Positions 1 to 64,000 of a DNA stretch of 64,000 bases are shown one piece after another. The notes below the pieces were generated by a model that worked only from the letters and a program-made list of their open reading frames with translations, was not told where the DNA came from and did no database searches. The stretch's first letter is position 1, and every line of letters starts with the position of its first letter. The DNA is from Bacteroidia bacterium (GTDB lineage: Bacteria > Bacteroidota > Bacteroidia > B-17B0 > Aurantibacillaceae), in the NCBI GenBank assembly GCA_014378485.1, contig JACMNO010000097.1, positions 1 to 64,000 on the forward strand, in the 5' to 3' direction. The position numbers were made by a program, and so were the translations under genes.

Positions 1-327
1 TTCATGTGTTATAACTGTAATTTGAGACAACTCTTCTGGTGTAAAAGTCAAAATCTTATTTTCCTGAATGAATTCCAATGGAGTTTCTTTCCATAATTCA
101 GTAAAAGTAGCTTTTGTTATTTCATTATCCTTTTTAATATTTTCAAGATACAAAGGGATCTCACTTTCTTTGCCTTTACTTTTTAATTCACTAATTGTTG
201 TTGGATTTTCATTCAATAAGGCAACTACCAGTTTTCTTTTTTTGATCTCTGCTGTAGCCGAAAAATCATCGCCGGCAATACAGCTTAATGATAACGATGT
301 TAGAATTGCTAAGAATAATTGTTTCAT
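1..327 (-). CDS. Secreted protein, C-terminus cut off by window edge
   Basis: An open frame starts with ATG at 327 and runs leftward off the window with no stop, giving 109 visible residues. The N-terminus (MKQLFLAILTSLSLSC) is a signal peptide. The Cys at residue 16 resembles a lipobox cysteine, but the residues before it (S-L-S) fit poorly, so a lipoprotein is only possible. The rest is charged and probably helical, with EIKKRK and ENIKKDNEI segments and no motif I recognise. The opposite-strand frame at 68-334 is its shadow. Function unknown; the gene call rests on the signal peptide and the uninterrupted frame. Confidence 0.7.
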   Translation of the reverse strand, partial: MKQLFLAILTSLSLSCIAGDDFSATAEIKKRKLVVALLNENPTTISELKSKGKESEIPLYLENIKKDNEITKATFTELWKETPLEFIQENKILTFTPEELSQITVITHE

Positions 328-423
328 ATTTTAGATATATTTTATTTAAATATACCAATTATTAGCAATAACAAATTAATGTTCCATTTAATCATAAAAT
401 AACCTGGTAAGTTGGAATGGCAT

Positions 424-1185
424 CTATTTCCGGCACATGTAAAGCAACTCTCCTTCTGGCAAACAATAACGATCCACTAATTCAAGTGCAATTTCTTTGG
501 TATAATCTTCCACCGTTACTTTAAACCCGGCGGCCTCTAGTTTATCTTTATAGTCAAGGCCAAACAAACGAACATGATCTTTTTGCCAGAAATGAACTTC
601 ACGGTCTTTTTCGCTGATAATGGTTTTATCCTCATAAGTTTCATAACGGTTTACATCTTGCGGGATCTGAAAAATACCAAATCCGCCCGGCTTCATCATA
701 CGGTATAATTCACGCATACATTGGTCGGCATCCTCTACATGCTCCAATACGTGATGACAAAAAATCACATCAAAGGAATTATCAGGAAATGGTGCATGAT
801 GCAAATCAAAATGGTGATCAGCGATCGGGGAATTGTAATCACCGGTTACATATTCAATATTCGGCATTTTCTTAAACAACTTATAAAAACATTGTTCAGG
901 GGCGATGTGCAGTAACTTATGCTTTGCTGTAAAAAAATTAGTTTTATTTTTTAAATACAGCCACAATAAACGGTGTCTTTCTAGAGATAAACTACCCGGG
1001 CATAATGCGTTATCACGGGCCACACTTTTACTATAACCGTAAGGTAAAAACTTTCGGTATGTTTTACCGCTGATGGGATCTTCATACTTTGTACCGTAAT
1101 ATAATAAAGGGGCAATTTTACTGAAGATCAAACTCAATTTAATAAGAATAGGCCGAGGAATTGTTCGAAGGATGAAGTGAAACAT
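424..1185 (-). CDS. Class I SAM-dependent methyltransferase (Methyltransf_11 type)
   Basis: Soluble 253-residue protein. Visible are a motif I-like strand (LLHIAPE, residues 91-97), an acidic residue after strand 2 (D116), the motif IV/post-I segment FDVIFCHHVLEHV (138-150) typical of Methyltransf_11 enzymes, and KPGG (165-168). The first glycine-rich loop is atypical, with IAPE where most members have GxGxG. The substrate cannot be read from the sequence. Neighbouring glycan and surface genes make a sugar, lipid or small metabolite plausible. It lies downstream of the protease gene on the same strand, separated by a hairpin-rich intergenic repeat, so cotranscription is uncertain. Confidence 0.85.
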   Translation of the reverse strand: MFHFILRTIPRPILIKLSLIFSKIAPLLYYGTKYEDPISGKTYRKFLPYGYSKSVARDNALCPGSLSLERHRLLWLYLKNKTNFFTAKHKLLHIAPEQCFYKLFKKMPNIEYVTGDYNSPIADHHFDLHHAPFPDNSFDVIFCHHVLEHVEDADQCMRELYRMMKPGGFGIFQIPQDVNRYETYEDKTIISEKDREVHFWQKDHVRLFGLDYKDKLEAAGFKVTVEDYTKEIALELVDRYCLPEGELLYMCRK

Positions 1186-1193
1186 AAAATGAA

Positions 1194-1232
1194 GCCCCTC
1201 CCAACCTCCCCAAAAGGGAGGAGACTTGGGGC
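1194..1232. repeat. GC-rich intergenic hairpin repeat
   Basis: The 59-bp gap between the methyltransferase and protease genes holds nested inverted repeats: GCCCC (1194-1198) with GGGGC (1228-1232), and inside them CCTCCC (1205-1210) with GGGAGG (1216-1221) around a CAAAA loop. It is much more GC-rich than its surroundings. A shorter related string, CCTCCCC-GAA-GGGA, lies after paaA near 60150. It could act as a terminator for the protease gene or be a dispersed palindromic repeat. Confidence 0.6.
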
Positions 1233-1244
1233 GCTAGGTGGTTA

Positions 1245-2780
1245 TTAATTTTTATTTATTTCGATTATAATAGGTACTATATTTTTTGATGAAGCATTCG
1301 CCTCGAAATTTATTTTATTATCTATTTGAAATTCTACATCCGTTATCAAATCATTTGAAATTATCTCATTGATACGTGATTGAAAATCCTGATTTTTATT
1401 GGCATTAAATTTTTCATTTAAAGCTTTATAATCCAATTGGTTTTTCGAAATCAATACACAAATATAATCTTTTGTTCCTTTCTCATCCGGACTCATACTT
1501 TGATCGCGAGGAAAAACCCTTGTACCTGTTACACCACAGTAGGCTGAATGCTTTGGTGTGTAAGGAAACAAAACATAATTACTATTATCAGTTTCTTTTC
1601 CGAAAATGTAAATATAACACTCGATGTTATTTTTAAACTCTACTTTAAATTTGGTACTGATCTTTAAAGGTTGCGCGGTGCTATAGATGTTATTTCCTTT
1701 ATTGAGTAAAGGGATATAATTCTTACTTTCTTTTTCTACCAACGCTAACGAGCAACTTAACTTATCCTTACTAGTTTTATCAGGCATTGGATATAAACCA
1801 TAAGCCTCAGTAGCAAATGCCACAAAATCACTGTAGCTAACCCATGCACGGCCATTCTTTCCCCATTTTGTTCCCCAACTGTTTTGAATTAAAAAGGCGC
1901 CATCTTTGTCAAAATAAAAATCATCGTAACCAATAATACACATGCAATGCCCACCAAAACCATTTTTATCATAATCATGATTTTCCGGCATCCATACTTC
2001 CTTACCCTCCATATCCTGCATAAACGATCCTCCAACACTCATCCCAATCACAACCGGCGCTTTGTGCGCCAGGTTTTGCCTGATGGCATTTACATCACAG
2101 GTATAGTCATCTCCGCTTATAGATAAACGATTAGCTCCTTTCATTTTAAACTGAGAGGCTTCCTTCAAAACATAATTATCAGGCTGCTTTGAACATGAAT
2201 TTTCATCATAAGGAAATTTACTTAATGGCACAGAACCTTCTCTTGTCATCAGATCAACTGCCTTATCGATATAAGTTCCCTGGCAATCCTGCATCCCAAT
2301 CTGGTTGTAAGTAAAAGCCGGACTAAACACAATCTGGTTGGGATCATGCCCTGTATTAACCGCTTCTAAAATTGTACGGGCGGCATAAGTACTTCCCCAG
2401 CCAACACATGAACCTTGTTGTCCCTGGTCACCGGCAGTGGGCGCAAAACGTTCCAAAGAAACCCGCTCAGGTAATTGTTCATCCGGACTTAATGAAGCAT
2501 AAACATCGGTGCTGTCATACACAGCAGGGTCAAGCACTGCACCAGTTCCATAAGATGATTTTTGTTCCTGAGATGAACCACCACTGCAACTTCCCTTGAA
2601 AAAGTAAAAAGCGCCACCAATCAATAAAAGCGGTATTCCGATTTTTGGATAACGAAATAAAAAAGTGAGAATCAACCAAATGAAATTACCACCGCCTCCT
2701 GATCCCGATCCTGAATTTCGTCCTTGTTTTCCACCCCACCCTGAATTAGAGTCGTTGTCATTTGACATTCGAATTGGCAT
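1245..2780 (-). CDS. Membrane-anchored papain-like (C1) cysteine protease
   Basis: A 511-residue protein. A glycine/serine-rich cytoplasmic N-terminus (about 1-31) is followed by a hydrophobic anchor (about 33-62) and a periplasmic or surface C1A domain. The catalytic set is complete: Cys125 in QGSCVGWG with its oxyanion Gln, His278 in GGHCMCIIGYDD, and Asn300 in QNSWG. There is no recognisable inhibitory propeptide between anchor and catalytic domain. The C-terminal 180 residues or so are a separate beta-rich region of unknown role. Translation could instead begin at Met5. It stands alone, divergent from the GT-C-like gene. Family assignment is firm; the substrate is unknown. Confidence 0.85.
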   Translation of the reverse strand: MPIRMSNDNDSNSGWGGKQGRNSGSGSGGGGNFIWLILTFLFRYPKIGIPLLLIGGAFYFFKGSCSGGSSQEQKSSYGTGAVLDPAVYDSTDVYASLSPDEQLPERVSLERFAPTAGDQGQQGSCVGWGSTYAARTILEAVNTGHDPNQIVFSPAFTYNQIGMQDCQGTYIDKAVDLMTREGSVPLSKFPYDENSCSKQPDNYVLKEASQFKMKGANRLSISGDDYTCDVNAIRQNLAHKAPVVIGMSVGGSFMQDMEGKEVWMPENHDYDKNGFGGHCMCIIGYDDFYFDKDGAFLIQNSWGTKWGKNGRAWVSYSDFVAFATEAYGLYPMPDKTSKDKLSCSLALVEKESKNYIPLLNKGNNIYSTAQPLKISTKFKVEFKNNIECYIYIFGKETDNSNYVLFPYTPKHSAYCGVTGTRVFPRDQSMSPDEKGTKDYICVLISKNQLDYKALNEKFNANKNQDFQSRINEIISNDLITDVEFQIDNKINFEANASSKNIVPIIIEINKN

Positions 2781-2857
2781 AGTTTCAGTTTATGATTAAT
2801 GGATAAAAATACACAAAATCATGAGTTTATTAAATGAGCTAACCATAATTAATTTGT

Positions 2858-2865
2858 TATTTTTG
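2858..2865 (+). promoter_or_regulatory. Candidate Bacteroidota -7 box (TAttTTTG)
   Basis: TATTTTTG matches the TAnnTTTG consensus of the Bacteroidota primary sigma factor and lies 18 bp before the ATG at 2884. No good TTG -33 element is visible at the usual distance, so this is tentative. Confidence 0.35.
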
Positions 2866-2883
2866 TGAATCTTTGTAAGAAAT

Positions 2884-4611
2884 ATGGCAAAATCTGCAAC
2901 AACTAAAAATACAAATACGGTTTTATCAGGTGCGTTTGATAAACTCAATGTTTATTTAGATAAAAATGAAAAAATGTATTTCTGGGGAATTCTTATTCTT
3001 GGAATTACTCTGGCATTTATGAGCTTTAATGCACGAATGAGCGAAGCACACGATGATTCACTATACATAGAAGCAGGATACAAATACGTTCATGAGTTCC
3101 CTAATTATTATTACACATCAAATGCCCCCATGTATCCCATGTTTTTGGCATTACTTACTATGGTGTTTGGAACCAATCTGATATATTTTAAATTATTCTC
3201 CATTTTATTTTATGCATTTGGTGCTGTTATATTTTACAAAGCACTTGATAAAAAAGTTAAACCAATTCTTAAATTTTTCGTTTATGCGTTTTTATGTTTC
3301 AATTACCTAATCCTCTATTTTGCAAGCCAGACTTTTTCCGAAGCCTTTTACATGTTGATGCAGTCCATATTCTTTTATTACTTCACAAAATATAATTTTT
3401 CTGAAAATCCTATTAGCACCAATTTAAAGAAGGACTATAAAAAGTGGTTAGTACTTGGTTTTTTAATGATGATTCTGACTATCGCTAAAAATATTCTGAT
3501 TTTTGGTATAATAGCCATATTCTTATTCTACATTATTAAAAAAGAATGGAAAAAGGCGGCTTTCGCACTAGGCTTTTTTGGATTATTCAAAATATTATAT
3601 GAAATAATAAAAAGTTTTATCTGGGGAAAATCGGCTATACAGTATCAATCTCAGATGGGTATTTTGTTTAATAAGGATCCATACGACGCAAGCCAGGGAC
3701 AGGAAGATTTATCCGGCTTCTTTGGCAGGTTTACAGATAACATAGCAATTTATGTTGGAAAAAGATTCTACCAGATTATTGGTTTTTTTGATGAAGAATT
3801 TTTGTTTAAAAAAGTAGTCCAACAGGATGGTCAATTAGTAGAAACATCAAATAGCACTGTCTATTTCTTTTTTGCATTCATTATTATAGGCCTTACTTTT
3901 TTTGGTTTATACAAAGCATTTAAAAATAAGAATGATTTAATATTGTTCTTTTTATTATTTGCCGGAACTATTTGCTTCGGAACATTTTTTGTTTTGCAGG
4001 CAAGGTGGGATCAGCCTCGTTTCATAATGGTACATATGCCTGTATTACTTCTAGGAATAGCTTACGGTTTGTATTCCTATTTTGAAAAAACATCCAATCA
4101 AAGAATACTTATTGGTTTTATAGCCATATTATTAGTCTCCTTTATTATGTCGTCAGGCAAAAGGGCATTAAAGAATTTACCAATAGCAACAAAAAATTTA
4201 AAAGGTGATATTTATTATGGCTATACCCCCGATTGGCAAAATTATTTAAAATTAAGCGCGTACTGTAAAGACAGCTTACCTGAAAGCAGTTATGTTGCCG
4301 CCCGAAAAGCACCAATGAGTTTTGTGTATGCAAAAGGAAAACATTTCTATCCAATTTATTCGGTAATTGCAAAGGATCCGGAAACTCAACAGTCCAATCC
4401 TGATTCAGCTTTAGCAATTTTTAAAAAGAATAAAGTAACGCACCTTTTAATTGCCAGTTTAAGAATTAATCCCACAAAAAATACCGGCGATGTGATCAAT
4501 ACCTTGCACAATATTGCGGCGCCAATCATGCAAAAATATCCTCAAAAATTAGTTTTGATAAAAGAAATCGGTTTAAGTGAATCTGCTTACTTATATGAAA
4601 TAAAATACTAA
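2884..4611 (+). CDS. Polytopic GT-C-like membrane protein (ArnT/PMT-like)
   Basis: A 575-residue protein with about 10-12 hydrophobic segments and a soluble C-terminal region from about residue 450. After the first transmembrane helix comes an acidic loop (HDDSLYIEAG, 56-65), followed by YYTSNAPMYPMFLALLT. This arrangement is typical of GT-C glycosyltransferases of the PMT_2/ArnT kind, which use polyprenyl-phosphate sugar donors and carry a catalytic Asp in the first periplasmic loop. Family placement is inferred from topology and this loop only. The next gene, an FkbM methyltransferase, follows after 2 bp, so the two probably form an operon that modifies a surface glycan. Confidence 0.65.
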   Translation: MAKSATTKNTNTVLSGAFDKLNVYLDKNEKMYFWGILILGITLAFMSFNARMSEAHDDSLYIEAGYKYVHEFPNYYYTSNAPMYPMFLALLTMVFGTNLIYFKLFSILFYAFGAVIFYKALDKKVKPILKFFVYAFLCFNYLILYFASQTFSEAFYMLMQSIFFYYFTKYNFSENPISTNLKKDYKKWLVLGFLMMILTIAKNILIFGIIAIFLFYIIKKEWKKAAFALGFFGLFKILYEIIKSFIWGKSAIQYQSQMGILFNKDPYDASQGQEDLSGFFGRFTDNIAIYVGKRFYQIIGFFDEEFLFKKVVQQDGQLVETSNSTVYFFFAFIIIGLTFFGLYKAFKNKNDLILFFLLFAGTICFGTFFVLQARWDQPRFIMVHMPVLLLGIAYGLYSYFEKTSNQRILIGFIAILLVSFIMSSGKRALKNLPIATKNLKGDIYYGYTPDWQNYLKLSAYCKDSLPESSYVAARKAPMSFVYAKGKHFYPIYSVIAKDPETQQSNPDSALAIFKKNKVTHLLIASLRINPTKNTGDVINTLHNIAAPIMQKYPQKLVLIKEIGLSESAYLYEIKY

Positions 4612-4613
4612 GC

Positions 4614-5366
4614 ATGGATTTTAATTACACCAAAATAAAATTAGGGAATCTGTTATACAAATATTGTTTCCCTCTTTATAATTTATCTTATTCAAAATTT
4701 AAACTCAAAAACGATAAAACAGAAATTGAACTTCTCAAAAAAATAATTACACCAGGCGATTATATCCTTGATATTGGGGCCAACATAGGATTTTACGCAA
4801 AACTGCTTTCAAAATTTACAACGGATAAAGGAAAAGTTTTTTGCTTTGAACCCGATTCCCTGAACTTCAAGTACCTAAAAAAAACCACAGAGGGCATAGA
4901 AAATATTATGCTATTTAATAATGCGGTTTCTGATAAAACAGATCTCATTAAAGTTTACAGATCAAAATTGTTGAATGTAGATCACAGGACATACCCTGTC
5001 AACAATTATGATAGCGTGGAAGAAATAACTTCTGTGTCTATTGACGAGCTAATTAAAGATCAGACAATACCAAAAGTAAATATCATAAAGATAGATATAC
5101 AGGGTTATGAGTTAACAGCCTTTAATGGCATGAAACAGTTGCTTTCTTCAAGTGATGATCTGAAAATAATTGCCGAGTATTGGCCTCATGGATTTAAAAG
5201 AGCAGGGACTTCAGCTATTGCTTTTTACGATTTCTTTAATGAATTAGGTTACTTCTTTTATCTTATTGACAACAATACATTAACTAAAATAACAAAAGGT
5301 TATATCGTTGAAAATAACGATAAACCTTTTGAATTTAGTTTTAATGTACTTATCCAGAAAGATTAA
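4614..5366 (+). CDS. FkbM family methyltransferase
   Basis: A 250-residue SAM-dependent methyltransferase of the FkbM family. Motif I is ILDIGANIG (51-59), the ribose-binding acidic residue is E79 in CFEP, and the family segment INIIKIDIQGYE lies near residues 157-169. FkbM enzymes O-methylate sugars or other small metabolites. The start codon lies 2 bp after the stop of the GT-C-like gene, indicating translational coupling. The stop codon is 1 bp from the stop of the converging gene. Substrate unknown; a surface polysaccharide is the likeliest given the neighbours. Confidence 0.85.
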   Translation: MDFNYTKIKLGNLLYKYCFPLYNLSYSKFKLKNDKTEIELLKKIITPGDYILDIGANIGFYAKLLSKFTTDKGKVFCFEPDSLNFKYLKKTTEGIENIMLFNNAVSDKTDLIKVYRSKLLNVDHRTYPVNNYDSVEEITSVSIDELIKDQTIPKVNIIKIDIQGYELTAFNGMKQLLSSSDDLKIIAEYWPHGFKRAGTSAIAFYDFFNELGYFFYLIDNNTLTKITKGYIVENNDKPFEFSFNVLIQKD

Positions 5367-5367
5367 A

Positions 5368-6210
5368 CTATTCTGATACCGATATTTTACCGGTAAAATT
5401 TTGTCCGGCTACATTTCCCTGGTAGTGGTAAATACCTTTGCTTAATCCCTTGATATCAAAATTAATAAATTGAGAATTGGTATTTTTCACATACTCCTTT
5501 ACTATTTTTCCCTGAACGTCATATAATTTTAAAGAAAGTTCTTCTCCTATATATTTGGGGTTTAATAGTTTAATATTAAAATCATTGTTGCAAGGATTTG
5601 GAGCAACAACAAAGCTTGAGTTCATTTCATATTCTTCCATACCAACTGGTGATGAACAAACCTTAACCGCATCTAAGAAATTACCAATAGCAGGATTTCC
5701 ATTGCCGGCATATACCGCTGTAAACCTCAAAGAAAAATTACTGCCTACCCCTGCAGGTACTGTATAGTTAAGCGTCCTATAAACCCAGGAACTTGCTCCG
5801 TCACCAAATTTTCCTAAAGAAGTGTATGGGCCTCCCTGCGGTCCGACAGATACCTGAACTGTATCCGTGATGCCTCCCGACCCACGAGCTCTGTGAGCAA
5901 AACTAATTGAAAGAACAGACCCCGCATTACTTAAGAAATCCTCGTAAACAGTACATGGAGCGGTAGCATTAATTTCGATAAATTGTATCCCTGAATATGA
6001 ATTTATGCCACCATAGCCGTTTGACCATACTTCCATCTTATTATCAGGAGAAGTTGTCTTCCAACAAGGAACGACAGTAGCTGATATTAATGCTACAGTA
6101 GAGCCGGCAATATTAGTACTGTCAAAACCACCATTACAAATAACATTACAGCTTTGTGAACTGATGTTAAGTGAGATTAATAAACCAAAAATAGAGTAGA
6201 ATTTTTTCAT
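5368..6210 (-). CDS. Secreted protein with type A T9SS sorting domain
   Basis: A 280-residue protein: signal peptide (1-18), a globular beta domain (about 20-190), and a C-terminal domain (about 200-280) with the pattern APNPCNNDF ... LYDVQGKIV ... KGIYHYQ ... GKISVSE. That is a type A T9SS sorting signal (Por_Secre_tail). The N-domain is clearly homologous to residues 29-189 of the 890-residue protein at 7144-9816: both have PCW-x-T-T-x-x-DNK-x-EVW, FAHR-x-RG and GNPAIGNFLDA. Expected at the cell surface or released. The domain resembles carbohydrate-binding jelly rolls in pattern only; no function is claimed. Confidence 0.85.
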   Translation of the reverse strand: MKKFYSIFGLLISLNISSQSCNVICNGGFDSTNIAGSTVALISATVVPCWKTTSPDNKMEVWSNGYGGINSYSGIQFIEINATAPCTVYEDFLSNAGSVLSISFAHRARGSGGITDTVQVSVGPQGGPYTSLGKFGDGASSWVYRTLNYTVPAGVGSNFSLRFTAVYAGNGNPAIGNFLDAVKVCSSPVGMEEYEMNSSFVVAPNPCNNDFNIKLLNPKYIGEELSLKLYDVQGKIVKEYVKNTNSQFINFDIKGLSKGIYHYQGNVAGQNFTGKISVSE

Positions 6211-6246
6211 ATATTATTTTTTAAAATTAGAAGTATGAATCTAACA

Positions 6247-7095
6247 TTATTTTTCCGGAATTGCAATTAAATCTGTAGAACCATTTTTAGGGATATATTT
6301 CCTGTAATTGCTCAGGTTAATTTCATGATCCGTTTTAGTATCAAATAGTTTGTAATTTAAGTCCTTGAAGTAAGTGTAATAATAATCAAATAAAATATTT
6401 TTTTCATCCATTACATATAAACCAATTTCAAAAATAATTTTTGGCCGGTATTTGGTAATTGCCTTTTTAGCTCCTTTAAACACTTCATATTCATGGCCAT
6501 CTGTATCAATTTTAATAAAGTCGATCTTTTCAATTTTATTGATCTCGGTAAAGTCATCTAACGAAATAGCGGGCACGCCATCAGCAGCTTTTGGTGTTCC
6601 TAAATGAACTGGGTGATCATTGCTTCCTCTTTCACCATTTACTTTCCAACTTGAGAAAGCAACAATGTTAGGATTATCAGACGATTTTTCGGACACAAAA
6701 GAATTAATAACAGTCACATTTTTTGCAATAGCTTCATTTAAACTCAAATTCTTTTTTAATCTTTCCAATGCATAAAATGTAGGTTCGAAAGAATAAACTT
6801 TTCCATTTGGAACCAGTTTGGCAAACTGCAGTGTCATTAAACCTACATTAGCACCAATATCAATAATCGTAAAATCATCTTTGATGGTTAAAAATGAATT
6901 TTTAGTAATATGCTTTTGAAAACTTCCAAATAAATACAATGATAACTCTATTCCTTCGGAAAGGTCCACTTCGTAATTTACTCCATCTTTTTGGATGACA
7001 CGTTTTTCTTTACCAACAAATAAGGTTGCAGTTTTATATAAAATTTTTGCCAGAAAAATTTTGATTCTTGTGATAGGAAGCCAACTATTAAGCAT
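6247..7095 (-). CDS. FkbM family methyltransferase
   Basis: A 282-residue SAM-dependent methyltransferase. IIDIGANVG (77-85) is motif I, E104 in SFEP binds ribose, and IDFIKIDTDGHEYEVFKGA is the FkbM segment. It has an N-terminal extension of about 65 residues compared with the FkbM gene at 4614, so the two are family members rather than recent duplicates. It lies on the same strand between the two secreted proteins that share an N-terminal domain, which suggests a connected surface-glycan role. Substrate unknown. Confidence 0.85.
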   Translation of the reverse strand: MLNSWLPITRIKIFLAKILYKTATLFVGKEKRVIQKDGVNYEVDLSEGIELSLYLFGSFQKHITKNSFLTIKDDFTIIDIGANVGLMTLQFAKLVPNGKVYSFEPTFYALERLKKNLSLNEAIAKNVTVINSFVSEKSSDNPNIVAFSSWKVNGERGSNDHPVHLGTPKAADGVPAISLDDFTEINKIEKIDFIKIDTDGHEYEVFKGAKKAITKYRPKIIFEIGLYVMDEKNILFDYYYTYFKDLNYKLFDTKTDHEINLSNYRKYIPKNGSTDLIAIPEK

Positions 7096-7143
7096 ATAAA
7101 TTAAATGTTTGTAAAGATAATTTTTTTACCACACAAACGAAAT

Positions 7144-9816
7144 TTATTTAAGCAAAGTAACATGGCCTGTTCTCTGCTCCTCATGATGTGCCATAGTTGT
7201 TATATTTGCTTTATAAATATATACACCAGGTTTACAAAGGATATTTTTATAGGTGCCGTCCCACCCTTTTTTGGTTTCATCAGATTTAAAAATTAATTCG
7301 CCCCAACGATCAAATATTAATAATTCAATTTCTATGATGCCATATCCAACAGGAATAAATAAATCGTTGATTCCGTTATTATTTGGTGTAAAAGCATTCG
7401 GTATATATATACTCCAATCTTTTGTGATGCTTATGCAAACAGTATCGCTGTTGTAACAATTAAATGAATTTGTGGCCTCTAAAACATAACATGTATTTTT
7501 TTGTGGATTCTCACTTAGTACATGGCAATAATTACAAGATAAAGGATCATTATTCCCATAAGGAATCCAGCCATAAAAATCTGAGCCATTGCCGGAAAGT
7601 GTAATAAGTTCATCAATATTAACAACTGTATCATTCCCGGCATTTGCTGTTGGTAAAGGATTTACAAAGACAGATGTCATTACGGTATCTTTACATCCAT
7701 ATTGATTTATACCTACTATCGAATAGCTTGTTGTTGTTAAGGGATTAGTTTGAAATGCCGAACCGTTTTTATTACCGGGAAGCCATGTATAACTTAAAGC
7801 TCCAAAAGCGTAAAGAGTAGCTGGTTTACTTACACATATAGTTGCACTGTTTACACTAATAGTTGGTGATGGAACATTCACTATCGTAAATGAGACTGAA
7901 GTCGTACAAAGGTTTACATCATTGATGTAACATGAATAATTTCCTGATGAGAGTCCTGTAATAGCTGACAGATTCATTGCACCCGGAGTCCATGAATAAG
8001 AATAAGGAGAAGTGCCGCCTGTCGCCATAACTTGGGCACTACCATTTGGGCTACCTGAACATGAAATACTCTGCGAAAAGACAGTTACATGAAGAGCCGA
8101 TGGTTGTGTTATAAAAAAAGTATTTGAACCAAAACATCCATTAGAGCTTGAACTTTGTACAGTATAAACACCTGCGGATAGCCCGGTTACTGAAGTGCTA
8201 GAGGAACTGACTGGCATCCATGAATACGTATAAGGTCCTGCCCCCCCGTTTACTGTCACTTGAGCGCTTCCATCGGATAATCCGAAACATGAAATATCCT
8301 TTGATGTGATCGTTAAATTGATAGGTAATCCCTGGGTCACAGAAACAGTTTGGCTTCCTGAACATCCATTTGAACTAGTAGTTTGAACGGTATAATTTCC
8401 GGCAGATAAACCTGAAAGTAAAGTTGTATTTGCACCTCCGGGCAACCATGTATATGTATAGCTGCCAATACCTCCGGTTGTATTAGCTTGTAAACTGCCA
8501 TCTGCTGCTCCAAGACAGGAAACGCTTTGAGATGATACGCTGATATTTAATGGAGCGCCTTGGTTTACTGTAACTGTTTTTGTTCCTGCGCAACCACCGG
8601 AGTTTGAAACGTTCACAGTGTAATTACCTGCGCTAAGAGATGTAATGGTAGCTGTATTTAAACCTCCCGGTATCCAGGTATAAGAATTTGCAGCTGATCC
8701 ACCATTCACAGTAACCTGGGCAGTGCCATCCATAGCACCGAAACAGGAAACACTTTGTGAAGATGTTGTTAAAAGTAATGCTGTACCTTGGCCAACTGAT
8801 AAAGTATTTGTAATAATGCAACCACCTGAACTGTTAGAAACATTAACAGTATAAATCCCGGATGAAACCGAAGTAATTGAAGCAGTATTTAATCCGGTGG
8901 GCATCCACGTATACGAATAAGGCGCTGAACCTCCATTTACCGTAACCTGTGCGCTTCCATCAGACGACCCAAAACAAGAAGTGCTTTGTGAGCTTACCGT
9001 TAATGAAAAAGTCGTTCCCTGAGTAACCGCAACAGTTCCTGTTTTAGAACAACCGTTTGATTCTGTTACATTCACGGAATATATTCCGGCACTTAAAGCA
9101 GTTGCAGTAGAAGCGTTTCCTCCTGAAGGAGCCCATGTATAGGAGAAAGGTGAAGCGCCTCCCGTAACCGATACTAGGGTTGTTCCATCATTTACACCCG
9201 CACATGAAACAGGGGTTGCTGTCAAGGACAATGAAACACTGGATGGCAAAGCAACAGTAATAGCATCTAAAAAGTTTCCAATAGCAGGATTACCTCCAGC
9301 TGCAGAAATTGAATTAAAGCGTAAACTATAATTATTTCCAAGACCCATTGGCACTGTATAATTAACGGTATAATAACCCCAGGCAGTATTTCCATCGCTA
9401 TAAGTTCCGAGCAATGTATAAGGCCCTCCAACCGGTCCAATTTCAACGCTCATCACATCTGTACCTGCCCTGCCCCTGTGAGCAAAGGAAGCCGTAATAA
9501 GTGTTCCGGGTGTAGCCATAAAATCCTGATATAGTGTGGAAACCATGAAAGCATTTAATTCAATAAACTGATTTCCTGAATAAGATGGTACTCCGTTAAA
9601 TCCCGACGCCCATACCTCAATTTTATTATCGCTGGCCGTTGTACCCCAGCAAGGAACCAAACTGGCATCAACAATACCAACAGTAAGTGTAACCTGATTA
9701 TTATCAAAATCTGTATTACATAATAAATTACATTGAGCTTTAAGTGAAAAACTGCTAACTAAAAATACTAAAACAATAAAAAAATAAAGTATTTTATTGT
9801 GTATTAAAGAAACCAT
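7144..9816 (-). CDS. SprB-repeat surface protein with type B T9SS sorting domain
   Basis: An 890-residue protein. In order: signal peptide (1-27); N-domain (about 29-189) shared with the protein at 5368-6210; six SprB-type repeats of about 72 residues (about 194-626), each beginning with a pattern like SxSxxSCxGxxDGSAxVxxxGG and containing YTW; two Ig/PKD-like modules; and a C-terminal gliding-motility-associated domain with IPNAFTPNNNGINDLF, DRWGELIF, GWDGTYK and GHVTLLK. This CHU_C/type B signal targets T9SS export, and such substrates often need a PorP/SprF partner. SprB repeats occur in the mobile adhesin of gliding flavobacteria. A TAGTTTTG box (complement of 9852-9859) precedes the gene. 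Confidence 0.9.
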   Translation of the reverse strand: MVSLIHNKILYFFIVLVFLVSSFSLKAQCNLLCNTDFDNNQVTLTVGIVDASLVPCWGTTASDNKIEVWASGFNGVPSYSGNQFIELNAFMVSTLYQDFMATPGTLITASFAHRGRAGTDVMSVEIGPVGGPYTLLGTYSDGNTAWGYYTVNYTVPMGLGNNYSLRFNSISAAGGNPAIGNFLDAITVALPSSVSLSLTATPVSCAGVNDGTTLVSVTGGASPFSYTWAPSGGNASTATALSAGIYSVNVTESNGCSKTGTVAVTQGTTFSLTVSSQSTSCFGSSDGSAQVTVNGGSAPYSYTWMPTGLNTASITSVSSGIYTVNVSNSSGGCIITNTLSVGQGTALLLTTSSQSVSCFGAMDGTAQVTVNGGSAANSYTWIPGGLNTATITSLSAGNYTVNVSNSGGCAGTKTVTVNQGAPLNISVSSQSVSCLGAADGSLQANTTGGIGSYTYTWLPGGANTTLLSGLSAGNYTVQTTSSNGCSGSQTVSVTQGLPINLTITSKDISCFGLSDGSAQVTVNGGAGPYTYSWMPVSSSSTSVTGLSAGVYTVQSSSSNGCFGSNTFFITQPSALHVTVFSQSISCSGSPNGSAQVMATGGTSPYSYSWTPGAMNLSAITGLSSGNYSCYINDVNLCTTSVSFTIVNVPSPTISVNSATICVSKPATLYAFGALSYTWLPGNKNGSAFQTNPLTTTSYSIVGINQYGCKDTVMTSVFVNPLPTANAGNDTVVNIDELITLSGNGSDFYGWIPYGNNDPLSCNYCHVLSENPQKNTCYVLEATNSFNCYNSDTVCISITKDWSIYIPNAFTPNNNGINDLFIPVGYGIIEIELLIFDRWGELIFKSDETKKGWDGTYKNILCKPGVYIYKANITTMAHHEEQRTGHVTLLK

Positions 9817-9958
9817 AATTATCTATTGGAATAACAAAATATAATGAATCGCAAAACTACTAATTATTTTTTCTAAAAAATTCAGAAAAAGCGGGCATTT
9901 CGCGAATTACACTTTATAGTGAGTAATGATTCAATATCATATAAAAATCCAAAAGTTT

Positions 9959-10048
9959 TTAACCCTGAATTTCAGAATGTTTCCTCACAAACATTAATCC
10001 CAAAACAGTAATTGCTGCATTGATCAGGATGAGTTCATTCCCTATTTC
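9959..10048 (-). pseudogene. C-terminal remnant of a second sodium:solute symporter
   Basis: The 397-bp gap between 9816 and 10214 contains a 30-codon fragment ending in TAA. It reads EIGNELILINAAITVLGLMF followed by VRKHSEIQG. The intact symporter gene at 10662-12149 ends in almost the same peptide (INAG instead of INAA, then VRKSKSYS). Over the first 23 codons I count nine base differences, eight of them silent. This is the pattern of a copy that diverged while still coding. The upstream coding part is absent. The rest of the gap shows several TTGCAAA strings but no gene. Confidence 0.75.
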
Positions 10049-10213
10049 GCAAGGCACATGCTACTTTATTTCATGTACAGTTGCAAAATTCTATAATTCC
10101 TTTGCAAAATCTTCAGAAACAACTGGGTTAATTTTAAAGGTAGTAATTTGCATGTATGTTCTTTTAAATTTGAAATGTCTTTTGCAAATTTGGTAGAGTC
10201 AAAAACGAAAAAC

Positions 10214-10359
10214 ATGCTTACTGTCCATCCACAATATATTACTGATGACTCGAAAAAAAAACATCTGTTGTACTTCCTGTCAAAGAATTTAAAACTATTA
10301 TGGAAGAGTTGGAAGGACTAGAAGATATCCGTTTACTAAGACGAGGCAAAAAGAACTGA
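10214..10359 (+). pseudogene. Frameshifted RelB/Phd-like antitoxin
   Basis: The frame from ATG 10214 reads MLTVHPQYITDDSKKK and enters a run of nine A (10253-10261). The frame that continues is SVVLPVKEFKTIMEELEG followed by LEDIRLLRRGKKN and a stop at 10357-10359. Together they match the usual small antitoxin layout (N-xxPQYI, SVVLPxKE[FY], EELEDLED), but one base is missing from the A run. As written, the first frame ends early in the middle of the gene. Family placement is by pattern. A homopolymer sequencing error cannot be excluded, although the neighbouring toxin is broken too. Confidence 0.7.
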
Positions 10360-10412
10360 TAACGGTAAGCGAATCTTTTTTTCTGATTACTTAAAGAAAC
10401 GTAAGATAAAAA

Positions 10413-10671
10413 ATGGCTAATTATATTATTGTTTTATCTAATAAAGTTCAAAAGCAATTAGATAAACTTTCAGATAATTTAGGAAAACCAATATTTGAAG
10501 CGATAGTAAATCTGAAAAAAAACTCAAGACCAAGTGGTTGCAAAAAACTAAAAGGAAGAACCGGCTATCGCATCAGGGTTGCAAATTGCAGGGTCATTTT
10601 TCGATGTAATTGATAATGAACTTATTGTTGATGTTATAACTCCTCGGCATCGCAAAGATATTTATGAGTAG
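10413..10671 (+). pseudogene. Frameshifted RelE/ParE-like toxin
   Basis: Starts MANYIIVLSNKVQKQLDKLS and continues with KKLKGRTGYRIRVANCRVIF, the core of RelE/ParE-family ribosome-dependent RNases or gyrase toxins (K-L-x-G-x-x-x-YRIRVGxYRVIF). Directly after VIF, at about 10597-10602, one extra base throws the frame into a stop (66 residues). The +1 frame continues DVIDNELIVDVITPRHRKDI with a natural stop at 10669-10671, the expected C-terminus. The conserved positions before the last Arg/His residues are therefore lost from the translated product. It overlaps the tail of the converging symporter gene by 10 bp. Confidence 0.75.
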
Positions 10672-12149
10672 GATTTACTTTTCCTAACAAACATCAACCC
10701 CAAAACAGTAATTCCAGCATTGATTAGGATCAGCTCATTTCCTATTTCATAAGTCGTCATGGTTTTTACAACATAATTAACCAGGACATAAGTTACAACC
10801 GGAGCAATGATACAAACAACCGGAACCAGTTTATCATTTAAGTTTTGTTTAGTGAATAATCCGATTGCAAATAATCCTAGCAATGGGCCGTAAGTATAAC
10901 CTGCCAGCATTAAAATGGTATCAATAATGGCTCGTTGATTTAAGATGTCAAAGATGATAATCACCAACCACATTAATACTGCAAAACCAATATGAATAAA
11001 TGTACGTCGTTTTGATTTTTGTGCTTCTGTTAATGTTGTATTCCGGTCGTACTCAAGCATATCAATGTATGTAGATGTGGTCAGTGTTGTCAACACACTA
11101 TCTGCACTGCTGAAAGTTGCAGCGGTTAATCCGATGATAAAAATCAATCCTGCAAACATACCAAGATGATTCAGAGCCAGATTCGGGAATACTTTATCGG
11201 TGATTACTTTTCCTGTCTCCATATTCATAGGCAGATCGATGGCTGCATGAGCATAATACTGATACAGTAATACACCCAATGACAAAAAGAAAATATTCAC
11301 GATCACCATCACAATGCTAAACCAGAAAATATTTTTTTGAGCATCACCCAATGATTTACAGCTCAGGTTCTTTTGCATCATGTTTTGGTCAAGGCCGGTC
11401 ATAGCAACCGCAATAAAAATACCTCCAATAAATTCTTTAACAAAAAAGTTGGATTTGTGCCAGTCCCAAAAAAAAGTTTTAGAGTATTCGGAATTTGCGA
11501 TATTGGAAACCGCCTGCCCAAAACCAATGTCCATTTTATGAATGATAATGGCAATAGAAATCACCACACCCAAAACTAAAAATAGCGACTGAAATGTATC
11601 TGTCCAAACCAATGTTTTAATTCCACCTTTATACGTGTATAAAAGCATTAAAGCTAAAATCACAGAAACGCTCAACCAAAAAGGCACATGGACACTTTCA
11701 ATTCGATCGAAAACAAAAAACTGGATCACACCGGCAGCTAAATAAAGTCTTCCGGCAGCGCCTAAAATACGTGACAAAATAAAGAAGAAAGCTCCCGTTT
11801 TTTGAGTATGCCGGCCAAATCTGGTTTCAAGGTATGTATAAATAGATACAAGGTTCATCTTGTAATAAATGGGTAATAATACCTTGGAAATGATAAAATA
11901 TCCCACAAAATAACCTAACACTAACTGTAAATAAGAAAAATTAGCCCCGCCAACTTTACCGGGAACCGAAATATATGTCACGCCACTCAAAGAATCACCA
12001 ATCATCCCGAAAGCCACCGCATACCAGGGAGAGGCGTGGTTACCTGAAAAATAACTTTCGGCCGTTGAATTTTTAGAAGTCCGATAGGCGATTATCAATA
12101 ATCCGCCAAAATATAATGCGATACATGTAATAATGAGTGTTGGTGACAT
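10662..12149 (-). CDS. Sodium:solute symporter (SSF family)
   Basis: A 495-residue polytopic protein with about 13 hydrophobic helices. Family features include the N-terminal SYFSGNHASPWYAVAFGMIGDSLSG segment, GxVTYISVPGKV in the first unwound helix, YTYLETRFG, and a GGIKTLVWTD loop. SSF permeases import a solute (sugar, amino acid, proline, pantothenate or acetate types) with Na+. The substrate cannot be assigned here. The length is normal for the family. Its last 23 codons have a diverged second copy at 9959-10048, and the decayed toxin-antitoxin pair lies between the copies. Confidence 0.9.
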   Translation of the reverse strand: MSPTLIITCIALYFGGLLIIAYRTSKNSTAESYFSGNHASPWYAVAFGMIGDSLSGVTYISVPGKVGGANFSYLQLVLGYFVGYFIISKVLLPIYYKMNLVSIYTYLETRFGRHTQKTGAFFFILSRILGAAGRLYLAAGVIQFFVFDRIESVHVPFWLSVSVILALMLLYTYKGGIKTLVWTDTFQSLFLVLGVVISIAIIIHKMDIGFGQAVSNIANSEYSKTFFWDWHKSNFFVKEFIGGIFIAVAMTGLDQNMMQKNLSCKSLGDAQKNIFWFSIVMVIVNIFFLSLGVLLYQYYAHAAIDLPMNMETGKVITDKVFPNLALNHLGMFAGLIFIIGLTAATFSSADSVLTTLTTSTYIDMLEYDRNTTLTEAQKSKRRTFIHIGFAVLMWLVIIIFDILNQRAIIDTILMLAGYTYGPLLGLFAIGLFTKQNLNDKLVPVVCIIAPVVTYVLVNYVVKTMTTYEIGNELILINAGITVLGLMFVRKSKSYS

Positions 12150-12292
12150 ATTTTAAAGGTAAAGTTATGACAGGTTAATTATATATTAAAAAATTCTTAT
12201 TTTAAAAACATGACCGTTAATATCTTTAACGCTCAAAATATATCCTAAACCGTTAAAAATTCTCATTTTTTGTTACCTTGTAGCCATAAATT

Positions 12293-13234
12293 ATGCAAGA
12301 CATCATAGCTAAGATTCCTCGCGAAGCATTATTAAGCGAGTTAACTAAAGATCGCTACATACGTAAGACAAACAACGGGGATAATGAAATATACATTATC
12401 ACGCATCACAATTCTCCAAATACTATGCAGGAAATCGGGAGGTTGCGTGAAGTCAGCTTCAGGCATGCCGGTGGCGGAACAGGGCTAGATTGTGATCTTG
12501 ATGAATTTGATACGGGTCCGCATCCTTACCAACAATTATTAGTTTGGAATCCCGAAGATCAGGAAATTGTTGGGGCATATCGTTTTATCTTATGCAGGGA
12601 TGCAGAATATGAAAACGAAAAAGTATTATTAGCAACCACAGAACTGTTTGATTTTTCTCCAGAATTTTATAGAGATTATCTGCCTTACACGATTGAATTA
12701 GGGCGCTCTTTCATACAACCGCAATATCAGCCATCTGAACAATTCAGAAAAGGTTTATTCAGTCTGGATAATTTATGGGACGGATTAGGTGCAATCGTTG
12801 TTGATAATCCGGATATGAAATATTACTATGGAAAAGTAACCATGTACACCGATTTTAATATCGAAGCCCGTGATTATATTTTATCATTCCTGAACTATTA
12901 TTTTCCAGATCCTACAAAACTGGTAACTCCAATTCATAGTGTTGAGATAAAAACAGATGCTACTGAATTTTTAAAAGAACTGGAAGGGAAAAATTATAAA
13001 GAAGGCCATGCTATTTTAAATAAACATGTGAGGGCTTTGGGAGAAAATATTCCTCCAATGGTAAATGCCTATAGTAATTTATCAATCACCATGTTATCTT
13101 TCGGTACTGCTATTAACCCTACCTTTGGCGGTGTTGAAGAAACCGGGATTTTAGTGACCATAGCGGATATCTATAAAAGTAAATCCGATAGGCACATTGA
13201 AACGTATCACAAAGAATTGAGAGAAAGAAATTAG
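12293..13234 (+). CDS. GNAT-fold acyltransferase, OlsB/GlsB-like
   Basis: A 313-residue protein of the Acetyltransf_5 type (hemolysin/OlsB family). The core has EIGRLREVSFRHAGGGTG, a LDCDLDEFD acidic stretch, and a GAYRFILC strand. Relatives use acyl-ACP to N-acylate amino acids: OlsB makes lyso-ornithine lipid, and GlsB of Bacteroides makes the glycine-lipid precursor. A role in an aminolipid is therefore plausible, but the partner O-acyltransferase (GlsA/OlsA) is not adjacent. The start is ATG 12293, preceded by a near-consensus TAccTTG at about 12275. The gene is monocistronic or ends before the hairpin upstream of engB. Confidence 0.7.
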   Translation: MQDIIAKIPREALLSELTKDRYIRKTNNGDNEIYIITHHNSPNTMQEIGRLREVSFRHAGGGTGLDCDLDEFDTGPHPYQQLLVWNPEDQEIVGAYRFILCRDAEYENEKVLLATTELFDFSPEFYRDYLPYTIELGRSFIQPQYQPSEQFRKGLFSLDNLWDGLGAIVVDNPDMKYYYGKVTMYTDFNIEARDYILSFLNYYFPDPTKLVTPIHSVEIKTDATEFLKELEGKNYKEGHAILNKHVRALGENIPPMVNAYSNLSITMLSFGTAINPTFGGVEETGILVTIADIYKSKSDRHIETYHKELRERN

Positions 13235-13313
13235 AAGAGACCAAATAGACTGAAGGGACTATTTGACTAATAAGAGATATACATTTGTCCGTAAAACATT
13301 TAATTAAAATAAA

Positions 13314-13359
13314 ACAAGTCTTTTGACGCCCTTATGTCAATAAGTCTTTTAAGACTTGT
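13314..13359. promoter_or_regulatory. Nested inverted repeat upstream of engB
   Basis: ACAAGTCTT (13314-13322) pairs perfectly with AAGACTTGT (13351-13359). Directly inside, TTGAC (13323-13327) pairs with GTCAA (13336-13340). A third pairing, AAGTCTT/AAGACTT (13342-13348 with 13351-13357), is an alternative to the outer stem. The element ends 9 bp before the ATG of engB. The two mutually exclusive folds could form an attenuator or a terminator for the upstream gene, but no long U run follows. Role inferred only. Confidence 0.5.
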
Positions 13360-13368
13360 ACTACAATC

Positions 13369-14034
13369 ATGGAAATAAAAAACGCAAAGTTTTTAAAAAG
13401 CAGCTCAAACAATAAGCATTGTCCCCCACCAGAAAAGCCGGAATTTGCATTCATAGGCCGAAGTAATGTTGGTAAATCTTCATTGATCAATATGCTTTGC
13501 AATCAAAATAATCTTGCTAAAACATCTTCCAAACCGGGAAAAACACAACTAATCAATCATTTTATCATTGATGATAAATGGTATCTGGTCGATCTTCCAG
13601 GATATGGTTATGCCAAAACAAGCAAAACTAATTTGGATAAATTTGAAGAGCTTATCAGTAATTATATTACCAAACGTAAGAATTTAATTTGTGTAATTAT
13701 TTTAATTGACAGCCGTTTAGAATTGCAATCCATTGATGGAGAGTTTATGGACTGGTGTACACAACATGAAATTCCATTTTGTCTTGCCTTTACTAAAATT
13801 GATAAAATAGGAAAAAATCAATGGGCCAGTAATTTTGCTAAATACAAAAAACGCTTAATGGATTATTGGGGTGAATTGCCGGTAATTTTTGAAACCAGCG
13901 CAGAAAAAAGACAAGGCAAGGAAGCGATCCTGACTTATATCCAGGAGAATTTACAATATTTCATTCCACCTCCCAAAGGTGCTAAATATGAAGATGAGGA
14001 GGAAGAGGATTTGGATTTTGAAAATGATTTATAA
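13369..14034 (+). CDS. engB: Ribosome biogenesis GTPase EngB (YihA/YsxC)
   Basis: A 221-residue TrmE-Era-EngA-YihA-Septin GTPase needed for assembly of the large ribosomal subunit. All G motifs are visible: G1 GRSNVGKS (30-37), the switch I Thr in SKPGKTQ, G3 DLPGYGYAK (75-83), G4 TKID (142-145) and G5 TSAEK. An N-terminal NAKFLKSSSNN strand and an acidic C-terminal tail (EDEEEEDLDFEND) complete it; the tail is longer than in E. coli YihA. The stop codon overlaps the next start by one base (TAATG), implying translational coupling. Confidence 0.97.
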   Translation: MEIKNAKFLKSSSNNKHCPPPEKPEFAFIGRSNVGKSSLINMLCNQNNLAKTSSKPGKTQLINHFIIDDKWYLVDLPGYGYAKTSKTNLDKFEELISNYITKRKNLICVIILIDSRLELQSIDGEFMDWCTQHEIPFCLAFTKIDKIGKNQWASNFAKYKKRLMDYWGELPVIFETSAEKRQGKEAILTYIQENLQYFIPPPKGAKYEDEEEEDLDFENDL

Positions 14035-14384
14035 TGGCAATGATATCTGAATGGCAACAATTGCAGGATAAACTAAAAGAACGTTTTGGTTCTGAAATGG
14101 ATCATGACTCTATTTTGTTTATGATTGGTTTGCAGGAACTCGACAAACCATATAAAACCTACAAAAAAGATGAAAAACTGGAAGTGATGCACATTGGTGT
14201 CTGCACCGTTTTGGCACCTTATGGGTTTTACGAATACAAGGGTCGCGATGATGATGACTGGCCACACTGGGAACTAAAGGAAGCACTTCCACATTTAGAT
14301 GCCAAACATCAAAACAAATTGATGAATGATGCGCTCATTGATTATTTCAAAAAAACAGGATTTTTAGAAATAGATCAGGCATAA
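14034..14384 (+). CDS. Conserved small cytoplasmic protein, function unknown
   Basis: A 116-residue soluble protein without signal peptide or membrane segment. It has HDSILFMIGLQEL near the N-terminus, a GVCTVLAPYGFYEYKGRDDDDWPHWE centre (acidic and aromatic), and an amphipathic C-terminal helix (KLMNDALIDYFKKTGFLE). Its start overlaps the stop of engB by one base, so it is probably made together with EngB. I do not recognise the family and assign no function. The tight coupling and normal codon use argue that it is real. Confidence 0.85.
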   Translation: MAMISEWQQLQDKLKERFGSEMDHDSILFMIGLQELDKPYKTYKKDEKLEVMHIGVCTVLAPYGFYEYKGRDDDDWPHWELKEALPHLDAKHQNKLMNDALIDYFKKTGFLEIDQA

Positions 14385-14462
14385 AGTTATTTTACCACTT
14401 ATACTTTATTTAAGAAAAAGGTCTTAACAAATTATATATTTAGATTATCAATTATACTACCT

Positions 14463-17327
14463 ATGAACAGTAAATCATTATTATCTATTCTTGCACTGGC
14501 ATCGTTTTCAATAACTGCCCAGGTAAAGCCAAAAACAACTGCAACCATTACTGCAAAGCCAGTTGGTACAGCACCAAAACTGGTAGAAACTATTGTTAAA
14601 GTTGGAAAAGAAATTTCTATACCTTATAAAAAATATGTTTTAGCTAATGGCTTAACCATTGTTGTTCATGAAGATCACAGTGATCCGATTGCCTATGTAG
14701 ATGTTACCTATCATGTTGGTTCAAACCGGGAACAGCAGGGCCGTTCAGGATTTGCTCATTTCTTTGAGCACATGATGTTTCAGGGTTCCAAGAATGTTGC
14801 CGATGAGCAGCACTTTAAAATTATTACTGAAGCCGGCGGGACATTAAATGGCTCTACAAACTCCGACCGAACAAATTATTTTGAAACCGTTCCATCAAAT
14901 CAGTTAGAAAAAATGCTGTGGCTAGAAGCAGATCGTATGGGATTCTTATTGGATTCAGTAACTCAAAAGAAATTTGAAGTACAGCGTGCCACCGTAAAAA
15001 ATGAGCGCGGACAAAACTACGACAACCGTCCTTATGGTTTAGTTGGAGAAAAAACAGGTGAAGCGTTGTTCCCGAAAGGACATCCTTATTCCTGGACAAC
15101 CATTGGTTATATTGAAGATTTGAACCGAGTAGATGTAAATGATTTAAAACGATTTTACATGCGCTGGTATGGCCCGAATAATGCGGTATTAACTGTTTCA
15201 GGAGACGTAACAACGGCTGAAGTTGTAAAATTAGCAGACAAATATTTTGGGTCAATTCCGCGCGGACCTGAAGTAAAAAACATGACCAAGCAAGCCGCTG
15301 CTTTAACAGAAAACCGATACATTTCTTATGAAGACAATGTAAAGTTCCCGATGTATAAAGTAACGTATCCAACAGTTCCATCAATGGATAAAGACGAAGC
15401 TGCTTTAACTGTTTTAGGAGAGATTTTATCTTCATCAAAAAGTTCGCCTTTCTACAACACTTTTATCAAATCTCAAAAAGCAGTTTCTGCTAATGCCTAT
15501 AATTACGGAAGAGAATTAGCTGGACAGTTTGAAATATTAATTCGTGCCAACGCGGGAACTAAATTATCAGACATTGAAGCGATGTTAAATCAATCATTAG
15601 CTGATTGGGCAAAAACAGGTGCAACCGATGATGATATTAAAAAATACAAGGCAAACTATCAGAGTAATTTATATGAAGGTTTAACCACCGTTCAGGGTAA
15701 AGGCCGACAGCTAGCAGCGTATCAGACTTATGCCAATAATCCAAATTACCTGAAGATTGAAATGGCCGATAACTTAAAAGTTACTAAAGCCGATGTGATG
15801 CGTGTTTACAACACTTACATCAAAGGAAAATTTGGTGTAATGTTGAGTTGTGTTCCTAAAGGAAAAACAGATTTGATCGCAAAAGCAGATACATGGAAAA
15901 TGTATGACAGAACGATTGAAGCAGAAAGTGCTGAATACAAAAATTTATCCTACACAGAACCTAAAGATAATTTTACACGTAAAAATGTTCCTATAGCGTA
16001 TGCTTCGAAACTAGTTCCTTTACCAAATTACTGGACCTCAAATTTAACTAATGGTATTAAAGCAATTGGGATCAATAATACTGATATTCCAAAAGTCAAT
16101 ATACTATTCAGTATGCCAATTGGCCACCGTTATGAACCTAAGTCAGGGCTTGCTGTTTTATTAACTTCATTATTACAGGAATCTACAGAAAAACATAGTG
16201 CGGAAGAAATTGGAAGTATGATGGAAAGATTAGGAAGCGATGTATCTTTTTCCGCAGGAGATAATGAGATCGTTATGACAGTTTCTTCTTTAAAGCAAAA
16301 TTTAGATTCGACTTTAAAACTTGCACAGGAAATGTTATTTATGCCGAAGTTTGATCAGGAAGATTTTAATCTCGTAAAAAAAGAACAATTGGACAATATT
16401 GCCAATCAATTAACACAAGCCACTTCCATCGCTAATAATGTTTACTCAAAATTATTATACGGACCAGGCTTTAACCTCTCAATATCAACAATAGGAAATG
16501 CGGAAACAGTTAGTTCTATAACTTTAGATGATGTGAAAAATTATTACAAAAATTTCTCAGGCTTTAACGCTGTGTTGGCGATTAGTGGTGATATTGATCA
16601 AATATCGGCTTTAAAGAAGTTAGCTTTCTTAAATAAATTACAATCTGCCAATACGATGCCACAGGCTAAGTATAAATTACCGGAAATTGATAAAACACGT
16701 TTGTATTTTGTAGATAAAAAAGGCGCGCCTCAATCAGAGATCCGTATCGGTAATTTATCGTTGCCGTATGATGCGACTGATGAATTTTTTAAATCAACCA
16801 TCATGAATTATTCTTTTGCAGGCGCTTTTAATAGTCGCATTAATACGATATTACGTGAAGTGAAAGGATATACTTATGGCGCTCGCGGAGGCTTCGCTGG
16901 TAATAAATTTGTTGGTCCATATACTTTGAGTGCTGGTGTTAGAGCAAATTCAACAGACAGTTCAATTGTGATATTCATGGAAGAATTAAAAAAATACAGT
17001 GAAAATGGTATTAATGCTGATGAGTTAGAATTCACTAAAAATGCCATGGCGCAATCTGATGCTTTAAAATACGAATCACCTCAGCAAAAATTAGGTTTCG
17101 TGAAACGTATCCTTGATTTTAATCTGGATAAAACTTATGTGGCAAAGCAAGGTGAGATTCTTAAAACTATTTCAAAAGCAGATATTGATGCTTTGGCGAA
17201 AAACAATTTGCCGTACAATAATATGGTGATACTAGTTGTAGGCGATAAGGCAACTAACTATGAAAAACTATCCAAACTGGGTTATGAAATAATTGAGTTG
17301 GATATCAACGGAAACAAGGTAAACTAA
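14463..17327 (+). CDS. M16 family zinc metallopeptidase, two-domain, exported
   Basis: A 954-residue protein with a signal peptide (1-19) and two M16 halves. The N-terminal half has the inverted zinc motif HFFEH (99-103), with a third ligand Glu at about 181 (KNERGQ), so it is catalytic. The corresponding place in the second half (about residue 565) reads LLQESTEKH and lacks the motif; it should be the non-catalytic partner half with the usual R/Y-type substrate residues (REVKGYTYGARGG near 800). Periplasmic M16 proteases of this layout degrade peptides. The gene has its own upstream gap of 78 bp and appears monocistronic. Confidence 0.93.
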   Translation: MNSKSLLSILALASFSITAQVKPKTTATITAKPVGTAPKLVETIVKVGKEISIPYKKYVLANGLTIVVHEDHSDPIAYVDVTYHVGSNREQQGRSGFAHFFEHMMFQGSKNVADEQHFKIITEAGGTLNGSTNSDRTNYFETVPSNQLEKMLWLEADRMGFLLDSVTQKKFEVQRATVKNERGQNYDNRPYGLVGEKTGEALFPKGHPYSWTTIGYIEDLNRVDVNDLKRFYMRWYGPNNAVLTVSGDVTTAEVVKLADKYFGSIPRGPEVKNMTKQAAALTENRYISYEDNVKFPMYKVTYPTVPSMDKDEAALTVLGEILSSSKSSPFYNTFIKSQKAVSANAYNYGRELAGQFEILIRANAGTKLSDIEAMLNQSLADWAKTGATDDDIKKYKANYQSNLYEGLTTVQGKGRQLAAYQTYANNPNYLKIEMADNLKVTKADVMRVYNTYIKGKFGVMLSCVPKGKTDLIAKADTWKMYDRTIEAESAEYKNLSYTEPKDNFTRKNVPIAYASKLVPLPNYWTSNLTNGIKAIGINNTDIPKVNILFSMPIGHRYEPKSGLAVLLTSLLQESTEKHSAEEIGSMMERLGSDVSFSAGDNEIVMTVSSLKQNLDSTLKLAQEMLFMPKFDQEDFNLVKKEQLDNIANQLTQATSIANNVYSKLLYGPGFNLSISTIGNAETVSSITLDDVKNYYKNFSGFNAVLAISGDIDQISALKKLAFLNKLQSANTMPQAKYKLPEIDKTRLYFVDKKGAPQSEIRIGNLSLPYDATDEFFKSTIMNYSFAGAFNSRINTILREVKGYTYGARGGFAGNKFVGPYTLSAGVRANSTDSSIVIFMEELKKYSENGINADELEFTKNAMAQSDALKYESPQQKLGFVKRILDFNLDKTYVAKQGEILKTISKADIDALAKNNLPYNNMVILVVGDKATNYEKLSKLGYEIIELDINGNKVN

Positions 17328-17422
17328 TCGTTTAAATTTTTATCACACCGAGAGATTTCGAGAAGCTATTAAAAACAATTCTCAACTGAACCGGAACTGA
17401 CATAGTGACTTAATATTATAAT

Positions 17423-18553
17423 ATGAATATAGGAATTGTATGTTACCCGACCTTTGGTGGTAGCGGCGTAGTTGCAACAGAACTAGGAATTGCATTAGCA
17501 GATAAAGGACATAAAGTACATTTCATTACTTACTCTCAACCTTTCAGGTTAAATCATTTTAATGAGAATTTGTTTTATCATGAAGTGAACGTTAACGATT
17601 ATCCATTATTTGATTACCAGCCTTATGAAAGTGTGTTGGCCAGTAAAATTGTAGATGTAGCCATTTACGAACGATTAGATATTTTACATGTGCATTATGC
17701 AATTCCACATGCATCAGTAGCCTATCTGGCACAACAAATCTTAAAATCAAGAAAAATCAAATTACCTTATATCACAACTTTGCACGGCACTGATATTACT
17801 TTGGTTGGCCAGGATCCTTCTTTTGAGCCGGTGATATTTTTCTCACTGAATAACAGTAACGCCATAACCTCTGTTTCAGAAAGTTTAAGAAAAGAAACTC
17901 TTAAGACTTTTAAAATTGCGAATGATGTGAAAGTGATTCCTAACTTTATTAAAATTGCAGATTACGAAAGTAATAGCTCTAGTTGTCACCGGAAGAATTT
18001 CGCAGAGCCAAACGAAAAAATATTAATTCATATTTCCAATTTCAGGAAAGTGAAACGCGTAGAAGATGTATTAAGAATTTTTGATGTGGTAAGAAAAACC
18101 ATACCATGTAAATTAATTTTAGTTGGTGATGGGCCGGAAAGGCCTGCCATTGACAAACTATGCAGAGAACTAAATACTTGTAGTGATATTATTTCTGTCG
18201 GGAAAATTGCCAACCCCAAAGAAGTATTGGCGATTGCCGATGTATTTATTTTACCTTCAGAAACTGAGAGCTTCGGTTTATCAGCTTTGGAAGCCATGGC
18301 AATGAAAATACCTGTGATCTCAACCAATACTGGTGGTATTCCGGAATTGAACATTCACGGGAAAACCGGTTACATGAGCAAAGTGGGAGATTATGATGAC
18401 ATGGCAAAAAACACCATTGAATTATTATTGGACGAAAACAAATTTCAACAGTTTAGAGAAAATGCTTTTGAACAAGCTAAGAAATTTGACATAGAAACTA
18501 TACTTCCTATGTACGAAAAATTGTATAAGGAAGTAATTGCTACAGGGATTTAA
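17423..18553 (+). CDS. bshA: N-acetyl-alpha-D-glucosaminyl L-malate synthase BshA
   Basis: A 376-residue GT4 glycosyltransferase, the first enzyme of bacillithiol synthesis (UDP-GlcNAc + L-malate). The N-terminus MNIGIVCYPTFGGSGVVATE is close to the BshA signature. Other motifs are HGTD (121-124), GDGPER (235-240) and the E-x7-E nucleotide-sugar motif, E282 to E290 (ESFGLSALE). The length matches BshA. Bacillithiol is known from Firmicutes and many Bacteroidota. No bshB or bshC is next to it. The preceding 95-bp gap shows no clear promoter. Confidence 0.93.
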   Translation: MNIGIVCYPTFGGSGVVATELGIALADKGHKVHFITYSQPFRLNHFNENLFYHEVNVNDYPLFDYQPYESVLASKIVDVAIYERLDILHVHYAIPHASVAYLAQQILKSRKIKLPYITTLHGTDITLVGQDPSFEPVIFFSLNNSNAITSVSESLRKETLKTFKIANDVKVIPNFIKIADYESNSSSCHRKNFAEPNEKILIHISNFRKVKRVEDVLRIFDVVRKTIPCKLILVGDGPERPAIDKLCRELNTCSDIISVGKIANPKEVLAIADVFILPSETESFGLSALEAMAMKIPVISTNTGGIPELNIHGKTGYMSKVGDYDDMAKNTIELLLDENKFQQFRENAFEQAKKFDIETILPMYEKLYKEVIATGI

Positions 18554-18555
18554 TG

Positions 18556-18798
18556 TTAAAGTGGCGATAAATTCTTTCTGGCAGGCTTTCCACATTCCTC
18601 AAAAACAGTACCACCCAAATAGGATGACAATCTATCGAAATCAGTTGTTTTAATATAATAGTTTCCTAAAGCCGTGTATAATTTTGTTTGATCGGTGGTG
18701 CTTTCTTTTGAATAGTATGTCTTTATATCATCAACCAAAACCATAGTCAATAAATCATCCAGCTTCCTTTTACTTTTATACCATTTCAATTCATGCAT
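18556..18798 (-). CDS. Small hypothetical protein
   Basis: An 80-residue charged protein (MHELKWYKSKRKLDDLLTMV ... ) with no signal peptide, membrane helix or known motif. It lies 3 bp downstream of the C45-type hydrolase gene on the same strand and 2 bp from the stop of the converging bshA. This tight packing, with no better frame in the interval, supports a real gene. Function unknown. Confidence 0.65.
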   Translation of the reverse strand: MHELKWYKSKRKLDDLLTMVLVDDIKTYYSKESTTDQTKLYTALGNYYIKTTDFDRLSSYLGGTVFEECGKPARKNLSPL

Positions 18799-18801
18799 AT
18801 C

Positions 18802-20499
18802 TTAATTTATTTTTAAAGTTTGACATTTATTTAGACTCGCCCTAATTTTCTTCTCCTCTTTCAATGTAGCAATCTCTTTAGTCAAAGCTAACTCATAGCA
18901 CTGCGCTGCCTTTTGAGTGTTTTTTCTGGATAAGAAATAATCACCAAGAATTTGATACATGTAATAACTTTGAGGGTTGGATTGAATGAAAGCATTCTCT
19001 AATTGTGGAGATAATTGAATTGTTTCACTGGCCTTTGTAATGAACTGAATATAATGCTTGATGTTTTTAAAGTGTAAAAAATCGCGGTAGCCTTTTGTTT
19101 TTAAGAAAGGGTCTGCAGCAATGGTGTATTTAGAAACATTGATTGCTTGATTTACATTAAGTGTTTTTGCTTTTGCAAATACTGAATCTAAATTATAACA
19201 AACAAATTCGCCGCACTGAAAAGGATTAGCGCTTACCCACATCAATTTATCCTGTGGCTTAAAGATCACGGCATGATGCGCCAGTAATTGGTTTAAACTT
19301 TTTTCATTGGTCAACCCAATATTTTTATTGTTCAATCCTTTTTGATCTCTTAATATTGTTGCGGCACTCAAGTAACTTAAAGTATCTTTGTTTCCAAGCA
19401 ATTGCTTTAAACGAATGCTTCTATATAAAGAAGAGCTCTCGATCTGATTATTCAGATTACTCAAATCATTTATATATTCTTTTCCTTGGTAATGATTGGG
19501 ACAAATAATCTGGTTCGTATTCTCTACTTCATATACATCCATTTTTTCAGGAGACTTTTCTATGCTAATCGTTTTATTATCGGAAGCACTTCCCACTAAA
19601 ATACTTTCCGAAACAAATACTTTTCTTTTATTGGCAATAGCGATGGCTTCATCAATATTTTTAGCATATTGCAATATTTCACGGGCCAGTAAAGCAATGG
19701 GCGTTGCCACATCGGTTGGAATAGAACTTTTGGCCGCATTAATAGTAACGGTAATTCCTTTTTCGTTCATACCGCTACAGGCACCAATAAAACCGCTCCA
19801 AGTAACGGTAGCAAATTTATAACCGGTTGAAGGATTCGTAAACTGAATAATTTTATTTTTGGCAAAATCATCGCCACTATAAAAATCGAAATTACGCCCT
19901 ACCAATAATTTTCCATCCGCACTTTTTTTATCCCAAACCGAAAAAGAAGTGCAACCCACAGTCATATTCTTATCCTGCAATGCATGGCCGATATCATGTG
20001 CTCCGTGATAATTAAGAATGCGATGGTATTTGGGTGCAATAAAATCATACTTATCACTGGCAAATTTTGAAATGCCAAGGATCTCTTCTTTGTATTCGTT
20101 TATAATATGGTCCGGTAAATGTCGGTTAAAATAACCTACAAAAAATTTCAAATAATTTAAATAAGTCAAATCAGGCACCAAAATTTGGATCTGTTTAATA
20201 AAAGCGTCTTCCTGAAACTCATGCAATTCTTTGGTGAGCATGCCATTGGCAACACCACGCTCATAAGCATTTCCTTCGACGTACAATTCCCATAAACCAC
20301 TTTCACTATGTTTTAACCAGTTTTGATTTACTTTATAAAACTCAGTACTGATTGTTTCTCTCTTCCAGTTTAACGTAGTGTCATTTTCTATTACAGGCAC
20401 ATCGATCCGTATCGCGAAAGCAAAATAAATTCCAAATACAACTAATAGTGTAGTAAATATCAATAGTGATCTTAACATTATTTTTCGGAGTCTGCGCAT
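18802..20499 (-). CDS. C45-family (penicillin acyltransferase-like) Ntn hydrolase, membrane-anchored
   Basis: A 565-residue protein. A hydrophobic N-terminal anchor or signal (about 9-30) precedes an Ntn-hydrolase domain resembling acyl-CoA:6-aminopenicillanate acyltransferase. The likely autoproteolytic nucleophile is Cys183 in VGCTSFSVWD, followed by GKLLVGRNFDFYSGDD and SGMNEKGITVTINAA, as in the family. The last 100 residues or so (DYFLSRKNTQKAAQCYELAL) look like a TPR. Members hydrolyse amide bonds of lipid-like or beta-lactam substrates; the substrate here is unknown. A TAAATTTG -7 box (complement of 20513-20520) lies 13 bp before the start. Confidence 0.82.
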   Translation of the reverse strand: MRRLRKIMLRSLLIFTTLLVVFGIYFAFAIRIDVPVIENDTTLNWKRETISTEFYKVNQNWLKHSESGLWELYVEGNAYERGVANGMLTKELHEFQEDAFIKQIQILVPDLTYLNYLKFFVGYFNRHLPDHIINEYKEEILGISKFASDKYDFIAPKYHRILNYHGAHDIGHALQDKNMTVGCTSFSVWDKKSADGKLLVGRNFDFYSGDDFAKNKIIQFTNPSTGYKFATVTWSGFIGACSGMNEKGITVTINAAKSSIPTDVATPIALLAREILQYAKNIDEAIAIANKRKVFVSESILVGSASDNKTISIEKSPEKMDVYEVENTNQIICPNHYQGKEYINDLSNLNNQIESSSLYRSIRLKQLLGNKDTLSYLSAATILRDQKGLNNKNIGLTNEKSLNQLLAHHAVIFKPQDKLMWVSANPFQCGEFVCYNLDSVFAKAKTLNVNQAINVSKYTIAADPFLKTKGYRDFLHFKNIKHYIQFITKASETIQLSPQLENAFIQSNPQSYYMYQILGDYFLSRKNTQKAAQCYELALTKEIATLKEEKKIRASLNKCQTLKIN

Positions 20500-20593
20500 G
20501 AGTTGAGTCTTACAAATTTACTCAAAATCAGTTAATCGAACGCGGATGCCATTGGATGTTTATGATTCGTTATGATTTAAGTTATAGATTGAT

Positions 20594-20734
20594 TTAACCA
20601 CATAGATACATAGAAAAAAACAGGTACGAAGAAGCAGATAGAAAGGCATATTTTTACCTAGAATACTACATGTAAAGCGTAGCTCCTTATTACCGGCTTT
20701 TACTTATCAAAAAACTATGTTTCTATGTGGTTAA
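20594..20734. repeat. Inverted-repeat element in 316-bp intergenic region
   Basis: TTAACCACATAGATACATAG (20594-20613) is the reverse complement, with one mismatch, of CTATGTTTCTATGTGGTTAA (20715-20734), giving a unit of about 141 bp with 20-bp ends. The inner part has no coding frame. Its end sequence resembles short dispersed repeats I have seen in other Bacteroidota intergenic DNA, which I cannot verify here. The remainder of the gap (20500-20815) holds only the promoter of the C45 gene and the terminator at 20770. Confidence 0.6.
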
Positions 20735-20769
20735 AAAAACACCAGCGATAGCAGCGTCCTATAAATTAA

Positions 20770-20798
20770 AGAGCCCCCCGATACTATCGGAGGGCTCT
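20770..20798 (-). terminator. Intrinsic terminator hairpin of the lipoprotein gene
   Basis: AGAGCCC (20770-20776) pairs with GGGCTCT (20792-20798) and CCGA pairs with TCGG inside, with one mismatch between the stems. It lies 17 bp past the stop of the lipoprotein gene that ends at 20816. On the transcribed minus strand it is followed by TTTAATTT. Confidence 0.75.
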
Positions 20799-20815
20799 AC
20801 AAAAATATTGGAAAT

Positions 20816-21667
20816 TTATTTGATGAGTGAATTTCTCAAAGCATAAATTTTTTCGGAGATTGATTTAAATTGAGCTTCTTTAAGATCTTTTGGATCCTTG
20901 ATAACATTAATTTCCATATGAATTTTTTTCAACTCATCATTTAATGCCACGCATTCTTTTTTATCCTTATAATCATTTAAAAGATCCGTTAAGTTCTTTA
21001 AATAAAACCGCTGATCCCATAAATGTTTAAATCCTTTTTCTTTTGCAGTTGCATCAGGAAGGCTTTCTGTAATTTTTCCAGTCAGGTATAAACTCTCTAC
21101 CCATGAACCCGCAAATATTGCAGAAGCCGTGTAAACACGTTCATTAGTTCTTAAATAGGAATCACTCTTAATGAAAATTTCATCTAAAATTACCAATAAT
21201 GAATCTTTATTGGTTAAATTTTTCTCAGCACGTTTCCCAACCATTTGATCAATTGCGCTCTTTAAACCCAATTCATCAGAAGTTTTAACTACTGTTTTCA
21301 TATATTTTAATACATCTTCGCCTTTATTATTTACCATGGCATAAGACATATCTATATTATAGATTCCTAAAGCCACGGCTTTTGAAAACTCACTGCCTGT
21401 ACTTAATTGCTTTTTTGCATCAACTAATAACCCATTATTGTAATCTACACCCCAACTAGATATCTCGTTAATACTAGCAACCGGCGAAGGAATATTAGCA
21501 ATGGCAAAATCAAATTTAAATTTTGTTTCTTCATTAACTGTTATAGGTGTAGTATCCGCAGTTACTTCTGAAGTTACAGTTTCAGCCATTTCTTCAGAAG
21601 GCTTATCTCCACAAGAGAACATTAATACAGATAAAGTGATGCCCGCAGTAAGAAATAATTTAGTCAT
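20816..21667 (-). CDS. Predicted lipoprotein, function unknown
   Basis: A 283-residue protein with a lipoprotein signal (LSVLMFSC, Cys19) followed by a Glu/Thr-rich linker of about 30 residues and a mostly helical domain (about 50-283) rich in Lys/Asp/Leu, with no enzymatic motif visible. It contains AIANIPSPVASINEIS and a repeated KNLT pattern. Expected in the outer or inner membrane facing the periplasm. It has its own promoter candidate upstream and terminator downstream, so it is probably monocistronic. Not recognised as a named family. Confidence 0.8.
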   Translation of the reverse strand: MTKLFLTAGITLSVLMFSCGDKPSEEMAETVTSEVTADTTPITVNEETKFKFDFAIANIPSPVASINEISSWGVDYNNGLLVDAKKQLSTGSEFSKAVALGIYNIDMSYAMVNNKGEDVLKYMKTVVKTSDELGLKSAIDQMVGKRAEKNLTNKDSLLVILDEIFIKSDSYLRTNERVYTASAIFAGSWVESLYLTGKITESLPDATAKEKGFKHLWDQRFYLKNLTDLLNDYKDKKECVALNDELKKIHMEINVIKDPKDLKEAQFKSISEKIYALRNSLIK

Positions 21668-21689
21668 TTTATGATTTTTAAAATTTAGA

Positions 21690-21718
21690 CAAAAATAAGA
21701 GACTTACTTTAATAAACA
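21690..21718 (-). promoter_or_regulatory. Promoter of the lipoprotein gene (TTG-N18-TAttTTTG)
   Basis: On the minus strand TTG (complement of 21716-21718) and TATTTTTG (complement of 21690-21697) are 18 bp apart. This fits the Bacteroidota -33/-7 promoter. The -7 box is 22 bp from the ATG at 21667. Confidence 0.6.
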
Positions 21719-21764
21719 AGTCCTTCTCCAAAAGCAGCTCTTCAAAATAAAACATTTTATCAAC

Positions 21765-21794
21765 AAAAAAGGGACATATTTCTCCGTCCCTTTT
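21765..21794 (-). terminator. Intrinsic terminator of the RND efflux operon
   Basis: GGGAC (21771-21775) pairs with GTCCC (21786-21790), extended by flanking AAAA/TTTT pairs, with a 10-base loop. Read on the minus strand the stem is followed by a run of T, and it lies 5 bp past the stop of the RND permease gene. Confidence 0.85.
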
Positions 21795-21798
21795 AAAA

Positions 21799-24700
21799 TT
21801 ACCTGTCCAGATTTCCGTAATCCAGCTTCTTACGCTGAATCCAAAGGATTAATTGGCATACAGCCACAAAGAATGGAACGTACATGACAACTTTGGGAAA
21901 ATCATAGTGCGCCAGGATAACCTCAGCCTTACGCTTTAAACGTTCTGCAATTAAATACATAGCAGGAACCAGTAATAAGGTTAAAAAAGTAGCGAAGCTT
22001 AAACCAAAGATCATTGTCCAGCTTAAAGGCCCCCAGAACACAACATTGTCTCCACCAAAATGAATGTGAGGTTTTCCATGTACCAGCAATCCTTCAAAAT
22101 CAATATTTAAGCCAACCGCTAAAGGAATTAAACCCAAAATAGCGGCTGTTGCTGTTAATACTACCGGCGTCATACGCGTTCTTCCTGCATCAACAATAGC
22201 ATCGTATAAACCAACGCCTCTCAAACGTTCCTCTTCAGCAAACTCTACCAACAGAATTCCATTCCGTACAACAATACCTGCCAATGCAACAATACCAATG
22301 CCTGTCATAACAATACTCATATCCATTTTAAATATGGCAGTTCCTAATAAAACACCGATTACACTTAACACAATTTCAGATAATATAATAATTGGTTTAC
22401 CAATAGAGTTAAACTGAATAACCAATACCAATAAAATAATGCCAATGGCTGTAATCATCGCATTTCCTAAAAAAGCTCCGGTCTCTGCCTGCTCTTCCTG
22501 TTGACCTGTAAACTTAACTTCTACAGCCCCCGTTGGACGATATCCTTTTGCTACTTCTTCCAACTGAGCAACAACTTTATTCGCATTAAAACCTTCCAAA
22601 ACGTCAGAAGATAAAGTGATTACCCGTTTGTTTTGCTTACGTTTAATACCACCATAGGTATTTTCATAACGCACATCACAAAAAGCTGACAAAGGAACTG
22701 AGCGGATCATGCCCATCATATTCATGTCGCGGAATGTGATCTTCAGATTTTTAATTTGTTCAATGTTTGTCCTTTGATCATATTTATATCGTAGTTGAAT
22801 TGGGTACTCATCGTTAGCATCTCTGAACTTACTCGGATTGTCAATTCCAAAAACTGCCTTCCGTATTTCCATTGCCAACTGGGCCGAAGAAATTCCCTCT
22901 CTGTTAGCGCGCTCCCTGTTTACATCAAATACAATTTCAGGTTTATTATCCACAAAATCTGTTTTTAATTCAGCAACGCCCGGCACATCTGATTCCTGCA
23001 AAAAGCGTTTCAATTGTTGACCATTTTCAACTAACTCTTCAAATTTATCGCCCCTGATCTCAATATTAATTGGTTTACCAACCGGCGGACCTGCCTGTTC
23101 CTTATTTACAGTAATTTCGGCACCGGCAATATTCCATTTAGTAGCCTGCATCTCTTTCAGATATTTCATAGAACTTTCTCCATTACGCTCACTAAACTCC
23201 ACAAAATTGATCGCTATTTTACCACGATTGGCATACGAACTCTGATCTTCATCCTGTGGATCAGTCACTCCAATAGTTACATTAGTAATCATGGAAGAAA
23301 CAATAGGATTTTTTTCTCCGATAATAGCGTTTACTTTTTTCTCCACGATCTTCATCACTTCATTTGTTTTTGATGGATCAGTTCCTTCCGGTAACTTTAC
23401 ATAAACAAATACATTGTTAGGATCACCCTGCGGAAAGAACACCACATTTGGAGACCGCACCTTCATTAAAAAAATTGAGAACGCAAATAAAACTAATGTA
23501 TAAACTAATAACATATACGGACGCTTTAATCCCCAAACCAACAAATTGGTATAACCACGCTGAAAAGAAGGCCATGCTTTTGTCTGGAAACTTTCTATCA
23601 CTTTATAAAGAAATAAACGGTGAACTATCATAAACAAAGCAAAAAAGATCATCAGGTTACCAAAAGCAATATGCCCCGAGGTGTAACAAATAACAGCAAT
23701 AAGCGCGTAAACCAATAAACGCAACCAGGCTTTTCGGGTAATACGGCCATACTGTTTTAGCTCTTCATGATGCGGTTTCATAAAATCAACCGCGAAAACA
23801 GGATTGATTATATATGCAACAAACAAGGATGCCAGTAATGTAATAATTAATGTGATTGGTAAAAAGAACATGAACTTACCAATGATACCGGGCCAAAAGG
23901 CTAATGGAATAAATGGCGCCAGAGTGGTAATCGTACCACTTAATACCGGTAAAAACACCTCGCCCGCCGCTTTTTTTGCCGCTGTTTTAATTTCCACTTT
24001 TCCATTGTCAAAAATCCGGTGAGTATTTTCAATCACTACAATTGCATCATCCACGACAATTCCTAATGCCAGTAAAAAGGCAAATAAAACGATCATATTC
24101 ATTGAGAAACCAATACTCGGCATAAAAATAAAAGCAATAAACATGGATAGCGGAACAGAAAGGGCAACAAATAAAGCGTTAGTTACTCCCATAAAAAACA
24201 TTAAGATCAGCGTCACTAAAATAAATCCAATAATAATGGTATTTATCAAGTCGTGAAGCGTTAGTTTAGTTTTGTCCGATTGATCTGCTGTGATCTTCAC
24301 ATCAATGTTGGAAGGAAAAGACGTTTTCTTTAATTCTTCTATGTTTTCTTTGATCTTATCAGAAGCAGAAATTAAGTTCTCTCCTGCTCTCTTGATTACA
24401 TTTAAAGTAATTACATTTTTTCCTGCAAGACGTGCGTAACTTTCAGTTTCTCTAACAGTATCAACTACCTGAGCAAAATCTTTTAAATACATTCTTGCTC
24501 CAGCTTGGGAAGAAATCACCAATTCTTTTAATTCATCAACGGTTTTAAATTCATTTTTAATACTGATGGTTCTTTTGGTTCCATCCATTGGAATTTGTCC
24601 GCCACTGATGGTTACGTTTTCAGAACCGATTGCCCGTTCAAGATCTCCCATAGTTAACTGCATGGCCTGCATCTTATACATGTCAAGATTTACCTGAATC

Positions 24701-25260
24701 TCTCTGTCAGGCGCACCAACCATTTTCACTTCAGTGATCTCTTTCAAACCTTCAATTCTATCTTTCAACTCATCGGCATATTCCTTTAGCTTTTGCAAAT
24801 CCATATCACCGGCTATGTTAATATACATAATCGGTAATTCAGAAAATGCCAGTTCTTTTACAAATGGTTGTCTTGTTAAACCTGCAGGTAAATCTGATTT
24901 TGCTTCATCTACTTTATCTTTAACTGACTGGCGAGCTTTATCAATAGTAATATCTGTATTGAACTCTACCGTAATTAACGACACATCCTGCATGGAGTTA
25001 CTCGTTAATTTTTTAACACCGGGAATAGATTTTAATTTTTTCTCTAAAGGCTTTGTAATTGTATTCTCAATATTACTTGGAGAGTTGCCGGCATAAACGG
25101 TACTAACGAAAAATTTAGGAACTACAATATCCGGAAAACTTTCTTTGGGCAATTTATTATAAGACATAATTCCCCAAATTGAAATAATAATCGTAACGAT
25201 ATAAATCGCCGTTTTATTATCAATAGCCCAACTACTGGGTTTAAATTGTTTGAAATTCAT
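21799..25260 (-). CDS. RND efflux permease (AcrB/HAE1-like)
   Basis: A 1,153-residue inner-membrane proton-driven exporter. It has the N-terminal SWAIDNKTAIYIVTIIISIWG helix, FPDIVVP and an AGNSPSNIENTITKPLE porter segment, and the proton-relay Asp pair D404/D405 in LGIVVDDAIVVIENTHR. A second transmembrane bundle ends in GIVVRNGILLVEFAEE near residue 1020. It is about 100 residues longer than AcrB. Two extra hydrophobic segments (about 512-527 and 533-551) lie between the sixth and seventh canonical helices, and there is an extra hydrophobic segment at the C-terminus. Last gene of the tetR-tolC-MFP-RND operon, followed by a terminator. The exported compound is unknown. Confidence 0.93.
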   Translation of the reverse strand: MNFKQFKPSSWAIDNKTAIYIVTIIISIWGIMSYNKLPKESFPDIVVPKFFVSTVYAGNSPSNIENTITKPLEKKLKSIPGVKKLTSNSMQDVSLITVEFNTDITIDKARQSVKDKVDEAKSDLPAGLTRQPFVKELAFSELPIMYINIAGDMDLQKLKEYADELKDRIEGLKEITEVKMVGAPDREIQVNLDMYKMQAMQLTMGDLERAIGSENVTISGGQIPMDGTKRTISIKNEFKTVDELKELVISSQAGARMYLKDFAQVVDTVRETESYARLAGKNVITLNVIKRAGENLISASDKIKENIEELKKTSFPSNIDVKITADQSDKTKLTLHDLINTIIIGFILVTLILMFFMGVTNALFVALSVPLSMFIAFIFMPSIGFSMNMIVLFAFLLALGIVVDDAIVVIENTHRIFDNGKVEIKTAAKKAAGEVFLPVLSGTITTLAPFIPLAFWPGIIGKFMFFLPITLIITLLASLFVAYIINPVFAVDFMKPHHEELKQYGRITRKAWLRLLVYALIAVICYTSGHIAFGNLMIFFALFMIVHRLFLYKVIESFQTKAWPSFQRGYTNLLVWGLKRPYMLLVYTLVLFAFSIFLMKVRSPNVVFFPQGDPNNVFVYVKLPEGTDPSKTNEVMKIVEKKVNAIIGEKNPIVSSMITNVTIGVTDPQDEDQSSYANRGKIAINFVEFSERNGESSMKYLKEMQATKWNIAGAEITVNKEQAGPPVGKPINIEIRGDKFEELVENGQQLKRFLQESDVPGVAELKTDFVDNKPEIVFDVNRERANREGISSAQLAMEIRKAVFGIDNPSKFRDANDEYPIQLRYKYDQRTNIEQIKNLKITFRDMNMMGMIRSVPLSAFCDVRYENTYGGIKRKQNKRVITLSSDVLEGFNANKVVAQLEEVAKGYRPTGAVEVKFTGQQEEQAETGAFLGNAMITAIGIILLVLVIQFNSIGKPIIILSEIVLSVIGVLLGTAIFKMDMSIVMTGIGIVALAGIVVRNGILLVEFAEEERLRGVGLYDAIVDAGRTRMTPVVLTATAAILGLIPLAVGLNIDFEGLLVHGKPHIHFGGDNVVFWGPLSWTMIFGLSFATFLTLLLVPAMYLIAERLKRKAEVILAHYDFPKVVMYVPFFVAVCQLILWIQRKKLDYGNLDR

Positions 25261-25300
25261 ACTTAGTGTTTTAGAATTTATATTTTAGAATTTCGAATAA

Positions 25301-26434
25301 TTATTTTTTTACTTCAATAGCATCGCCTTCATTTAAACCATCATACCCGGATGTGATCAACAGATCAGAATCAGACAAGCCATCTTTGATCTCCACTTTT
25401 CCGCCATATTCTTTTCCAAGAATGACATTACGTTTAGCTGCTTTTTTATTTTCAGCAACTAACACATAACGATTCCCTTTCAGGTCTTTTTGGATATAGT
25501 TTAAGGGGATAGCAATAACAGGTTTTGGTGACCGGTAATCATTGATATTTAAAATAGCGATCTGATTAGGATGATACTCTTTTTTATTTCCCAGTGCTAC
25601 CTCCACACCAAAAGTTCTGTTCAAAGTATTTATAGCTCTTGATGAATAGCTTACATTAGATGTTAAAGTATCATCAGAATCCGGAAACTTAACCATCACC
25701 TCATCACCTTTATGTACTTTTGATGCATAGCTCTCGGCCAAATCAGCTTTTAGTTTTAAGTTGCTGAAATTAATTACCCTGATAGCAGGCATGCCGGGAG
25801 CCGTTAGCTGACCCAGTTTAATATCAACCGCATCAACCGTTCCATTGATTGGAGAAATGATTTTAGTCATGCGAACTTGTTCCTGAAGGGTTATCATTTT
25901 TTTCTCCATACTTTCCTTTTGAGTTTTTGCCTGAAGGAATTGTACTTCCGTTCCAATTTTTTGATCCCATAATGCTTTTTGTTTGGTATATAATTGATTT
26001 ACTAAATCAGCATTAGTTTGCAGATCAGAAATACTTAGTTGCAAAGCTCGAGCATCTGTTTCAGCCAAAACCTGTCCTTTACTTACCTCATCACCTGGCT
26101 TAACATTGATCTTTGTAATGGTGCCGGGGATTTCAGAAGCTAATGAAACATTCTCATCTGCATCCACTCTACCTTGCACATTGATGTAAGTTTTGAAAAT
26201 AGCAGGTGTAATTGAAGCAGCTTCTACCAATACAAATTTCTTTCCTGAATCACCTTCAAGTTTAGATATTTTTGAAGAGACTTCAGATAATTGAGTTTTC
26301 AATTCTGCCTGTTGTGCTTTTAAATCAGAAAGACTTTCTGTTTTATTACCGCCGCATGATGCAAATAGTAACGAAATAGCAAATAAGGGAAGTACTGTGT
26401 TTGTTTTAAATTTTTGTAGTGAAATGGTATACAT
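25301..26434 (-). CDS. RND efflux membrane fusion lipoprotein (AcrA-like)
   Basis: A 377-residue periplasmic adaptor. The lipoprotein signal ends LLFASC (Cys27), followed by a short coiled coil (LKAQQAELKTQLSEVSSKIS), a barrel-sandwich half-motif (SLASEIPGTITKINVKPGDEVSKGQVLAETD), an alpha hairpin (about 130-190), the second half (ISPINGTVDAVDIKLGQL) and a C-terminal beta-barrel. It links the RND pump to the TolC channel. Located 40 bp upstream of the permease and 28 bp downstream of the TolC gene on the same strand. Confidence 0.93.
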   Translation of the reverse strand: MYTISLQKFKTNTVLPLFAISLLFASCGGNKTESLSDLKAQQAELKTQLSEVSSKISKLEGDSGKKFVLVEAASITPAIFKTYINVQGRVDADENVSLASEIPGTITKINVKPGDEVSKGQVLAETDARALQLSISDLQTNADLVNQLYTKQKALWDQKIGTEVQFLQAKTQKESMEKKMITLQEQVRMTKIISPINGTVDAVDIKLGQLTAPGMPAIRVINFSNLKLKADLAESYASKVHKGDEVMVKFPDSDDTLTSNVSYSSRAINTLNRTFGVEVALGNKKEYHPNQIAILNINDYRSPKPVIAIPLNYIQKDLKGNRYVLVAENKKAAKRNVILGKEYGGKVEIKDGLSDSDLLITSGYDGLNEGDAIEVKK

Positions 26435-26462
26435 ATATTAATTATTAAATAGTGAGTTAAAA

Positions 26463-27866
26463 TTATTTTATTAATGTTCCGGTTGCTTTTGAATAATCGA
26501 TTTTATAAACCAGCATATCATACACCGCATTGAAATAATTTGTTTCCGATTCTTTCAGGGAAGTTTGTGCATTGATTACTTCTAAATTTGATCCGACACC
26601 CTGCTCATATTTTTTTTGTGACACATTGTAAATATTTTGGGCGAGTTCAAGATTCCTTTTTTGTGTTTGTAAAGAGGCAACCGCATTATTATAATTTACA
26701 GCAGCAGATGCGCCTTCCAATTCAATAGCTAATTGAAGGTTTTTCATACTGTTTTCCCCTTTTTTAAAATCCAGTTTAGCTTGCTGAATTTTGTAGTGAC
26801 GTTGCAAACCATCAAATACGTTTAAGGAAAGCGTGGCGCCAATCAATTGAGTTTGGTAATATTTATTTATATAACCAACATAGGTCAAATCATTTCCAAA
26901 GCCATTAGCTGCAACAGTGCCATAAGCCACCAATGTTGGTAAGTAACCAAATTTCAAACGCTTTACATTTATGTTAAATAACCTTTGCTGACCTTCTAGC
27001 ATTTGGTATTCCGATCGTTTAGCGACATCAATTTTTGAAGCATCAATAGCTGTATTATCCTTAATTATTAAAGAATCAGTTAATACCAAATTTTCTTTAC
27101 CCGTATAACCCATTTGAAATTTTAAAACATTTTCACTTAAAGTAATCAAGCGTTCAATTTTTTGTTTTTCAGTGGTCAGGTTATTAAAAGCAACTTCTAA
27201 TCTGTCCACATCTATTTGCTCCACAAATCCCTGTTGGTTAAAGGCTTTGGTATCATTTAATAGCTTTTCAAGTTTAACCATGTTAGCATCCAACAGCTTA
27301 ATACGTTCCTTATTAACCAACACACCGTAATAAGCTTTAGATACTGCACTTACAGTTTCTGACTTTGTTCTTGAAACTCCAATATTCATTAATCCTATCA
27401 TTTCTTTTGTGGCTTTTAAACCCACTAAATAATCTGCACTAAAAATCAATAAGGACGCGTTTAATCCTGCCGTTGTTTGGAACGTTGTTCCAAACCTTGC
27501 CTGGAGAGGCTCATATCCAGCAGATGACTCAAGAAGATCATCATGAGGGGCTTGACCAGCTTTTACAGCATTCTTGTAAAAAATCGGTGAGATAAAATCG
27601 CTTAAGACGCTGGTTGGAATTTGTAAAAAATTTTTCATATCAACGCTTCCTGTAATTTGTGGTAAGGCCATCCCGATCACTTCTTTTCGTTTATATTTCG
27701 CCATCAACACATCGTTCTGAGCATTTAAATAATTGGGACTGTTTTTGTAAGCATAGTCGATTGACTGTAGTAAACTAAACGTGTTTGAAGTCGCTTCCTG
27801 TGCTTGGATCTTTAAAAGCAAAACAGAAAAAGCAAATAACAGTGTGTAGGTTTTTAATTTGATCAT
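26463..27866 (-). CDS. TolC-family outer membrane efflux protein
   Basis: A 467-residue protein if translation begins at ATG 27866 (MIKLKTYTLLFAFSVLLL). I prefer this start because it puts the signal peptide at the N-terminus; the longer frame from 27908 adds 14 Lys/Asn-rich residues and would overlap tetR. Mature sequence: SLLQSIDYAYKNSPNYLNAQ, typical of TolC repeat 1, and two long helical hairpins including NLELAQNIYNVSQKKYEQGVGSNLEVINAQTSL, the second repeat's signature. Forms the outer-membrane channel of the efflux complex. Confidence 0.92.
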   Translation of the reverse strand: MIKLKTYTLLFAFSVLLLKIQAQEATSNTFSLLQSIDYAYKNSPNYLNAQNDVLMAKYKRKEVIGMALPQITGSVDMKNFLQIPTSVLSDFISPIFYKNAVKAGQAPHDDLLESSAGYEPLQARFGTTFQTTAGLNASLLIFSADYLVGLKATKEMIGLMNIGVSRTKSETVSAVSKAYYGVLVNKERIKLLDANMVKLEKLLNDTKAFNQQGFVEQIDVDRLEVAFNNLTTEKQKIERLITLSENVLKFQMGYTGKENLVLTDSLIIKDNTAIDASKIDVAKRSEYQMLEGQQRLFNINVKRLKFGYLPTLVAYGTVAANGFGNDLTYVGYINKYYQTQLIGATLSLNVFDGLQRHYKIQQAKLDFKKGENSMKNLQLAIELEGASAAVNYNNAVASLQTQKRNLELAQNIYNVSQKKYEQGVGSNLEVINAQTSLKESETNYFNAVYDMLVYKIDYSKATGTLIK

Positions 27867-27876
27867 ATAATTGTTT

Positions 27877-28491
27877 TTATTCTTGTTCTTTAATTTTTTT
27901 ATATTCATTAATTAATCGGTGTCCTTTAAGTGTACAAATACCATAAACAAACATATCAAGCACTAATTCATGCGATTTTGAAAAGCTCAGTTTATCAAAT
28001 GAAAAATAATTACCGAACATCAGCATGTCTATCTGTGCCAAACGGTACCTGGCTGTAAATTCTTCATCAATGTCTGTCTTATAGTAACCTTCTTCTTTGC
28101 CTTTTTTGATATTTCTTAAAATATCTTTATAGGCGCAATTTTCTTTAAAAGCCTGAAACTGTATGAAAGCGTTTGGATGAAATTTTTGTAAATCTAAAAA
28201 GAAGATAGGATTAATATGTTGCATCATCTCTTTCATGTTTTCTGAGATTAACATGATCTCATGAATAGGATCATTGGATTGCGAAAAAACATCCTCGAAT
28301 TTTTTTTGATGTTTAGTCATCTCTATTTCACATAATTGATTAACTATGTCATCTTTCTCTTTATAATACTGGTAAATCGTTTTCTTTGACATTCCTAATT
28401 CTTTAGCAATATCATCCATTGTTACTCTTTTAATACCGTATTTAAAAAAAAGTTCAAGTGAGATTTTTAATATTTTGAATTGTGGTTCCAT
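27877..28491 (-). CDS. TetR family transcriptional regulator of the efflux operon
   Basis: A 204-residue regulator. The N-terminal helix-turn-helix (about 24-43, VTMDDIAKELGMSKKTIYQYYKEK) is a clear TetR_N domain. The C-terminal ligand domain is all-helical and unrelated to a named subfamily. It is the first gene of the operon, 10 bp before the TolC start. A perfect palindrome overlapping the -33 element upstream of this gene suggests that it represses its own operon and releases it when it binds a pump substrate. Confidence 0.93.
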   Translation of the reverse strand: MEPQFKILKISLELFFKYGIKRVTMDDIAKELGMSKKTIYQYYKEKDDIVNQLCEIEMTKHQKKFEDVFSQSNDPIHEIMLISENMKEMMQHINPIFFLDLQKFHPNAFIQFQAFKENCAYKDILRNIKKGKEEGYYKTDIDEEFTARYRLAQIDMLMFGNYFSFDKLSFSKSHELVLDMFVYGICTLKGHRLINEYKKIKEQE

Positions 28492-28500
28492 TTTCGGTCA

Positions 28501-28531
28501 CAAAACTAAAAAAACTATTTTTGTTCTGCAA
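28501..28531 (-). promoter_or_regulatory. Promoter of the tetR-efflux operon (TTG-N20-TAgtTTTG)
   Basis: Minus-strand TAGTTTTG (complement of 28501-28508) matches the -7 consensus, and TTG (complement of 28529-28531) lies 20 bp upstream. The -7 box is 10 bp before the tetR ATG, so the leader is very short. Confidence 0.7.
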
Positions 28532-28544
28532 GTTTCCGAACTTG
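28529..28544. promoter_or_regulatory. Palindromic operator, likely TetR site
   Basis: CAAGTT-TCCG-AACTTG is a perfect inverted repeat (6-bp arms, 4-bp spacer). One arm contains the -33 TTG of the tetR promoter. Position and symmetry are those expected for an autorepressor operator. The adhesin gene starts 90 bp away on the other strand. Confidence 0.6.
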
Positions 28545-28634
28545 TTTTCTGAATTTATTAATTGTTAAATTATTCTAAATTATTTCGTATGTTTATGGAA
28601 TATCTAAATCGATAGCTGCTTTATCTTTGAAAAT

Positions 28635-31600
28635 ATGTTTAAAAAGAGTGTTTTAATTTTATTGTTTTTAATTATTAGTATCGTTGTTAAATCCCAAATC
28701 GATACGTCTTTTTGGTTTGTGGCCCCGGATATTTCCCAAGGATTGGGTGACCGCCCCATTTTTTTATACTTCAATACATATGCGCAAGCCGCAACCGTAA
28801 AAGTCAGACAACCTGCAAATGGAGCTTTTGTACCTATTACAAAAGTAATTCCTGCAAATTCGATTGACTCTATCAATTTAACTGCTTTTATTGCCAACAT
28901 TGAGAATAATACAGCAAATACAATTCTTAATAAAGGACTCTATATATCGTCTACACAAAAAATTTCGACATTATATTCGATAAAGTCATCTGCTAACAAA
29001 GAATACCTGAGTTTAAAAGGACCAAAAGCATTAGGCATAGATTTTTACGTACCAATGCAAGAATTTTGGAATCAATCTCCTTCTACATCACCTAAATCGT
29101 TTTCATCATTTGACATCGTTGCCTCTCAAAATAATACCACTGTTTTAATTACACCTAAAACAGCTATTATCGGTCATGCTGCTAATGCCACTTTTACGGT
29201 TTTATTGCAACAAGGGCAAACATTTTCTTGTCAAGATACTGCAAGATCTGCCACAACTAGCTTGGCAGGATCTATCGTTTCGGCTAATAAACCTGTTGCC
29301 ATTTCTATACAATCAAGTGGATTAAATCAATCTGGATGTTTGAGTTCTGTTACTGATCAAATTACTAATTCCACATTTATAGGCACTGATTATATTGTAA
29401 ATCAAGGAACATCAATTACTGAAAAAATATTTATTTTGGCCACTCTAAACAACACACAAATTACCGTCAATGATGGTTCTATAACTACCCATGTTTCAAA
29501 TTTTGGAGAAAACTATATCTACACAGCAAGTCAAGCAGTTACTTATGTTACAGCTAATAAACCTGTGTATGTTTTTCATGTATCTGGGTATGGTTGCAGA
29601 TTAAGTGGCGCTCAACTGCCTCCATTCTTTTGTGCTGGAACATTTACAACTTCATTCACGAGAACGGCTTCCGACTCACTAGCTTTAAATTTATTTACCA
29701 GGACAGGATATGAAGGAAATTTTGCCCTAAATGGAAATGCCTCTTTAATTCCAGCTTCTGCCTTTACAGTTGTTCCTGGATCTGCAGGTAGTATTAAATC
29801 TGCGAAAATTTATTACTCAACAACTACTATACCGGTCGGATCTCATAATGTGGTTACAAATAGTGGTGATGTATTTGGTTTAGGAACTTTAAACGGTTCT
29901 TCGGTTAGAGGAAGTGCCTACGCCTATCATTCGGAATTTGTTTCTTATCCATCTATTAATGCCGGCAGCGATTTTACTCTTTGTGGCAATGGATCGCTCG
30001 CATTAAATGGTCAGATCGGTGGCGGAAATATAAATGGAACATGGTCAACTAATGGTTATGGGACATTCAATGGTGGTTTTACAGCATTAACTAATACTTA
30101 TACTCCAAGCCAGTTAGATACAACTGTTAAGCCGGTAAAAATATTTTTAACCACAAGCGGTCCATGCCCTCAACAAAAAGACACATTATTATTATCCGTA
30201 AAACCATCTCCTTTAGTTAACGCATCCATCGATCAAAATGTTTGCGGAAACAATAGCGCTGTTTCATTAAATGGAACTGTGTCCGGCGCTTCTTCAACAG
30301 GGATTTGGTCAAGTACCGGAACCGGAAGTTTCACACCTAATAACACCACCTTAAATTCCACTTATCTACCCAGTAGTTCTGACACAACAGCTGGTTCGGT
30401 AAAATTAATTTTAACATCATCAGCCAATGGAATTTGCGGCGCTGCAAGAGACACAATGAAAGTGACTATTTCTAAAGCTCCAATTGCGAATGCCGGGCCT
30501 GCCAGTGTTTCTGTTTGTGCAAATAATCCAACTGTAGCATTAAGTGGTACTGTAGGAGGGATAACAACGACAGGTAAATGGACAAGTGTTGGAACTGGAA
30601 GTTTTAGTCCAAGTAATATTCAGTTAAATACCGGATATGTGCCAAGTGCAGCGGATGTTTCGGCAGGACAGATAAAATTATACCTCAGTTCAACAAACAA
30701 TGGAACTTGTAATCAGGCAAAAGACAGTATCACTATTATCTTCACAAATGCTCCTTCTGTAAATGCAGGCACTGATGTTTATGTTTGTAAAAATAAATTG
30801 GCCGCTATTCTTTCCGGAACTATTTCCGGACCAACCTCAACAGGCATTTGGTCAGGTGGCACAGGAACTTTTACACCAAACAATTCTGTTTTAAGCCCAA
30901 CTTATACGCCTAGTACAGCTGAAGTAAGTGCTGGAGTTGCAAGTTTATCTTTAACCTCAACCGGTAATGGAAATTGTAATCAGGTAGTAGATCAGGTTCT
31001 CGTTATTATCAATAACGCACCGGTTGTGAATGCTGGTTTGGATTTATCTTCTTGTAAAAACAATTCAGCTTCTGCTCTTTCCGGTGCTGTATCAGGCACT
31101 ACAACAACAGGAATCTGGTCGAACGGTATTGGTACTTTTACTCCTGGTAATACAAATTTAAACGCCACTTATTCTCCAAGCGCAGCCGAGCTTACAGCTG
31201 GTTTTGTGAATTTGATATTAACATCAACTAATAACGCCAACTGTAATCAGGTAAAAGATACGGTGAAAATTAATTTCACTAACTCTCCTACTGCTAATGC
31301 GGGTATTGACTTAACCGCCTGTAAAAATAATGTAGCAAAAACCCTTTTTGGAGTTGTATCTGGTCCAACCACTACTGGTATTTGGTCGGGTGGTGCAGGT
31401 TCTTTTAATCCCAGTAATTCAGTTTTAACAGCTACATACACCGCTAATGCGGCAGAGTTAACTGCCGGTTTTGTGAAATTAGTTTTAACTTCAACAAATA
31501 ACGGCAATTGTAATTCGGTAAATGATACCGTAAAAATCACCTTTACTCCTGCTCCCATAGTAAACGCTGGCCCCAACTTAAGTTTCTGTAAAAACAATCC

Positions 31601-34600
31601 TGCGTCTGCTCTTTCTGGAACTGTATCAGGTGGCTCTACAACTGGCATATGGTCTGGTGGCACTGGTACTTTTACACCCAGCAGTGCTGCTTTAAATGCA
31701 ACTTATACTCCAAGCGCTTCTGAATTAACTGCGGGTTCTGTGAATTTAATTTTAAGCTCTACCGCTAATGGAACCTGTAATCAGGTAAGTGATAACGTTT
31801 TGGTTATTTACACTTCAGCGCCTTCCGTTAATGCAGGATTTGATTTATCTTCCTGTAAAAATAATGCCTCGTCTGTTCTTTCAGGTTTTATATCCGGACC
31901 AACTACAACCGGTATATGGTCAAATAGTTCAGGTACTTTTACACCAAACAATACGGATTTAAATGCAACTTATTCCCCAACGGCAGCCGAATTGACTGCA
32001 GGTTTTGTGAAACTGGTTTTAACGTCAAGCGGAAATGGAAATTGTAACCAGGTAAGAGATACTGTAAAAATTAATTACACTAATCCCCCTACTGCGAATG
32101 CGGGCCTCGATTTAACTACATGTAAAAACAATGTCGTTTCTCCTCTTTCCGGGTTTGTAACCGGACCAACCACTACTGGTATTTGGTCGGGTGGTGCAGG
32201 TTCTTTTAATCCCAGCAATTCTGCTTTAACTACTACCTATACAGCTAATGCTTCGGAGCTAACTGCCGGTTTTGTAAAATTGGTTTTAACTTCAACAAAT
32301 AATGGGAATTGTAACTCAGTAAACGACACCGTAAAAATCACCTTTACTCCTGCCCCGTTAGTAAATGCTGGCCCCAACTTAAGTTTCTGTAAAAACAATC
32401 CGGCGTCTGCTCTTTCGGGAACTGTATCGGGTGGGTCTACAACAGGAATCTGGTCGGGTGGCACTGGTACTTTTACTCCCAGCAGTGCTGCTTTAAATGC
32501 AACTTATACTCCCAGTGCTTCTGAATTAACTGCGGGTTCTGTGAATTTAATTTTAAGCTCAACGGCTAATGGAAACTGCAATCAGGTAAGTGATAACGTT
32601 TTGGTTATTTACACTTCCTCGCCTTCCGTTAATGCAGGGGTTGATTTATCTTCTTGTAAGAATAATTCTTCGTCTGTTCTTTCAGGTGTTATATCCGGAC
32701 CAACGACAACCGGTATTTGGTCAAATGGTTCGGGTACATTCACACCTAACAATACGGATTTAAATGCGACTTATTCTCCCACGGCTGCCGAAATTACTGC
32801 GGGTTTTGTGAAATTAGTTTTAACTTCAACGGGTAACGGAAATTGTAATCAGGTAAGAGATACAATAAAAATTAATTACACAAATCCCCCTACTGCAAAT
32901 GCAGGTTTAGATTTAACTGCCTGTAAAAACAATGTAGGTTCTCCTCTTTCAGGGGTTGTTGGAGGACCAACGACTACCGGTGTTTGGTCGGGTGGTGCCG
33001 GTTCTTTTAATCCCAGTAATTCAGTTTTAACGGCTACCTACACTGCTAACTCTGCGGAAATAGCATCCGGCTTTGTGAAATTAGTTTTAACTTCAACCAA
33101 TAACGGTAATTGTAATTCAGTAAATGATACCGTTAAAATAACCTTTACTCCTGCTCCTATAGTGAATGCAGGTATTAACTTAAGTTATTGTAAGAATAAT
33201 CCTTCAGGGGTGCTTTCGGGAACTGTATCAGGTGGTTCTACAACAGGGATGTGGTCTGGCGGTACCGGAACTTTTACACCAAACAATTCTAATTTAAATG
33301 CCACGTATTCTCCAAGTGCATCAGAACTATCTGCGGGATCAGTTAATTTAATTTTAACCTCTACGGCTAACGGTAATTGCAATCAGGTAACAGATAATGT
33401 ATTAATAGTGTATACAGCTGCTCCCTCAGCAAATGCAGGAGTGGATTTATCTTCGTGTCAAAACAATCCAACAAGTATACTTTCCGGTATTGTTTCCGGA
33501 CCAACGACTACCGGTATATGGGCAGGTGGAACAGGCACTTACTCTCCTAATAACACCACCTTAAATGCTACCTATATTCCAAGCGCTTTCGATCTTGCAG
33601 CCGGAGCAATTACTTTAACATTAACCTCTACAAATAATGGGAATTGTAATCAATCGGTTGATAGCGTTAAAATTAATTTTACGCCTTCTCCACTTGTAAA
33701 TGCCGGTTTAGATTTAACTACCTGCAGAAACAATTTAATAACCGTTCTTTCCGGAACTGTTTCAGGTGGTACAACATCCGGTGTCTGGTCCGGCGGCTCA
33801 GGCTCCTTTAGCCCAAGTAATTCTGTATTAACAGCTACCTACACACCAAATACAACTGAATTAACCGCAGGATTTGTTAAATTAATTTTAACATCAACTA
33901 ATAACGGTAACTGTTTCTTGAGGAAAGACACGGTGAAAATCACATTTACACCTTCTCCTTTAGTTAATGCAGGCGTTAATCTGAGTGCCTGTAAAAACAA
34001 TCCTACAAATGTTCTTTCCGGAACTGTTTCGGGAGGAAGCAGCACAGGAATTTGGTCAGGAGGTACAGGTACATTTACACCGAACAACACTAATTTAAAT
34101 GCCTCGTATTCCCCAAGCTCAGGTGAAATAGCAGCAGGATCAGTCAATTTAATTCTAACTTCTACCAATAATGGTAATTGTAACCAGGTAACTGATAACG
34201 TTTTAATTGTTTTCACAACTGCTCCAACTGTAAATGCCGGTATCGATTTATTCTCTTGTAAAAATAATGCCTATAGTGTTCTTTCAGGAATTGTTTCGGG
34301 CCCAACCACTACTGGCGTTTGGTCTGGCGGATCTGGAACTTTCAATCCTGGTAATGCTGTGTTAAATTCAACATATACGCCTAGCGCTTCAGAGCTTGCA
34401 ACTGGTTTTGTGAATTTAACTTTAACCTCTACCAATAATGGCAATTGTAACCAATCAGTAGATAGTGTTAAGGTTAATTATACAGGTACTCCTTTAGTTA
34501 ATGCAGGATTAAATTTAAACTCATGTAAAAACAACCCAGGCATTGCTCTTTCCGGAAATGTGTCAGGACCAACAACTACCGGAACATGGTATGGAGGATT

Positions 34601-36068
34601 AGGCTCGTTCAATCCAAGTAATACAGTTTTAACGGCAACGTATACACCAAGTGCTTCTGAAATTTCTGCTGGTTCTGTGAATTTAATATTAGCATCTACT
34701 AATAATGGTAATTGTTTGCAATCCAGAGATACTGTTATTATTAATTACACAAACCCTCCTACAGTAAATGCCGGTATTGATTTATCATCCTGTAAAAACA
34801 ATCCCGGTATCGTATTATCAGGTGTGGTTAACGGACCAACTACTAACGGTATCTGGTCTGGCGGAGCTGGTACATTTAATCCGGGTAGCTCTATTCTAAA
34901 TGCAACTTATACACCTAGTGCAGCAGAAATTTCTGTTGGTTTTGTAAACTTAACCCTTACCTCGTCAAACAACGGTAACTGTAATTCGGTAAACGATTTA
35001 ATTAAATTGAATTTCGTTCCTAAACCATTTGCGAATTTTAATTTCAATAATGTGTGTTTAAATAACACTTCTTCCTTTACTGATTTCTCATTACCGGGAA
35101 TTGGAACAATAAATTCCTGGCAATGGAGCTTTGGAGATAACACAAACAGTACTTCGCAAAACTCAACACACACTTACTCTGCATCAGGAACATTTACTGC
35201 TCAACTAGTAGTTTCAAACTCTTCCGGTTGTTATGATACCATAAAAAAATCGCCAACTGTGTATCCTTTACCTGAAGCAAAATTTGGAATTAACAGAGTT
35301 TGTAATGGAAATATTTTGAATCTGAATTTCTCAGATAGTTCAACGGTTCAATCACCTGAAACCGTCAATCAGTGGTTGTGGAACTTTATTTTACCTCCAT
35401 CTATCATTCAGAGTAATCTTCAAAATCCTTCTCAGCTTTTTCCGGGTTCCGGTTTATATGATATTAAATTAATTGCTACTTCCAATCATGGTTGTAAGGA
35501 TACACTTATTAAACAAGTCAACTTAACGCCTCGGCCTTCTGCCGGTTTTGAGTATGCTATATCTTCAGGTATAAACGTAGGGACAACTGTAAGTTTTGTA
35601 GATACTTCCCAATATGCCACAGGCTGGAACTGGAATTTTGGTGATGCAAATGGAAGTGGTTCTCAAGTACAAAATCCATCAACTATTTATTATGAAAATG
35701 GCGTATTTGTTGTTACCCAAATCGTCAGAGATGATTACGGCTGTACAGATACCGCAAGAGCTGCTATAAGAATAAATAATATTACTAATGAGATCAGCAC
35801 ATTAATTCCTAATGCCATCTCTCCAAACGGAGATGGGAAAAATGATGTATGGAAATTAGATTTCTTAAAGCTTTTATACCCTAACGCAGAAATAGATATT
35901 TTTAACCGATGGGGAGAAAATTTATTTAGCTCTCAAGGTTATGCTGAACCATGGGATGGATCTTACAAAGGAACCAAACTACCTGTAGGGACTTATTATT
36001 ATGTGATAAATTTAAATGACTCATCGATTCCGGAACCGTTAAAAGGGGGTATTTTATTAATACGATAA
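28635..36068 (+). CDS. Giant T9SS-secreted repeat adhesin, copy 1
   Basis: A 2,477-residue protein. In order: signal peptide (1-20); an IgGFc-binding-protein-like N-terminal region (about 22-435) beginning DTSFWFVAPD; 19 tandem units of about 89 residues (439-2130); three PKD-like modules (about 2131-2385) with WQWSFGD and WNWNFGD; and a C-terminal type B T9SS sorting domain (LIPNAISPNGDGKNDVW ... IFNRWGENLF ... WDGSYKG). Unit pattern: P-x-VNAG-x-DLS-x-CKNN, then LSG-x-VSGPTTTGIWSGG, TFxPxN, YTPSAxE, LTSTNNGNCNQV. The two cysteines per unit could form a disulfide. Likely a surface fibre for adhesion or motility, exported with the PorP/SprF protein encoded 1 bp downstream. Confidence 0.92.
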   Translation: MFKKSVLILLFLIISIVVKSQIDTSFWFVAPDISQGLGDRPIFLYFNTYAQAATVKVRQPANGAFVPITKVIPANSIDSINLTAFIANIENNTANTILNKGLYISSTQKISTLYSIKSSANKEYLSLKGPKALGIDFYVPMQEFWNQSPSTSPKSFSSFDIVASQNNTTVLITPKTAIIGHAANATFTVLLQQGQTFSCQDTARSATTSLAGSIVSANKPVAISIQSSGLNQSGCLSSVTDQITNSTFIGTDYIVNQGTSITEKIFILATLNNTQITVNDGSITTHVSNFGENYIYTASQAVTYVTANKPVYVFHVSGYGCRLSGAQLPPFFCAGTFTTSFTRTASDSLALNLFTRTGYEGNFALNGNASLIPASAFTVVPGSAGSIKSAKIYYSTTTIPVGSHNVVTNSGDVFGLGTLNGSSVRGSAYAYHSEFVSYPSINAGSDFTLCGNGSLALNGQIGGGNINGTWSTNGYGTFNGGFTALTNTYTPSQLDTTVKPVKIFLTTSGPCPQQKDTLLLSVKPSPLVNASIDQNVCGNNSAVSLNGTVSGASSTGIWSSTGTGSFTPNNTTLNSTYLPSSSDTTAGSVKLILTSSANGICGAARDTMKVTISKAPIANAGPASVSVCANNPTVALSGTVGGITTTGKWTSVGTGSFSPSNIQLNTGYVPSAADVSAGQIKLYLSSTNNGTCNQAKDSITIIFTNAPSVNAGTDVYVCKNKLAAILSGTISGPTSTGIWSGGTGTFTPNNSVLSPTYTPSTAEVSAGVASLSLTSTGNGNCNQVVDQVLVIINNAPVVNAGLDLSSCKNNSASALSGAVSGTTTTGIWSNGIGTFTPGNTNLNATYSPSAAELTAGFVNLILTSTNNANCNQVKDTVKINFTNSPTANAGIDLTACKNNVAKTLFGVVSGPTTTGIWSGGAGSFNPSNSVLTATYTANAAELTAGFVKLVLTSTNNGNCNSVNDTVKITFTPAPIVNAGPNLSFCKNNPASALSGTVSGGSTTGIWSGGTGTFTPSSAALNATYTPSASELTAGSVNLILSSTANGTCNQVSDNVLVIYTSAPSVNAGFDLSSCKNNASSVLSGFISGPTTTGIWSNSSGTFTPNNTDLNATYSPTAAELTAGFVKLVLTSSGNGNCNQVRDTVKINYTNPPTANAGLDLTTCKNNVVSPLSGFVTGPTTTGIWSGGAGSFNPSNSALTTTYTANASELTAGFVKLVLTSTNNGNCNSVNDTVKITFTPAPLVNAGPNLSFCKNNPASALSGTVSGGSTTGIWSGGTGTFTPSSAALNATYTPSASELTAGSVNLILSSTANGNCNQVSDNVLVIYTSSPSVNAGVDLSSCKNNSSSVLSGVISGPTTTGIWSNGSGTFTPNNTDLNATYSPTAAEITAGFVKLVLTSTGNGNCNQVRDTIKINYTNPPTANAGLDLTACKNNVGSPLSGVVGGPTTTGVWSGGAGSFNPSNSVLTATYTANSAEIASGFVKLVLTSTNNGNCNSVNDTVKITFTPAPIVNAGINLSYCKNNPSGVLSGTVSGGSTTGMWSGGTGTFTPNNSNLNATYSPSASELSAGSVNLILTSTANGNCNQVTDNVLIVYTAAPSANAGVDLSSCQNNPTSILSGIVSGPTTTGIWAGGTGTYSPNNTTLNATYIPSAFDLAAGAITLTLTSTNNGNCNQSVDSVKINFTPSPLVNAGLDLTTCRNNLITVLSGTVSGGTTSGVWSGGSGSFSPSNSVLTATYTPNTTELTAGFVKLILTSTNNGNCFLRKDTVKITFTPSPLVNAGVNLSACKNNPTNVLSGTVSGGSSTGIWSGGTGTFTPNNTNLNASYSPSSGEIAAGSVNLILTSTNNGNCNQVTDNVLIVFTTAPTVNAGIDLFSCKNNAYSVLSGIVSGPTTTGVWSGGSGTFNPGNAVLNSTYTPSASELATGFVNLTLTSTNNGNCNQSVDSVKVNYTGTPLVNAGLNLNSCKNNPGIALSGNVSGPTTTGTWYGGLGSFNPSNTVLTATYTPSASEISAGSVNLILASTNNGNCLQSRDTVIINYTNPPTVNAGIDLSSCKNNPGIVLSGVVNGPTTNGIWSGGAGTFNPGSSILNATYTPSAAEISVGFVNLTLTSSNNGNCNSVNDLIKLNFVPKPFANFNFNNVCLNNTSSFTDFSLPGIGTINSWQWSFGDNTNSTSQNSTHTYSASGTFTAQLVVSNSSGCYDTIKKSPTVYPLPEAKFGINRVCNGNILNLNFSDSSTVQSPETVNQWLWNFILPPSIIQSNLQNPSQLFPGSGLYDIKLIATSNHGCKDTLIKQVNLTPRPSAGFEYAISSGINVGTTVSFVDTSQYATGWNWNFGDANGSGSQVQNPSTIYYENGVFVVTQIVRDDYGCTDTARAAIRINNITNEISTLIPNAISPNGDGKNDVWKLDFLKLLYPNAEIDIFNRWGENLFSSQGYAEPWDGSYKGTKLPVGTYYYVINLNDSSIPEPLKGGILLIR
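29949..35024 (+). repeat. Tandem 267-bp repeat array, 19 units, adhesin copy 1
   Basis: The array spans 5,076 bp, 19 units of 267 bp on average. Units 6-7-8 and 9-10-11 match each other as three-unit blocks (PTANAG, P[IL]VNAGPNLSFCKNN, PSVNAG), and unit 12 repeats the first type. For example, the start of unit 7 (near 31569) recurs 801 bp later (near 32370). The first three and last few units are the most divergent, as expected when internal units recombine most. Confidence 0.9.
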
Positions 36069-36069
36069 T

Positions 36070-37056
36070 ATGAAAAAGAATATTCACATATCTATTCTTC
36101 TATTATTTAGCATGCTATCTAATAAACTCAGTCTTGCTCAACAATTACCTGTCAATACAAATTATGTATTAAATAGTTACGCTTATAACCCTGCGGTTGC
36201 CGGGTCTAAGCCGCATGCTGTTGCAAACGTAAATTACCGTAATCAATGGGTTGGGTTTCAAGATGCGCCAAAAACGTATATGCTAAGTTTATATAGTACT
36301 GTAGGAAAACAAAAAAAAGCAGCTGTTGGTGCGCTGGTTAGTTCCGATAATGCCGGGCTGTTAAGCAGAACTACCGGTTACCTGACTTTTGGATACCATA
36401 TAAAATTAAATAAAACTTATAAATTAGGATTAGGTGTTTCGGCTGGTATGGTTCAATACAGAATTAAATTATACGACGCAAAAGTTGCAGATACCGGTGA
36501 TGATTTGTTAACAGGAAATATTCTTTCAAATAATGTGTTCGACTCAAACGGAGGTTTGTATTTATATAGTGATAAAATGTTTTTTGGTTTATCCACCTAC
36601 CAATATATTGGGAACAAAATTACCTGGAAAGATTCCCAAAGTAATTTATCGCAACATATGTATGCTACTTTAGGTTATACGTTTAAGCTTTCTGAAAAAA
36701 TATCATTACAACCTTCTGCTCTTGTAAAGTTTAATAAACCAGCGCCTATTCAACCTGAGTTTAGCATACGCATGATTTATAAAAATATATTTTGGGTTGG
36801 AGGATCTTATCGTTCTCATGAATCGGTTAGTGCTTTATTTGGAGTAACTATAAAGGAAAAATTAACCATTGGATATTCATACGATATGGTTTTGGCCAAA
36901 ATCAGATCTTACACAAGCGGTTCACACGAAATTATGTTAAGCTATCAGTTTATCAAACCTAAAAAGAAACTTGATGCTGATGAACAGGAATTAAATAATA
37001 TTGATAATAGTATTAAATCCAAATTAAAACAACAAAATGAGGAAGGCTCTAAATAA
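36070..37056 (+). CDS. PorP/SprF family T9SS outer membrane protein, copy 1
   Basis: A 328-residue beta-barrel protein: signal peptide (1-23, ends SLAQQ), then LPVNTNYVLNSYAYNPAVAGSKPHAVANVNYRNQW, the PorP/SprF signature, followed by alternating beta-strands with aromatic girdle residues and a short Lys/Glu-rich C-terminal tail. SprF in gliding flavobacteria is needed to export the type B substrate encoded beside it (SprB). It starts 1 bp after the adhesin stop, and its own end overlaps the next adhesin by 20 bp, so the cassette is one operon. Confidence 0.92.
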   Translation: MKKNIHISILLLFSMLSNKLSLAQQLPVNTNYVLNSYAYNPAVAGSKPHAVANVNYRNQWVGFQDAPKTYMLSLYSTVGKQKKAAVGALVSSDNAGLLSRTTGYLTFGYHIKLNKTYKLGLGVSAGMVQYRIKLYDAKVADTGDDLLTGNILSNNVFDSNGGLYLYSDKMFFGLSTYQYIGNKITWKDSQSNLSQHMYATLGYTFKLSEKISLQPSALVKFNKPAPIQPEFSIRMIYKNIFWVGGSYRSHESVSALFGVTIKEKLTIGYSYDMVLAKIRSYTSGSHEIMLSYQFIKPKKKLDADEQELNNIDNSIKSKLKQQNEEGSK

Positions 37057-40000
37057 ACTGTTATTGGTTCTTCTTGTTCTTAGTAGCAAGCCGGTTCTGT
37101 CACAAATAGATACCGTATTTTGGTTTGCTGCTCCATGGGTAACGGTTGGTCACGCGGGCAATACCCCCGTTGTAATGCGCTTATCTTCATTTAATAATGC
37201 TACAACGGTGCGCGTCAGACAACCTGCATCCACTTTCGATACTACCTTTGTCATTCCTGCAAACTCATTGGTTTCAGAATCCCTATCTCACCTTATTAAT
37301 CAAATAGAAAACACTCCAGCAAATACAGTATTAAACAGGGGAATAAAAATCACATCGAATTTTCCTATTACGGTTGTTTACGAAATAGTTAGTTCTGGTA
37401 ATAATCCCGAAACCTATTCTATGAAAGGCCAAAATGGAATGGGATTAGAATTTGTTTGTCCTTTTCAAACGAAAGGTATTAACTGGACATTTACGCCTAC
37501 CGCAAAATCTCAAATTGACATCGTAGCTACTCAAAACGGAACTGTTGTTTGGATAACTCCTCGTTGTAACGTGGTGGGACATGCTGCCGGCGTTACATAT
37601 TCAGTAGGTTTAAATGTGGGGCAAAGTTATAATATTGAAAATGTCACAAACGTGGCGAATGTTGCCGGGCAAAACCTGAGCGGAACAGTAGTTGTTTCCA
37701 ATAAACCCATTTCCATATCTGTTACCGATGATTCCGTTCGGGGAGTTTCGGGCTGTATGGATATTATGGGTGACCAAATAGTTCCGGTAGAAGTTGTCGG
37801 AACTGAATACATCATCAATAAAGGGGGGCTCTCTGCCGGTGAATTTGAAGGCGCTTATATAGTAGCTACAGAAAACTTTACTCAAATAACAATTAACGAT
37901 GGAGCAATAACCAACGTAATATTAAATAAAGGCGATACTTACTATTATGGTATTGGCCAGGTACTAACATACATTACAGGAGATAAACCATTTTATGTTA
38001 TTCACGCCAGTGGATTTGGATGCGAGTTAGGAGAGGCTATTATTCCTCCTTTAAATTGTGCCGGTTCAGATCAGGTAAGTTTTACAAGAACCAATACGCA
38101 AACGTTTATTTTGAATATACTTTGTAAAACAGGATCAACAGGTAACTTTACTCTCAATGGAAATACCACTCTTGTTCCTGCCTCCGCATTTACAGTGGTT
38201 CCCGGAACGGGTGGAGTATGGAGCGGTGCTCAAATAAGTTTTACTACAGGTCAGATACCTGTTGGTATAACCAACCTTTTAAAGAACACAAACCTTACAG
38301 ATAATTTATTTTCTATGGGTGTGATTAATGGAGGAGCAACAACGGGTTGCTTATACCATTACATGTCATCATTTTTGAGAAAGGTATACACTAATGCCGG
38401 AATCGATAAAAATATTTGTAGTCCCTCCACTAATACAATATCTATAAATGGATCCGTTACAGGCGGAGCAACCACAGGCATTTGGACCACAACCAATGGA
38501 ACAGGTACTTTTGGCAATGCCACCAGTTTGAATACGACCTATACGCTAAGTGCCAATGATTTAAATCAATCCCAAATTAAATTCATTCTTACATCAACAG
38601 GAAATTGTACTCCAAAGAAAGATACAATGTTGTTGAATATTTTCAAATCTCCGGTTGTTGATGCAGGTAATAGTTTAACATTGTGTAAAAACAATGTTGG
38701 ATCGATTCCTTTAAATGGTTCACTTCAATTTGCAGCGGGCGCAAACTGGACAAGTTCCGGAACCGGCTCATTTGGAAGCACCGGAGCCTTATCTACAACT
38801 TACCTGCCTTCAATAAGCGATTTATCCGGATCAAGTCTGATTATCAAATTAACTTCGACAGGAAGTCTAAATGGCTGTCCAAACAAATACGATAGTTTGG
38901 TCATTAATTTAACTACTCCACCAACGGTTTCAGTTAGTCCTGATGTATCTGCCTGTGCAAATAATCCTACCGTTGCCATAATAGGAACAGTAAGTGGTGC
39001 AAGCGCTACTGGTATCTGGTCAGGAGGACTAGGAACATATAATGCAAGTAATACTGCTCTCACAGCCACCTATGTTCCAACACCTTCTGAAATTTCAGTT
39101 GGTTCAGTGAAAATAATTTTATCATCTACAAGTAATGGAAATTGTAAAGCAGTAAAAGATAGTCTTATCATCACTTTTACAAATGCGCCTGGTGTAAATG
39201 CAGGCTCAGATTTTTCCATCTGTAAAAATAATCCGTCTACTGCATTATCAGGAGTTGTTGGAGGACCAACCACAACAGGAATATGGTCGGGTGGAACAGG
39301 AACCTTTACGCCAAATAATTCAACACTAAATTCTATTTATTCACCCAGTGCCTCTGAACTTGCAGCAGGATCACTCACATTAACATTGTCATCAACTAGC
39401 AATGGAAATTGTAATCAGGTAACAGATAATGTAGTAATCAGTATAACGAATGCACCAGTTGTAAATGCCGGTTTAAATTTATCTGTTTGTAAGAATAAAA
39501 TAAATTCCATCCTTTCAGGTGTTGTATCAGGGCCAACAACCACTGGCATTTGGTCTGGAGGTTCTGGATCTTTTAATCCAGGCACTTCTGCCTTAAATGC
39601 AACATACACTCCAAGTGCTGCTGAACTATCTGCTGGTTTTGCTGATTTATACCTATCATCAACTAACAATGGTAACTGTAATATTGTAAAAGATACGGTA
39701 AGAATAATATTTACTAATATCCCAGTTGTAAATGCGGGTTCTGATTTATTTATCTGCTCTAACAACATTAACAGCGCACTATCCGGTTTAGTGTCTGGGC
39801 CAACAACTACCGGCGTGTGGTCGGGCGGATCAGGAACCTATAATCCCGGCAACACCTCATTAACATCAACTTATACTCCAAGCGCCGCGGAAGTATCTGC
39901 AGGAATAGCTACTTTAACATTAACATCAACTAATAATGGTAACTGTAATCAGGTAACAGATATTGTTCAGATTAATTTAACGCCTGCTCCGGTTGTGAAT

Positions 40001-43000
40001 GCAGGATTAGATATATCGGTATGTAAAAACAATCCTGTTGCTTCTCTTTCCGGTGCAGTTTCAGGCCCAACTTCTACCGGCCTTTGGGCAGGAGGAACAG
40101 GAACCTACAACCCAAGCAGCAGTAATTTAAATTCGTTATATACTCCAAGTGCGGCTGAAATATCTGCGGGATCAGTCACTTTAACGTTAGGTTCCACAAG
40201 CAATGGAAATTGTAATCAGGTTTCAGATAAAGTAATAATCACTATTACTAATGCTCCGTTTGTGAATGCAGGTTTAAATTTATCTGTTTGTAAGAACAAT
40301 ACCGCATCGCTTCTTTCCGGTGTTGTATCCGGACCAACAACTACTGGAATTTGGTCAGGTGGTTCTGGTTCATATAACCCAAGTACTTCAGTTTTAAATG
40401 CAACATATACTCCTAGTGCTGCCGAATTAACTGCCGGGTTCGCTGATTTATATTTATCATCAACAAATAACGGTAATTGTAATTTAGTAAAGGATACTGT
40501 GCGAATAACATTTACTAACGCTCCTGCAGTTAACGCTGGCGCAGATTTATTTACATGTGCCAATAATATTAATACAGCTTTAACGGGAGTTGTTTCAGGG
40601 CCAACAACAACAGGCAGTTGGTCTGGCGGATTAGGAACCTACAATCCGGGCAGTTCTGCTTTATCTTCAACTTATACTCCAAGTGCTTCTGAAGTATCTG
40701 CAGGGATAGTAACCTTAACGTTAACATCAACTAATAATGGTAACTGTAATCAGGTGAAAGATATTGTTCAGATTAATTTAACGCCTGCTCCGTTGGTGAA
40801 TGCAGGTTTAGATTTATCAGTCTGTAAAAATAATCCTGTTGCTTCTCTCTCCGGTGCAGTTTCAGGCCCAACTTCTACCGGCCTTTGGGCAGGAGGAACA
40901 GGAACCTACAACCCAAGCAGCAGTAATTTAAATTCGTTATATACTCCAAGTGCGGCTGAAATATCTGCGGGATCAGTTACTTTAACATTAGGTTCAACAA
41001 GTAATGGAAATTGTAATCAGGTTACAGATAAAGTAATAATCACTATTACTAATGCTCCGGTTGTGAATGCAGGTTTAAATTTATCTGCTTGTAAGAACAA
41101 TACCGCATCGCTTCTTTCCGGTTTTGTATCCGGGCCAACAATTACTGGAATTTGGTCAGGAGGTTCTGGTTCATATAATCCTAGTACCTCCGTTTTAAAT
41201 GCAACATATACTCCCAGTGGTGCCGAATTAACTGCCGGGTTCGCTGATTTATATTTATCATCAACAAATAATGGTAATTGTAATTTAGTAAAGGATACAG
41301 TTCGAATAACATTTACTAACGCTCCTGTAGTTAACGCCGGCGCAGATTTATTTACGTGTGCCAATAATATTAATACAACTTTATCAGGCTTAGTTTCCGG
41401 ACCAACAACTACAGGCAGTTGGTTAGGAGGTACAGGCACTTTCAATCCTGGCAATTCGGCATTAACTTCAACTTATACTCCAAGCGCTGCCGAAGTATCC
41501 ACGGGAATAGTGACTTTAACTTTAACATCAACTAATAATGGAAATTGTAATCAGGTCACGGATGTTGTTCAAATCAATTTAACCTCTGCTCCTTCCGTTA
41601 ATGCAGGGATAAATTTAACAGTGTGTGAAAATAACGCTACAACTTCTCTTTCGGGTTTAGTTTCAGGTCCAACATCCACAGGAATTTGGGCAGGAGGAAC
41701 AGGAACTTATAGTCCTGGGAGCTCTGTATTAAATACTCTATATACTCCAAGCACCTCTGAAATTGCTGCAGGTTCAGTGACCTTAACGTTAGGCTCAACG
41801 AATAATGGAAACTGTAGTCAAGTCATTGATACGGTAATCATTCTTATTAGTAGCCCTCCTATAGCAAATGCAGGAATGAATTTATCTCCCTGTGCAAACA
41901 ATGCAGTGTCTTTACTTTCAGGTTTAGTAACAGGACCCACTTCAACTGGTATTTGGTCGGGCGGTGCCGGTTCTTTTAATCCTAATACCTCTGTTTTAAA
42001 TGCGACCTATACACCCAGTTCCTCTGAATTAACTGCCGGTTTTGTAGATTTATATTTAACATCGACAAATAATGCTGGCTGTAATCAGGATATTGATACG
42101 GTAAGGATTACATTTACCGCCGCGCCACTTGTACTAGCAGGCAGTGATATCAACACCTGTGCAAATAACATCAATACCGTTCTATCGGGAACAGTGAGTG
42201 GAGCTACGACAACAGGTATTTGGTCAGGAGGCTCAGGAACTTTTAATCCCGGTAATGCTGCGTTAACAACAACTTATACACCAAGCGCCGCAGAGGTTTC
42301 TGCAGGCTTCGTGTTTTTAACATTAACGTCTACGAATAACGGAACCTGTAATGACGAAAGTGATATTGTTCAAATTAATTTGACAACAGCTCCTTCAGTT
42401 GATGCCGGCATTGATCTATCCTCATGCGCAAACAATCCAACAACCATTCTTTCTGGTTTTGTATCAGGGGCAACCACAACGGGTCTTTGGTCTGGGGGAT
42501 CAGGAACATATAATCCGGGTAGCACCACATTAAATTCTATTTACACTCCTGATCCAAGTGAAGTGGCTGCAGGATCGGTTACATTATTACTGACATCAAC
42601 AAATAATGGCAATTGTATTCAGGTAGTGGATAGTGTTGTTATCAATTTCTCAAATGCTCCGGTTGTAAATGCAGGACTTAATTTATTTTCATGTAAAAAC
42701 AATGCGGCGTCTGCACTTTCCGGTTTAGTAAATGGCTCAACAACAACCGGTATTTGGTCTGGTGGATCCGGAACTTACAACCCGAACAGTTCAGTTTTAA
42801 ATGCCACCTACACTCCTAGTTCTGCAGAAATGACTGCTGGTTCTGTGGGTTTATATTTAACATCTACTAATAATGGTAATTGTAATCAGGTTATTGATTC
42901 AGTTGTGATCTCGTTAACCAGTGCTCCAGTTGTGAATGTTGGTTCAGACATATCTGTATGCGCAAACAACCCAACAATTGCAGTTTCAGGTTCAGTAACG

Positions 43001-44737
43001 CTTGGTTCAACTACCGGGGTTTGGTCAACTTCAGGCTCGGGTTTATTTACCCCGTCAACCAATTCATTAAATACAACTTATCAATTAAGTCCTGCTGATT
43101 TATCACAAGGCACCGTTACTATAAAATTAACATCAACTAATAATGGTAATTGTAATTCTGAATTCGATAGCTTAATAGTAACTGTAAATCCTAAACCTAT
43201 TGTTGATGCGGGTATAAATGATACTATTTGTTTTAGTAACGTGTTTTATCCTCTTAATGGCTCAGTGAGTGGAGGTGCCAGTGCAGGCATTTGGTCCACA
43301 ATGGGTAACGGTAATTTTGGTAACCCTGGTAATTTAACAACCATATATACTCTAGGACAGGCTGATACATTAGCAGGCCAGGTAAAATTAGTTTTAACCT
43401 CTAACGGAGGTAATTGTTTACCTGAAACTGACACCATATTAATTGTCATTGCAAAAGCACCATTGGTAAACTCCGGTATTAATCAGTTAGTATGTGATAA
43501 TCAATTAGTACAGCTAAATGGTACTGTAAGCAGCAGCTTGACTTCAACTGGTGCCTGGACAACTCTTGGAACTGGTAATTTTACACCGGATGATTCATTA
43601 TTAACAGCATTTTACCAGCCTTCTGCTTTAGATCTTTCAAATGGATTTGTAACCATTATATTAAGTTCAACAAACAACAAGGGCTGCGCAGCGGTAAAAG
43701 ACACTATTGATATTAGTTTTAAATTATCGCCAAATTCAAACTTTAACACGAATAATGTGTGTGCAAATAATTTAGCCACGTTCATCGATAATTCATCGAC
43801 ATCATCCGGAAGTATCAGCGGTTGGTATTGGGATTTTGGAGATGCGCAAACGAATAACACAAACAGTCCGACGCACTTGTATTCAAACGCAGGAACTTAT
43901 ACAGTTACTCATGTTGCATACGGCAGTAACGGATGTAATGATACGATTCGTAAACCAATTGAAATATATTTCTTACCGCAGGCAATGTTCTATCAAAACA
44001 CACCATGTGTTGGTAATATTACTCAATTTAACGATTCAACAAAATCATTATCAGGCTCCATTACAAACTGGTTATGGAATTTTGGAGACAACCAAACATC
44101 TTCGTATCAAAATCCGCAACATGCTTTTACAGGCGTAACTAATTACACTGTATCATTAACTGTAACTTCTGAATACGGTTGTAAAGACTCTATACAGAAA
44201 AATGTAACCGTAATTGCGGGTCCTAACGCTGATTTTAGTATTAACCCTAACCCTGTTCAAGCCCTAGAAAACTCCACTTTCACGGATCTTTCAAGCGGCC
44301 CTGGTTCTCTGGTAAATTGGTATTGGTCATTTGGCGATTCAGCAGTAGCTAACACTCAAAATCCAACGCATATATACGATAGTCAAGGTACAATGTCTGT
44401 TTTATTAGTTGTAAAAGACATTAACGGCTGTCTTGATTCTGCCAGAAAAGATATTACTGTTATTTTATTACCTGATGTTCCTACTGCATTCACACCTAAT
44501 GGTGATGGTCAAAATGATTTATTCTTTGTCAGGGGTGGTCCATTTAAAACAATCAATGTGAGAGTTTATAACAACTGGGGGCAACTCATTTTTCAAACAA
44601 ACGATCAGCTTGAAGGATGGAATGGTACGTTTAATGGTACGGAACAACCTCTTGGTGTATTTGTTTGGGTTGTAGAAGTGGAAATGTTTAATGGCGAAAC
44701 AATTAAGAAAACCGGTGACGTTACTCTATTAAGATAA
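37037..44737 (+). CDS. Giant T9SS-secreted repeat adhesin, copy 2
   Basis: A 2,566-residue paralogue of the adhesin at 28635. Signal peptide (1-22), the same N-terminal IgGFc-binding-like region (about 24-450, starting DTVFWFAAPW), 20 units of 89 residues (451-2231), three PKD-like modules (about 2232-2480; WYWDFGD, WLWNFGD, WYWSFGD) and a type B sorting domain (VPTAFTPNGDGQNDLFF ... YNNWGQLIF ... GWNGTFNG ... GDVTLLR). The start at 37037 lies 20 bp inside the preceding PorP/SprF gene, a coupled start. Its own PorP/SprF gene follows after 1 bp. The units resemble copy 1, but each array is homogenised internally rather than with the other. Confidence 0.92.
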   Translation: MRKALNKLLLVLLVLSSKPVLSQIDTVFWFAAPWVTVGHAGNTPVVMRLSSFNNATTVRVRQPASTFDTTFVIPANSLVSESLSHLINQIENTPANTVLNRGIKITSNFPITVVYEIVSSGNNPETYSMKGQNGMGLEFVCPFQTKGINWTFTPTAKSQIDIVATQNGTVVWITPRCNVVGHAAGVTYSVGLNVGQSYNIENVTNVANVAGQNLSGTVVVSNKPISISVTDDSVRGVSGCMDIMGDQIVPVEVVGTEYIINKGGLSAGEFEGAYIVATENFTQITINDGAITNVILNKGDTYYYGIGQVLTYITGDKPFYVIHASGFGCELGEAIIPPLNCAGSDQVSFTRTNTQTFILNILCKTGSTGNFTLNGNTTLVPASAFTVVPGTGGVWSGAQISFTTGQIPVGITNLLKNTNLTDNLFSMGVINGGATTGCLYHYMSSFLRKVYTNAGIDKNICSPSTNTISINGSVTGGATTGIWTTTNGTGTFGNATSLNTTYTLSANDLNQSQIKFILTSTGNCTPKKDTMLLNIFKSPVVDAGNSLTLCKNNVGSIPLNGSLQFAAGANWTSSGTGSFGSTGALSTTYLPSISDLSGSSLIIKLTSTGSLNGCPNKYDSLVINLTTPPTVSVSPDVSACANNPTVAIIGTVSGASATGIWSGGLGTYNASNTALTATYVPTPSEISVGSVKIILSSTSNGNCKAVKDSLIITFTNAPGVNAGSDFSICKNNPSTALSGVVGGPTTTGIWSGGTGTFTPNNSTLNSIYSPSASELAAGSLTLTLSSTSNGNCNQVTDNVVISITNAPVVNAGLNLSVCKNKINSILSGVVSGPTTTGIWSGGSGSFNPGTSALNATYTPSAAELSAGFADLYLSSTNNGNCNIVKDTVRIIFTNIPVVNAGSDLFICSNNINSALSGLVSGPTTTGVWSGGSGTYNPGNTSLTSTYTPSAAEVSAGIATLTLTSTNNGNCNQVTDIVQINLTPAPVVNAGLDISVCKNNPVASLSGAVSGPTSTGLWAGGTGTYNPSSSNLNSLYTPSAAEISAGSVTLTLGSTSNGNCNQVSDKVIITITNAPFVNAGLNLSVCKNNTASLLSGVVSGPTTTGIWSGGSGSYNPSTSVLNATYTPSAAELTAGFADLYLSSTNNGNCNLVKDTVRITFTNAPAVNAGADLFTCANNINTALTGVVSGPTTTGSWSGGLGTYNPGSSALSSTYTPSASEVSAGIVTLTLTSTNNGNCNQVKDIVQINLTPAPLVNAGLDLSVCKNNPVASLSGAVSGPTSTGLWAGGTGTYNPSSSNLNSLYTPSAAEISAGSVTLTLGSTSNGNCNQVTDKVIITITNAPVVNAGLNLSACKNNTASLLSGFVSGPTITGIWSGGSGSYNPSTSVLNATYTPSGAELTAGFADLYLSSTNNGNCNLVKDTVRITFTNAPVVNAGADLFTCANNINTTLSGLVSGPTTTGSWLGGTGTFNPGNSALTSTYTPSAAEVSTGIVTLTLTSTNNGNCNQVTDVVQINLTSAPSVNAGINLTVCENNATTSLSGLVSGPTSTGIWAGGTGTYSPGSSVLNTLYTPSTSEIAAGSVTLTLGSTNNGNCSQVIDTVIILISSPPIANAGMNLSPCANNAVSLLSGLVTGPTSTGIWSGGAGSFNPNTSVLNATYTPSSSELTAGFVDLYLTSTNNAGCNQDIDTVRITFTAAPLVLAGSDINTCANNINTVLSGTVSGATTTGIWSGGSGTFNPGNAALTTTYTPSAAEVSAGFVFLTLTSTNNGTCNDESDIVQINLTTAPSVDAGIDLSSCANNPTTILSGFVSGATTTGLWSGGSGTYNPGSTTLNSIYTPDPSEVAAGSVTLLLTSTNNGNCIQVVDSVVINFSNAPVVNAGLNLFSCKNNAASALSGLVNGSTTTGIWSGGSGTYNPNSSVLNATYTPSSAEMTAGSVGLYLTSTNNGNCNQVIDSVVISLTSAPVVNVGSDISVCANNPTIAVSGSVTLGSTTGVWSTSGSGLFTPSTNSLNTTYQLSPADLSQGTVTIKLTSTNNGNCNSEFDSLIVTVNPKPIVDAGINDTICFSNVFYPLNGSVSGGASAGIWSTMGNGNFGNPGNLTTIYTLGQADTLAGQVKLVLTSNGGNCLPETDTILIVIAKAPLVNSGINQLVCDNQLVQLNGTVSSSLTSTGAWTTLGTGNFTPDDSLLTAFYQPSALDLSNGFVTIILSSTNNKGCAAVKDTIDISFKLSPNSNFNTNNVCANNLATFIDNSSTSSGSISGWYWDFGDAQTNNTNSPTHLYSNAGTYTVTHVAYGSNGCNDTIRKPIEIYFLPQAMFYQNTPCVGNITQFNDSTKSLSGSITNWLWNFGDNQTSSYQNPQHAFTGVTNYTVSLTVTSEYGCKDSIQKNVTVIAGPNADFSINPNPVQALENSTFTDLSSGPGSLVNWYWSFGDSAVANTQNPTHIYDSQGTMSVLLVVKDINGCLDSARKDITVILLPDVPTAFTPNGDGQNDLFFVRGGPFKTINVRVYNNWGQLIFQTNDQLEGWNGTFNGTEQPLGVFVWVVEVEMFNGETIKKTGDVTLLR
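38387..43729 (+). repeat. Tandem 267-bp repeat array, 20 units, adhesin copy 2
   Basis: The array spans 5,343 bp, 20 units of 267 bp. Units 4-18 fall into five three-unit blocks: a CKNNPVAS-like type with LYTPSAAEISAGSVTLTLGS, a CKNNTASLL type with GFADLYLSSTNN, and a C[AS]NNIN type with DIVQINL. Units 7-9 and 10-12 are nearly identical in DNA: 40049-40176 (128 bp) recurs without a mismatch exactly 801 bp later. Confidence 0.92.
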
Positions 44738-44738
44738 A

Positions 44739-45734
44739 ATGAAAAAGATACTATTAATTCCATATTGCATTTTGCTTTTATTGAGTTCAACTCTTAAGGC
44801 ACAGGACTTTCATTTATCTATGTATGATGCCGGCCCGTTATTTTTAAATCCGGCATTAACTGGAGTTGTGGATGCTAATTTTAGAGTTCATGCACAGTAC
44901 AGAAATCAATGGCGATCAGTTGCTTTTAAACCCTACAATACAGCATTAATAAGTATAGATGCTCCAAAAGGCAAATGGGGATTTGGAGGACAGATTACAA
45001 ATATGAGAGCCGGTGTAGGTAACTATAATGTACTGCAAGGTTTATTTTCCGTATCATATGCGGTGCCTTTAGATAAAAACAAATTCAATAATATTTCTTT
45101 CGGTATTCAGGCAGGTGCTACTCAAAAACGAATGGAGGCGGGCTTGTACACATACGATAATCAATACGTAACTAACAATGGTGGCTATTTTGATCAATCT
45201 CAGGCATCAGGCGAATCATTTAACAGACAATCATTTGTGACAGAACAGGTGAATGCAGGTTTTATGTATTTTAATTCGAAGCAACAATCAAGAGTAAATC
45301 CCTTTTTTGGTTACTCTGTATTTAATTTAACGAATCAAACAGAAACCTATTATCAAAGTAATAATAAATTACCTATTCGGCATTATGTTCATGCAGGGCT
45401 GAGAATAAATGTAACTGAGTTATTTTATGTATTACCCAAGGTGTTAATTATGCTCCAAAAAAATGCGACAGAACAATTGTATTCAGTTGATGCAGGATAC
45501 TTCTTTAAAGAACAAGAGTTTTATTTGTTAGCTGGTGTCAATTATAGAAATAAAGATGCTGCAGTGATTTATGTAGGCGCCCGTAAAAATAATTATATCG
45601 CTAAAATTGCTTATGATGCAAATACATCGTCTTTAAAAGATGTTTCGAAATACAGAGGAGCATTTGAAATTTCATTTACATATATGGGCAAAAAATCTAA
45701 ATCCAAAGACATTCGTCATTGCCCGAGGTTATAA
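44739..45734 (+). CDS. PorP/SprF family T9SS outer membrane protein, copy 2
   Basis: A 331-residue outer-membrane barrel. The signal peptide ends LKAQDFH, followed by the PorP/SprF opening LSMYDAGPLFLNPALTGV and FRVHAQYRNQWRSV. It is clearly a family member but well diverged from copy 1 at 36070, more so than the two adhesins are from each other. This suggests an old duplication or a partner adapted to its own adhesin. It starts 1 bp after the stop of adhesin 2. The next gene follows 5 bp later. Confidence 0.92.
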   Translation: MKKILLIPYCILLLLSSTLKAQDFHLSMYDAGPLFLNPALTGVVDANFRVHAQYRNQWRSVAFKPYNTALISIDAPKGKWGFGGQITNMRAGVGNYNVLQGLFSVSYAVPLDKNKFNNISFGIQAGATQKRMEAGLYTYDNQYVTNNGGYFDQSQASGESFNRQSFVTEQVNAGFMYFNSKQQSRVNPFFGYSVFNLTNQTETYYQSNNKLPIRHYVHAGLRINVTELFYVLPKVLIMLQKNATEQLYSVDAGYFFKEQEFYLLAGVNYRNKDAAVIYVGARKNNYIAKIAYDANTSSLKDVSKYRGAFEISFTYMGKKSKSKDIRHCPRL

Positions 45735-45739
45735 AATTT

Positions 45740-47809
45740 ATGAGAAAACTATTTTTAGCGCTAATCCTTCTTGTTACCGTTTCATCATTCGGCCAGTCTA
45801 AACGCCTTTGGTTGAAATTTGGCGACGATGCTTTTTCCAAAAAAAATTACCCAACTGCCATTGCTTACTATACAAAAGTACTTGACGATACCACCATCAT
45901 GAAAGAAATGATACTTCCATATGAAGTTCAGATTGTCAATTTAAAAACCAAAGAATTTAAACCGGATACCACTAAAAAGAATGCCTCAGTCACGAAGAAA
46001 GAAATTTCAAAATCAGATTACTTAAACCATCAACTGGCAAATTCTTATAGATTAAATTACGACTACCAAAATGCTCTGAAATATTACAAGATTGTCACAG
46101 AAAATGGATCTTACCCGGAGGACCAATATTATTATGGGATGGCCATGGTTAATCTGAAAAATTATGATCAGGCCACGCTTATTTTTGAAAAAATGCTTGC
46201 CACTTCAAAAAACGATTCACTAAAAAAGTTAATTCAAAAAAGTATCAGTTCTTGCTATTTTGCATTGGATACTAATAGTAATAAACGCCTGATCAATGTC
46301 AGAAAACTTGATACGATTGTGTTCAACGCAGGTACCTCTAATTTTGCACCGATGTATTGGAACAGTTCGAGCAAACTTTTATTTACGAGTGCACGAAAAG
46401 GCGGCGTGATATTGGATCCTGAAAAACAAGATTCAAGGTATTTATGCGATTTATATTATACTGAACTAAAAGATACCGGCTGGATGAAACCGGTAAATTT
46501 TGGTAGACCAGTGAATACGGGCTTACATGAAGGCTCCAGTGTTATTTCATCTGACGAAATTATGTTTTTCACAAGATGGAGTGATGCGAATAGAAATGAA
46601 GCTTTCATTTATATGGCTAAAATGAAAGATGGATTATTTTATGAATCCTACAAGCTTAGTGAAACGGTCAACAAAGTTGGATATAAAGCCATGCAGCCGT
46701 ATGTTTCTTTCGATGGAACAAAATTATTCTTCTCTTCCAACAGACCCGGCGGACAGGGAGGTTTTGATTTATACATGTGCAATATTGATGAAAATGGATT
46801 AACAGGTGAAGCAAAAAACTTAGGACCGGTTGTAAATACAACAAAGGATGAAGTCACTCCTTTTTATCATACGATCTCCAACACTTTATTTTTTAGTTCT
46901 AATGGACATGTTGGTATAGGTGGCCTGGATATATTTAAAAGTTCATTAAATACGGATGACTCTCTCTACATGGCTCCAAAAAACCTGGGAACTCCTATTA
47001 ACTCCAGTAAAGATGATGCTTACTTTATTTTAGACAGAATTCAAACAAAAGGATATTTTGCAAGCGACAGAGAAGATTGTCCAGGAGGTAATTGTTATGA
47101 TATTTATGAATTTGAAAACGAACCTATTACGTTTGATATCAGCGGTACAGTAACTGATTATGTTACATATGAACCAATAATAAGTGCACTAATTACAATT
47201 AAAGACGTTTCTCAGGAGGACGAGCCAATTTTTTTAATTACAGATGATAAAGGTTTTTATTCTACACCCTTGAAAGAAAATAAACAATTCTTTATTAAAG
47301 CTCAAAAGAAAGGTTATCAGGCTAGTGCGGCAAGTGCTACAACTAAAGGGTTAACAGAAACCACTCACTTAGTGCGGGATTTTATATTAGATGTCATCCC
47401 CGGCGAAGATATTGTTATTGAAGGTATTGAATACGATTTAAATAAAACAACACTGCGTCCTAAATCTAAGGAAATATTAGACAAAATATATGATTACCTC
47501 ATTTTGAATGACAACTTTAGTATTGAAATTAATGCTCATACAGATACCAGGGGCAGTGATAAGGCAAATCAAATACTTTCAAAAGGTCGTGCACAGTCAT
47601 GTGTTGATTATTTGATAACAAAAGGAATTACCAAGGAGCGTTTAATTTCAATAGGATATGGCGAAACCAAACCATTGATCAGCGACGCGAAAATTGCAGC
47701 TATGGTCCCTAAGAGCGAAGAGTTTGAAGCGGCTCATCAAAAGAACCGTAGAACTGCCTTCAGGGTAATGCAGGAAACTACGTTGATAAAAGAAGTGAAG
47801 AGTAAATAA
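45740..47809 (+). CDS. PorE-like OmpA-family protein (TPR, beta-propeller, CRD, OmpA_C)
   Basis: A 689-residue protein from ATG 45740, chosen because MRKLFLALILLVTVSSFGQ is a proper signal peptide; the frame also opens 21 bp earlier, inside the previous gene. Order: TPR-like repeats (about 20-150), PD40/WD40-like propeller blades (about 200-440; LLFTSARKGG, LFFSSNRPGGQGGFDLYMC), a carboxypeptidase-regulatory-like domain (about 460-545, SGTVTDYVTYEPI), and an OmpA_C peptidoglycan-binding domain (about 555-680, NAHTDTRGSDKANQILSKGRAQ). This is the architecture of PorE, which anchors the T9SS to peptidoglycan. PorE is a lipoprotein; here the signal lacks a lipobox. Last gene of the adhesin operon. 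Confidence 0.88.
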   Translation: MRKLFLALILLVTVSSFGQSKRLWLKFGDDAFSKKNYPTAIAYYTKVLDDTTIMKEMILPYEVQIVNLKTKEFKPDTTKKNASVTKKEISKSDYLNHQLANSYRLNYDYQNALKYYKIVTENGSYPEDQYYYGMAMVNLKNYDQATLIFEKMLATSKNDSLKKLIQKSISSCYFALDTNSNKRLINVRKLDTIVFNAGTSNFAPMYWNSSSKLLFTSARKGGVILDPEKQDSRYLCDLYYTELKDTGWMKPVNFGRPVNTGLHEGSSVISSDEIMFFTRWSDANRNEAFIYMAKMKDGLFYESYKLSETVNKVGYKAMQPYVSFDGTKLFFSSNRPGGQGGFDLYMCNIDENGLTGEAKNLGPVVNTTKDEVTPFYHTISNTLFFSSNGHVGIGGLDIFKSSLNTDDSLYMAPKNLGTPINSSKDDAYFILDRIQTKGYFASDREDCPGGNCYDIYEFENEPITFDISGTVTDYVTYEPIISALITIKDVSQEDEPIFLITDDKGFYSTPLKENKQFFIKAQKKGYQASAASATTKGLTETTHLVRDFILDVIPGEDIVIEGIEYDLNKTTLRPKSKEILDKIYDYLILNDNFSIEINAHTDTRGSDKANQILSKGRAQSCVDYLITKGITKERLISIGYGETKPLISDAKIAAMVPKSEEFEAAHQKNRRTAFRVMQETTLIKEVKSK

Positions 47810-47815
47810 TAAACT

Positions 47816-48751
47816 CTACCGTATCTCCCATTCTTTCCAATCCATTTCCTCACCGTTTAAAATACCGAGGTAACTCTGGTAACGTTCCTGAGAAATTTTT
47901 CCGGTTTCTACGGCTTTTAAAATGGCACAACCCGGTTCGTTAACATGCAGGCAGTTGTTGAATTTACATTCGTTCATTTTTACCATCATTTCCGGAAAAT
48001 AATGCGCTACCTCTTCTTTTTTCATTTCAACCAAACCCAATTCCTTGATACCCGGAGAATCAATGATATCGCCACCAAACGATAATGGAAATAATTCAGC
48101 AAACGTTGTTGTATGCATTCCTTTTAAATGAGCAGAAGAAATATCCCCAATCTTCAGATCGAGTCGTGTATCAATAGCATTCACCAGGGTAGACTTCCCT
48201 ACCCCACTGTGTCCAGAAATCAAAGTAATTTTATCTTTTAAAAGTGTTTTAACAAATTCAATATCTTTTTTATCAAACGATGAAACTGAATAGCACTCAT
48301 ATCCAATATCAGTGTATAGTTTCATCATCTCGTTCTGTAATTCAAGCATTTCTTCGTCAAGCACATCTTTTTTATTAAAGATGATCTTTGCCGGAATTTC
48401 ATAAGCTTCTGCTGTTACTAAAAAGCGATCAATAAAGCCTAAAGAAGTTCGGGGAGCAACCAAAGTGGCTACCAAAATCGCCTGATCCAAATTACTGGCA
48501 ATGATATGCGCTTGCTTGGAAAGATTAATGGATTTACGAATGATATAATTTCTTCGTTGATGAATATTGGTGATTTGGTTACTGCCATCCTTATCTCTTT
48601 CAAGATCTACGATATCACCAACAGCTACAGGGTTTGTTGTTTTACGGTCATCAAGGCGAATTTTGCCTTTTAAACGGCATTCGATCACCTCGCCGCCCTC
48701 AATGCGCACAGCGTACCAGCTCCCGGTAGATTTCACAACTAATCCTGTCAT
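47816..48751 (-). CDS. rsgA: Ribosome small-subunit-dependent GTPase RsgA
   Basis: A 311-residue circularly permuted GTPase that helps the late maturation of the 30S subunit. N-terminal OB fold (about 1-70), then G4 NKKD (126-129) before G1 GHSGVGKST (180-188) and G3 DSPG (231-234), the permuted order. The C-terminal zinc knuckle has C262, C267, H269 and C275. It converges with the PorE-like gene (6 bp between stops) and diverges from gldA across the structured repeat element. Confidence 0.97.
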   Translation of the reverse strand: MTGLVVKSTGSWYAVRIEGGEVIECRLKGKIRLDDRKTTNPVAVGDIVDLERDKDGSNQITNIHQRRNYIIRKSINLSKQAHIIASNLDQAILVATLVAPRTSLGFIDRFLVTAEAYEIPAKIIFNKKDVLDEEMLELQNEMMKLYTDIGYECYSVSSFDKKDIEFVKTLLKDKITLISGHSGVGKSTLVNAIDTRLDLKIGDISSAHLKGMHTTTFAELFPLSFGGDIIDSPGIKELGLVEMKKEEVAHYFPEMMVKMNECKFNNCLHVNEPGCAILKAVETGKISQERYQSYLGILNGEEMDWKEWEIR

Positions 48752-48795
48752 TGCGTAAAGATAATAAATATTTAGCGTTGTATATTAATGTTTTG

Positions 48796-49034
48796 GGCGT
48801 GTCCCTGCGGGCCGGGCTGCCCACTGCAATCTTTTACTCCTCACGCTTTGGCGTGATCAGTAAAAGGATTTCCGCTCGCATCCCTCACGCGGGTTTAATT
48901 TTAATGTGGAAATTAAACTTCGACTTGATCGCAAGCCTGCGTGAGGGATGCAAGCGAAAAGACCACAGCGCGAGACACGAGTGCGAGGACTTGCAGCGAC
49001 AGCCCGACGGCGCTTGTTCTTGCGCCGACACGCC
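48796..49034. repeat. GC-rich, multi-hairpin intergenic element (about 239 bp)
   Basis: Most of the 366-bp gap between rsgA and gldA is a folded unit. Outer ends: GGCGTGTC (48796-48803) with GACACGCC (49027-49034). Next CGGGCTG (48813-48819) with CAGCCCG (49000-49006), and CTGCAA (48824-48829) with TTGCAG (48991-48996). Inside are two arms. One is CTTTTACT-cc-TCACGC loop GCGTGA-tc-AGTAAAAG (48831-48866). The other is GCATCCCTCACGC (48878-48890) with GCGTGAGGGATGC (48939-48951), capped by GTTTAATT/AATTAAAC (48893-48918). The pairings are all nested, giving a branched fold. GC content is far above the flanks. A 109-codon frame across it (TTG start) is not a gene. Confidence 0.85.
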
Positions 49035-49091
49035 TAATAATAAAGCTAAACCGCACTACTTTGCTAAAGGTAAAATGTGATAAAAAATAAG

Positions 49092-49099
49092 TATTTTTG
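49092..49099 (+). promoter_or_regulatory. Candidate -7 box for gldA (TAttTTTG)
   Basis: A perfect TAnnTTTG match 18 bp before the gldA start. A TTTG at 49060-49063 is 28 bp away, too far for a normal -33 element, so the upstream element is unclear. Confidence 0.4.
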
Positions 49100-49117
49100 A
49101 AATAACAAATTACCACT

Positions 49118-50023
49118 ATGTCCATTAAAGTAAATAATATCACCAAACTATACGGCACTCAAAAAGCGCTGAATAATATTTCTTTTGAGATTGGCACAAA
49201 TGAAATTGTTGGTTTCCTTGGTCCTAATGGAGCAGGAAAAAGTACCATGATGAAAATTTTGACCTGTTACATTCCACCATCAGAGGGCTCTGCCACTGTT
49301 TGTGGCTATAATACCAACGACCAGAGTATTGAAGTGAGAAAACAAATCGGTTACCTGCCGGAACATAATCCTTTGTACTTGGACATGTACGTGAAAGAAT
49401 TTTTAGAATTTATTGGGGGTTTGTATCATATAAAAAATAAAAAGGAACGTGTTAAAGAAATGATAGAGGCAACCGGCTTACAGGTTGAACAAAATAAAAA
49501 GATCGGAGCTTTATCAAAAGGATACCGTCAGCGCGTTGGTTTGGCGCAGGCCATGATTCATGATCCAAAAGTATTGATCATGGATGAGCCTACAACAGGC
49601 TTAGATCCTAATCAACTGGAAGAAATACGCGGCCTTATTAAAAAACTTGGAAAACAAAAAACGGTGATGCTAAGTACTCACATTATGCAGGAAGTAGAAG
49701 CGGTATGTGATAGGGTGATAATTATTAATAAAGGAGAAATTGTTGCAAACGATACCACTGAAACGTTACAAAAAAATACCACCAAACAAATTATAACGGT
49801 TGAATTTGATAGTGAAGTCTCTGTCAATTCTCTTAAATTAATTGCTGGTGTGGAGGATGCCATTTTAATTGAAGGAAAAACCTGGAAGATCACTTCAGAT
49901 GTAGAAAATGATGTTCGTAAAGAACTATTCAATTACGCTGTCAAAAATAATTTAAGTGTGATGACTATGAATAAGGAAGAGCAAAAACTGGAAGATGTGT
50001 TTAAAGCATTAACCAAAAAATAA
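49118..50023 (+). CDS. gldA: ABC transporter ATP-binding protein, GldA-like
   Basis: A 301-residue ATPase. Walker A GPNGAGKST (35-43), signature LSKGYRQR (132-139), Walker B VLIMDEP (152-158) and switch His188 (STHIM). The sequence YLPEHNPLYLDMYVKEFLEF and the C-terminal domain match the GldA pattern of gliding flavobacteria, where GldA works with GldF and GldG. Those partners are not next to it here, so the assignment is by sequence pattern; another ABC-2 exporter ATPase is possible. The YhcG-type nuclease gene follows after 16 bp on the same strand. Confidence 0.8.
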   Translation: MSIKVNNITKLYGTQKALNNISFEIGTNEIVGFLGPNGAGKSTMMKILTCYIPPSEGSATVCGYNTNDQSIEVRKQIGYLPEHNPLYLDMYVKEFLEFIGGLYHIKNKKERVKEMIEATGLQVEQNKKIGALSKGYRQRVGLAQAMIHDPKVLIMDEPTTGLDPNQLEEIRGLIKKLGKQKTVMLSTHIMQEVEAVCDRVIIINKGEIVANDTTETLQKNTTKQIITVEFDSEVSVNSLKLIAGVEDAILIEGKTWKITSDVENDVRKELFNYAVKNNLSVMTMNKEEQKLEDVFKALTKK

Positions 50024-50039
50024 GATTCAGTAGTAACAA

Positions 50040-51116
50040 ATGAAAAAAACTACGGCTGTAATAAAAATAAAAAAAACATCAAAATCTAAAGTTGTAAAAC
50101 CTAATTTATTTAAAGATGTAAAATCTTTAATTGAAAAAACAAAGGTGCAGGTTGCTTATAATATAAACAGTAATTTAGTTATTTTAAACTGGCATATTGG
50201 GAAAAGAATACAAGAAGAAATCCTAAAAAATAAGCGAGCAGAATACGGAAGTCAAATTGTTGCGACACTGTCGCAACAATTGACGGAAGAATACGGCCAA
50301 GGGTATACAAAATCAACATTAACCCGAATGCTTGTGTTTACAAGGTATTACACAACACAACAAAAAGTTGCGACACTGTCGCAACAATTCAGCTGGAGCC
50401 ATATCATTGAGTTTTTAACTATCAAAGATGGCATTGAACGCTCCTTTTATGAACAAATAGCAGCCATCGAGAAATGGGGTGTAAGGCAACTGCGTGAAAG
50501 AATAAACAGCATGTTGTTTCAACGAACAGCTATTTCTAAAAAGCCTAAGGCACTTATAAAACAAGAACTCAAAAAACAAATTTCTAATAAAGAAATAACA
50601 AATGCCGAATTAGTTTTTAAGGATCCTTACTTATTAGATTTTTTAGGACTTAAGGATACATACAGTGAAAAAGATATGGAAAGCTGCATACTTAATTCAC
50701 TGCAAAAATTTATTATTGAATTAGGCTCTGACTTTGCCTTTATCGCCAGGCAAAAACGCATTATTATCGATTCGGAAGATTTTCGTATTGACTTACTATT
50801 TTATCACAGAGGTCTGAAAAGATTAATTGCTATTGATTTAAAATTAGGAAAATTTAAAGCGTCATATAAAGGTCAAATGGAACTATATTTAAGATGGCTT
50901 GAAAAGTATGAAGTTAGGGAGGGTGAAAACGCACCCATGGGTTTAATTCTATGTGCTGAAAAATCTGAGGAACATATTGAACTGCTTCAACTTGAAAAAA
51001 GTAACATTAAAGTAGCAGAATATTTAACCGCCCTGCCTCCTAAAAAATTACTTGAAAGAAAATTACATCAGGCTGTTATTTCGGCTCAAAAAAAATTTAA
51101 TATCAAACTAAAATAA
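50040..51116 (+). CDS. YhcG-type protein: DUF1016 N-terminal domain plus PDDEXK nuclease
   Basis: A 358-residue protein. A basic N-terminus (1-22) precedes a DUF1016-type helical domain (about 25-165; NLVILNWHIGKRI, GYTKSTLTRMLVFTRYY, QQFSWSHI) and a C-terminal PD-(D/E)xK nuclease fold. Likely active-site residues are D251 (RIDLLFYHR) and D266-x-K268 (AIDLKLGKF), with Q279 in GQMELYLRW. Asp replaces the usual Glu. YhcG-like proteins often travel with mobile elements or restriction systems; their role is not settled. Unusually, VATLSQQ occurs twice (74-80 and 110-116), coded by the same palindromic DNA. Squeezed between gldA (16 bp) and the ALDH gene (1 bp). Confidence 0.85.
   Translation: MKKTTAVIKIKKTSKSKVVKPNLFKDVKSLIEKTKVQVAYNINSNLVILNWHIGKRIQEEILKNKRAEYGSQIVATLSQQLTEEYGQGYTKSTLTRMLVFTRYYTTQQKVATLSQQFSWSHIIEFLTIKDGIERSFYEQIAAIEKWGVRQLRERINSMLFQRTAISKKPKALIKQELKKQISNKEITNAELVFKDPYLLDFLGLKDTYSEKDMESCILNSLQKFIIELGSDFAFIARQKRIIIDSEDFRIDLLFYHRGLKRLIAIDLKLGKFKASYKGQMELYLRWLEKYEVREGENAPMGLILCAEKSEEHIELLQLEKSNIKVAEYLTALPPKKLLERKLHQAVISAQKKFNIKLK
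50255..50281. repeat. Palindrome copy 1 inside the YhcG-type gene
   Basis: The core GTTGCGACACTGTCGCAAC lies at 50259-50277. It is extended by AATT on both sides into a perfect 27-bp palindrome (13-bp arms around a central C). It encodes VATLSQQ using GCG, CTG and TCG codons, which are GC-rich choices for this AT-rich gene. Confidence 0.95.
50367..50389. repeat. Palindrome copy 2 inside the YhcG-type gene
   Basis: The same 19-bp core (50367-50385) followed by the same AATT, exactly 108 bp (36 codons) after copy 1 and in the same frame, again coding VATLSQQ. The flanks differ, so identity is limited to the palindrome plus 4 bp. Confidence 0.95.
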
Positions 51117-51117
51117 T

Positions 51118-52530
51118 TTGAATCATTATAGTATCTACTCTGCCGGTAAATTTATTACCTCGAACCATATTCTTGAAATAAAAAATCCTTTCGACGATTT
51201 CTTAGTTGCCACAACCTACCTGGCGGATGAACAAATTTTAGAAGAAGCGATCACAAAAGCTTTATCATTAAAACAGGAATTACAGGATTTATCTTCTCTC
51301 AAAAAATTCAATATCCTAAAACAAATTTCTGAAGAAATTACTTCAAAAAAAGATTACCTCGCAAAAATATTGTGCCTTGAATCAGGAAAGCCAATGAAAT
51401 ACGCTTTAGCGGAGATCGAGCGTTCTGCACAAACCTTTTTGATAGCGGCTGAAGAAAGTAAACGGATTCCGAAAGAATGCATGTCACTGGACTGGACAAC
51501 AAACGGAGAAAGAAAAGAAGCTATCGTTCATTATTTTCCGATTGGTTTAGTGGCAGGAATTGCTCCGTTTAATTTTCCGATGAATTTAGCCGTACATAAA
51601 ATTGCACCGGCCATTGCCAGCGGTTGTGCGATTATTTTAAAACCAGCAAGCCGCACGCCGTTATCCTGTTTAGAATTAGCAAAGATCATTGATCAAACCG
51701 ATCTGCCGAAAGGGGCCGTTTCTATTTTACCAATGGACAGAGAAACAGGCAACTTATTGGTGACCGATCAACGTTTTAAATTACTCAGCTTTACCGGCTC
51801 GCCAGATATAGGCTGGAAAATGAAAACCCAATGCGGAAAGAAAAAAATTGTACTCGAATTAGGAGGAAATGCAGCCACGATCATTTCTCAAACTGCTGAT
51901 CTGAAAGATGCGCTTAATAAATCACTAATGGGAGCTTTCGCTTATAGCGGACAAATTTGTATCCATGCGCAACGCTTCATTGTTCATGCTTCCATTTATC
52001 ACATGTTTACTGATCAACTTAAAGCACTGACCCTTCAGTTAAAAAATGGAGATCCGCTAAATATGTCAACTGATGTTTCAAATATGATTGATGAATCAAA
52101 TGCAATACGTGTTGAAGAATGGATTCAGGAAGCTATTCAGCAGGGAGCACAGTTAATTTGTGGTGGAAAAAGAACAGGAAGTTTTATGGAACCAACCATT
52201 TTGATTAATTGCAACCACAACATGAAAGTGTACTCAGAAGAAGTCTTTGGCCCTGTGATTTGTATTAATTCATACGAAACAATTGCTGAGGCTATCAGCC
52301 AGGCAAATAATACCCGATTTGGTTTGCAATGCGGAGTATTCACCAGTGACATTGCTGAACTCGATCAATGTTTCAAACAAATTGAAGTCGGTGGTGTGAT
52401 ACACAATCATGTGCCTACATTACGGTATGATCAAATGCCTTATGGTGGCGTAAAAGATAGCGGCCTTGGAAGAGAAGGTGTAAAATATGCTATGCTGGAT
52501 ATGTTAGAACCAAAAGTGTTGGTAAAATAA
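51118..52530 (+). CDS. Aldehyde dehydrogenase family protein
   Basis: A 470-residue NAD(P)-dependent aldehyde dehydrogenase. Catalytic Cys281 (SGQICIHAQRF), general base Glu247 (LELGGN), Asn152 (PFNFP) and FTGSPDIG are all in place. The start is a TTG at 51118, 1 bp after the stop of the nuclease gene; the next ATG is about 90 codons in and would remove the fold's N-terminus, so TTG is preferred. It belongs to the semialdehyde-dehydrogenase-like branch by general pattern; the aldehyde is unknown. Ends at a symmetrical hairpin. Confidence 0.92.
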   Translation: MNHYSIYSAGKFITSNHILEIKNPFDDFLVATTYLADEQILEEAITKALSLKQELQDLSSLKKFNILKQISEEITSKKDYLAKILCLESGKPMKYALAEIERSAQTFLIAAEESKRIPKECMSLDWTTNGERKEAIVHYFPIGLVAGIAPFNFPMNLAVHKIAPAIASGCAIILKPASRTPLSCLELAKIIDQTDLPKGAVSILPMDRETGNLLVTDQRFKLLSFTGSPDIGWKMKTQCGKKKIVLELGGNAATIISQTADLKDALNKSLMGAFAYSGQICIHAQRFIVHASIYHMFTDQLKALTLQLKNGDPLNMSTDVSNMIDESNAIRVEEWIQEAIQQGAQLICGGKRTGSFMEPTILINCNHNMKVYSEEVFGPVICINSYETIAEAISQANNTRFGLQCGVFTSDIAELDQCFKQIEVGGVIHNHVPTLRYDQMPYGGVKDSGLGREGVKYAMLDMLEPKVLVK

Positions 52531-52531
52531 A

Positions 52532-52563
52532 AGTTCGTATCCTTTTTAAAAAGAATACGAACT
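52532..52563. terminator. Symmetrical hairpin between converging genes
   Basis: AGTTCGTAT (52532-52540) pairs with ATACGAACT (52555-52563), with CTTTTT/AAAAAG continuing the stem after one mismatch. It lies directly after the ALDH stop and 27 bp from the stop of the converging lipoprotein gene, so it could terminate both. Confidence 0.75.
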
Positions 52564-52589
52564 CATATTTATAACTTAAAATTGAATTT

Positions 52590-53186
52590 TTATGGTTTGG
52601 TTGTCTTAACTGTATCTTTTTTATCCTTATTACGCCCAACTCCATATCCAACTCCTGAACCAACGGCTCCTCCAATTATTCCACCTAATAATGCACCTGC
52701 TCCGCGATTGTTTTTATCTAATATAGCACCTGCAGCGGCTCCCGCAGCAGCTCCGGTAACTCCACCAATCACAGCGCCTTTGGTTTTATTACTTATCGTC
52801 TTCTTTTCTGTTACTGTAGACGATGTTGTTGTTGTTGTTCCTGTTGAAGAAGATTGATCTGTAACAGGACCACTTGAGGTTTGTGTTGTTGTAGATGTAA
52901 CAGGTTTGGTTGTTGGTGCATGAGGCTTAGTTCCGCCATTGTGTGATTTTACAGGAGCTACTGGTGCCGCTGCTTCCTGCACACTAATTACAGTCATTGT
53001 ACTTGTCTCTAAACCTGCATTGGCAGAATTCGATAATTGGTTAACTGAATCAACAGCCCTGTTTATTGCATTCACTGAATTAACAGAATCCATAAAGCGT
53101 TGTTTATCTAATTCCGCTTCCTGTTTTGAGTTATTACAAGCAACAAATACAAGAGATATTGCTAATATTGATAATGTTGTTTTCAT
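52590..53186 (-). CDS. Glycine-zipper lipoprotein
   Basis: A 198-residue protein. Lipoprotein signal ending SLVFVAC (Cys17), an Asn/Ser/Val linker with a predicted short coiled coil (20-55), a Thr/Ser/Pro-rich spacer (about 75-125), and a C-terminal glycine-zipper region (about 132-185; GAVIGGVTGAAAGAAAGAIL and GALLGGIIGGAVGSGVGYGVG) ending in KDKKDTVKTTKP. Glycine-zipper domains insert in membranes and occur in outer-membrane lipoproteins. Likely a cell-envelope or stress protein; function unknown. Convergent with the ALDH gene, divergent from the aldo-keto reductase. Confidence 0.87.
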   Translation of the reverse strand: MKTTLSILAISLVFVACNNSKQEAELDKQRFMDSVNSVNAINRAVDSVNQLSNSANAGLETSTMTVISVQEAAAPVAPVKSHNGGTKPHAPTTKPVTSTTTQTSSGPVTDQSSSTGTTTTTSSTVTEKKTISNKTKGAVIGGVTGAAAGAAAGAILDKNNRGAGALLGGIIGGAVGSGVGYGVGRNKDKKDTVKTTKP

Positions 53187-53277
53187 AGTTAAATTTTTGA
53201 AATCTGTTATTTATATAATTTTAAAGTCCGAAATTACTAAATGAAACTGCTTTAAAAAAATAATTCTGTATAACTTG

Positions 53278-53285
53278 TAACTTTG
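53278..53285 (+). promoter_or_regulatory. Candidate -7 box for the aldo-keto reductase (TAacTTTG)
   Basis: A perfect TAnnTTTG match 72 bp before the ATG at 53358, in the 171-bp divergent gap. No TTG is present at the usual distance upstream. Low support. Confidence 0.3.
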
Positions 53286-53357
53286 CAAGCTACACTTACA
53301 AAAAATAATTGTATTTGGAATATAAATAATACTTTTAATGCGTCAATTATATAAATT

Positions 53358-54344
53358 ATGGAATACAGAAGACTCGGAAAATCAGGTTTACAATTAAGTG
53401 TCTTATCATTTGGATCATGGATCACATTTGGCAAACAAATAGAAAATAATACAGCAGATGAATTACTTAGCATTGCTTATGATAGCGGGGTAAACTTTTT
53501 TGATAATGCCGAAATATACGCGGCCGGAAAATCAGAAGAAGTGATGGGTGCGATCTTAAAGAAAAAAGATTGGGCGCGTAGTTCTTATTGCCTGAGTAGT
53601 AAGGTGTATTTTGGTTATGAAGATAAAAAACCAAACCAAACCGGTTTATCCCGAAAACATATCATCGAAGGATGTCATGCTGCCTTAAAACGCCTTCAGG
53701 TAGATTACATTGATCTTTTTTATTGTCACCGACCTGATAAAAATACACCGATTGAAGAAACCGTCTGGGCAATGAATACCCTGATCCAACAGGGAAAAAT
53801 ATTATATTGGGGAACCAGCGAGTGGGCTAACGATGAGATCATGGCCGCCTTCGTATTTGCCGAAAGAAACAGATTAATCGGGCCAACCATGGAACAACCG
53901 CAGTACAATATGTTTGAAAGGACAAAACTCGAGAAAAATTACTTGTTGCTTTTCCGAGATTTTGGACTAGGAACCACTATATGGAGTCCGCTGGCATCTG
54001 GGCTTTTATCAGGCAAATACAATAACGGCATTCCAACAGATAACCGTTTTCATATTGAAGGAATGGATTGGTTAAAAGAACGAGCATTAGGTGAAGAGAT
54101 AAAAATTGAAAAAACAAAGCAATTAACAGCTTTAGCTCTTGAATTAGGCACAAGTATGTCTAAACTGGCCATTGCCTGGACAATAAAAAATCCTCACGTA
54201 AGTACAACTATTTTAGGTGCTTCCAAAAAAGAACAATTAATTGAAAATTTAACCGCCTTGGAAACTTTACCATTATTAACCAACGAGGTTATAGATAAAA
54301 TAGAAGTGATTTTAGATAATAAACCAATACAAGCTGCGTTTTAA
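53358..54344 (+). CDS. Aldo/keto reductase, Kv-beta/YghZ-like
   Basis: A 328-residue NADPH-dependent TIM-barrel oxidoreductase. The catalytic tetrad is complete: Asp49, Tyr54 (FFDNAEIYAAGKSEE), Lys82 (SSKVYFG) and His124 (FYCHRPD). NFFDNAEIYAAGKSEEVMG and the C-terminal TTILGASKKEQLIEN resemble potassium-channel beta-subunit-like reductases. The substrate is unknown. The CoA-transferase gene follows after 18 bp on the same strand and could share the transcript. Confidence 0.9.
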   Translation: MEYRRLGKSGLQLSVLSFGSWITFGKQIENNTADELLSIAYDSGVNFFDNAEIYAAGKSEEVMGAILKKKDWARSSYCLSSKVYFGYEDKKPNQTGLSRKHIIEGCHAALKRLQVDYIDLFYCHRPDKNTPIEETVWAMNTLIQQGKILYWGTSEWANDEIMAAFVFAERNRLIGPTMEQPQYNMFERTKLEKNYLLLFRDFGLGTTIWSPLASGLLSGKYNNGIPTDNRFHIEGMDWLKERALGEEIKIEKTKQLTALALELGTSMSKLAIAWTIKNPHVSTTILGASKKEQLIENLTALETLPLLTNEVIDKIEVILDNKPIQAAF

Positions 54345-54362
54345 TTATTATTGAATTGAAAT

Positions 54363-55433
54363 ATGTACCAACCATTTTCAGATATTAATGTGATTGAACT
54401 AGCAGGCGTGCTTGCAGGACCATCAGCCGGTTTGTTTTTTTCTGAACTGGGAGCCAGGGTCATTAAAATTGAAAATCCAAAAACAGACGGAGACGTAACC
54501 CGCAGCTGGAAACTGTATACTGAAAACCCTAATGATAAAGAAAGCGCTTATTATTGGAGTATCAATGCCGGTAAAGAAGTTCAATTTTTAGATTTAACTG
54601 TTGAACAAGACCTGCAACAGTTTTATAATTTAATAAAAACAGCAGATGTGGTGATCTCCAATTATAAATGTGGGGATGATATTAAATTAAAAGTTGATTT
54701 TAACACTTTAAAATCTATCAAACCCGATTTAATTTATGCATCCATAAATGGTTTTGGAAAAACTAATTCCCGCACCGCCTACGATCTGATCCTACAGGCA
54801 GAAAGCGGGTTTATGTTTATGAACGGAGAAAAAAATGCAGCACCACTTAAAATGCCTGTTGCGCTCATCGACATTCTTGCCGGACATCAATTAAAGGAAG
54901 CTATTTTAATAGCGCTTTTAAAAAAATATAAAACACAGGAGGGTTCTAACATCAGCGTTCCTTTATTCGATACAGCGGTTGCATCATTGGCCAACCAGGC
55001 AACCAATTGGCTAGTTGCCCATCATTTGCCAATTTCTCAAGGTTCCCAGCATCCCAATATTGCTCCTTATGGGGAAATATTTACTTCCAAAGATGGTCAC
55101 CAGTTTACGCTTGCCATTGGAAACAATAAACAATTTAAAGCGTTATGCGATATTTTAGGTTTACAGTTATATGCACTTTCTAATTACCAGGATAATCAAC
55201 AAAGGGTATCTCACCGAGAAAATCTGTTTATTGAATTAGAAAATGTAATCAAACATTTAAATTTTGAGAATCTCTTCAAGGAATGCTTAAAAAAAGATAT
55301 ACCAATTGGAAAGATCAGGAATTTAAAAGAAGTATTTCAGCTTCCGGAAGCACAAGAACTTATCAATACATTTACTTTCGGAGATAAAACAATTCATACT
55401 GTCAAATCAACAAGTTTTGTATTCGAAAATTAA
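54363..55433 (+). CDS. CaiB/BaiF family (type III) CoA-transferase
   Basis: A 356-residue protein. The N-terminal nucleotide/CoA domain has VIELAGVLAGPSAGLFFSELGARVIKIENP, the family signature, and the catalytic Asp is likely in VALIDILAG, aligned with Asp169 of formyl-CoA transferase. It is shorter than the usual 380-430 residues, with a reduced C-terminal part. The acid is unknown. An operon with the aldo/keto reductase is likely, so the pair may act on one acyl compound; this is inference. Confidence 0.88.
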   Translation: MYQPFSDINVIELAGVLAGPSAGLFFSELGARVIKIENPKTDGDVTRSWKLYTENPNDKESAYYWSINAGKEVQFLDLTVEQDLQQFYNLIKTADVVISNYKCGDDIKLKVDFNTLKSIKPDLIYASINGFGKTNSRTAYDLILQAESGFMFMNGEKNAAPLKMPVALIDILAGHQLKEAILIALLKKYKTQEGSNISVPLFDTAVASLANQATNWLVAHHLPISQGSQHPNIAPYGEIFTSKDGHQFTLAIGNNKQFKALCDILGLQLYALSNYQDNQQRVSHRENLFIELENVIKHLNFENLFKECLKKDIPIGKIRNLKEVFQLPEAQELINTFTFGDKTIHTVKSTSFVFEN

Positions 55434-55526
55434 TTTTCGGTTTCAGTAATAAATTCTGCTATTTGTCAATACAATTTGGTAGTTTTTATTTGGTATTATT
55501 TGTAAACTTGATAAATAATTTTTCTT

Positions 55527-56168
55527 ATGATTTGCAAGTTTTTTTTCACACTACTCCTTTGTTCCACAGCGTTGTTTAGCAGCGCTCAAAATAAAGACAC
55601 TATTTTATTAATGAATGGAAATTATGTGGTTGAAAAGGTATTGGACACGTTAATTGGGGCCGTAACTATTGTTAATCCGGCAAACACCGCTGGTAAATTA
55701 CACTATGAATACGACGAAATATACTGCGTAAAATATGCTTCAGGTTTTACAGATTATTATTATACGCAGGACACTATGAAGGGAAATTATTTCACCCGTG
55801 AGGAAATGCAATATTATATGTACGGAGAACGTGATGCCCGTAAAGGATTTAAAGCGCGAGGCTGTTTGATTGGTGCAGGAATTGTAGGACTAGCGAGTGG
55901 AGGCTTAGGATTATTCTTCGCTCCTATTTTTCCTTATGGTTATATGGGATTAAGTGGTATTACCAAAGTAAAAATCAAGCATAAAACAATCAGTAATCCG
56001 AACTATATCGACCATGATGCCTACATCTTAGGCTACGAACGTGTTTCCAGAACTAAACGACGTATACAAGCGCTTATAGGCGGAACAATTGGTTTAGCAG
56101 CAGGATATGGATTATATTTTGGTTTCTTAAAAAATAATTTACCGAGTACCTTCACCCTCAGATTTTAA
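55527..56168 (+). CDS. Exported or membrane protein of unknown function
   Basis: A 213-residue protein: signal peptide ([21 protein letters not shown]), a soluble beta segment (about 22-105; [17 protein letters not shown]), then two glycine-rich hydrophobic segments (about 110-150 with [20 protein letters not shown], and about 180-205 with [18 protein letters not shown]). It resembles Bacteroidota proteins with glycine-zipper-like helices in the envelope, but I recognise no family. PurT starts 4 bp after its stop. Confidence 0.8.
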
Positions 56169-56172
56169 AAGA

Positions 56173-57345
56173 ATGACACGTCAGAAAATAATGTTACTCG
56201 GCTCCGGAGAGTTAGGAAAAGAAGTAGCCATCGCTTTACAACGTTTAGGACAGTATGTCATCGCCGTTGACTCATATCTTAATGCCCCGGCTATGCAGGT
56301 AGCTCATGAATTTGAAGTAATTAATATGCTGGATGGAGATGCCTTGGATTCCATTGTTGCCAAACATCAACCAGACCTGATTGTTCCCGAAATTGAAGCT
56401 ATACGCACCGAACGTTTTTACGATTATGAAAAGCAAGGGATCACTGTAGTGCCAAGTGCCAAAGCAGCCAATTTTACTATGAACCGTAAAGCAATCCGCG
56501 ACTTAGCATCTAAAGAATTGAAATTAAGGACAGCTCATTATTTGTACTCAACCACGCTGGAAGATTTCAAAAAAGCAGTTTCCGAAATCGGAATTCCTTG
56601 TGTGGTAAAACCATTAATGAGTAGCAGCGGCAAAGGCCAAAGCGTTATTAAAACCGAAACCGATATTGAAAAATCCTGGAACTATGCTATGGATGGTTCA
56701 CGTGGAGATTATAAAGAAGTGATTGTTGAAGAATTTATTAAATTCAATTCTGAAATTACTCTTTTAACCGTAACACAAAAAAACGGAAACACTTTATTTT
56801 GTCCGCCAATTGGCCACCGACAAGAGCGCGGAGATTACCAGGAAAGCTGGCAGCCTTGCGCAATCAGCGATAAAGATTTGAAAGAAGCACAGGACATGGC
56901 CGCTAAGGTTACCAAAGAATTAAGCGGTGCCGGTATTTGGGGTGTTGAATTTTTCTTAACCGATAAAGGCATTTATTTTTCTGAATTGTCGCCGCGTCCG
57001 CATGACACCGGAATGGTAACTTTAGCGAACACACAAAATTTAAGTGAGTTTGAATTACATGCCCGGGCTATATTAGGTTTTCCTATTCCACAAATTCAGT
57101 TACAACAGCATGGTGCTTCAGCGGTATTATTAGCAGTTGCTGAAGGCACTTCTTATCAGTTTACAGGAGTTACTAAAGTATTAGAAAACAATAACACAGA
57201 CGTGCGCTTATTTGGCAAACCTACAACACGCCCTTACCGGAGAATGGGCGTAGTTTTAACCTATGATACATTAGAATCAGATATTAATGTGGTGAAACAA
57301 AAAGCCATTGACCTTTCAAAACAAATCACCATTTCCATTAACTAA
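56173..57345 (+). CDS. purT: Formate-dependent phosphoribosylglycinamide formyltransferase PurT
   Basis: A 390-residue ATP-grasp enzyme that makes formyl-GAR from GAR, ATP and formate in purine synthesis. N-terminal [21 protein letters not shown], central [18 protein letters not shown]-grasp loop, [32 protein letters not shown] with the metal-binding ELSPRPHD, and the PurT C-terminus with [15 protein letters not shown]. Length is standard. The stop overlaps the next start by one base (TAATG). Confidence 0.97.
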
Positions 57346-57890
57346 TGAAAAATATATTTTCTTTTCTTTTTTTATTTTTTTGTTCATTACTATTTTCACA
57401 AAAGGTAGAATTTCCTGAACATCTAAAAAAAACCAACATCGCCAAACTGCAAACGGGAGATTCATTGATTTACTATCAATGTCACGTGGATAGTGCTTTA
57501 CAGGAAACCACCCTTTCGAATGGAAAAAAAATAACAGGTAAAAAAAAGAGAATTACTTTAACAGAAAAATTCGTGATTCATAAACGGGATTCTGTTTATA
57601 CCTGTCATTACTATAATTCTCCCATCACAAATTATCCAAATAAAAAATTCCCTTATTTATCTTTAACAGAAGTAAAGAATTGGGAATTTGAGTTGAGTCA
57701 AACCAAATCTTTAACAGAGAAAGAAGTAAAGCTTATTGCAGCACTCGAAACCAAAACTCATTCCATTGTTCATTTCGAATTAAACATTAATAAAACATGC
57801 CCCAATGAGTTAATCATTATGGGCAAACACGTGAATGAACAATTTATTATTGAGGGAGATTATTTAATGAGTAAATGTTTGGGATTTTAA
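57345..57890 (+). CDS. Exported protein of unknown function, coupled to purT
   Basis: A 181-residue protein with a signal peptide ([19 protein letters not shown]) and a soluble Lys-rich domain. The residues KTNIAKLQTGDSLIYYQCHVDS and three cysteines (about 47, 86, 180) suggest a periplasmic fold; no motif is recognised. Its start overlaps the stop of purT. A bidirectional terminator follows. Confidence 0.8.
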   Translation: MKNIFSFLFLFFCSLLFSQKVEFPEHLKKTNIAKLQTGDSLIYYQCHVDSALQETTLSNGKKITGKKKRITLTEKFVIHKRDSVYTCHYYNSPITNYPNKKFPYLSLTEVKNWEFELSQTKSLTEKEVKLIAALETKTHSIVHFELNINKTCPNELIIMGKHVNEQFIIEGDYLMSKCLGF

Positions 57891-57908
57891 AAATTAAATA
57901 TTTTCAAT

Positions 57909-57942
57909 AAAAAAGCTTCTGAAAATTTCAGAAGCTTTTTTT
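57909..57942. terminator. Bidirectional intrinsic terminator
   Basis: AAAAAAGCTTCTGAAA and its near-perfect complement TTTCAGAAGCTTTTTTT flank a tiny loop; the stem is about 14 bp with A/T runs on both sides. It lies between the plus-strand purT operon and the minus-strand paaE, so it can end both transcripts. Confidence 0.92.
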
Positions 57943-57962
57943 ATATTCATATCAATTTATTT

Positions 57963-59042
57963 TTAAACAGCATCAAAATCGATTACTACTTTTTCCGTCA
58001 AAGGATGAGCCTGGCAGGTCAACACAAAACCATCTTCCACTTCAGCATCTGTTAAAGCAAAATTAGCATCCATTTTTACTTTTCCTTCTGTTACTTTTGC
58101 ACGGCAAGTGCAACAAACTGCTCCTTTACAACTAAATGGCGCATCAACTCCTGCTTCAATTGAGGCATCTAATATCGATAATCCACCTGTATGCAATTTC
58201 ATTGTAGTTTCGATACCGTATTGTATAACGGTCACCACACTGTTCACATCTCCACCTACAACAGCTCCTGTATTTTCAGCTTTTGCAACTGCATCCGCTA
58301 CAGCGCTAAAATATTCAATATGAACTTTTTCTTTCGCAATTTTAGCTCCTTCCAAAGCCTGTTTGATATTTTCCATCATTGGCCCTGGACCACAAATAAA
58401 ATATTCATCCGCATTTGCTCCACCATAGTTTTCTACAATCGCTTTTACACGGTCAACGGTCAATAATCCTTTTTGCAAATCGCTCACTTGTGTTTTTGGA
58501 TTATCATACACGTTCATTAATTTAACGCGGCCGCTATTTTCAGAAACTATTTTATCCAGTTCTGCTTTAAAGATCACAGAATCTTCATCACGGTTCGCAT
58601 AAATTAAAGTAACATTACTTTGTTTTTCGATATACAAAACACTTTTTAAAATACTCATCATTGGCGTGATTCCACTTCCACCTGCAAATAACACATAATG
58701 TTTTTTGTTATTTCCCGATAAAACTGAACTGAAATTACCCATTGGAGTCATAACTTCAACATTATCACCCACTTTCCAGTTACGGTTCATTTGTGTAGAA
58801 GCTCTTCCTTCTTTTACTTCTTTTACAGCAACACGCAATTCTTTTTCGCTATAAGGACTCGTGCAAATACTGTATGAACGACGCAATTCTTCGCCATTTA
58901 CATTTAATTTGACTGTAATATATTGACCTTGTTTAAATTGGTATTCATGTTGAATTGCCAAAGGGATATCAAAAGCAATTGAAACTGCATCAGCTGTTTC
59001 TCTGCGAATATCTTTTACTTTTAAGCTGTGGAATCTTGCCAT
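57963..59042 (-). CDS. paaE: Phenylacetyl-CoA epoxidase reductase subunit PaaE
   Basis: A 359-residue reductase: FAD/NAD(P)H-binding FNR-like module (about 1-240; RSYSICTSP binds flavin, GGSGITPMMSILKS binds nucleotide) plus a plant-type [2Fe-2S] ferredoxin domain. The cluster cysteines are 305, 310 and 313 (CKGAVCCTC) and 343. It passes electrons from NADPH to the di-iron PaaA for ring epoxidation of phenylacetyl-CoA. Here it is divergent from paaA rather than downstream of paaD as in E. coli. Start ATG at 59042. Confidence 0.93.
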   Translation of the reverse strand: MARFHSLKVKDIRRETADAVSIAFDIPLAIQHEYQFKQGQYITVKLNVNGEELRRSYSICTSPYSEKELRVAVKEVKEGRASTQMNRNWKVGDNVEVMTPMGNFSSVLSGNNKKHYVLFAGGSGITPMMSILKSVLYIEKQSNVTLIYANRDEDSVIFKAELDKIVSENSGRVKLMNVYDNPKTQVSDLQKGLLTVDRVKAIVENYGGANADEYFICGPGPMMENIKQALEGAKIAKEKVHIEYFSAVADAVAKAENTGAVVGGDVNSVVTVIQYGIETTMKLHTGGLSILDASIEAGVDAPFSCKGAVCCTCRAKVTEGKVKMDANFALTDAEVEDGFVLTCQAHPLTEKVVIDFDAV

Positions 59043-59061
59043 TTTATTAAATTTAGATGCG

Positions 59062-59069
59062 CAAAAATA
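59062..59069 (-). promoter_or_regulatory. Candidate -7 box for paaE (TAttTTTG)
   Basis: On the minus strand TATTTTTG (complement of 59062-59069) lies 19 bp before the paaE ATG. The -33 region has only GTTTA-type sequence, so the upstream element is weak. Confidence 0.4.
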
Positions 59070-59140
59070 AAATATTAATGCGATTATTAAACAGTAAATG
59101 ATTTTAATTGTTTAAACAAGTATAAAATGAGGATAAAACC

Positions 59141-59172
59141 TTTGAAAAAAAGCTGTCAAAAGCTTATATTTG
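59141..59172 (+). promoter_or_regulatory. Promoter of the paaABC-D operon (TTTG-N20-TAtaTTTG)
   Basis: TTTG (59141-59144) and TATATTTG (59165-59172) are exactly 20 bp apart, a full Bacteroidota promoter, 22 bp before paaA. AAGCT and AGCTT flanking 6 bp in the spacer form a small inverted repeat that could bind a regulator. No PaaR/PaaX-type regulator gene is in the window. Confidence 0.75.
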
Positions 59173-59194
59173 TATAATTCAATAAACAAAAAAG

Positions 59195-60136
59195 ATGGAA
59201 CTTACTCAATTTGAAGATGTATTTGAAGGCAAATTAGCCAAAAATGAAATGGTAGAGCCAAAAGATTGGATGCCGGATAATTACCGTAAGCATTTAATTC
59301 GCCAAATCTCGCAGCATGCTCACTCAGAAATTGTAGGAATGTTGCCGGAAGGCAACTGGATTACCCGTGCCCCAAGTTTACGTGCTAAAGTCGTTTTATT
59401 AGCTAAAGTACAGGATGAAGGTGGGCATGGTTTATATCTATATACAGCCGCTGAGACTCTAGGAATTAGCCGTGATGAATTACTAAATAATTTACATACC
59501 GGAAAAGCAAAATATTCATCTATTTTTAATTATCCAACTTTAACCTGGGCTGATATTGGCGCTGTGGGTTGGTTAGTTGACGGTGCAGCGATTATGAATC
59601 AAGTGATGCTTCAGCGTACATCTTACGGTCCATACGCTCGTGCTATGGTTCGCATTTGCAAAGAAGAAAGCTTTCATCAGCGTCAGGGTTTTGAAATCAT
59701 GACCCATTTATCTTTTGGTACGGCTGATCAAAAAGCAATGGCACAAGATGCCCTAAATCGCTGGTGGTACCCAACGATGATGATGTTTGGTCCACCTGAT
59801 TCAGAGTCACCAAACAGTGAGAATGCGATCAAATGGAGAATCAAACGTGAAACCAATGATCAATTACGCCAAAAATTTGTGAATCAGACAGTTCCCCAAG
59901 TTGAGTATTTAGGATTAACAGTACCGGATGCTAATTTAAAATGGAACGAAGACAAAAAAGGATATGATTACAGCGAACCAAATTGGGTAGAATTTAAGAG
60001 TGTTATTAGTGGGAACGGACCATGTAATAAACAACGCTTATTAGCTCGCAACAAGGCGCATGATGAGGGCGCTTGGGTAAGAGAAGCGGCACAAGCTTTT
60101 GCAAAAAAGAGAAAAGAAATATACGAAGCAGCATAA
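59195..60136 (+). CDS. paaA: Phenylacetyl-CoA epoxidase catalytic subunit PaaA
   Basis: A 313-residue di-iron monooxygenase alpha subunit. Two ExxH motifs, in [11 protein letters not shown] and [10 protein letters not shown], are iron ligands. [41 protein letters not shown] and the C-terminal [12 protein letters not shown] are typical PaaA. It forms the PaaABCE complex that makes the ring-1,2-epoxide of phenylacetyl-CoA, the key step of aerobic hybrid aromatic degradation. First gene of the operon. Confidence 0.97.
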
Positions 60137-60268
60137 GTGCCGTTAATAGCCTCCCCGAAGGGAAAAGAACAATAAAAATGAATATTACTTTAATAAACAA
60201 ATAATAACTATTTCGTATTCGATTATCAGCCATTTGGCGGAAAGTTGAATGGGGCTAATAACTTTAAA

Positions 60269-60556
60269 ATGTCAGATAATCAAGGCCCGGTTTGGGAAAT
60301 ATTTTTACAAAAAAAAGCAGGACAACCGTTTGTACACTGTGGAAGTTTACATGCATTTGATAAAGAAATGGCTTTACAGAATGCTAGAGATTTATATACG
60401 CGTCGAGGAGAAGGCATTTCTATCTGGGCAGTTCCATCTAATGCAATTGTGGCAAGCAGTCCCGAAGATATAGGATCTTTCTTTGAGCCATCAAATGACA
60501 AAGTATACCGTCACCCTACTTTTTACCAGATACCGGATGCTATTGGTCACATGTAA
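60269..60556 (+). CDS. paaB: Phenylacetyl-CoA epoxidase subunit PaaB
   Basis: A 95-residue protein from ATG 60269 (MSDNQGPVWEIFLQKKAGQP). An in-frame TTG 24 bp earlier would add eight residues, but PaaB proteins are about 95 residues long. Body: FVHCGSLHAFDKEMALQNARDLYTRRGEGISIWAVPS and a C-terminal YRHPTFYQIP. PaaB bridges PaaA/PaaC assemblies. It is 132 bp after paaA; that gap carries a CCTCCCC-GAA-GGGA repeat fragment and no gene. Confidence 0.95.
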   Translation: MSDNQGPVWEIFLQKKAGQPFVHCGSLHAFDKEMALQNARDLYTRRGEGISIWAVPSNAIVASSPEDIGSFFEPSNDKVYRHPTFYQIPDAIGHM

Positions 60557-60629
60557 TTTTAATTAAACTTCGAGCAACGTTATAGCGTGACGAAGCGTTC
60601 TATAAATTAAGTACTATACCAATTAAAAG

Positions 60630-60692
60630 ATGCTGAAACAAGTTCAGCATGACAATATAAAATCTGTGAAATCCGCGATATCTGCGGGACAT
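60630..60692. repeat. Two short palindromic repeats upstream of paaC
   Basis: ATGCTGAA-acaag-TTCAGCAT (60630-60650) is a perfect hairpin. CCGC-gatatct-GCGG (60673-60687) follows within an AAATCTGTGAAATCC context. Both resemble dispersed intergenic repeats I have seen in many genomes (recalled, not checked). Read as codons they give MLKQVQHD, a familiar false N-terminus, which fits the view that paaC starts later. Confidence 0.6.
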
Positions 60693-60698
60693 AAAAAA

Positions 60699-61457
60699 AT
60701 GACAATACAAGAAGCACTATTTCAATACACACTAAGATTAGGCGACACTAACCTGATACTATCGCAACGCATAAGCGAATGGACAGGCCACGGACCTTTT
60801 TTAGAAGAAGATCTGGCACTGACCAATATTGCCCTTGACATTACCGGTGCAGCAAAATCTTTTTTAGAGTATGCCGCTGGTATCGAAAATAAAGGAAGAA
60901 GCGCGGATGATTTAGCTTATTTTAGAAATGACAGGCAATTTTATAATGCGCAAATAACTGAACTGCCAAACGGTGATTATGCCAGAACCATTGTTCGCCA
61001 GGCAATGATCGATTGTTTTGATTTTTACTTTTATACAGAATTAGCAAAAAGCAAAGATGAAACATTAGCAGGAATTGCACAAAAATCAATTAAAGAAGTA
61101 ACTTATCATTTGCGTCATACCTCATCATGGGTAGAGCGATTTGGTGATGGCACAGAAGAAAGTCACAACAAAGCCCAAACTGCAGTAAACGAATTATGGC
61201 AATATACCGGTGAGTTATTTGAAATGAACGAAGTAGATGAGATCTTAATAAAAGAAGGAATTGCTATAGATTTAAATGGAGTAAAAACCAAGTGGGGAAA
61301 TCACATGGCCGGTTTATTAGAAAAATCTACCCTCATTAAACCCGAGAACGGATATATGCAAACAGGCAGCAGAAAAGCGATACATACCGAACACCTTGCC
61401 TTTATTTTGGCTGAAATGCAAGCATTGCCAAGGATGTACCCAGATGCTAAATGGTAA
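60699..61457 (+). CDS. paaC: Phenylacetyl-CoA epoxidase structural subunit PaaC
   Basis: A 252-residue ferritin-like protein from ATG 60699 (MTIQEALFQYTLRLGDTNLI). The open frame extends 69 bp further upstream, but that part is repeat DNA and the family begins here. Body: SQRISEWTGHGPFLEEDLALTNIALDITGAA and LPNGDYARTIVRQAMIDCFDFYFY, then KEVTYHLRHTSSWVERFGDGTEES. PaaC has a degenerate metal site and pairs with PaaA. Third subunit gene of the operon. Confidence 0.95.
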   Translation: MTIQEALFQYTLRLGDTNLILSQRISEWTGHGPFLEEDLALTNIALDITGAAKSFLEYAAGIENKGRSADDLAYFRNDRQFYNAQITELPNGDYARTIVRQAMIDCFDFYFYTELAKSKDETLAGIAQKSIKEVTYHLRHTSSWVERFGDGTEESHNKAQTAVNELWQYTGELFEMNEVDEILIKEGIAIDLNGVKTKWGNHMAGLLEKSTLIKPENGYMQTGSRKAIHTEHLAFILAEMQALPRMYPDAKW

Positions 61458-61496
61458 ATCAACCTATTAGTAAACTAATTTAAATCAAAAACTGCA

Positions 61497-61841
61497 ATGA
61501 AACATTTATATTTAATTCTCTTTTTAGTTTTGTCAGTTGCAATTTATTCGCAAGCTGCACCATCACCAAAAATAAAAATAACTAAATCACATTTTCTTAA
61601 AGCAAAGACATTGCGGGATCTTCTTCCTTCTTTGCCAAAAAACTGTCCTATTACTGAATATCAATTTGCTATTGACACACCACAATTAAGAAAAACGCTC
61701 ACAATAAAAAACAATAAAATTACATCAGACGTTAAGTCTATTGTTAAGAACATGAAGACTGGCCAAAAAATTTTTATTGAAAGCATTAAATCAAATTGCA
61801 AAACTCCTTTTAAGAAAAAGCATATATTTGTTTTAACCTAA
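61497..61841 (+). CDS. Exported small protein inside the paa operon, function unknown
   Basis: A 114-residue protein with signal peptide (MKHLYLILFLVLSVAIYSQA) and a short Lys-rich, beta-type domain: KIKITKSHFLKAKTLRDLLPSLPKNCPITEYQFAI, then TGQKIFIESIKSNCK. Two cysteines (about 50 and 101) could pair in the periplasm. It weakly recalls the last domain of GldM-type T9SS proteins (P-x-x-CxIxxFxxxxxP); this is a pattern impression only. It lies 39 bp after paaC and overlaps the next small gene by one base, between paaC and paaD. Confidence 0.75.
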   Translation: MKHLYLILFLVLSVAIYSQAAPSPKIKITKSHFLKAKTLRDLLPSLPKNCPITEYQFAIDTPQLRKTLTIKNNKITSDVKSIVKNMKTGQKIFIESIKSNCKTPFKKKHIFVLT

Positions 61842-61948
61842 TGAGCTTTAAAGAATCCTGGAATAAAATCTCGCCCTATTTTGTTGATGTTTGGCAATAC
61901 CTTGTCATTATTGTAATCATGATACTGGCAGCTATTTTTATATTGTAA
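61841..61948 (+). CDS. 35-residue single-helix membrane protein
   Basis: ATG at 61841 shares a base with the stop of the previous gene (TAATG). The product starts MSFKESWNKISPYFVDVWQY and ends with a hydrophobic helix (LVIIVIMILAAIFIL). The paaD start is 4 bp later. The coupling, the polar-then-hydrophobic layout and the lack of a competing frame support a real small membrane protein. Function unknown; it resembles small accessory subunits of membrane complexes only in size and topology. Confidence 0.65.
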   Translation: MSFKESWNKISPYFVDVWQYLVIIVIMILAAIFIL

Positions 61949-61952
61949 AAAC

Positions 61953-62441
61953 TTGAAAACCAAAGAACATATTTTATCACTTCTTTCCGAAATTCCCGAT
62001 CCGGAAATCCCTGTGATTTCTATTATTGAATTGGGTGTGATTAGAGAAATTGATATCATTGATGATAAATCTATTGCTTTAAAAATTACTCCTACCTATT
62101 CGGGTTGCCCCGCTATGAAGCAAATAGAAGATGACGTAAAGAAAAAGTTATCTGAAAACGGTTTTACGAGTATTACACTAAACACGATTTTTTCGCCACC
62201 ATGGACAACAGACTGGATAACGGAAGAAGCCAAAGAAAAATTAAGAAAATATGGGATCGCTCCCCCGGAACATTCAACAGAAGATAAAAACTGGCTTACC
62301 GGGAAACACAGTGTTGTAAAATGCCCACGTTGTAAATCAGAAAATACTAAATTAATATCTCAATTTGGCAGTACCGCTTGCAAAGCCTTATACCAATGTC
62401 AGGAATGTTTAGAACCCTTTGACTACTTTAAATGTATTTAA
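61953..62441 (+). CDS. paaD: Phenylacetyl-CoA epoxidase maturation protein PaaD
   Basis: A 162-residue protein: a MIP18/DUF59 domain (EIPDPEIPVISIIELGVIREI ... ITPTYSGCPAMKQIEDDVKKKL), the PaaD segment FSPPWTTDWITEEAKEKLRKYGIAPP and a C-terminal zinc ribbon (CPRCKS ... CQECLEPFDYFKC). PaaD helps mature the metal centres of the epoxidase. The start is TTG 61953, which keeps KTKEHILSLLSEIPDPEIP at the N-terminus; no ATG offers this. It ends the operon. Confidence 0.93.
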   Translation: MKTKEHILSLLSEIPDPEIPVISIIELGVIREIDIIDDKSIALKITPTYSGCPAMKQIEDDVKKKLSENGFTSITLNTIFSPPWTTDWITEEAKEKLRKYGIAPPEHSTEDKNWLTGKHSVVKCPRCKSENTKLISQFGSTACKALYQCQECLEPFDYFKCI

Positions 62442-62517
62442 ATTAATTTCAGCCTGTTCGACGAAATAACTTATTTAACTTATTAAATTAGTTATATATT
62501 AGCTTAAAGATATTTTT

Positions 62518-64000
62518 ATGCTAACAAAAACTTTTTCTAACTTCATTCTCAATAATTTTTTAGAACATATTTTTGTTTTAAATATTAAGCAGGAAATTCT
62601 GTTTCAAACCAATGGCACTGAAAACCTTCTTGGGTTCTCTAATTTTGAAATTGCAGAAGCTAGTTTTTCGGGTTTATTTATTGATCCACATTTTTCATTT
62701 GAAGATACTATTTCCAAAGCAGAGAAATTTGGAGAGTTTATTAGCATAGAGAACTTTAAACATAAAACAAAAAAATACATCAATATTGCCTTTAGAGTTA
62801 TTTGTCATGAGGATGAGGAAACTAAAGAGGAATTATATATCTTTTATTTAAAGGATAACACACAACAAAACATTATCCGTAAAGACATTATTAAAAAAAG
62901 TCTGACTATTGAAAGGCTTTCTAAATCAAGGAAAATAAGAGATGGCCAAATTGACGAGGCCATTTATGAAATATTAGAATCATCATCAAGAGCTGTTCAG
63001 GTTACCCGGGTGAATGCCTGGGTGTTTGATAAGAAAAAAACAGAAATTCAATGCATAGGAAATTATGACGCACGAGAAAATAAATTAGTAAATCAAGAGT
63101 CTTTACCGAGAATTGAAATGCCCAAATATTTCAAATTATTTGAAACAGAAAAAATAATTATTACTCCGGATACCAGTAAAGAAAATAAAACAGATGAAAT
63201 GGACGAAACCTATCTCAACCCAAACGATATCCAATCCTTAATGGATATTCCTGTAAGGATTGAAGGTGAAATGATTGGCGTTATCTGTTTTGAAAATGTT
63301 GGGTCTCCCAGAGAATGGACTTTAATGGAACAAAAATACGGTTTGGTTGCAGCCCAGATGTTATCATTGACTATCGAATCACATAATAAACAAAAAGTGA
63401 AGCGTGATCTTGAATTATCCGTTAAAGAAAAAACGATTTTATTACAGGAAGTAAATCACCGTGTTAAAAATAATTTGGCCATTGTTGGTAGTTTAATAAA
63501 TCTGCAAAGTGAAAAATCGCATGATGACTATCATAAACAACTATTTATTGAATGTAGGAATAGATTAGATTCCATAGCAACTGTTCACGAATTAATTTAC
63601 AAAGCCAAAAACTATACCCATATTGATTTCAAAGCCTATCTGAACCAAATTATTGATCACATCACAAGTTCATATAAATCATTTGATCATATCAAAATTA
63701 TTAAAGAAATTGAAGAAATTCACGTCCAAATTTCATCCTCAATCCCGCTAGCATTGATTGTTAACGAACTCATTACAAACTGTTATAAACACGCATTTAA
63801 AAGCAAAAAAGAAGGCGAGATAAGAATTACTCTAACAGAAAAAGCTGAACTTGTTTTATTAACCATAAGTGATAATGGCCAGGGCTTTGATATAAACGCA
63901 ATATCTAAAACAACTATGGGTATGGATATTCTTAACGGTCTTGTGAATCAAATTGACGGCACCTGTGATTTAACAAGCAACGAAAAAGGAACTATATATA
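62518..64000 (+). CDS. Sensor histidine kinase (HisKA_2/HWE-like), cut off by window edge
   Basis: Open from ATG 62518 to the window end with no stop; 494 residues visible. N-terminal PAS-like domain (about 1-125), a coiled linker (about 130-150), a GAF domain (about 150-300; ILESSSRAVQVTRVNAWVFD, LMDIPVRIEGEMIGVICFEN), then a HisKA_2 dimerisation domain with phospho-acceptor His314 in LLQEVNHRVKNNL and an HATPase domain (N-box NELITNCYKHAF from residue 416, DNGQGFD G1 box). Soluble, no membrane segment. Its response regulator is not in view. Separated from paaD by 76 bp with no clear promoter. Confidence 0.88.
   Translation, partial: MLTKTFSNFILNNFLEHIFVLNIKQEILFQTNGTENLLGFSNFEIAEASFSGLFIDPHFSFEDTISKAEKFGEFISIENFKHKTKKYINIAFRVICHEDEETKEELYIFYLKDNTQQNIIRKDIIKKSLTIERLSKSRKIRDGQIDEAIYEILESSSRAVQVTRVNAWVFDKKKTEIQCIGNYDARENKLVNQESLPRIEMPKYFKLFETEKIIITPDTSKENKTDEMDETYLNPNDIQSLMDIPVRIEGEMIGVICFENVGSPREWTLMEQKYGLVAAQMLSLTIESHNKQKVKRDLELSVKEKTILLQEVNHRVKNNLAIVGSLINLQSEKSHDDYHKQLFIECRNRLDSIATVHELIYKAKNYTHIDFKAYLNQIIDHITSSYKSFDHIKIIKEIEEIHVQISSSIPLALIVNELITNCYKHAFKSKKEGEIRITLTEKAELVLLTISDNGQGFDINAISKTTMGMDILNGLVNQIDGTCDLTSNEKGTIY

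What the first reader, a model, noticed from the sequence alone, without database searches (positions are those of the whole stretch)
50255..50389. Identical palindrome twice, in frame, inside a YhcG-type nuclease gene
GTTGCGACACTGTCGCAAC occurs at 50259 and 50367, 108 bp apart, always as VATLSQQ. The DNA is identical, including GC-rich codons unusual for this gene, while flanking protein and DNA differ. Protein selection alone would not fix synonymous sites or perfect symmetry. It may be a binding site for the encoded protein or a regulator, an mRNA hairpin controlling expression, or a target of the nuclease itself. Two sites 108 bp apart could be looped together.
Basis: partly seen in the sequence, partly recalled or inferred. 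Interest (0 to 1): 0.72.

Follow-up and report, generated by a model that had tools for sequence, protein, structure and literature searches.

The report
Nuclease gene carrying its own address
A widespread, uncharacterised family of bacterial nucleases appears to recognise a DNA palindrome written in frame inside its own gene, and the palindrome and the protein's DNA-reading residues change together across evolution, probably so that a gene that keeps moving between genomes carries its own control switch.

Summary
The 19-mer is the core of a 27-nt odd palindrome (site 1, 50255-50281, perfect) present twice, 36 codons apart, in a YhcG/DUF1016 gene (50040-51116) and nowhere else in the genome. 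Homologues in many phyla keep 27-nt palindromes at the same codons. Both arms covary, even when that changes amino acids (172 of 211 genes; about 0.01 per gene expected by chance). Mismatches show no G-U preference, so selection acts on DNA, not on an mRNA hairpin. Half-site bases covary sharply with five protein residues outside the palindromes: 92, 96, 120, 123 and 148. The resulting code was written down first and then held in 24 plasmid genes (pos7 13/13, pos5 15/15, pos3 16/17, pos4 12/16; two genes overlapped the training set). The N-terminal domain resembles ParB/Noc DNA-binding domains by fold and by profile, and the specificity positions lie at or next to those of ParB. I conclude that the encoded protein binds the palindromes in its own gene. 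The most likely role is portable autoregulation: the gene is inserted inside an operon, and 9 relatives have the two neighbours adjacent. Self-cleavage or homing remains open. I found no report of this.

The parts
50040..51116 (+). YhcG/DUF1016-family gene, 358 aa: DUF1016_N domain (residues 26-162) plus YhcG PD-(D/E)XK nuclease domain (192-341)
   Evidence: PADLOC name PDC-S02; only copy in the genome
50255..50281 (.). Palindrome site 1, 27 nt, 13/13 Watson-Crick pairs, codes IVATLSQQ
50363..50389 (.). Palindrome site 2, 27 nt, 11/13 pairs (inner 19 nt perfect), codes KVATLSQQF just before the conserved WSH helix
50313..50315 (+). Codon 92 (Ser), specificity residue for half-site position 7 (R->G, K/Q->C, S->T)
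50325..50327 (+). Codon 96 (Arg), specificity residue for position 5 (and 6)
50397..50399 (+). Codon 120 (Ser), specificity residue for position 3; aligns with ParB 201
   Evidence: PMC7383237
50406..50408 (+). Codon 123 (Ile), specificity residue for position 4
50481..50483 (+). Codon 148 (Val), residue covarying with position 3
49118..50023 (+). Upstream ABC-transporter ATPase gene; ends 16 bp before the nuclease gene
51118..52530 (+). Downstream aldehyde-dehydrogenase-family gene; starts 1 bp after the nuclease gene; adjacent to the ABC gene in 9 relatives without the nuclease gene

Best explanation
The two palindromes are the cognate DNA sites of the protein encoded by the gene. The DUF1016_N domain is a ParB/Noc-like DNA-binding domain that, presumably as a dimer, reads each 27-bp palindrome. 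Residues 92 and 96 (one helix) read bases 7 and 5-6 from the centre; residues 120, 123 and 148 read bases 3-4. The site is kept inside the reading frame, so it travels with the gene, and site and specificity residues drift together. Binding most likely serves negative autoregulation: dimers on one to four sites in the first third of the gene, sometimes also in the 5' leader, block transcription. This would keep a potentially harmful nuclease low in whatever operon the gene lands in. Status of the steps: self-recognition is strongly supported by covariation and an advance prediction (about 0.9). A ParB-like fold is supported (about 0.85). Autoregulation is inferred (about 0.55-0.6).
For: Arms covary: at site 2, 71 of 80 homologues have >=10/13 pairs in 66 different sequences, mean 11.2 pairs against 8.65 when right arms are shuffled. 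The covariation score is 0.500 against 0.134 +/- 0.017 shuffled. A free-arm pattern in 395 genomes finds 41 sites, nearly all complementary, with 0 control matches; most lie in DUF1016 genes. Synonymous shuffling keeps 6.4 of the observed 11.85 pairs. No wobble bias. Five base-residue pairs are outliers (0.26-0.445; background sd 0.04; maximum 0.242 in within-clade permutations). The code is near-deterministic, held in plasmid genes and holds at each site class. Arms of sites 1 and 2 match within genes beyond shuffles. Fold hits: the top 14 are all ParB/Noc DNA-binding domains. Profile alignment E 6e-5 puts S120 on ParB Gly201, a known specificity position (PMC7383237). Upstream palindromes resembling a gene's own site lie only within about 125 bp of the ORF start (L042, L259, L231, L082) although 1500 bp were scanned. 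The gene is inserted inside an operon.
Against: No binding or expression was measured. Foldseek E-values are weak (0.06-0.4) although the top hits agree. 39 of 211 genes have no palindrome at >=11/13. Site 1 obeys the position-7 rule less well (25/34) than site 2 (93/103). The nuclease active site is conserved, which a pure repressor would not need. A few lone palindromes lie outside DUF1016 genes, one in a genome without such a gene (L094/G308). Of the upstream copies, L082's lie in what looks like an array and L231's match is partial (6/8).
Confidence: 0.62

Rival explanations
1. Self-targeting nuclease: the protein binds the palindrome in its own gene and cuts or nicks there. This would drive gene conversion between copies, homing into related loci, or self-removal, and would explain lone palindromes as scars.
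For: The active-site residues E227, D251, D/E266 and K268 are nearly invariant in 211 genes. Lone palindromes occur between genes, and at one empty site (L356) a palindrome is joined to what resembles the 3' end of the deleted nuclease gene. Arms of the two sites within a gene resemble each other more than shuffles do. The gene is patchy and mobile.
Against: Carriers keep 1-4 intact cognate sites over long evolution, which is costly if they are cut. Homing endonucleases normally destroy their site in carriers (general knowledge). Cognate-like copies upstream sit just before the start of the gene, as operators do.
Confidence: 0.25
2. The palindrome works as an RNA hairpin in the mRNA, controlling translation or mRNA decay, or acting as a guide-like RNA for the nuclease.
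For: A 27-nt palindrome in a transcript would form a strong hairpin; some copies lie in the 5' leader (L259, L231).
Against: G-T and A-C mismatches are equally rare (22 vs 29 in 186 sites; 20 vs 22). The code links bases to residues in helices that match a DNA-binding fold. No Rfam match.
Confidence: 0.05
3. A DNA-loading or marking site: the protein nucleates at its own gene, as ParB does at parS, to tether, partition or protect the element that carries it, or to keep the nuclease docked until phage attack.
For: ParB-like reading domain; the PADLOC library files the family as a phage-defence candidate, PDC-S02; genes are common on plasmids and next to restriction genes.
Against: No CTPase domain was found, so ParB-type spreading is unlikely; many copies are chromosomal and solitary.
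Confidence: 0.12
4. A protein repeat (VATLSQQ twice) kept by selection on the protein, with the palindrome as a by-product or maintained by template-switch repair of imperfect palindromes.
For: The motif lies in two helices of the domain.
Against: The protein residues change to keep DNA symmetry (IVQTLSAQL, IVVSLIRQL, IPHPPGGEL); synonymous shuffles lose symmetry; mutational symmetry alone cannot produce a residue-to-base code.
Confidence: 0.03

Closest known systems
ParB/Noc proteins and their parS/NBS palindromes
   Same: Predicted all-helical DNA-binding domain; palindromic site read by helices equivalent to ParB alpha4 and alpha6; S120 aligns with ParB 201 and S92 next to ParB 173, both known specificity residues
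   Different: No ParB N-terminal CTPase domain found; fused to a PD-(D/E)XK nuclease; the site lies inside the family's own gene and drifts with the protein; odd 27-nt site instead of an even 16-bp one
YhcG / DUF1016 family (PF17761 + PF06250; PADLOC PDC-S02)
   Same: Both Pfam domains found far above cut-off; many PDC-S02 models match
   Different: Until now the N-terminal domain was described as about 200 aa, alpha-helical, without confident structural matches (PMC1189080); no cognate site was found described
Intragenic operators such as lacO2 in lacZ (own knowledge)
   Same: Operator-like palindromes inside a coding sequence
   Different: Here the site is in the regulator's own gene, is family-wide across phyla, and constrains the amino-acid sequence
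Rickettsia palindromic elements and REPs
   Same: In-frame palindromes in coding genes; occasional intergenic copies and arrays
   Different: Not an insertion scattered over many genes: fixed codon positions in one gene family, with the sequence dictated by the encoded protein's specificity residues
Homing endonucleases
   Same: Sequence-specific nuclease carried by a mobile gene
   Different: The recognition site is kept intact inside the gene instead of being split by it; cleavage was not tested

Membership tests
YhcG/DUF1016 (PF17761 + PF06250) | DUF1016_N domain | tested here: met
   E 1e-40, 139 bits vs cut-off 32.8
YhcG/DUF1016 (PF17761 + PF06250) | YhcG_C PD-(D/E)XK nuclease domain with catalytic residues | tested here: met
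   E 8.8e-46; E227, D251, D/E266, K268 conserved in about 211 genes
ParB/Noc DNA-binding superfamily (fold level) | Helical HTH domain of ParB/KorB type | tested here: met
   AF2 pLDDT 92.5; Foldseek top 14 hits all ParB/Noc, probability 0.94-1.00 but E 0.06-0.4; hhalign E 6e-5, probability 65% over 72 columns
ParB/Noc DNA-binding superfamily (fold level) | Specificity residues at positions 173 (alpha4) and 201 (alpha6) | tested here: met
   Covarying residue 120 aligns with 201; 92 is one column from 173 (PMC7383237)
ParB family proper | N-terminal ParB CTPase domain | tested here: not met
   Only DUF1016_N and YhcG_C found in Pfam; hence not filed as a ParB protein
ParB family proper | CTP-dependent spreading from the site | not testable with these tools
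   needs biochemistry
Autorepressor with intragenic operator | The protein recognises a site in its own gene | tested here: met
   Covariation code with advance prediction; direct binding not measured
Autorepressor with intragenic operator | Binding lowers expression of the gene | not testable with these tools
   needs a reporter assay
Phage-defence system PDC-S02 | Protection from phage | not testable with these tools
   PADLOC lists the family as a candidate
RNA hairpin regulator | G-U pairs tolerated above A-C mismatches | tested here: not met
   22 vs 29; 20 vs 22
Homing endonuclease | Carrier gene interrupts its own recognition site | tested here: not met
   Intact sites lie inside the gene

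The most novel reading that the evidence does not exclude
The family is a self-addressed nuclease: each gene carries, in frame, the exact target of its own nuclease. Recognition of that address, by docking or conditional cutting, is the core of its mechanism (defence, competition between elements, or homing by gene conversion), and the coding sequence is subordinate to the target sequence.
Probability: 0.3. Interest if true: 0.93.

Novelty: new variant of a known kind. Interest (0 to 1): 0.85.

Why it matters
It proposes a first molecular activity for DUF1016_N, a very widespread domain of unknown function: a ParB-like sequence-specific DNA reader, with a residue-to-base code that can be tested by mutation. 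It also appears to be an unusual case in which a protein's DNA target is embedded in its own coding sequence across phyla, so that the DNA site shapes the amino acids. Such a self-contained cassette would explain how a single-gene nuclease can move into foreign operons and still be controlled.

Tried and rejected
mRNA hairpin: rejected by the absence of wobble bias and no Rfam match. Selection on the protein repeat alone: rejected by covariation that changes amino acids and by synonymous shuffles. A genome-wide repeat such as REP: rejected for this genome, which has two copies only, though stray intergenic copies exist elsewhere. Viral contigs with the free-arm pattern gave mostly chance matches with non-complementary arms, a useful negative control. 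No PDB sequence homologue. Whole-protein Foldseek was dominated by the nuclease domain; the N domain alone was needed. Literature searches for DUF1016 or YhcG with palindromes, PDC-S02 and intragenic operators of nucleases found no report of the arrangement; the library is open-access only.

Full report
What is there. The gene at 50040-51116 encodes 358 aa with DUF1016_N (26-162) and a YhcG PD-(D/E)XK nuclease domain (192-341); PADLOC places the family among phage-defence candidates, PDC-S02. It is the only such gene in the 3.53 Mb genome. The 19-mer is at 50259 and 50367 and nowhere else. The symmetric unit is an odd 27-nt palindrome, AATTGTTGCGACA-C-TGTCGCAACAATT, perfect at site 1 and 11/13 at site 2.

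Conservation is at the DNA level. Eighty homologues from many phyla have palindromes at the same two codon positions with different arms, for example GTGCAGACACTGTCTGCAC (VQTLSAQ), GTCGTATCACTGATACGAC (VVSLIRQ) and GTCTCAACACTGTTGAGAC (VSTLLRQ). At site 2, 71 of 80 keep at least 10 of 13 pairs in 66 distinct sequences; shuffling right arms drops the mean from 11.2 to 8.65. The pair-counting tool gives a covariation score of 0.500 against 0.134 +/- 0.017 for shuffles and at most 0.148 for slid structures. Replacing codons by synonyms from the same gene leaves 6.4 pairs instead of 11.85. Between the window gene and L003 (204 of 1077 nt different) the 54 palindrome bases are identical.

Specific to this family. 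A pattern with free arms (AATTGT-N5-CANTG-N5-ACAATT) in 395 Bacteroidota genomes gave 41 sites, nearly all with complementary arms, and none for the reversed control; most lie in frame in DUF1016 genes. The same pattern in 2.9 million viral contigs gave mostly non-complementary chance hits, and the complementary ones were mainly in DUF1016 genes. Among 211 unique genes, 172 hold at least one palindrome at 11/13 or better, against about 0.01 per gene by chance. Subfamilies with a longer domain carry tandem palindromes of quite different sequence but the same 27-nt AATT...AATT frame (L187, L288, L290, L313).

DNA, not RNA. In 186 distinct sites, pairs 2-12 show 1901 Watson-Crick, 22 G-T and 29 A-C combinations. 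RNA stems tolerate G-U well above A-C, so the symmetry is not kept for an mRNA hairpin.

The protein reads its own site. Mutual information between half-site bases and every protein column not encoded by the palindromes gives five outliers: base 7 with residue 92, base 4 with 123, base 3 with 148 and 120, base 5 with 96 (0.26-0.445; background sd 0.04). Permuting sites among genes within 20 clades never exceeded 0.242 (60 permutations). The tables are near-deterministic: R92 with G7 (33.9: 0.8, weighted), K or Q92 with C7, S92 mostly with T7; Y, N, L, S or Q96 with A5; R96 with C or T5; R123 with C4; S120 with A3; G120 with C3. I wrote the rules down before fetching 24 plasmid genes from Cyanobacteria, Planctomycetota, Fusobacteriota, Proteobacteria and others. 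Position 7 was right in 13/13, position 5 in 15/15, position 3 in 16/17, position 4 in 12/16; two of the genes were identical to training genes. By site class, position 7 is right in 93/103 at site 2, 25/34 at site 1 and 33/36 for palindromes in inserts (largely training data). The window gene fits: S92-T7, R96-C5, S120-A3, V148-A3.

What kind of domain. AF2 of the domain alone has pLDDT 92.5. Its best 14 PDB matches are all ParB or Noc DNA-binding domains, including Noc on its palindrome (6y93), with probability 0.94-1.00 but weak E-values. Profile alignment with ParB from the same class gives E 6e-5 over 72 columns, matching LSWSHIIEFLTIKD to ISMGHARSLINIED. In ParB/Noc, residues 173 (helix alpha4) and 201 set the preference for outer and inner half-site bases (PMC7383237). 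S120 aligns with 201, and S92 lies one column from 173. The covarying residues were found without knowledge of ParB, so this agreement is independent support.

How it probably works. The nuclease catalytic residues are conserved, so the protein should be kept low. The gene sits 16 bp behind an ABC-transporter gene and 1 bp before an aldehyde-dehydrogenase-family gene; in nine other genomes of the genus those two are neighbours. On plasmids, starts often overlap or nearly touch the stop of an unrelated upstream gene such as an integrase, HsdS or methyltransferase gene. A gene that lands in foreign operons cannot rely on a promoter-linked operator; an operator inside the coding sequence always comes along. 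In some genes a palindrome resembling the gene's own site also lies just upstream of the start (L042, L259, L231, L082), and no such site was found elsewhere in 1.5 kb of upstream flank. I therefore favour autoregulation. Binding, dimerisation and repression are inferred.

What remains open. Self-cleavage or homing is not excluded. One empty site (L356) holds a lone palindrome joined to what resembles the 3' end of the nuclease gene, and a genome of the same class without the gene (G308) has an intergenic palindrome with the arms of its relatives' genes. I found no published description of the arrangement in the open-access library; the 2005 survey that named YhcG a nuclease states that its N-terminal domain lacked confident structural matches (PMC1189080).

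Noticed in passing
L108:1501-1660: Intergenic array of four related palindromes about 45 bp apart next to a large restriction/helicase-like gene, in a genome (G373) whose single DUF1016 gene has a different palindrome (CTCCAACCA).
   Followed up: partly
L356:409-488 (G405): At the empty ABC/ALDH junction of a same-genus genome, a lone palindrome followed by sequence resembling the 3' end of the nuclease gene: looks like a deletion scar at a short shared sequence (ACAATTCA).
   Followed up: partly
L094:1501-1527 (G308): Lone intergenic palindrome TTGACGCA-A-TGCGTCAA in a genome without any DUF1016 gene, identical in its arms to the in-gene sites of the same genus (L092, L093).
   Followed up: partly
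L187, L290, L109, L313: Subfamilies with an insert before the WSH helix carry 2-3 tandem in-frame palindromes coding repeats such as IRQTVSAEF; the amino-acid repeat appears to be a by-product of the DNA site.
   Followed up: partly
L057, L111: Genes whose site 1 and site 2 differ; in L057 only site 2 fits the code of the encoded protein, which suggests recombination or recent specificity change.
   Followed up: no
L225, L186, L241, L255: A Bacteroidales subfamily (LPRLAESLTREFGKGF...) has lost or strongly degraded the palindrome; whether its regulation or nuclease differs is unknown.
   Followed up: no
L336, L338, L346, L340: On plasmids the gene sits in restriction-modification operons, between or beside hsdS, methyltransferase and restriction/helicase subunit genes with 4-bp overlaps.
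   Followed up: no
L082 upstream, positions -190 to -95 from the ORF: Three palindrome-like units in tandem directly upstream of the gene, possibly the remains of another family member.
   Followed up: no
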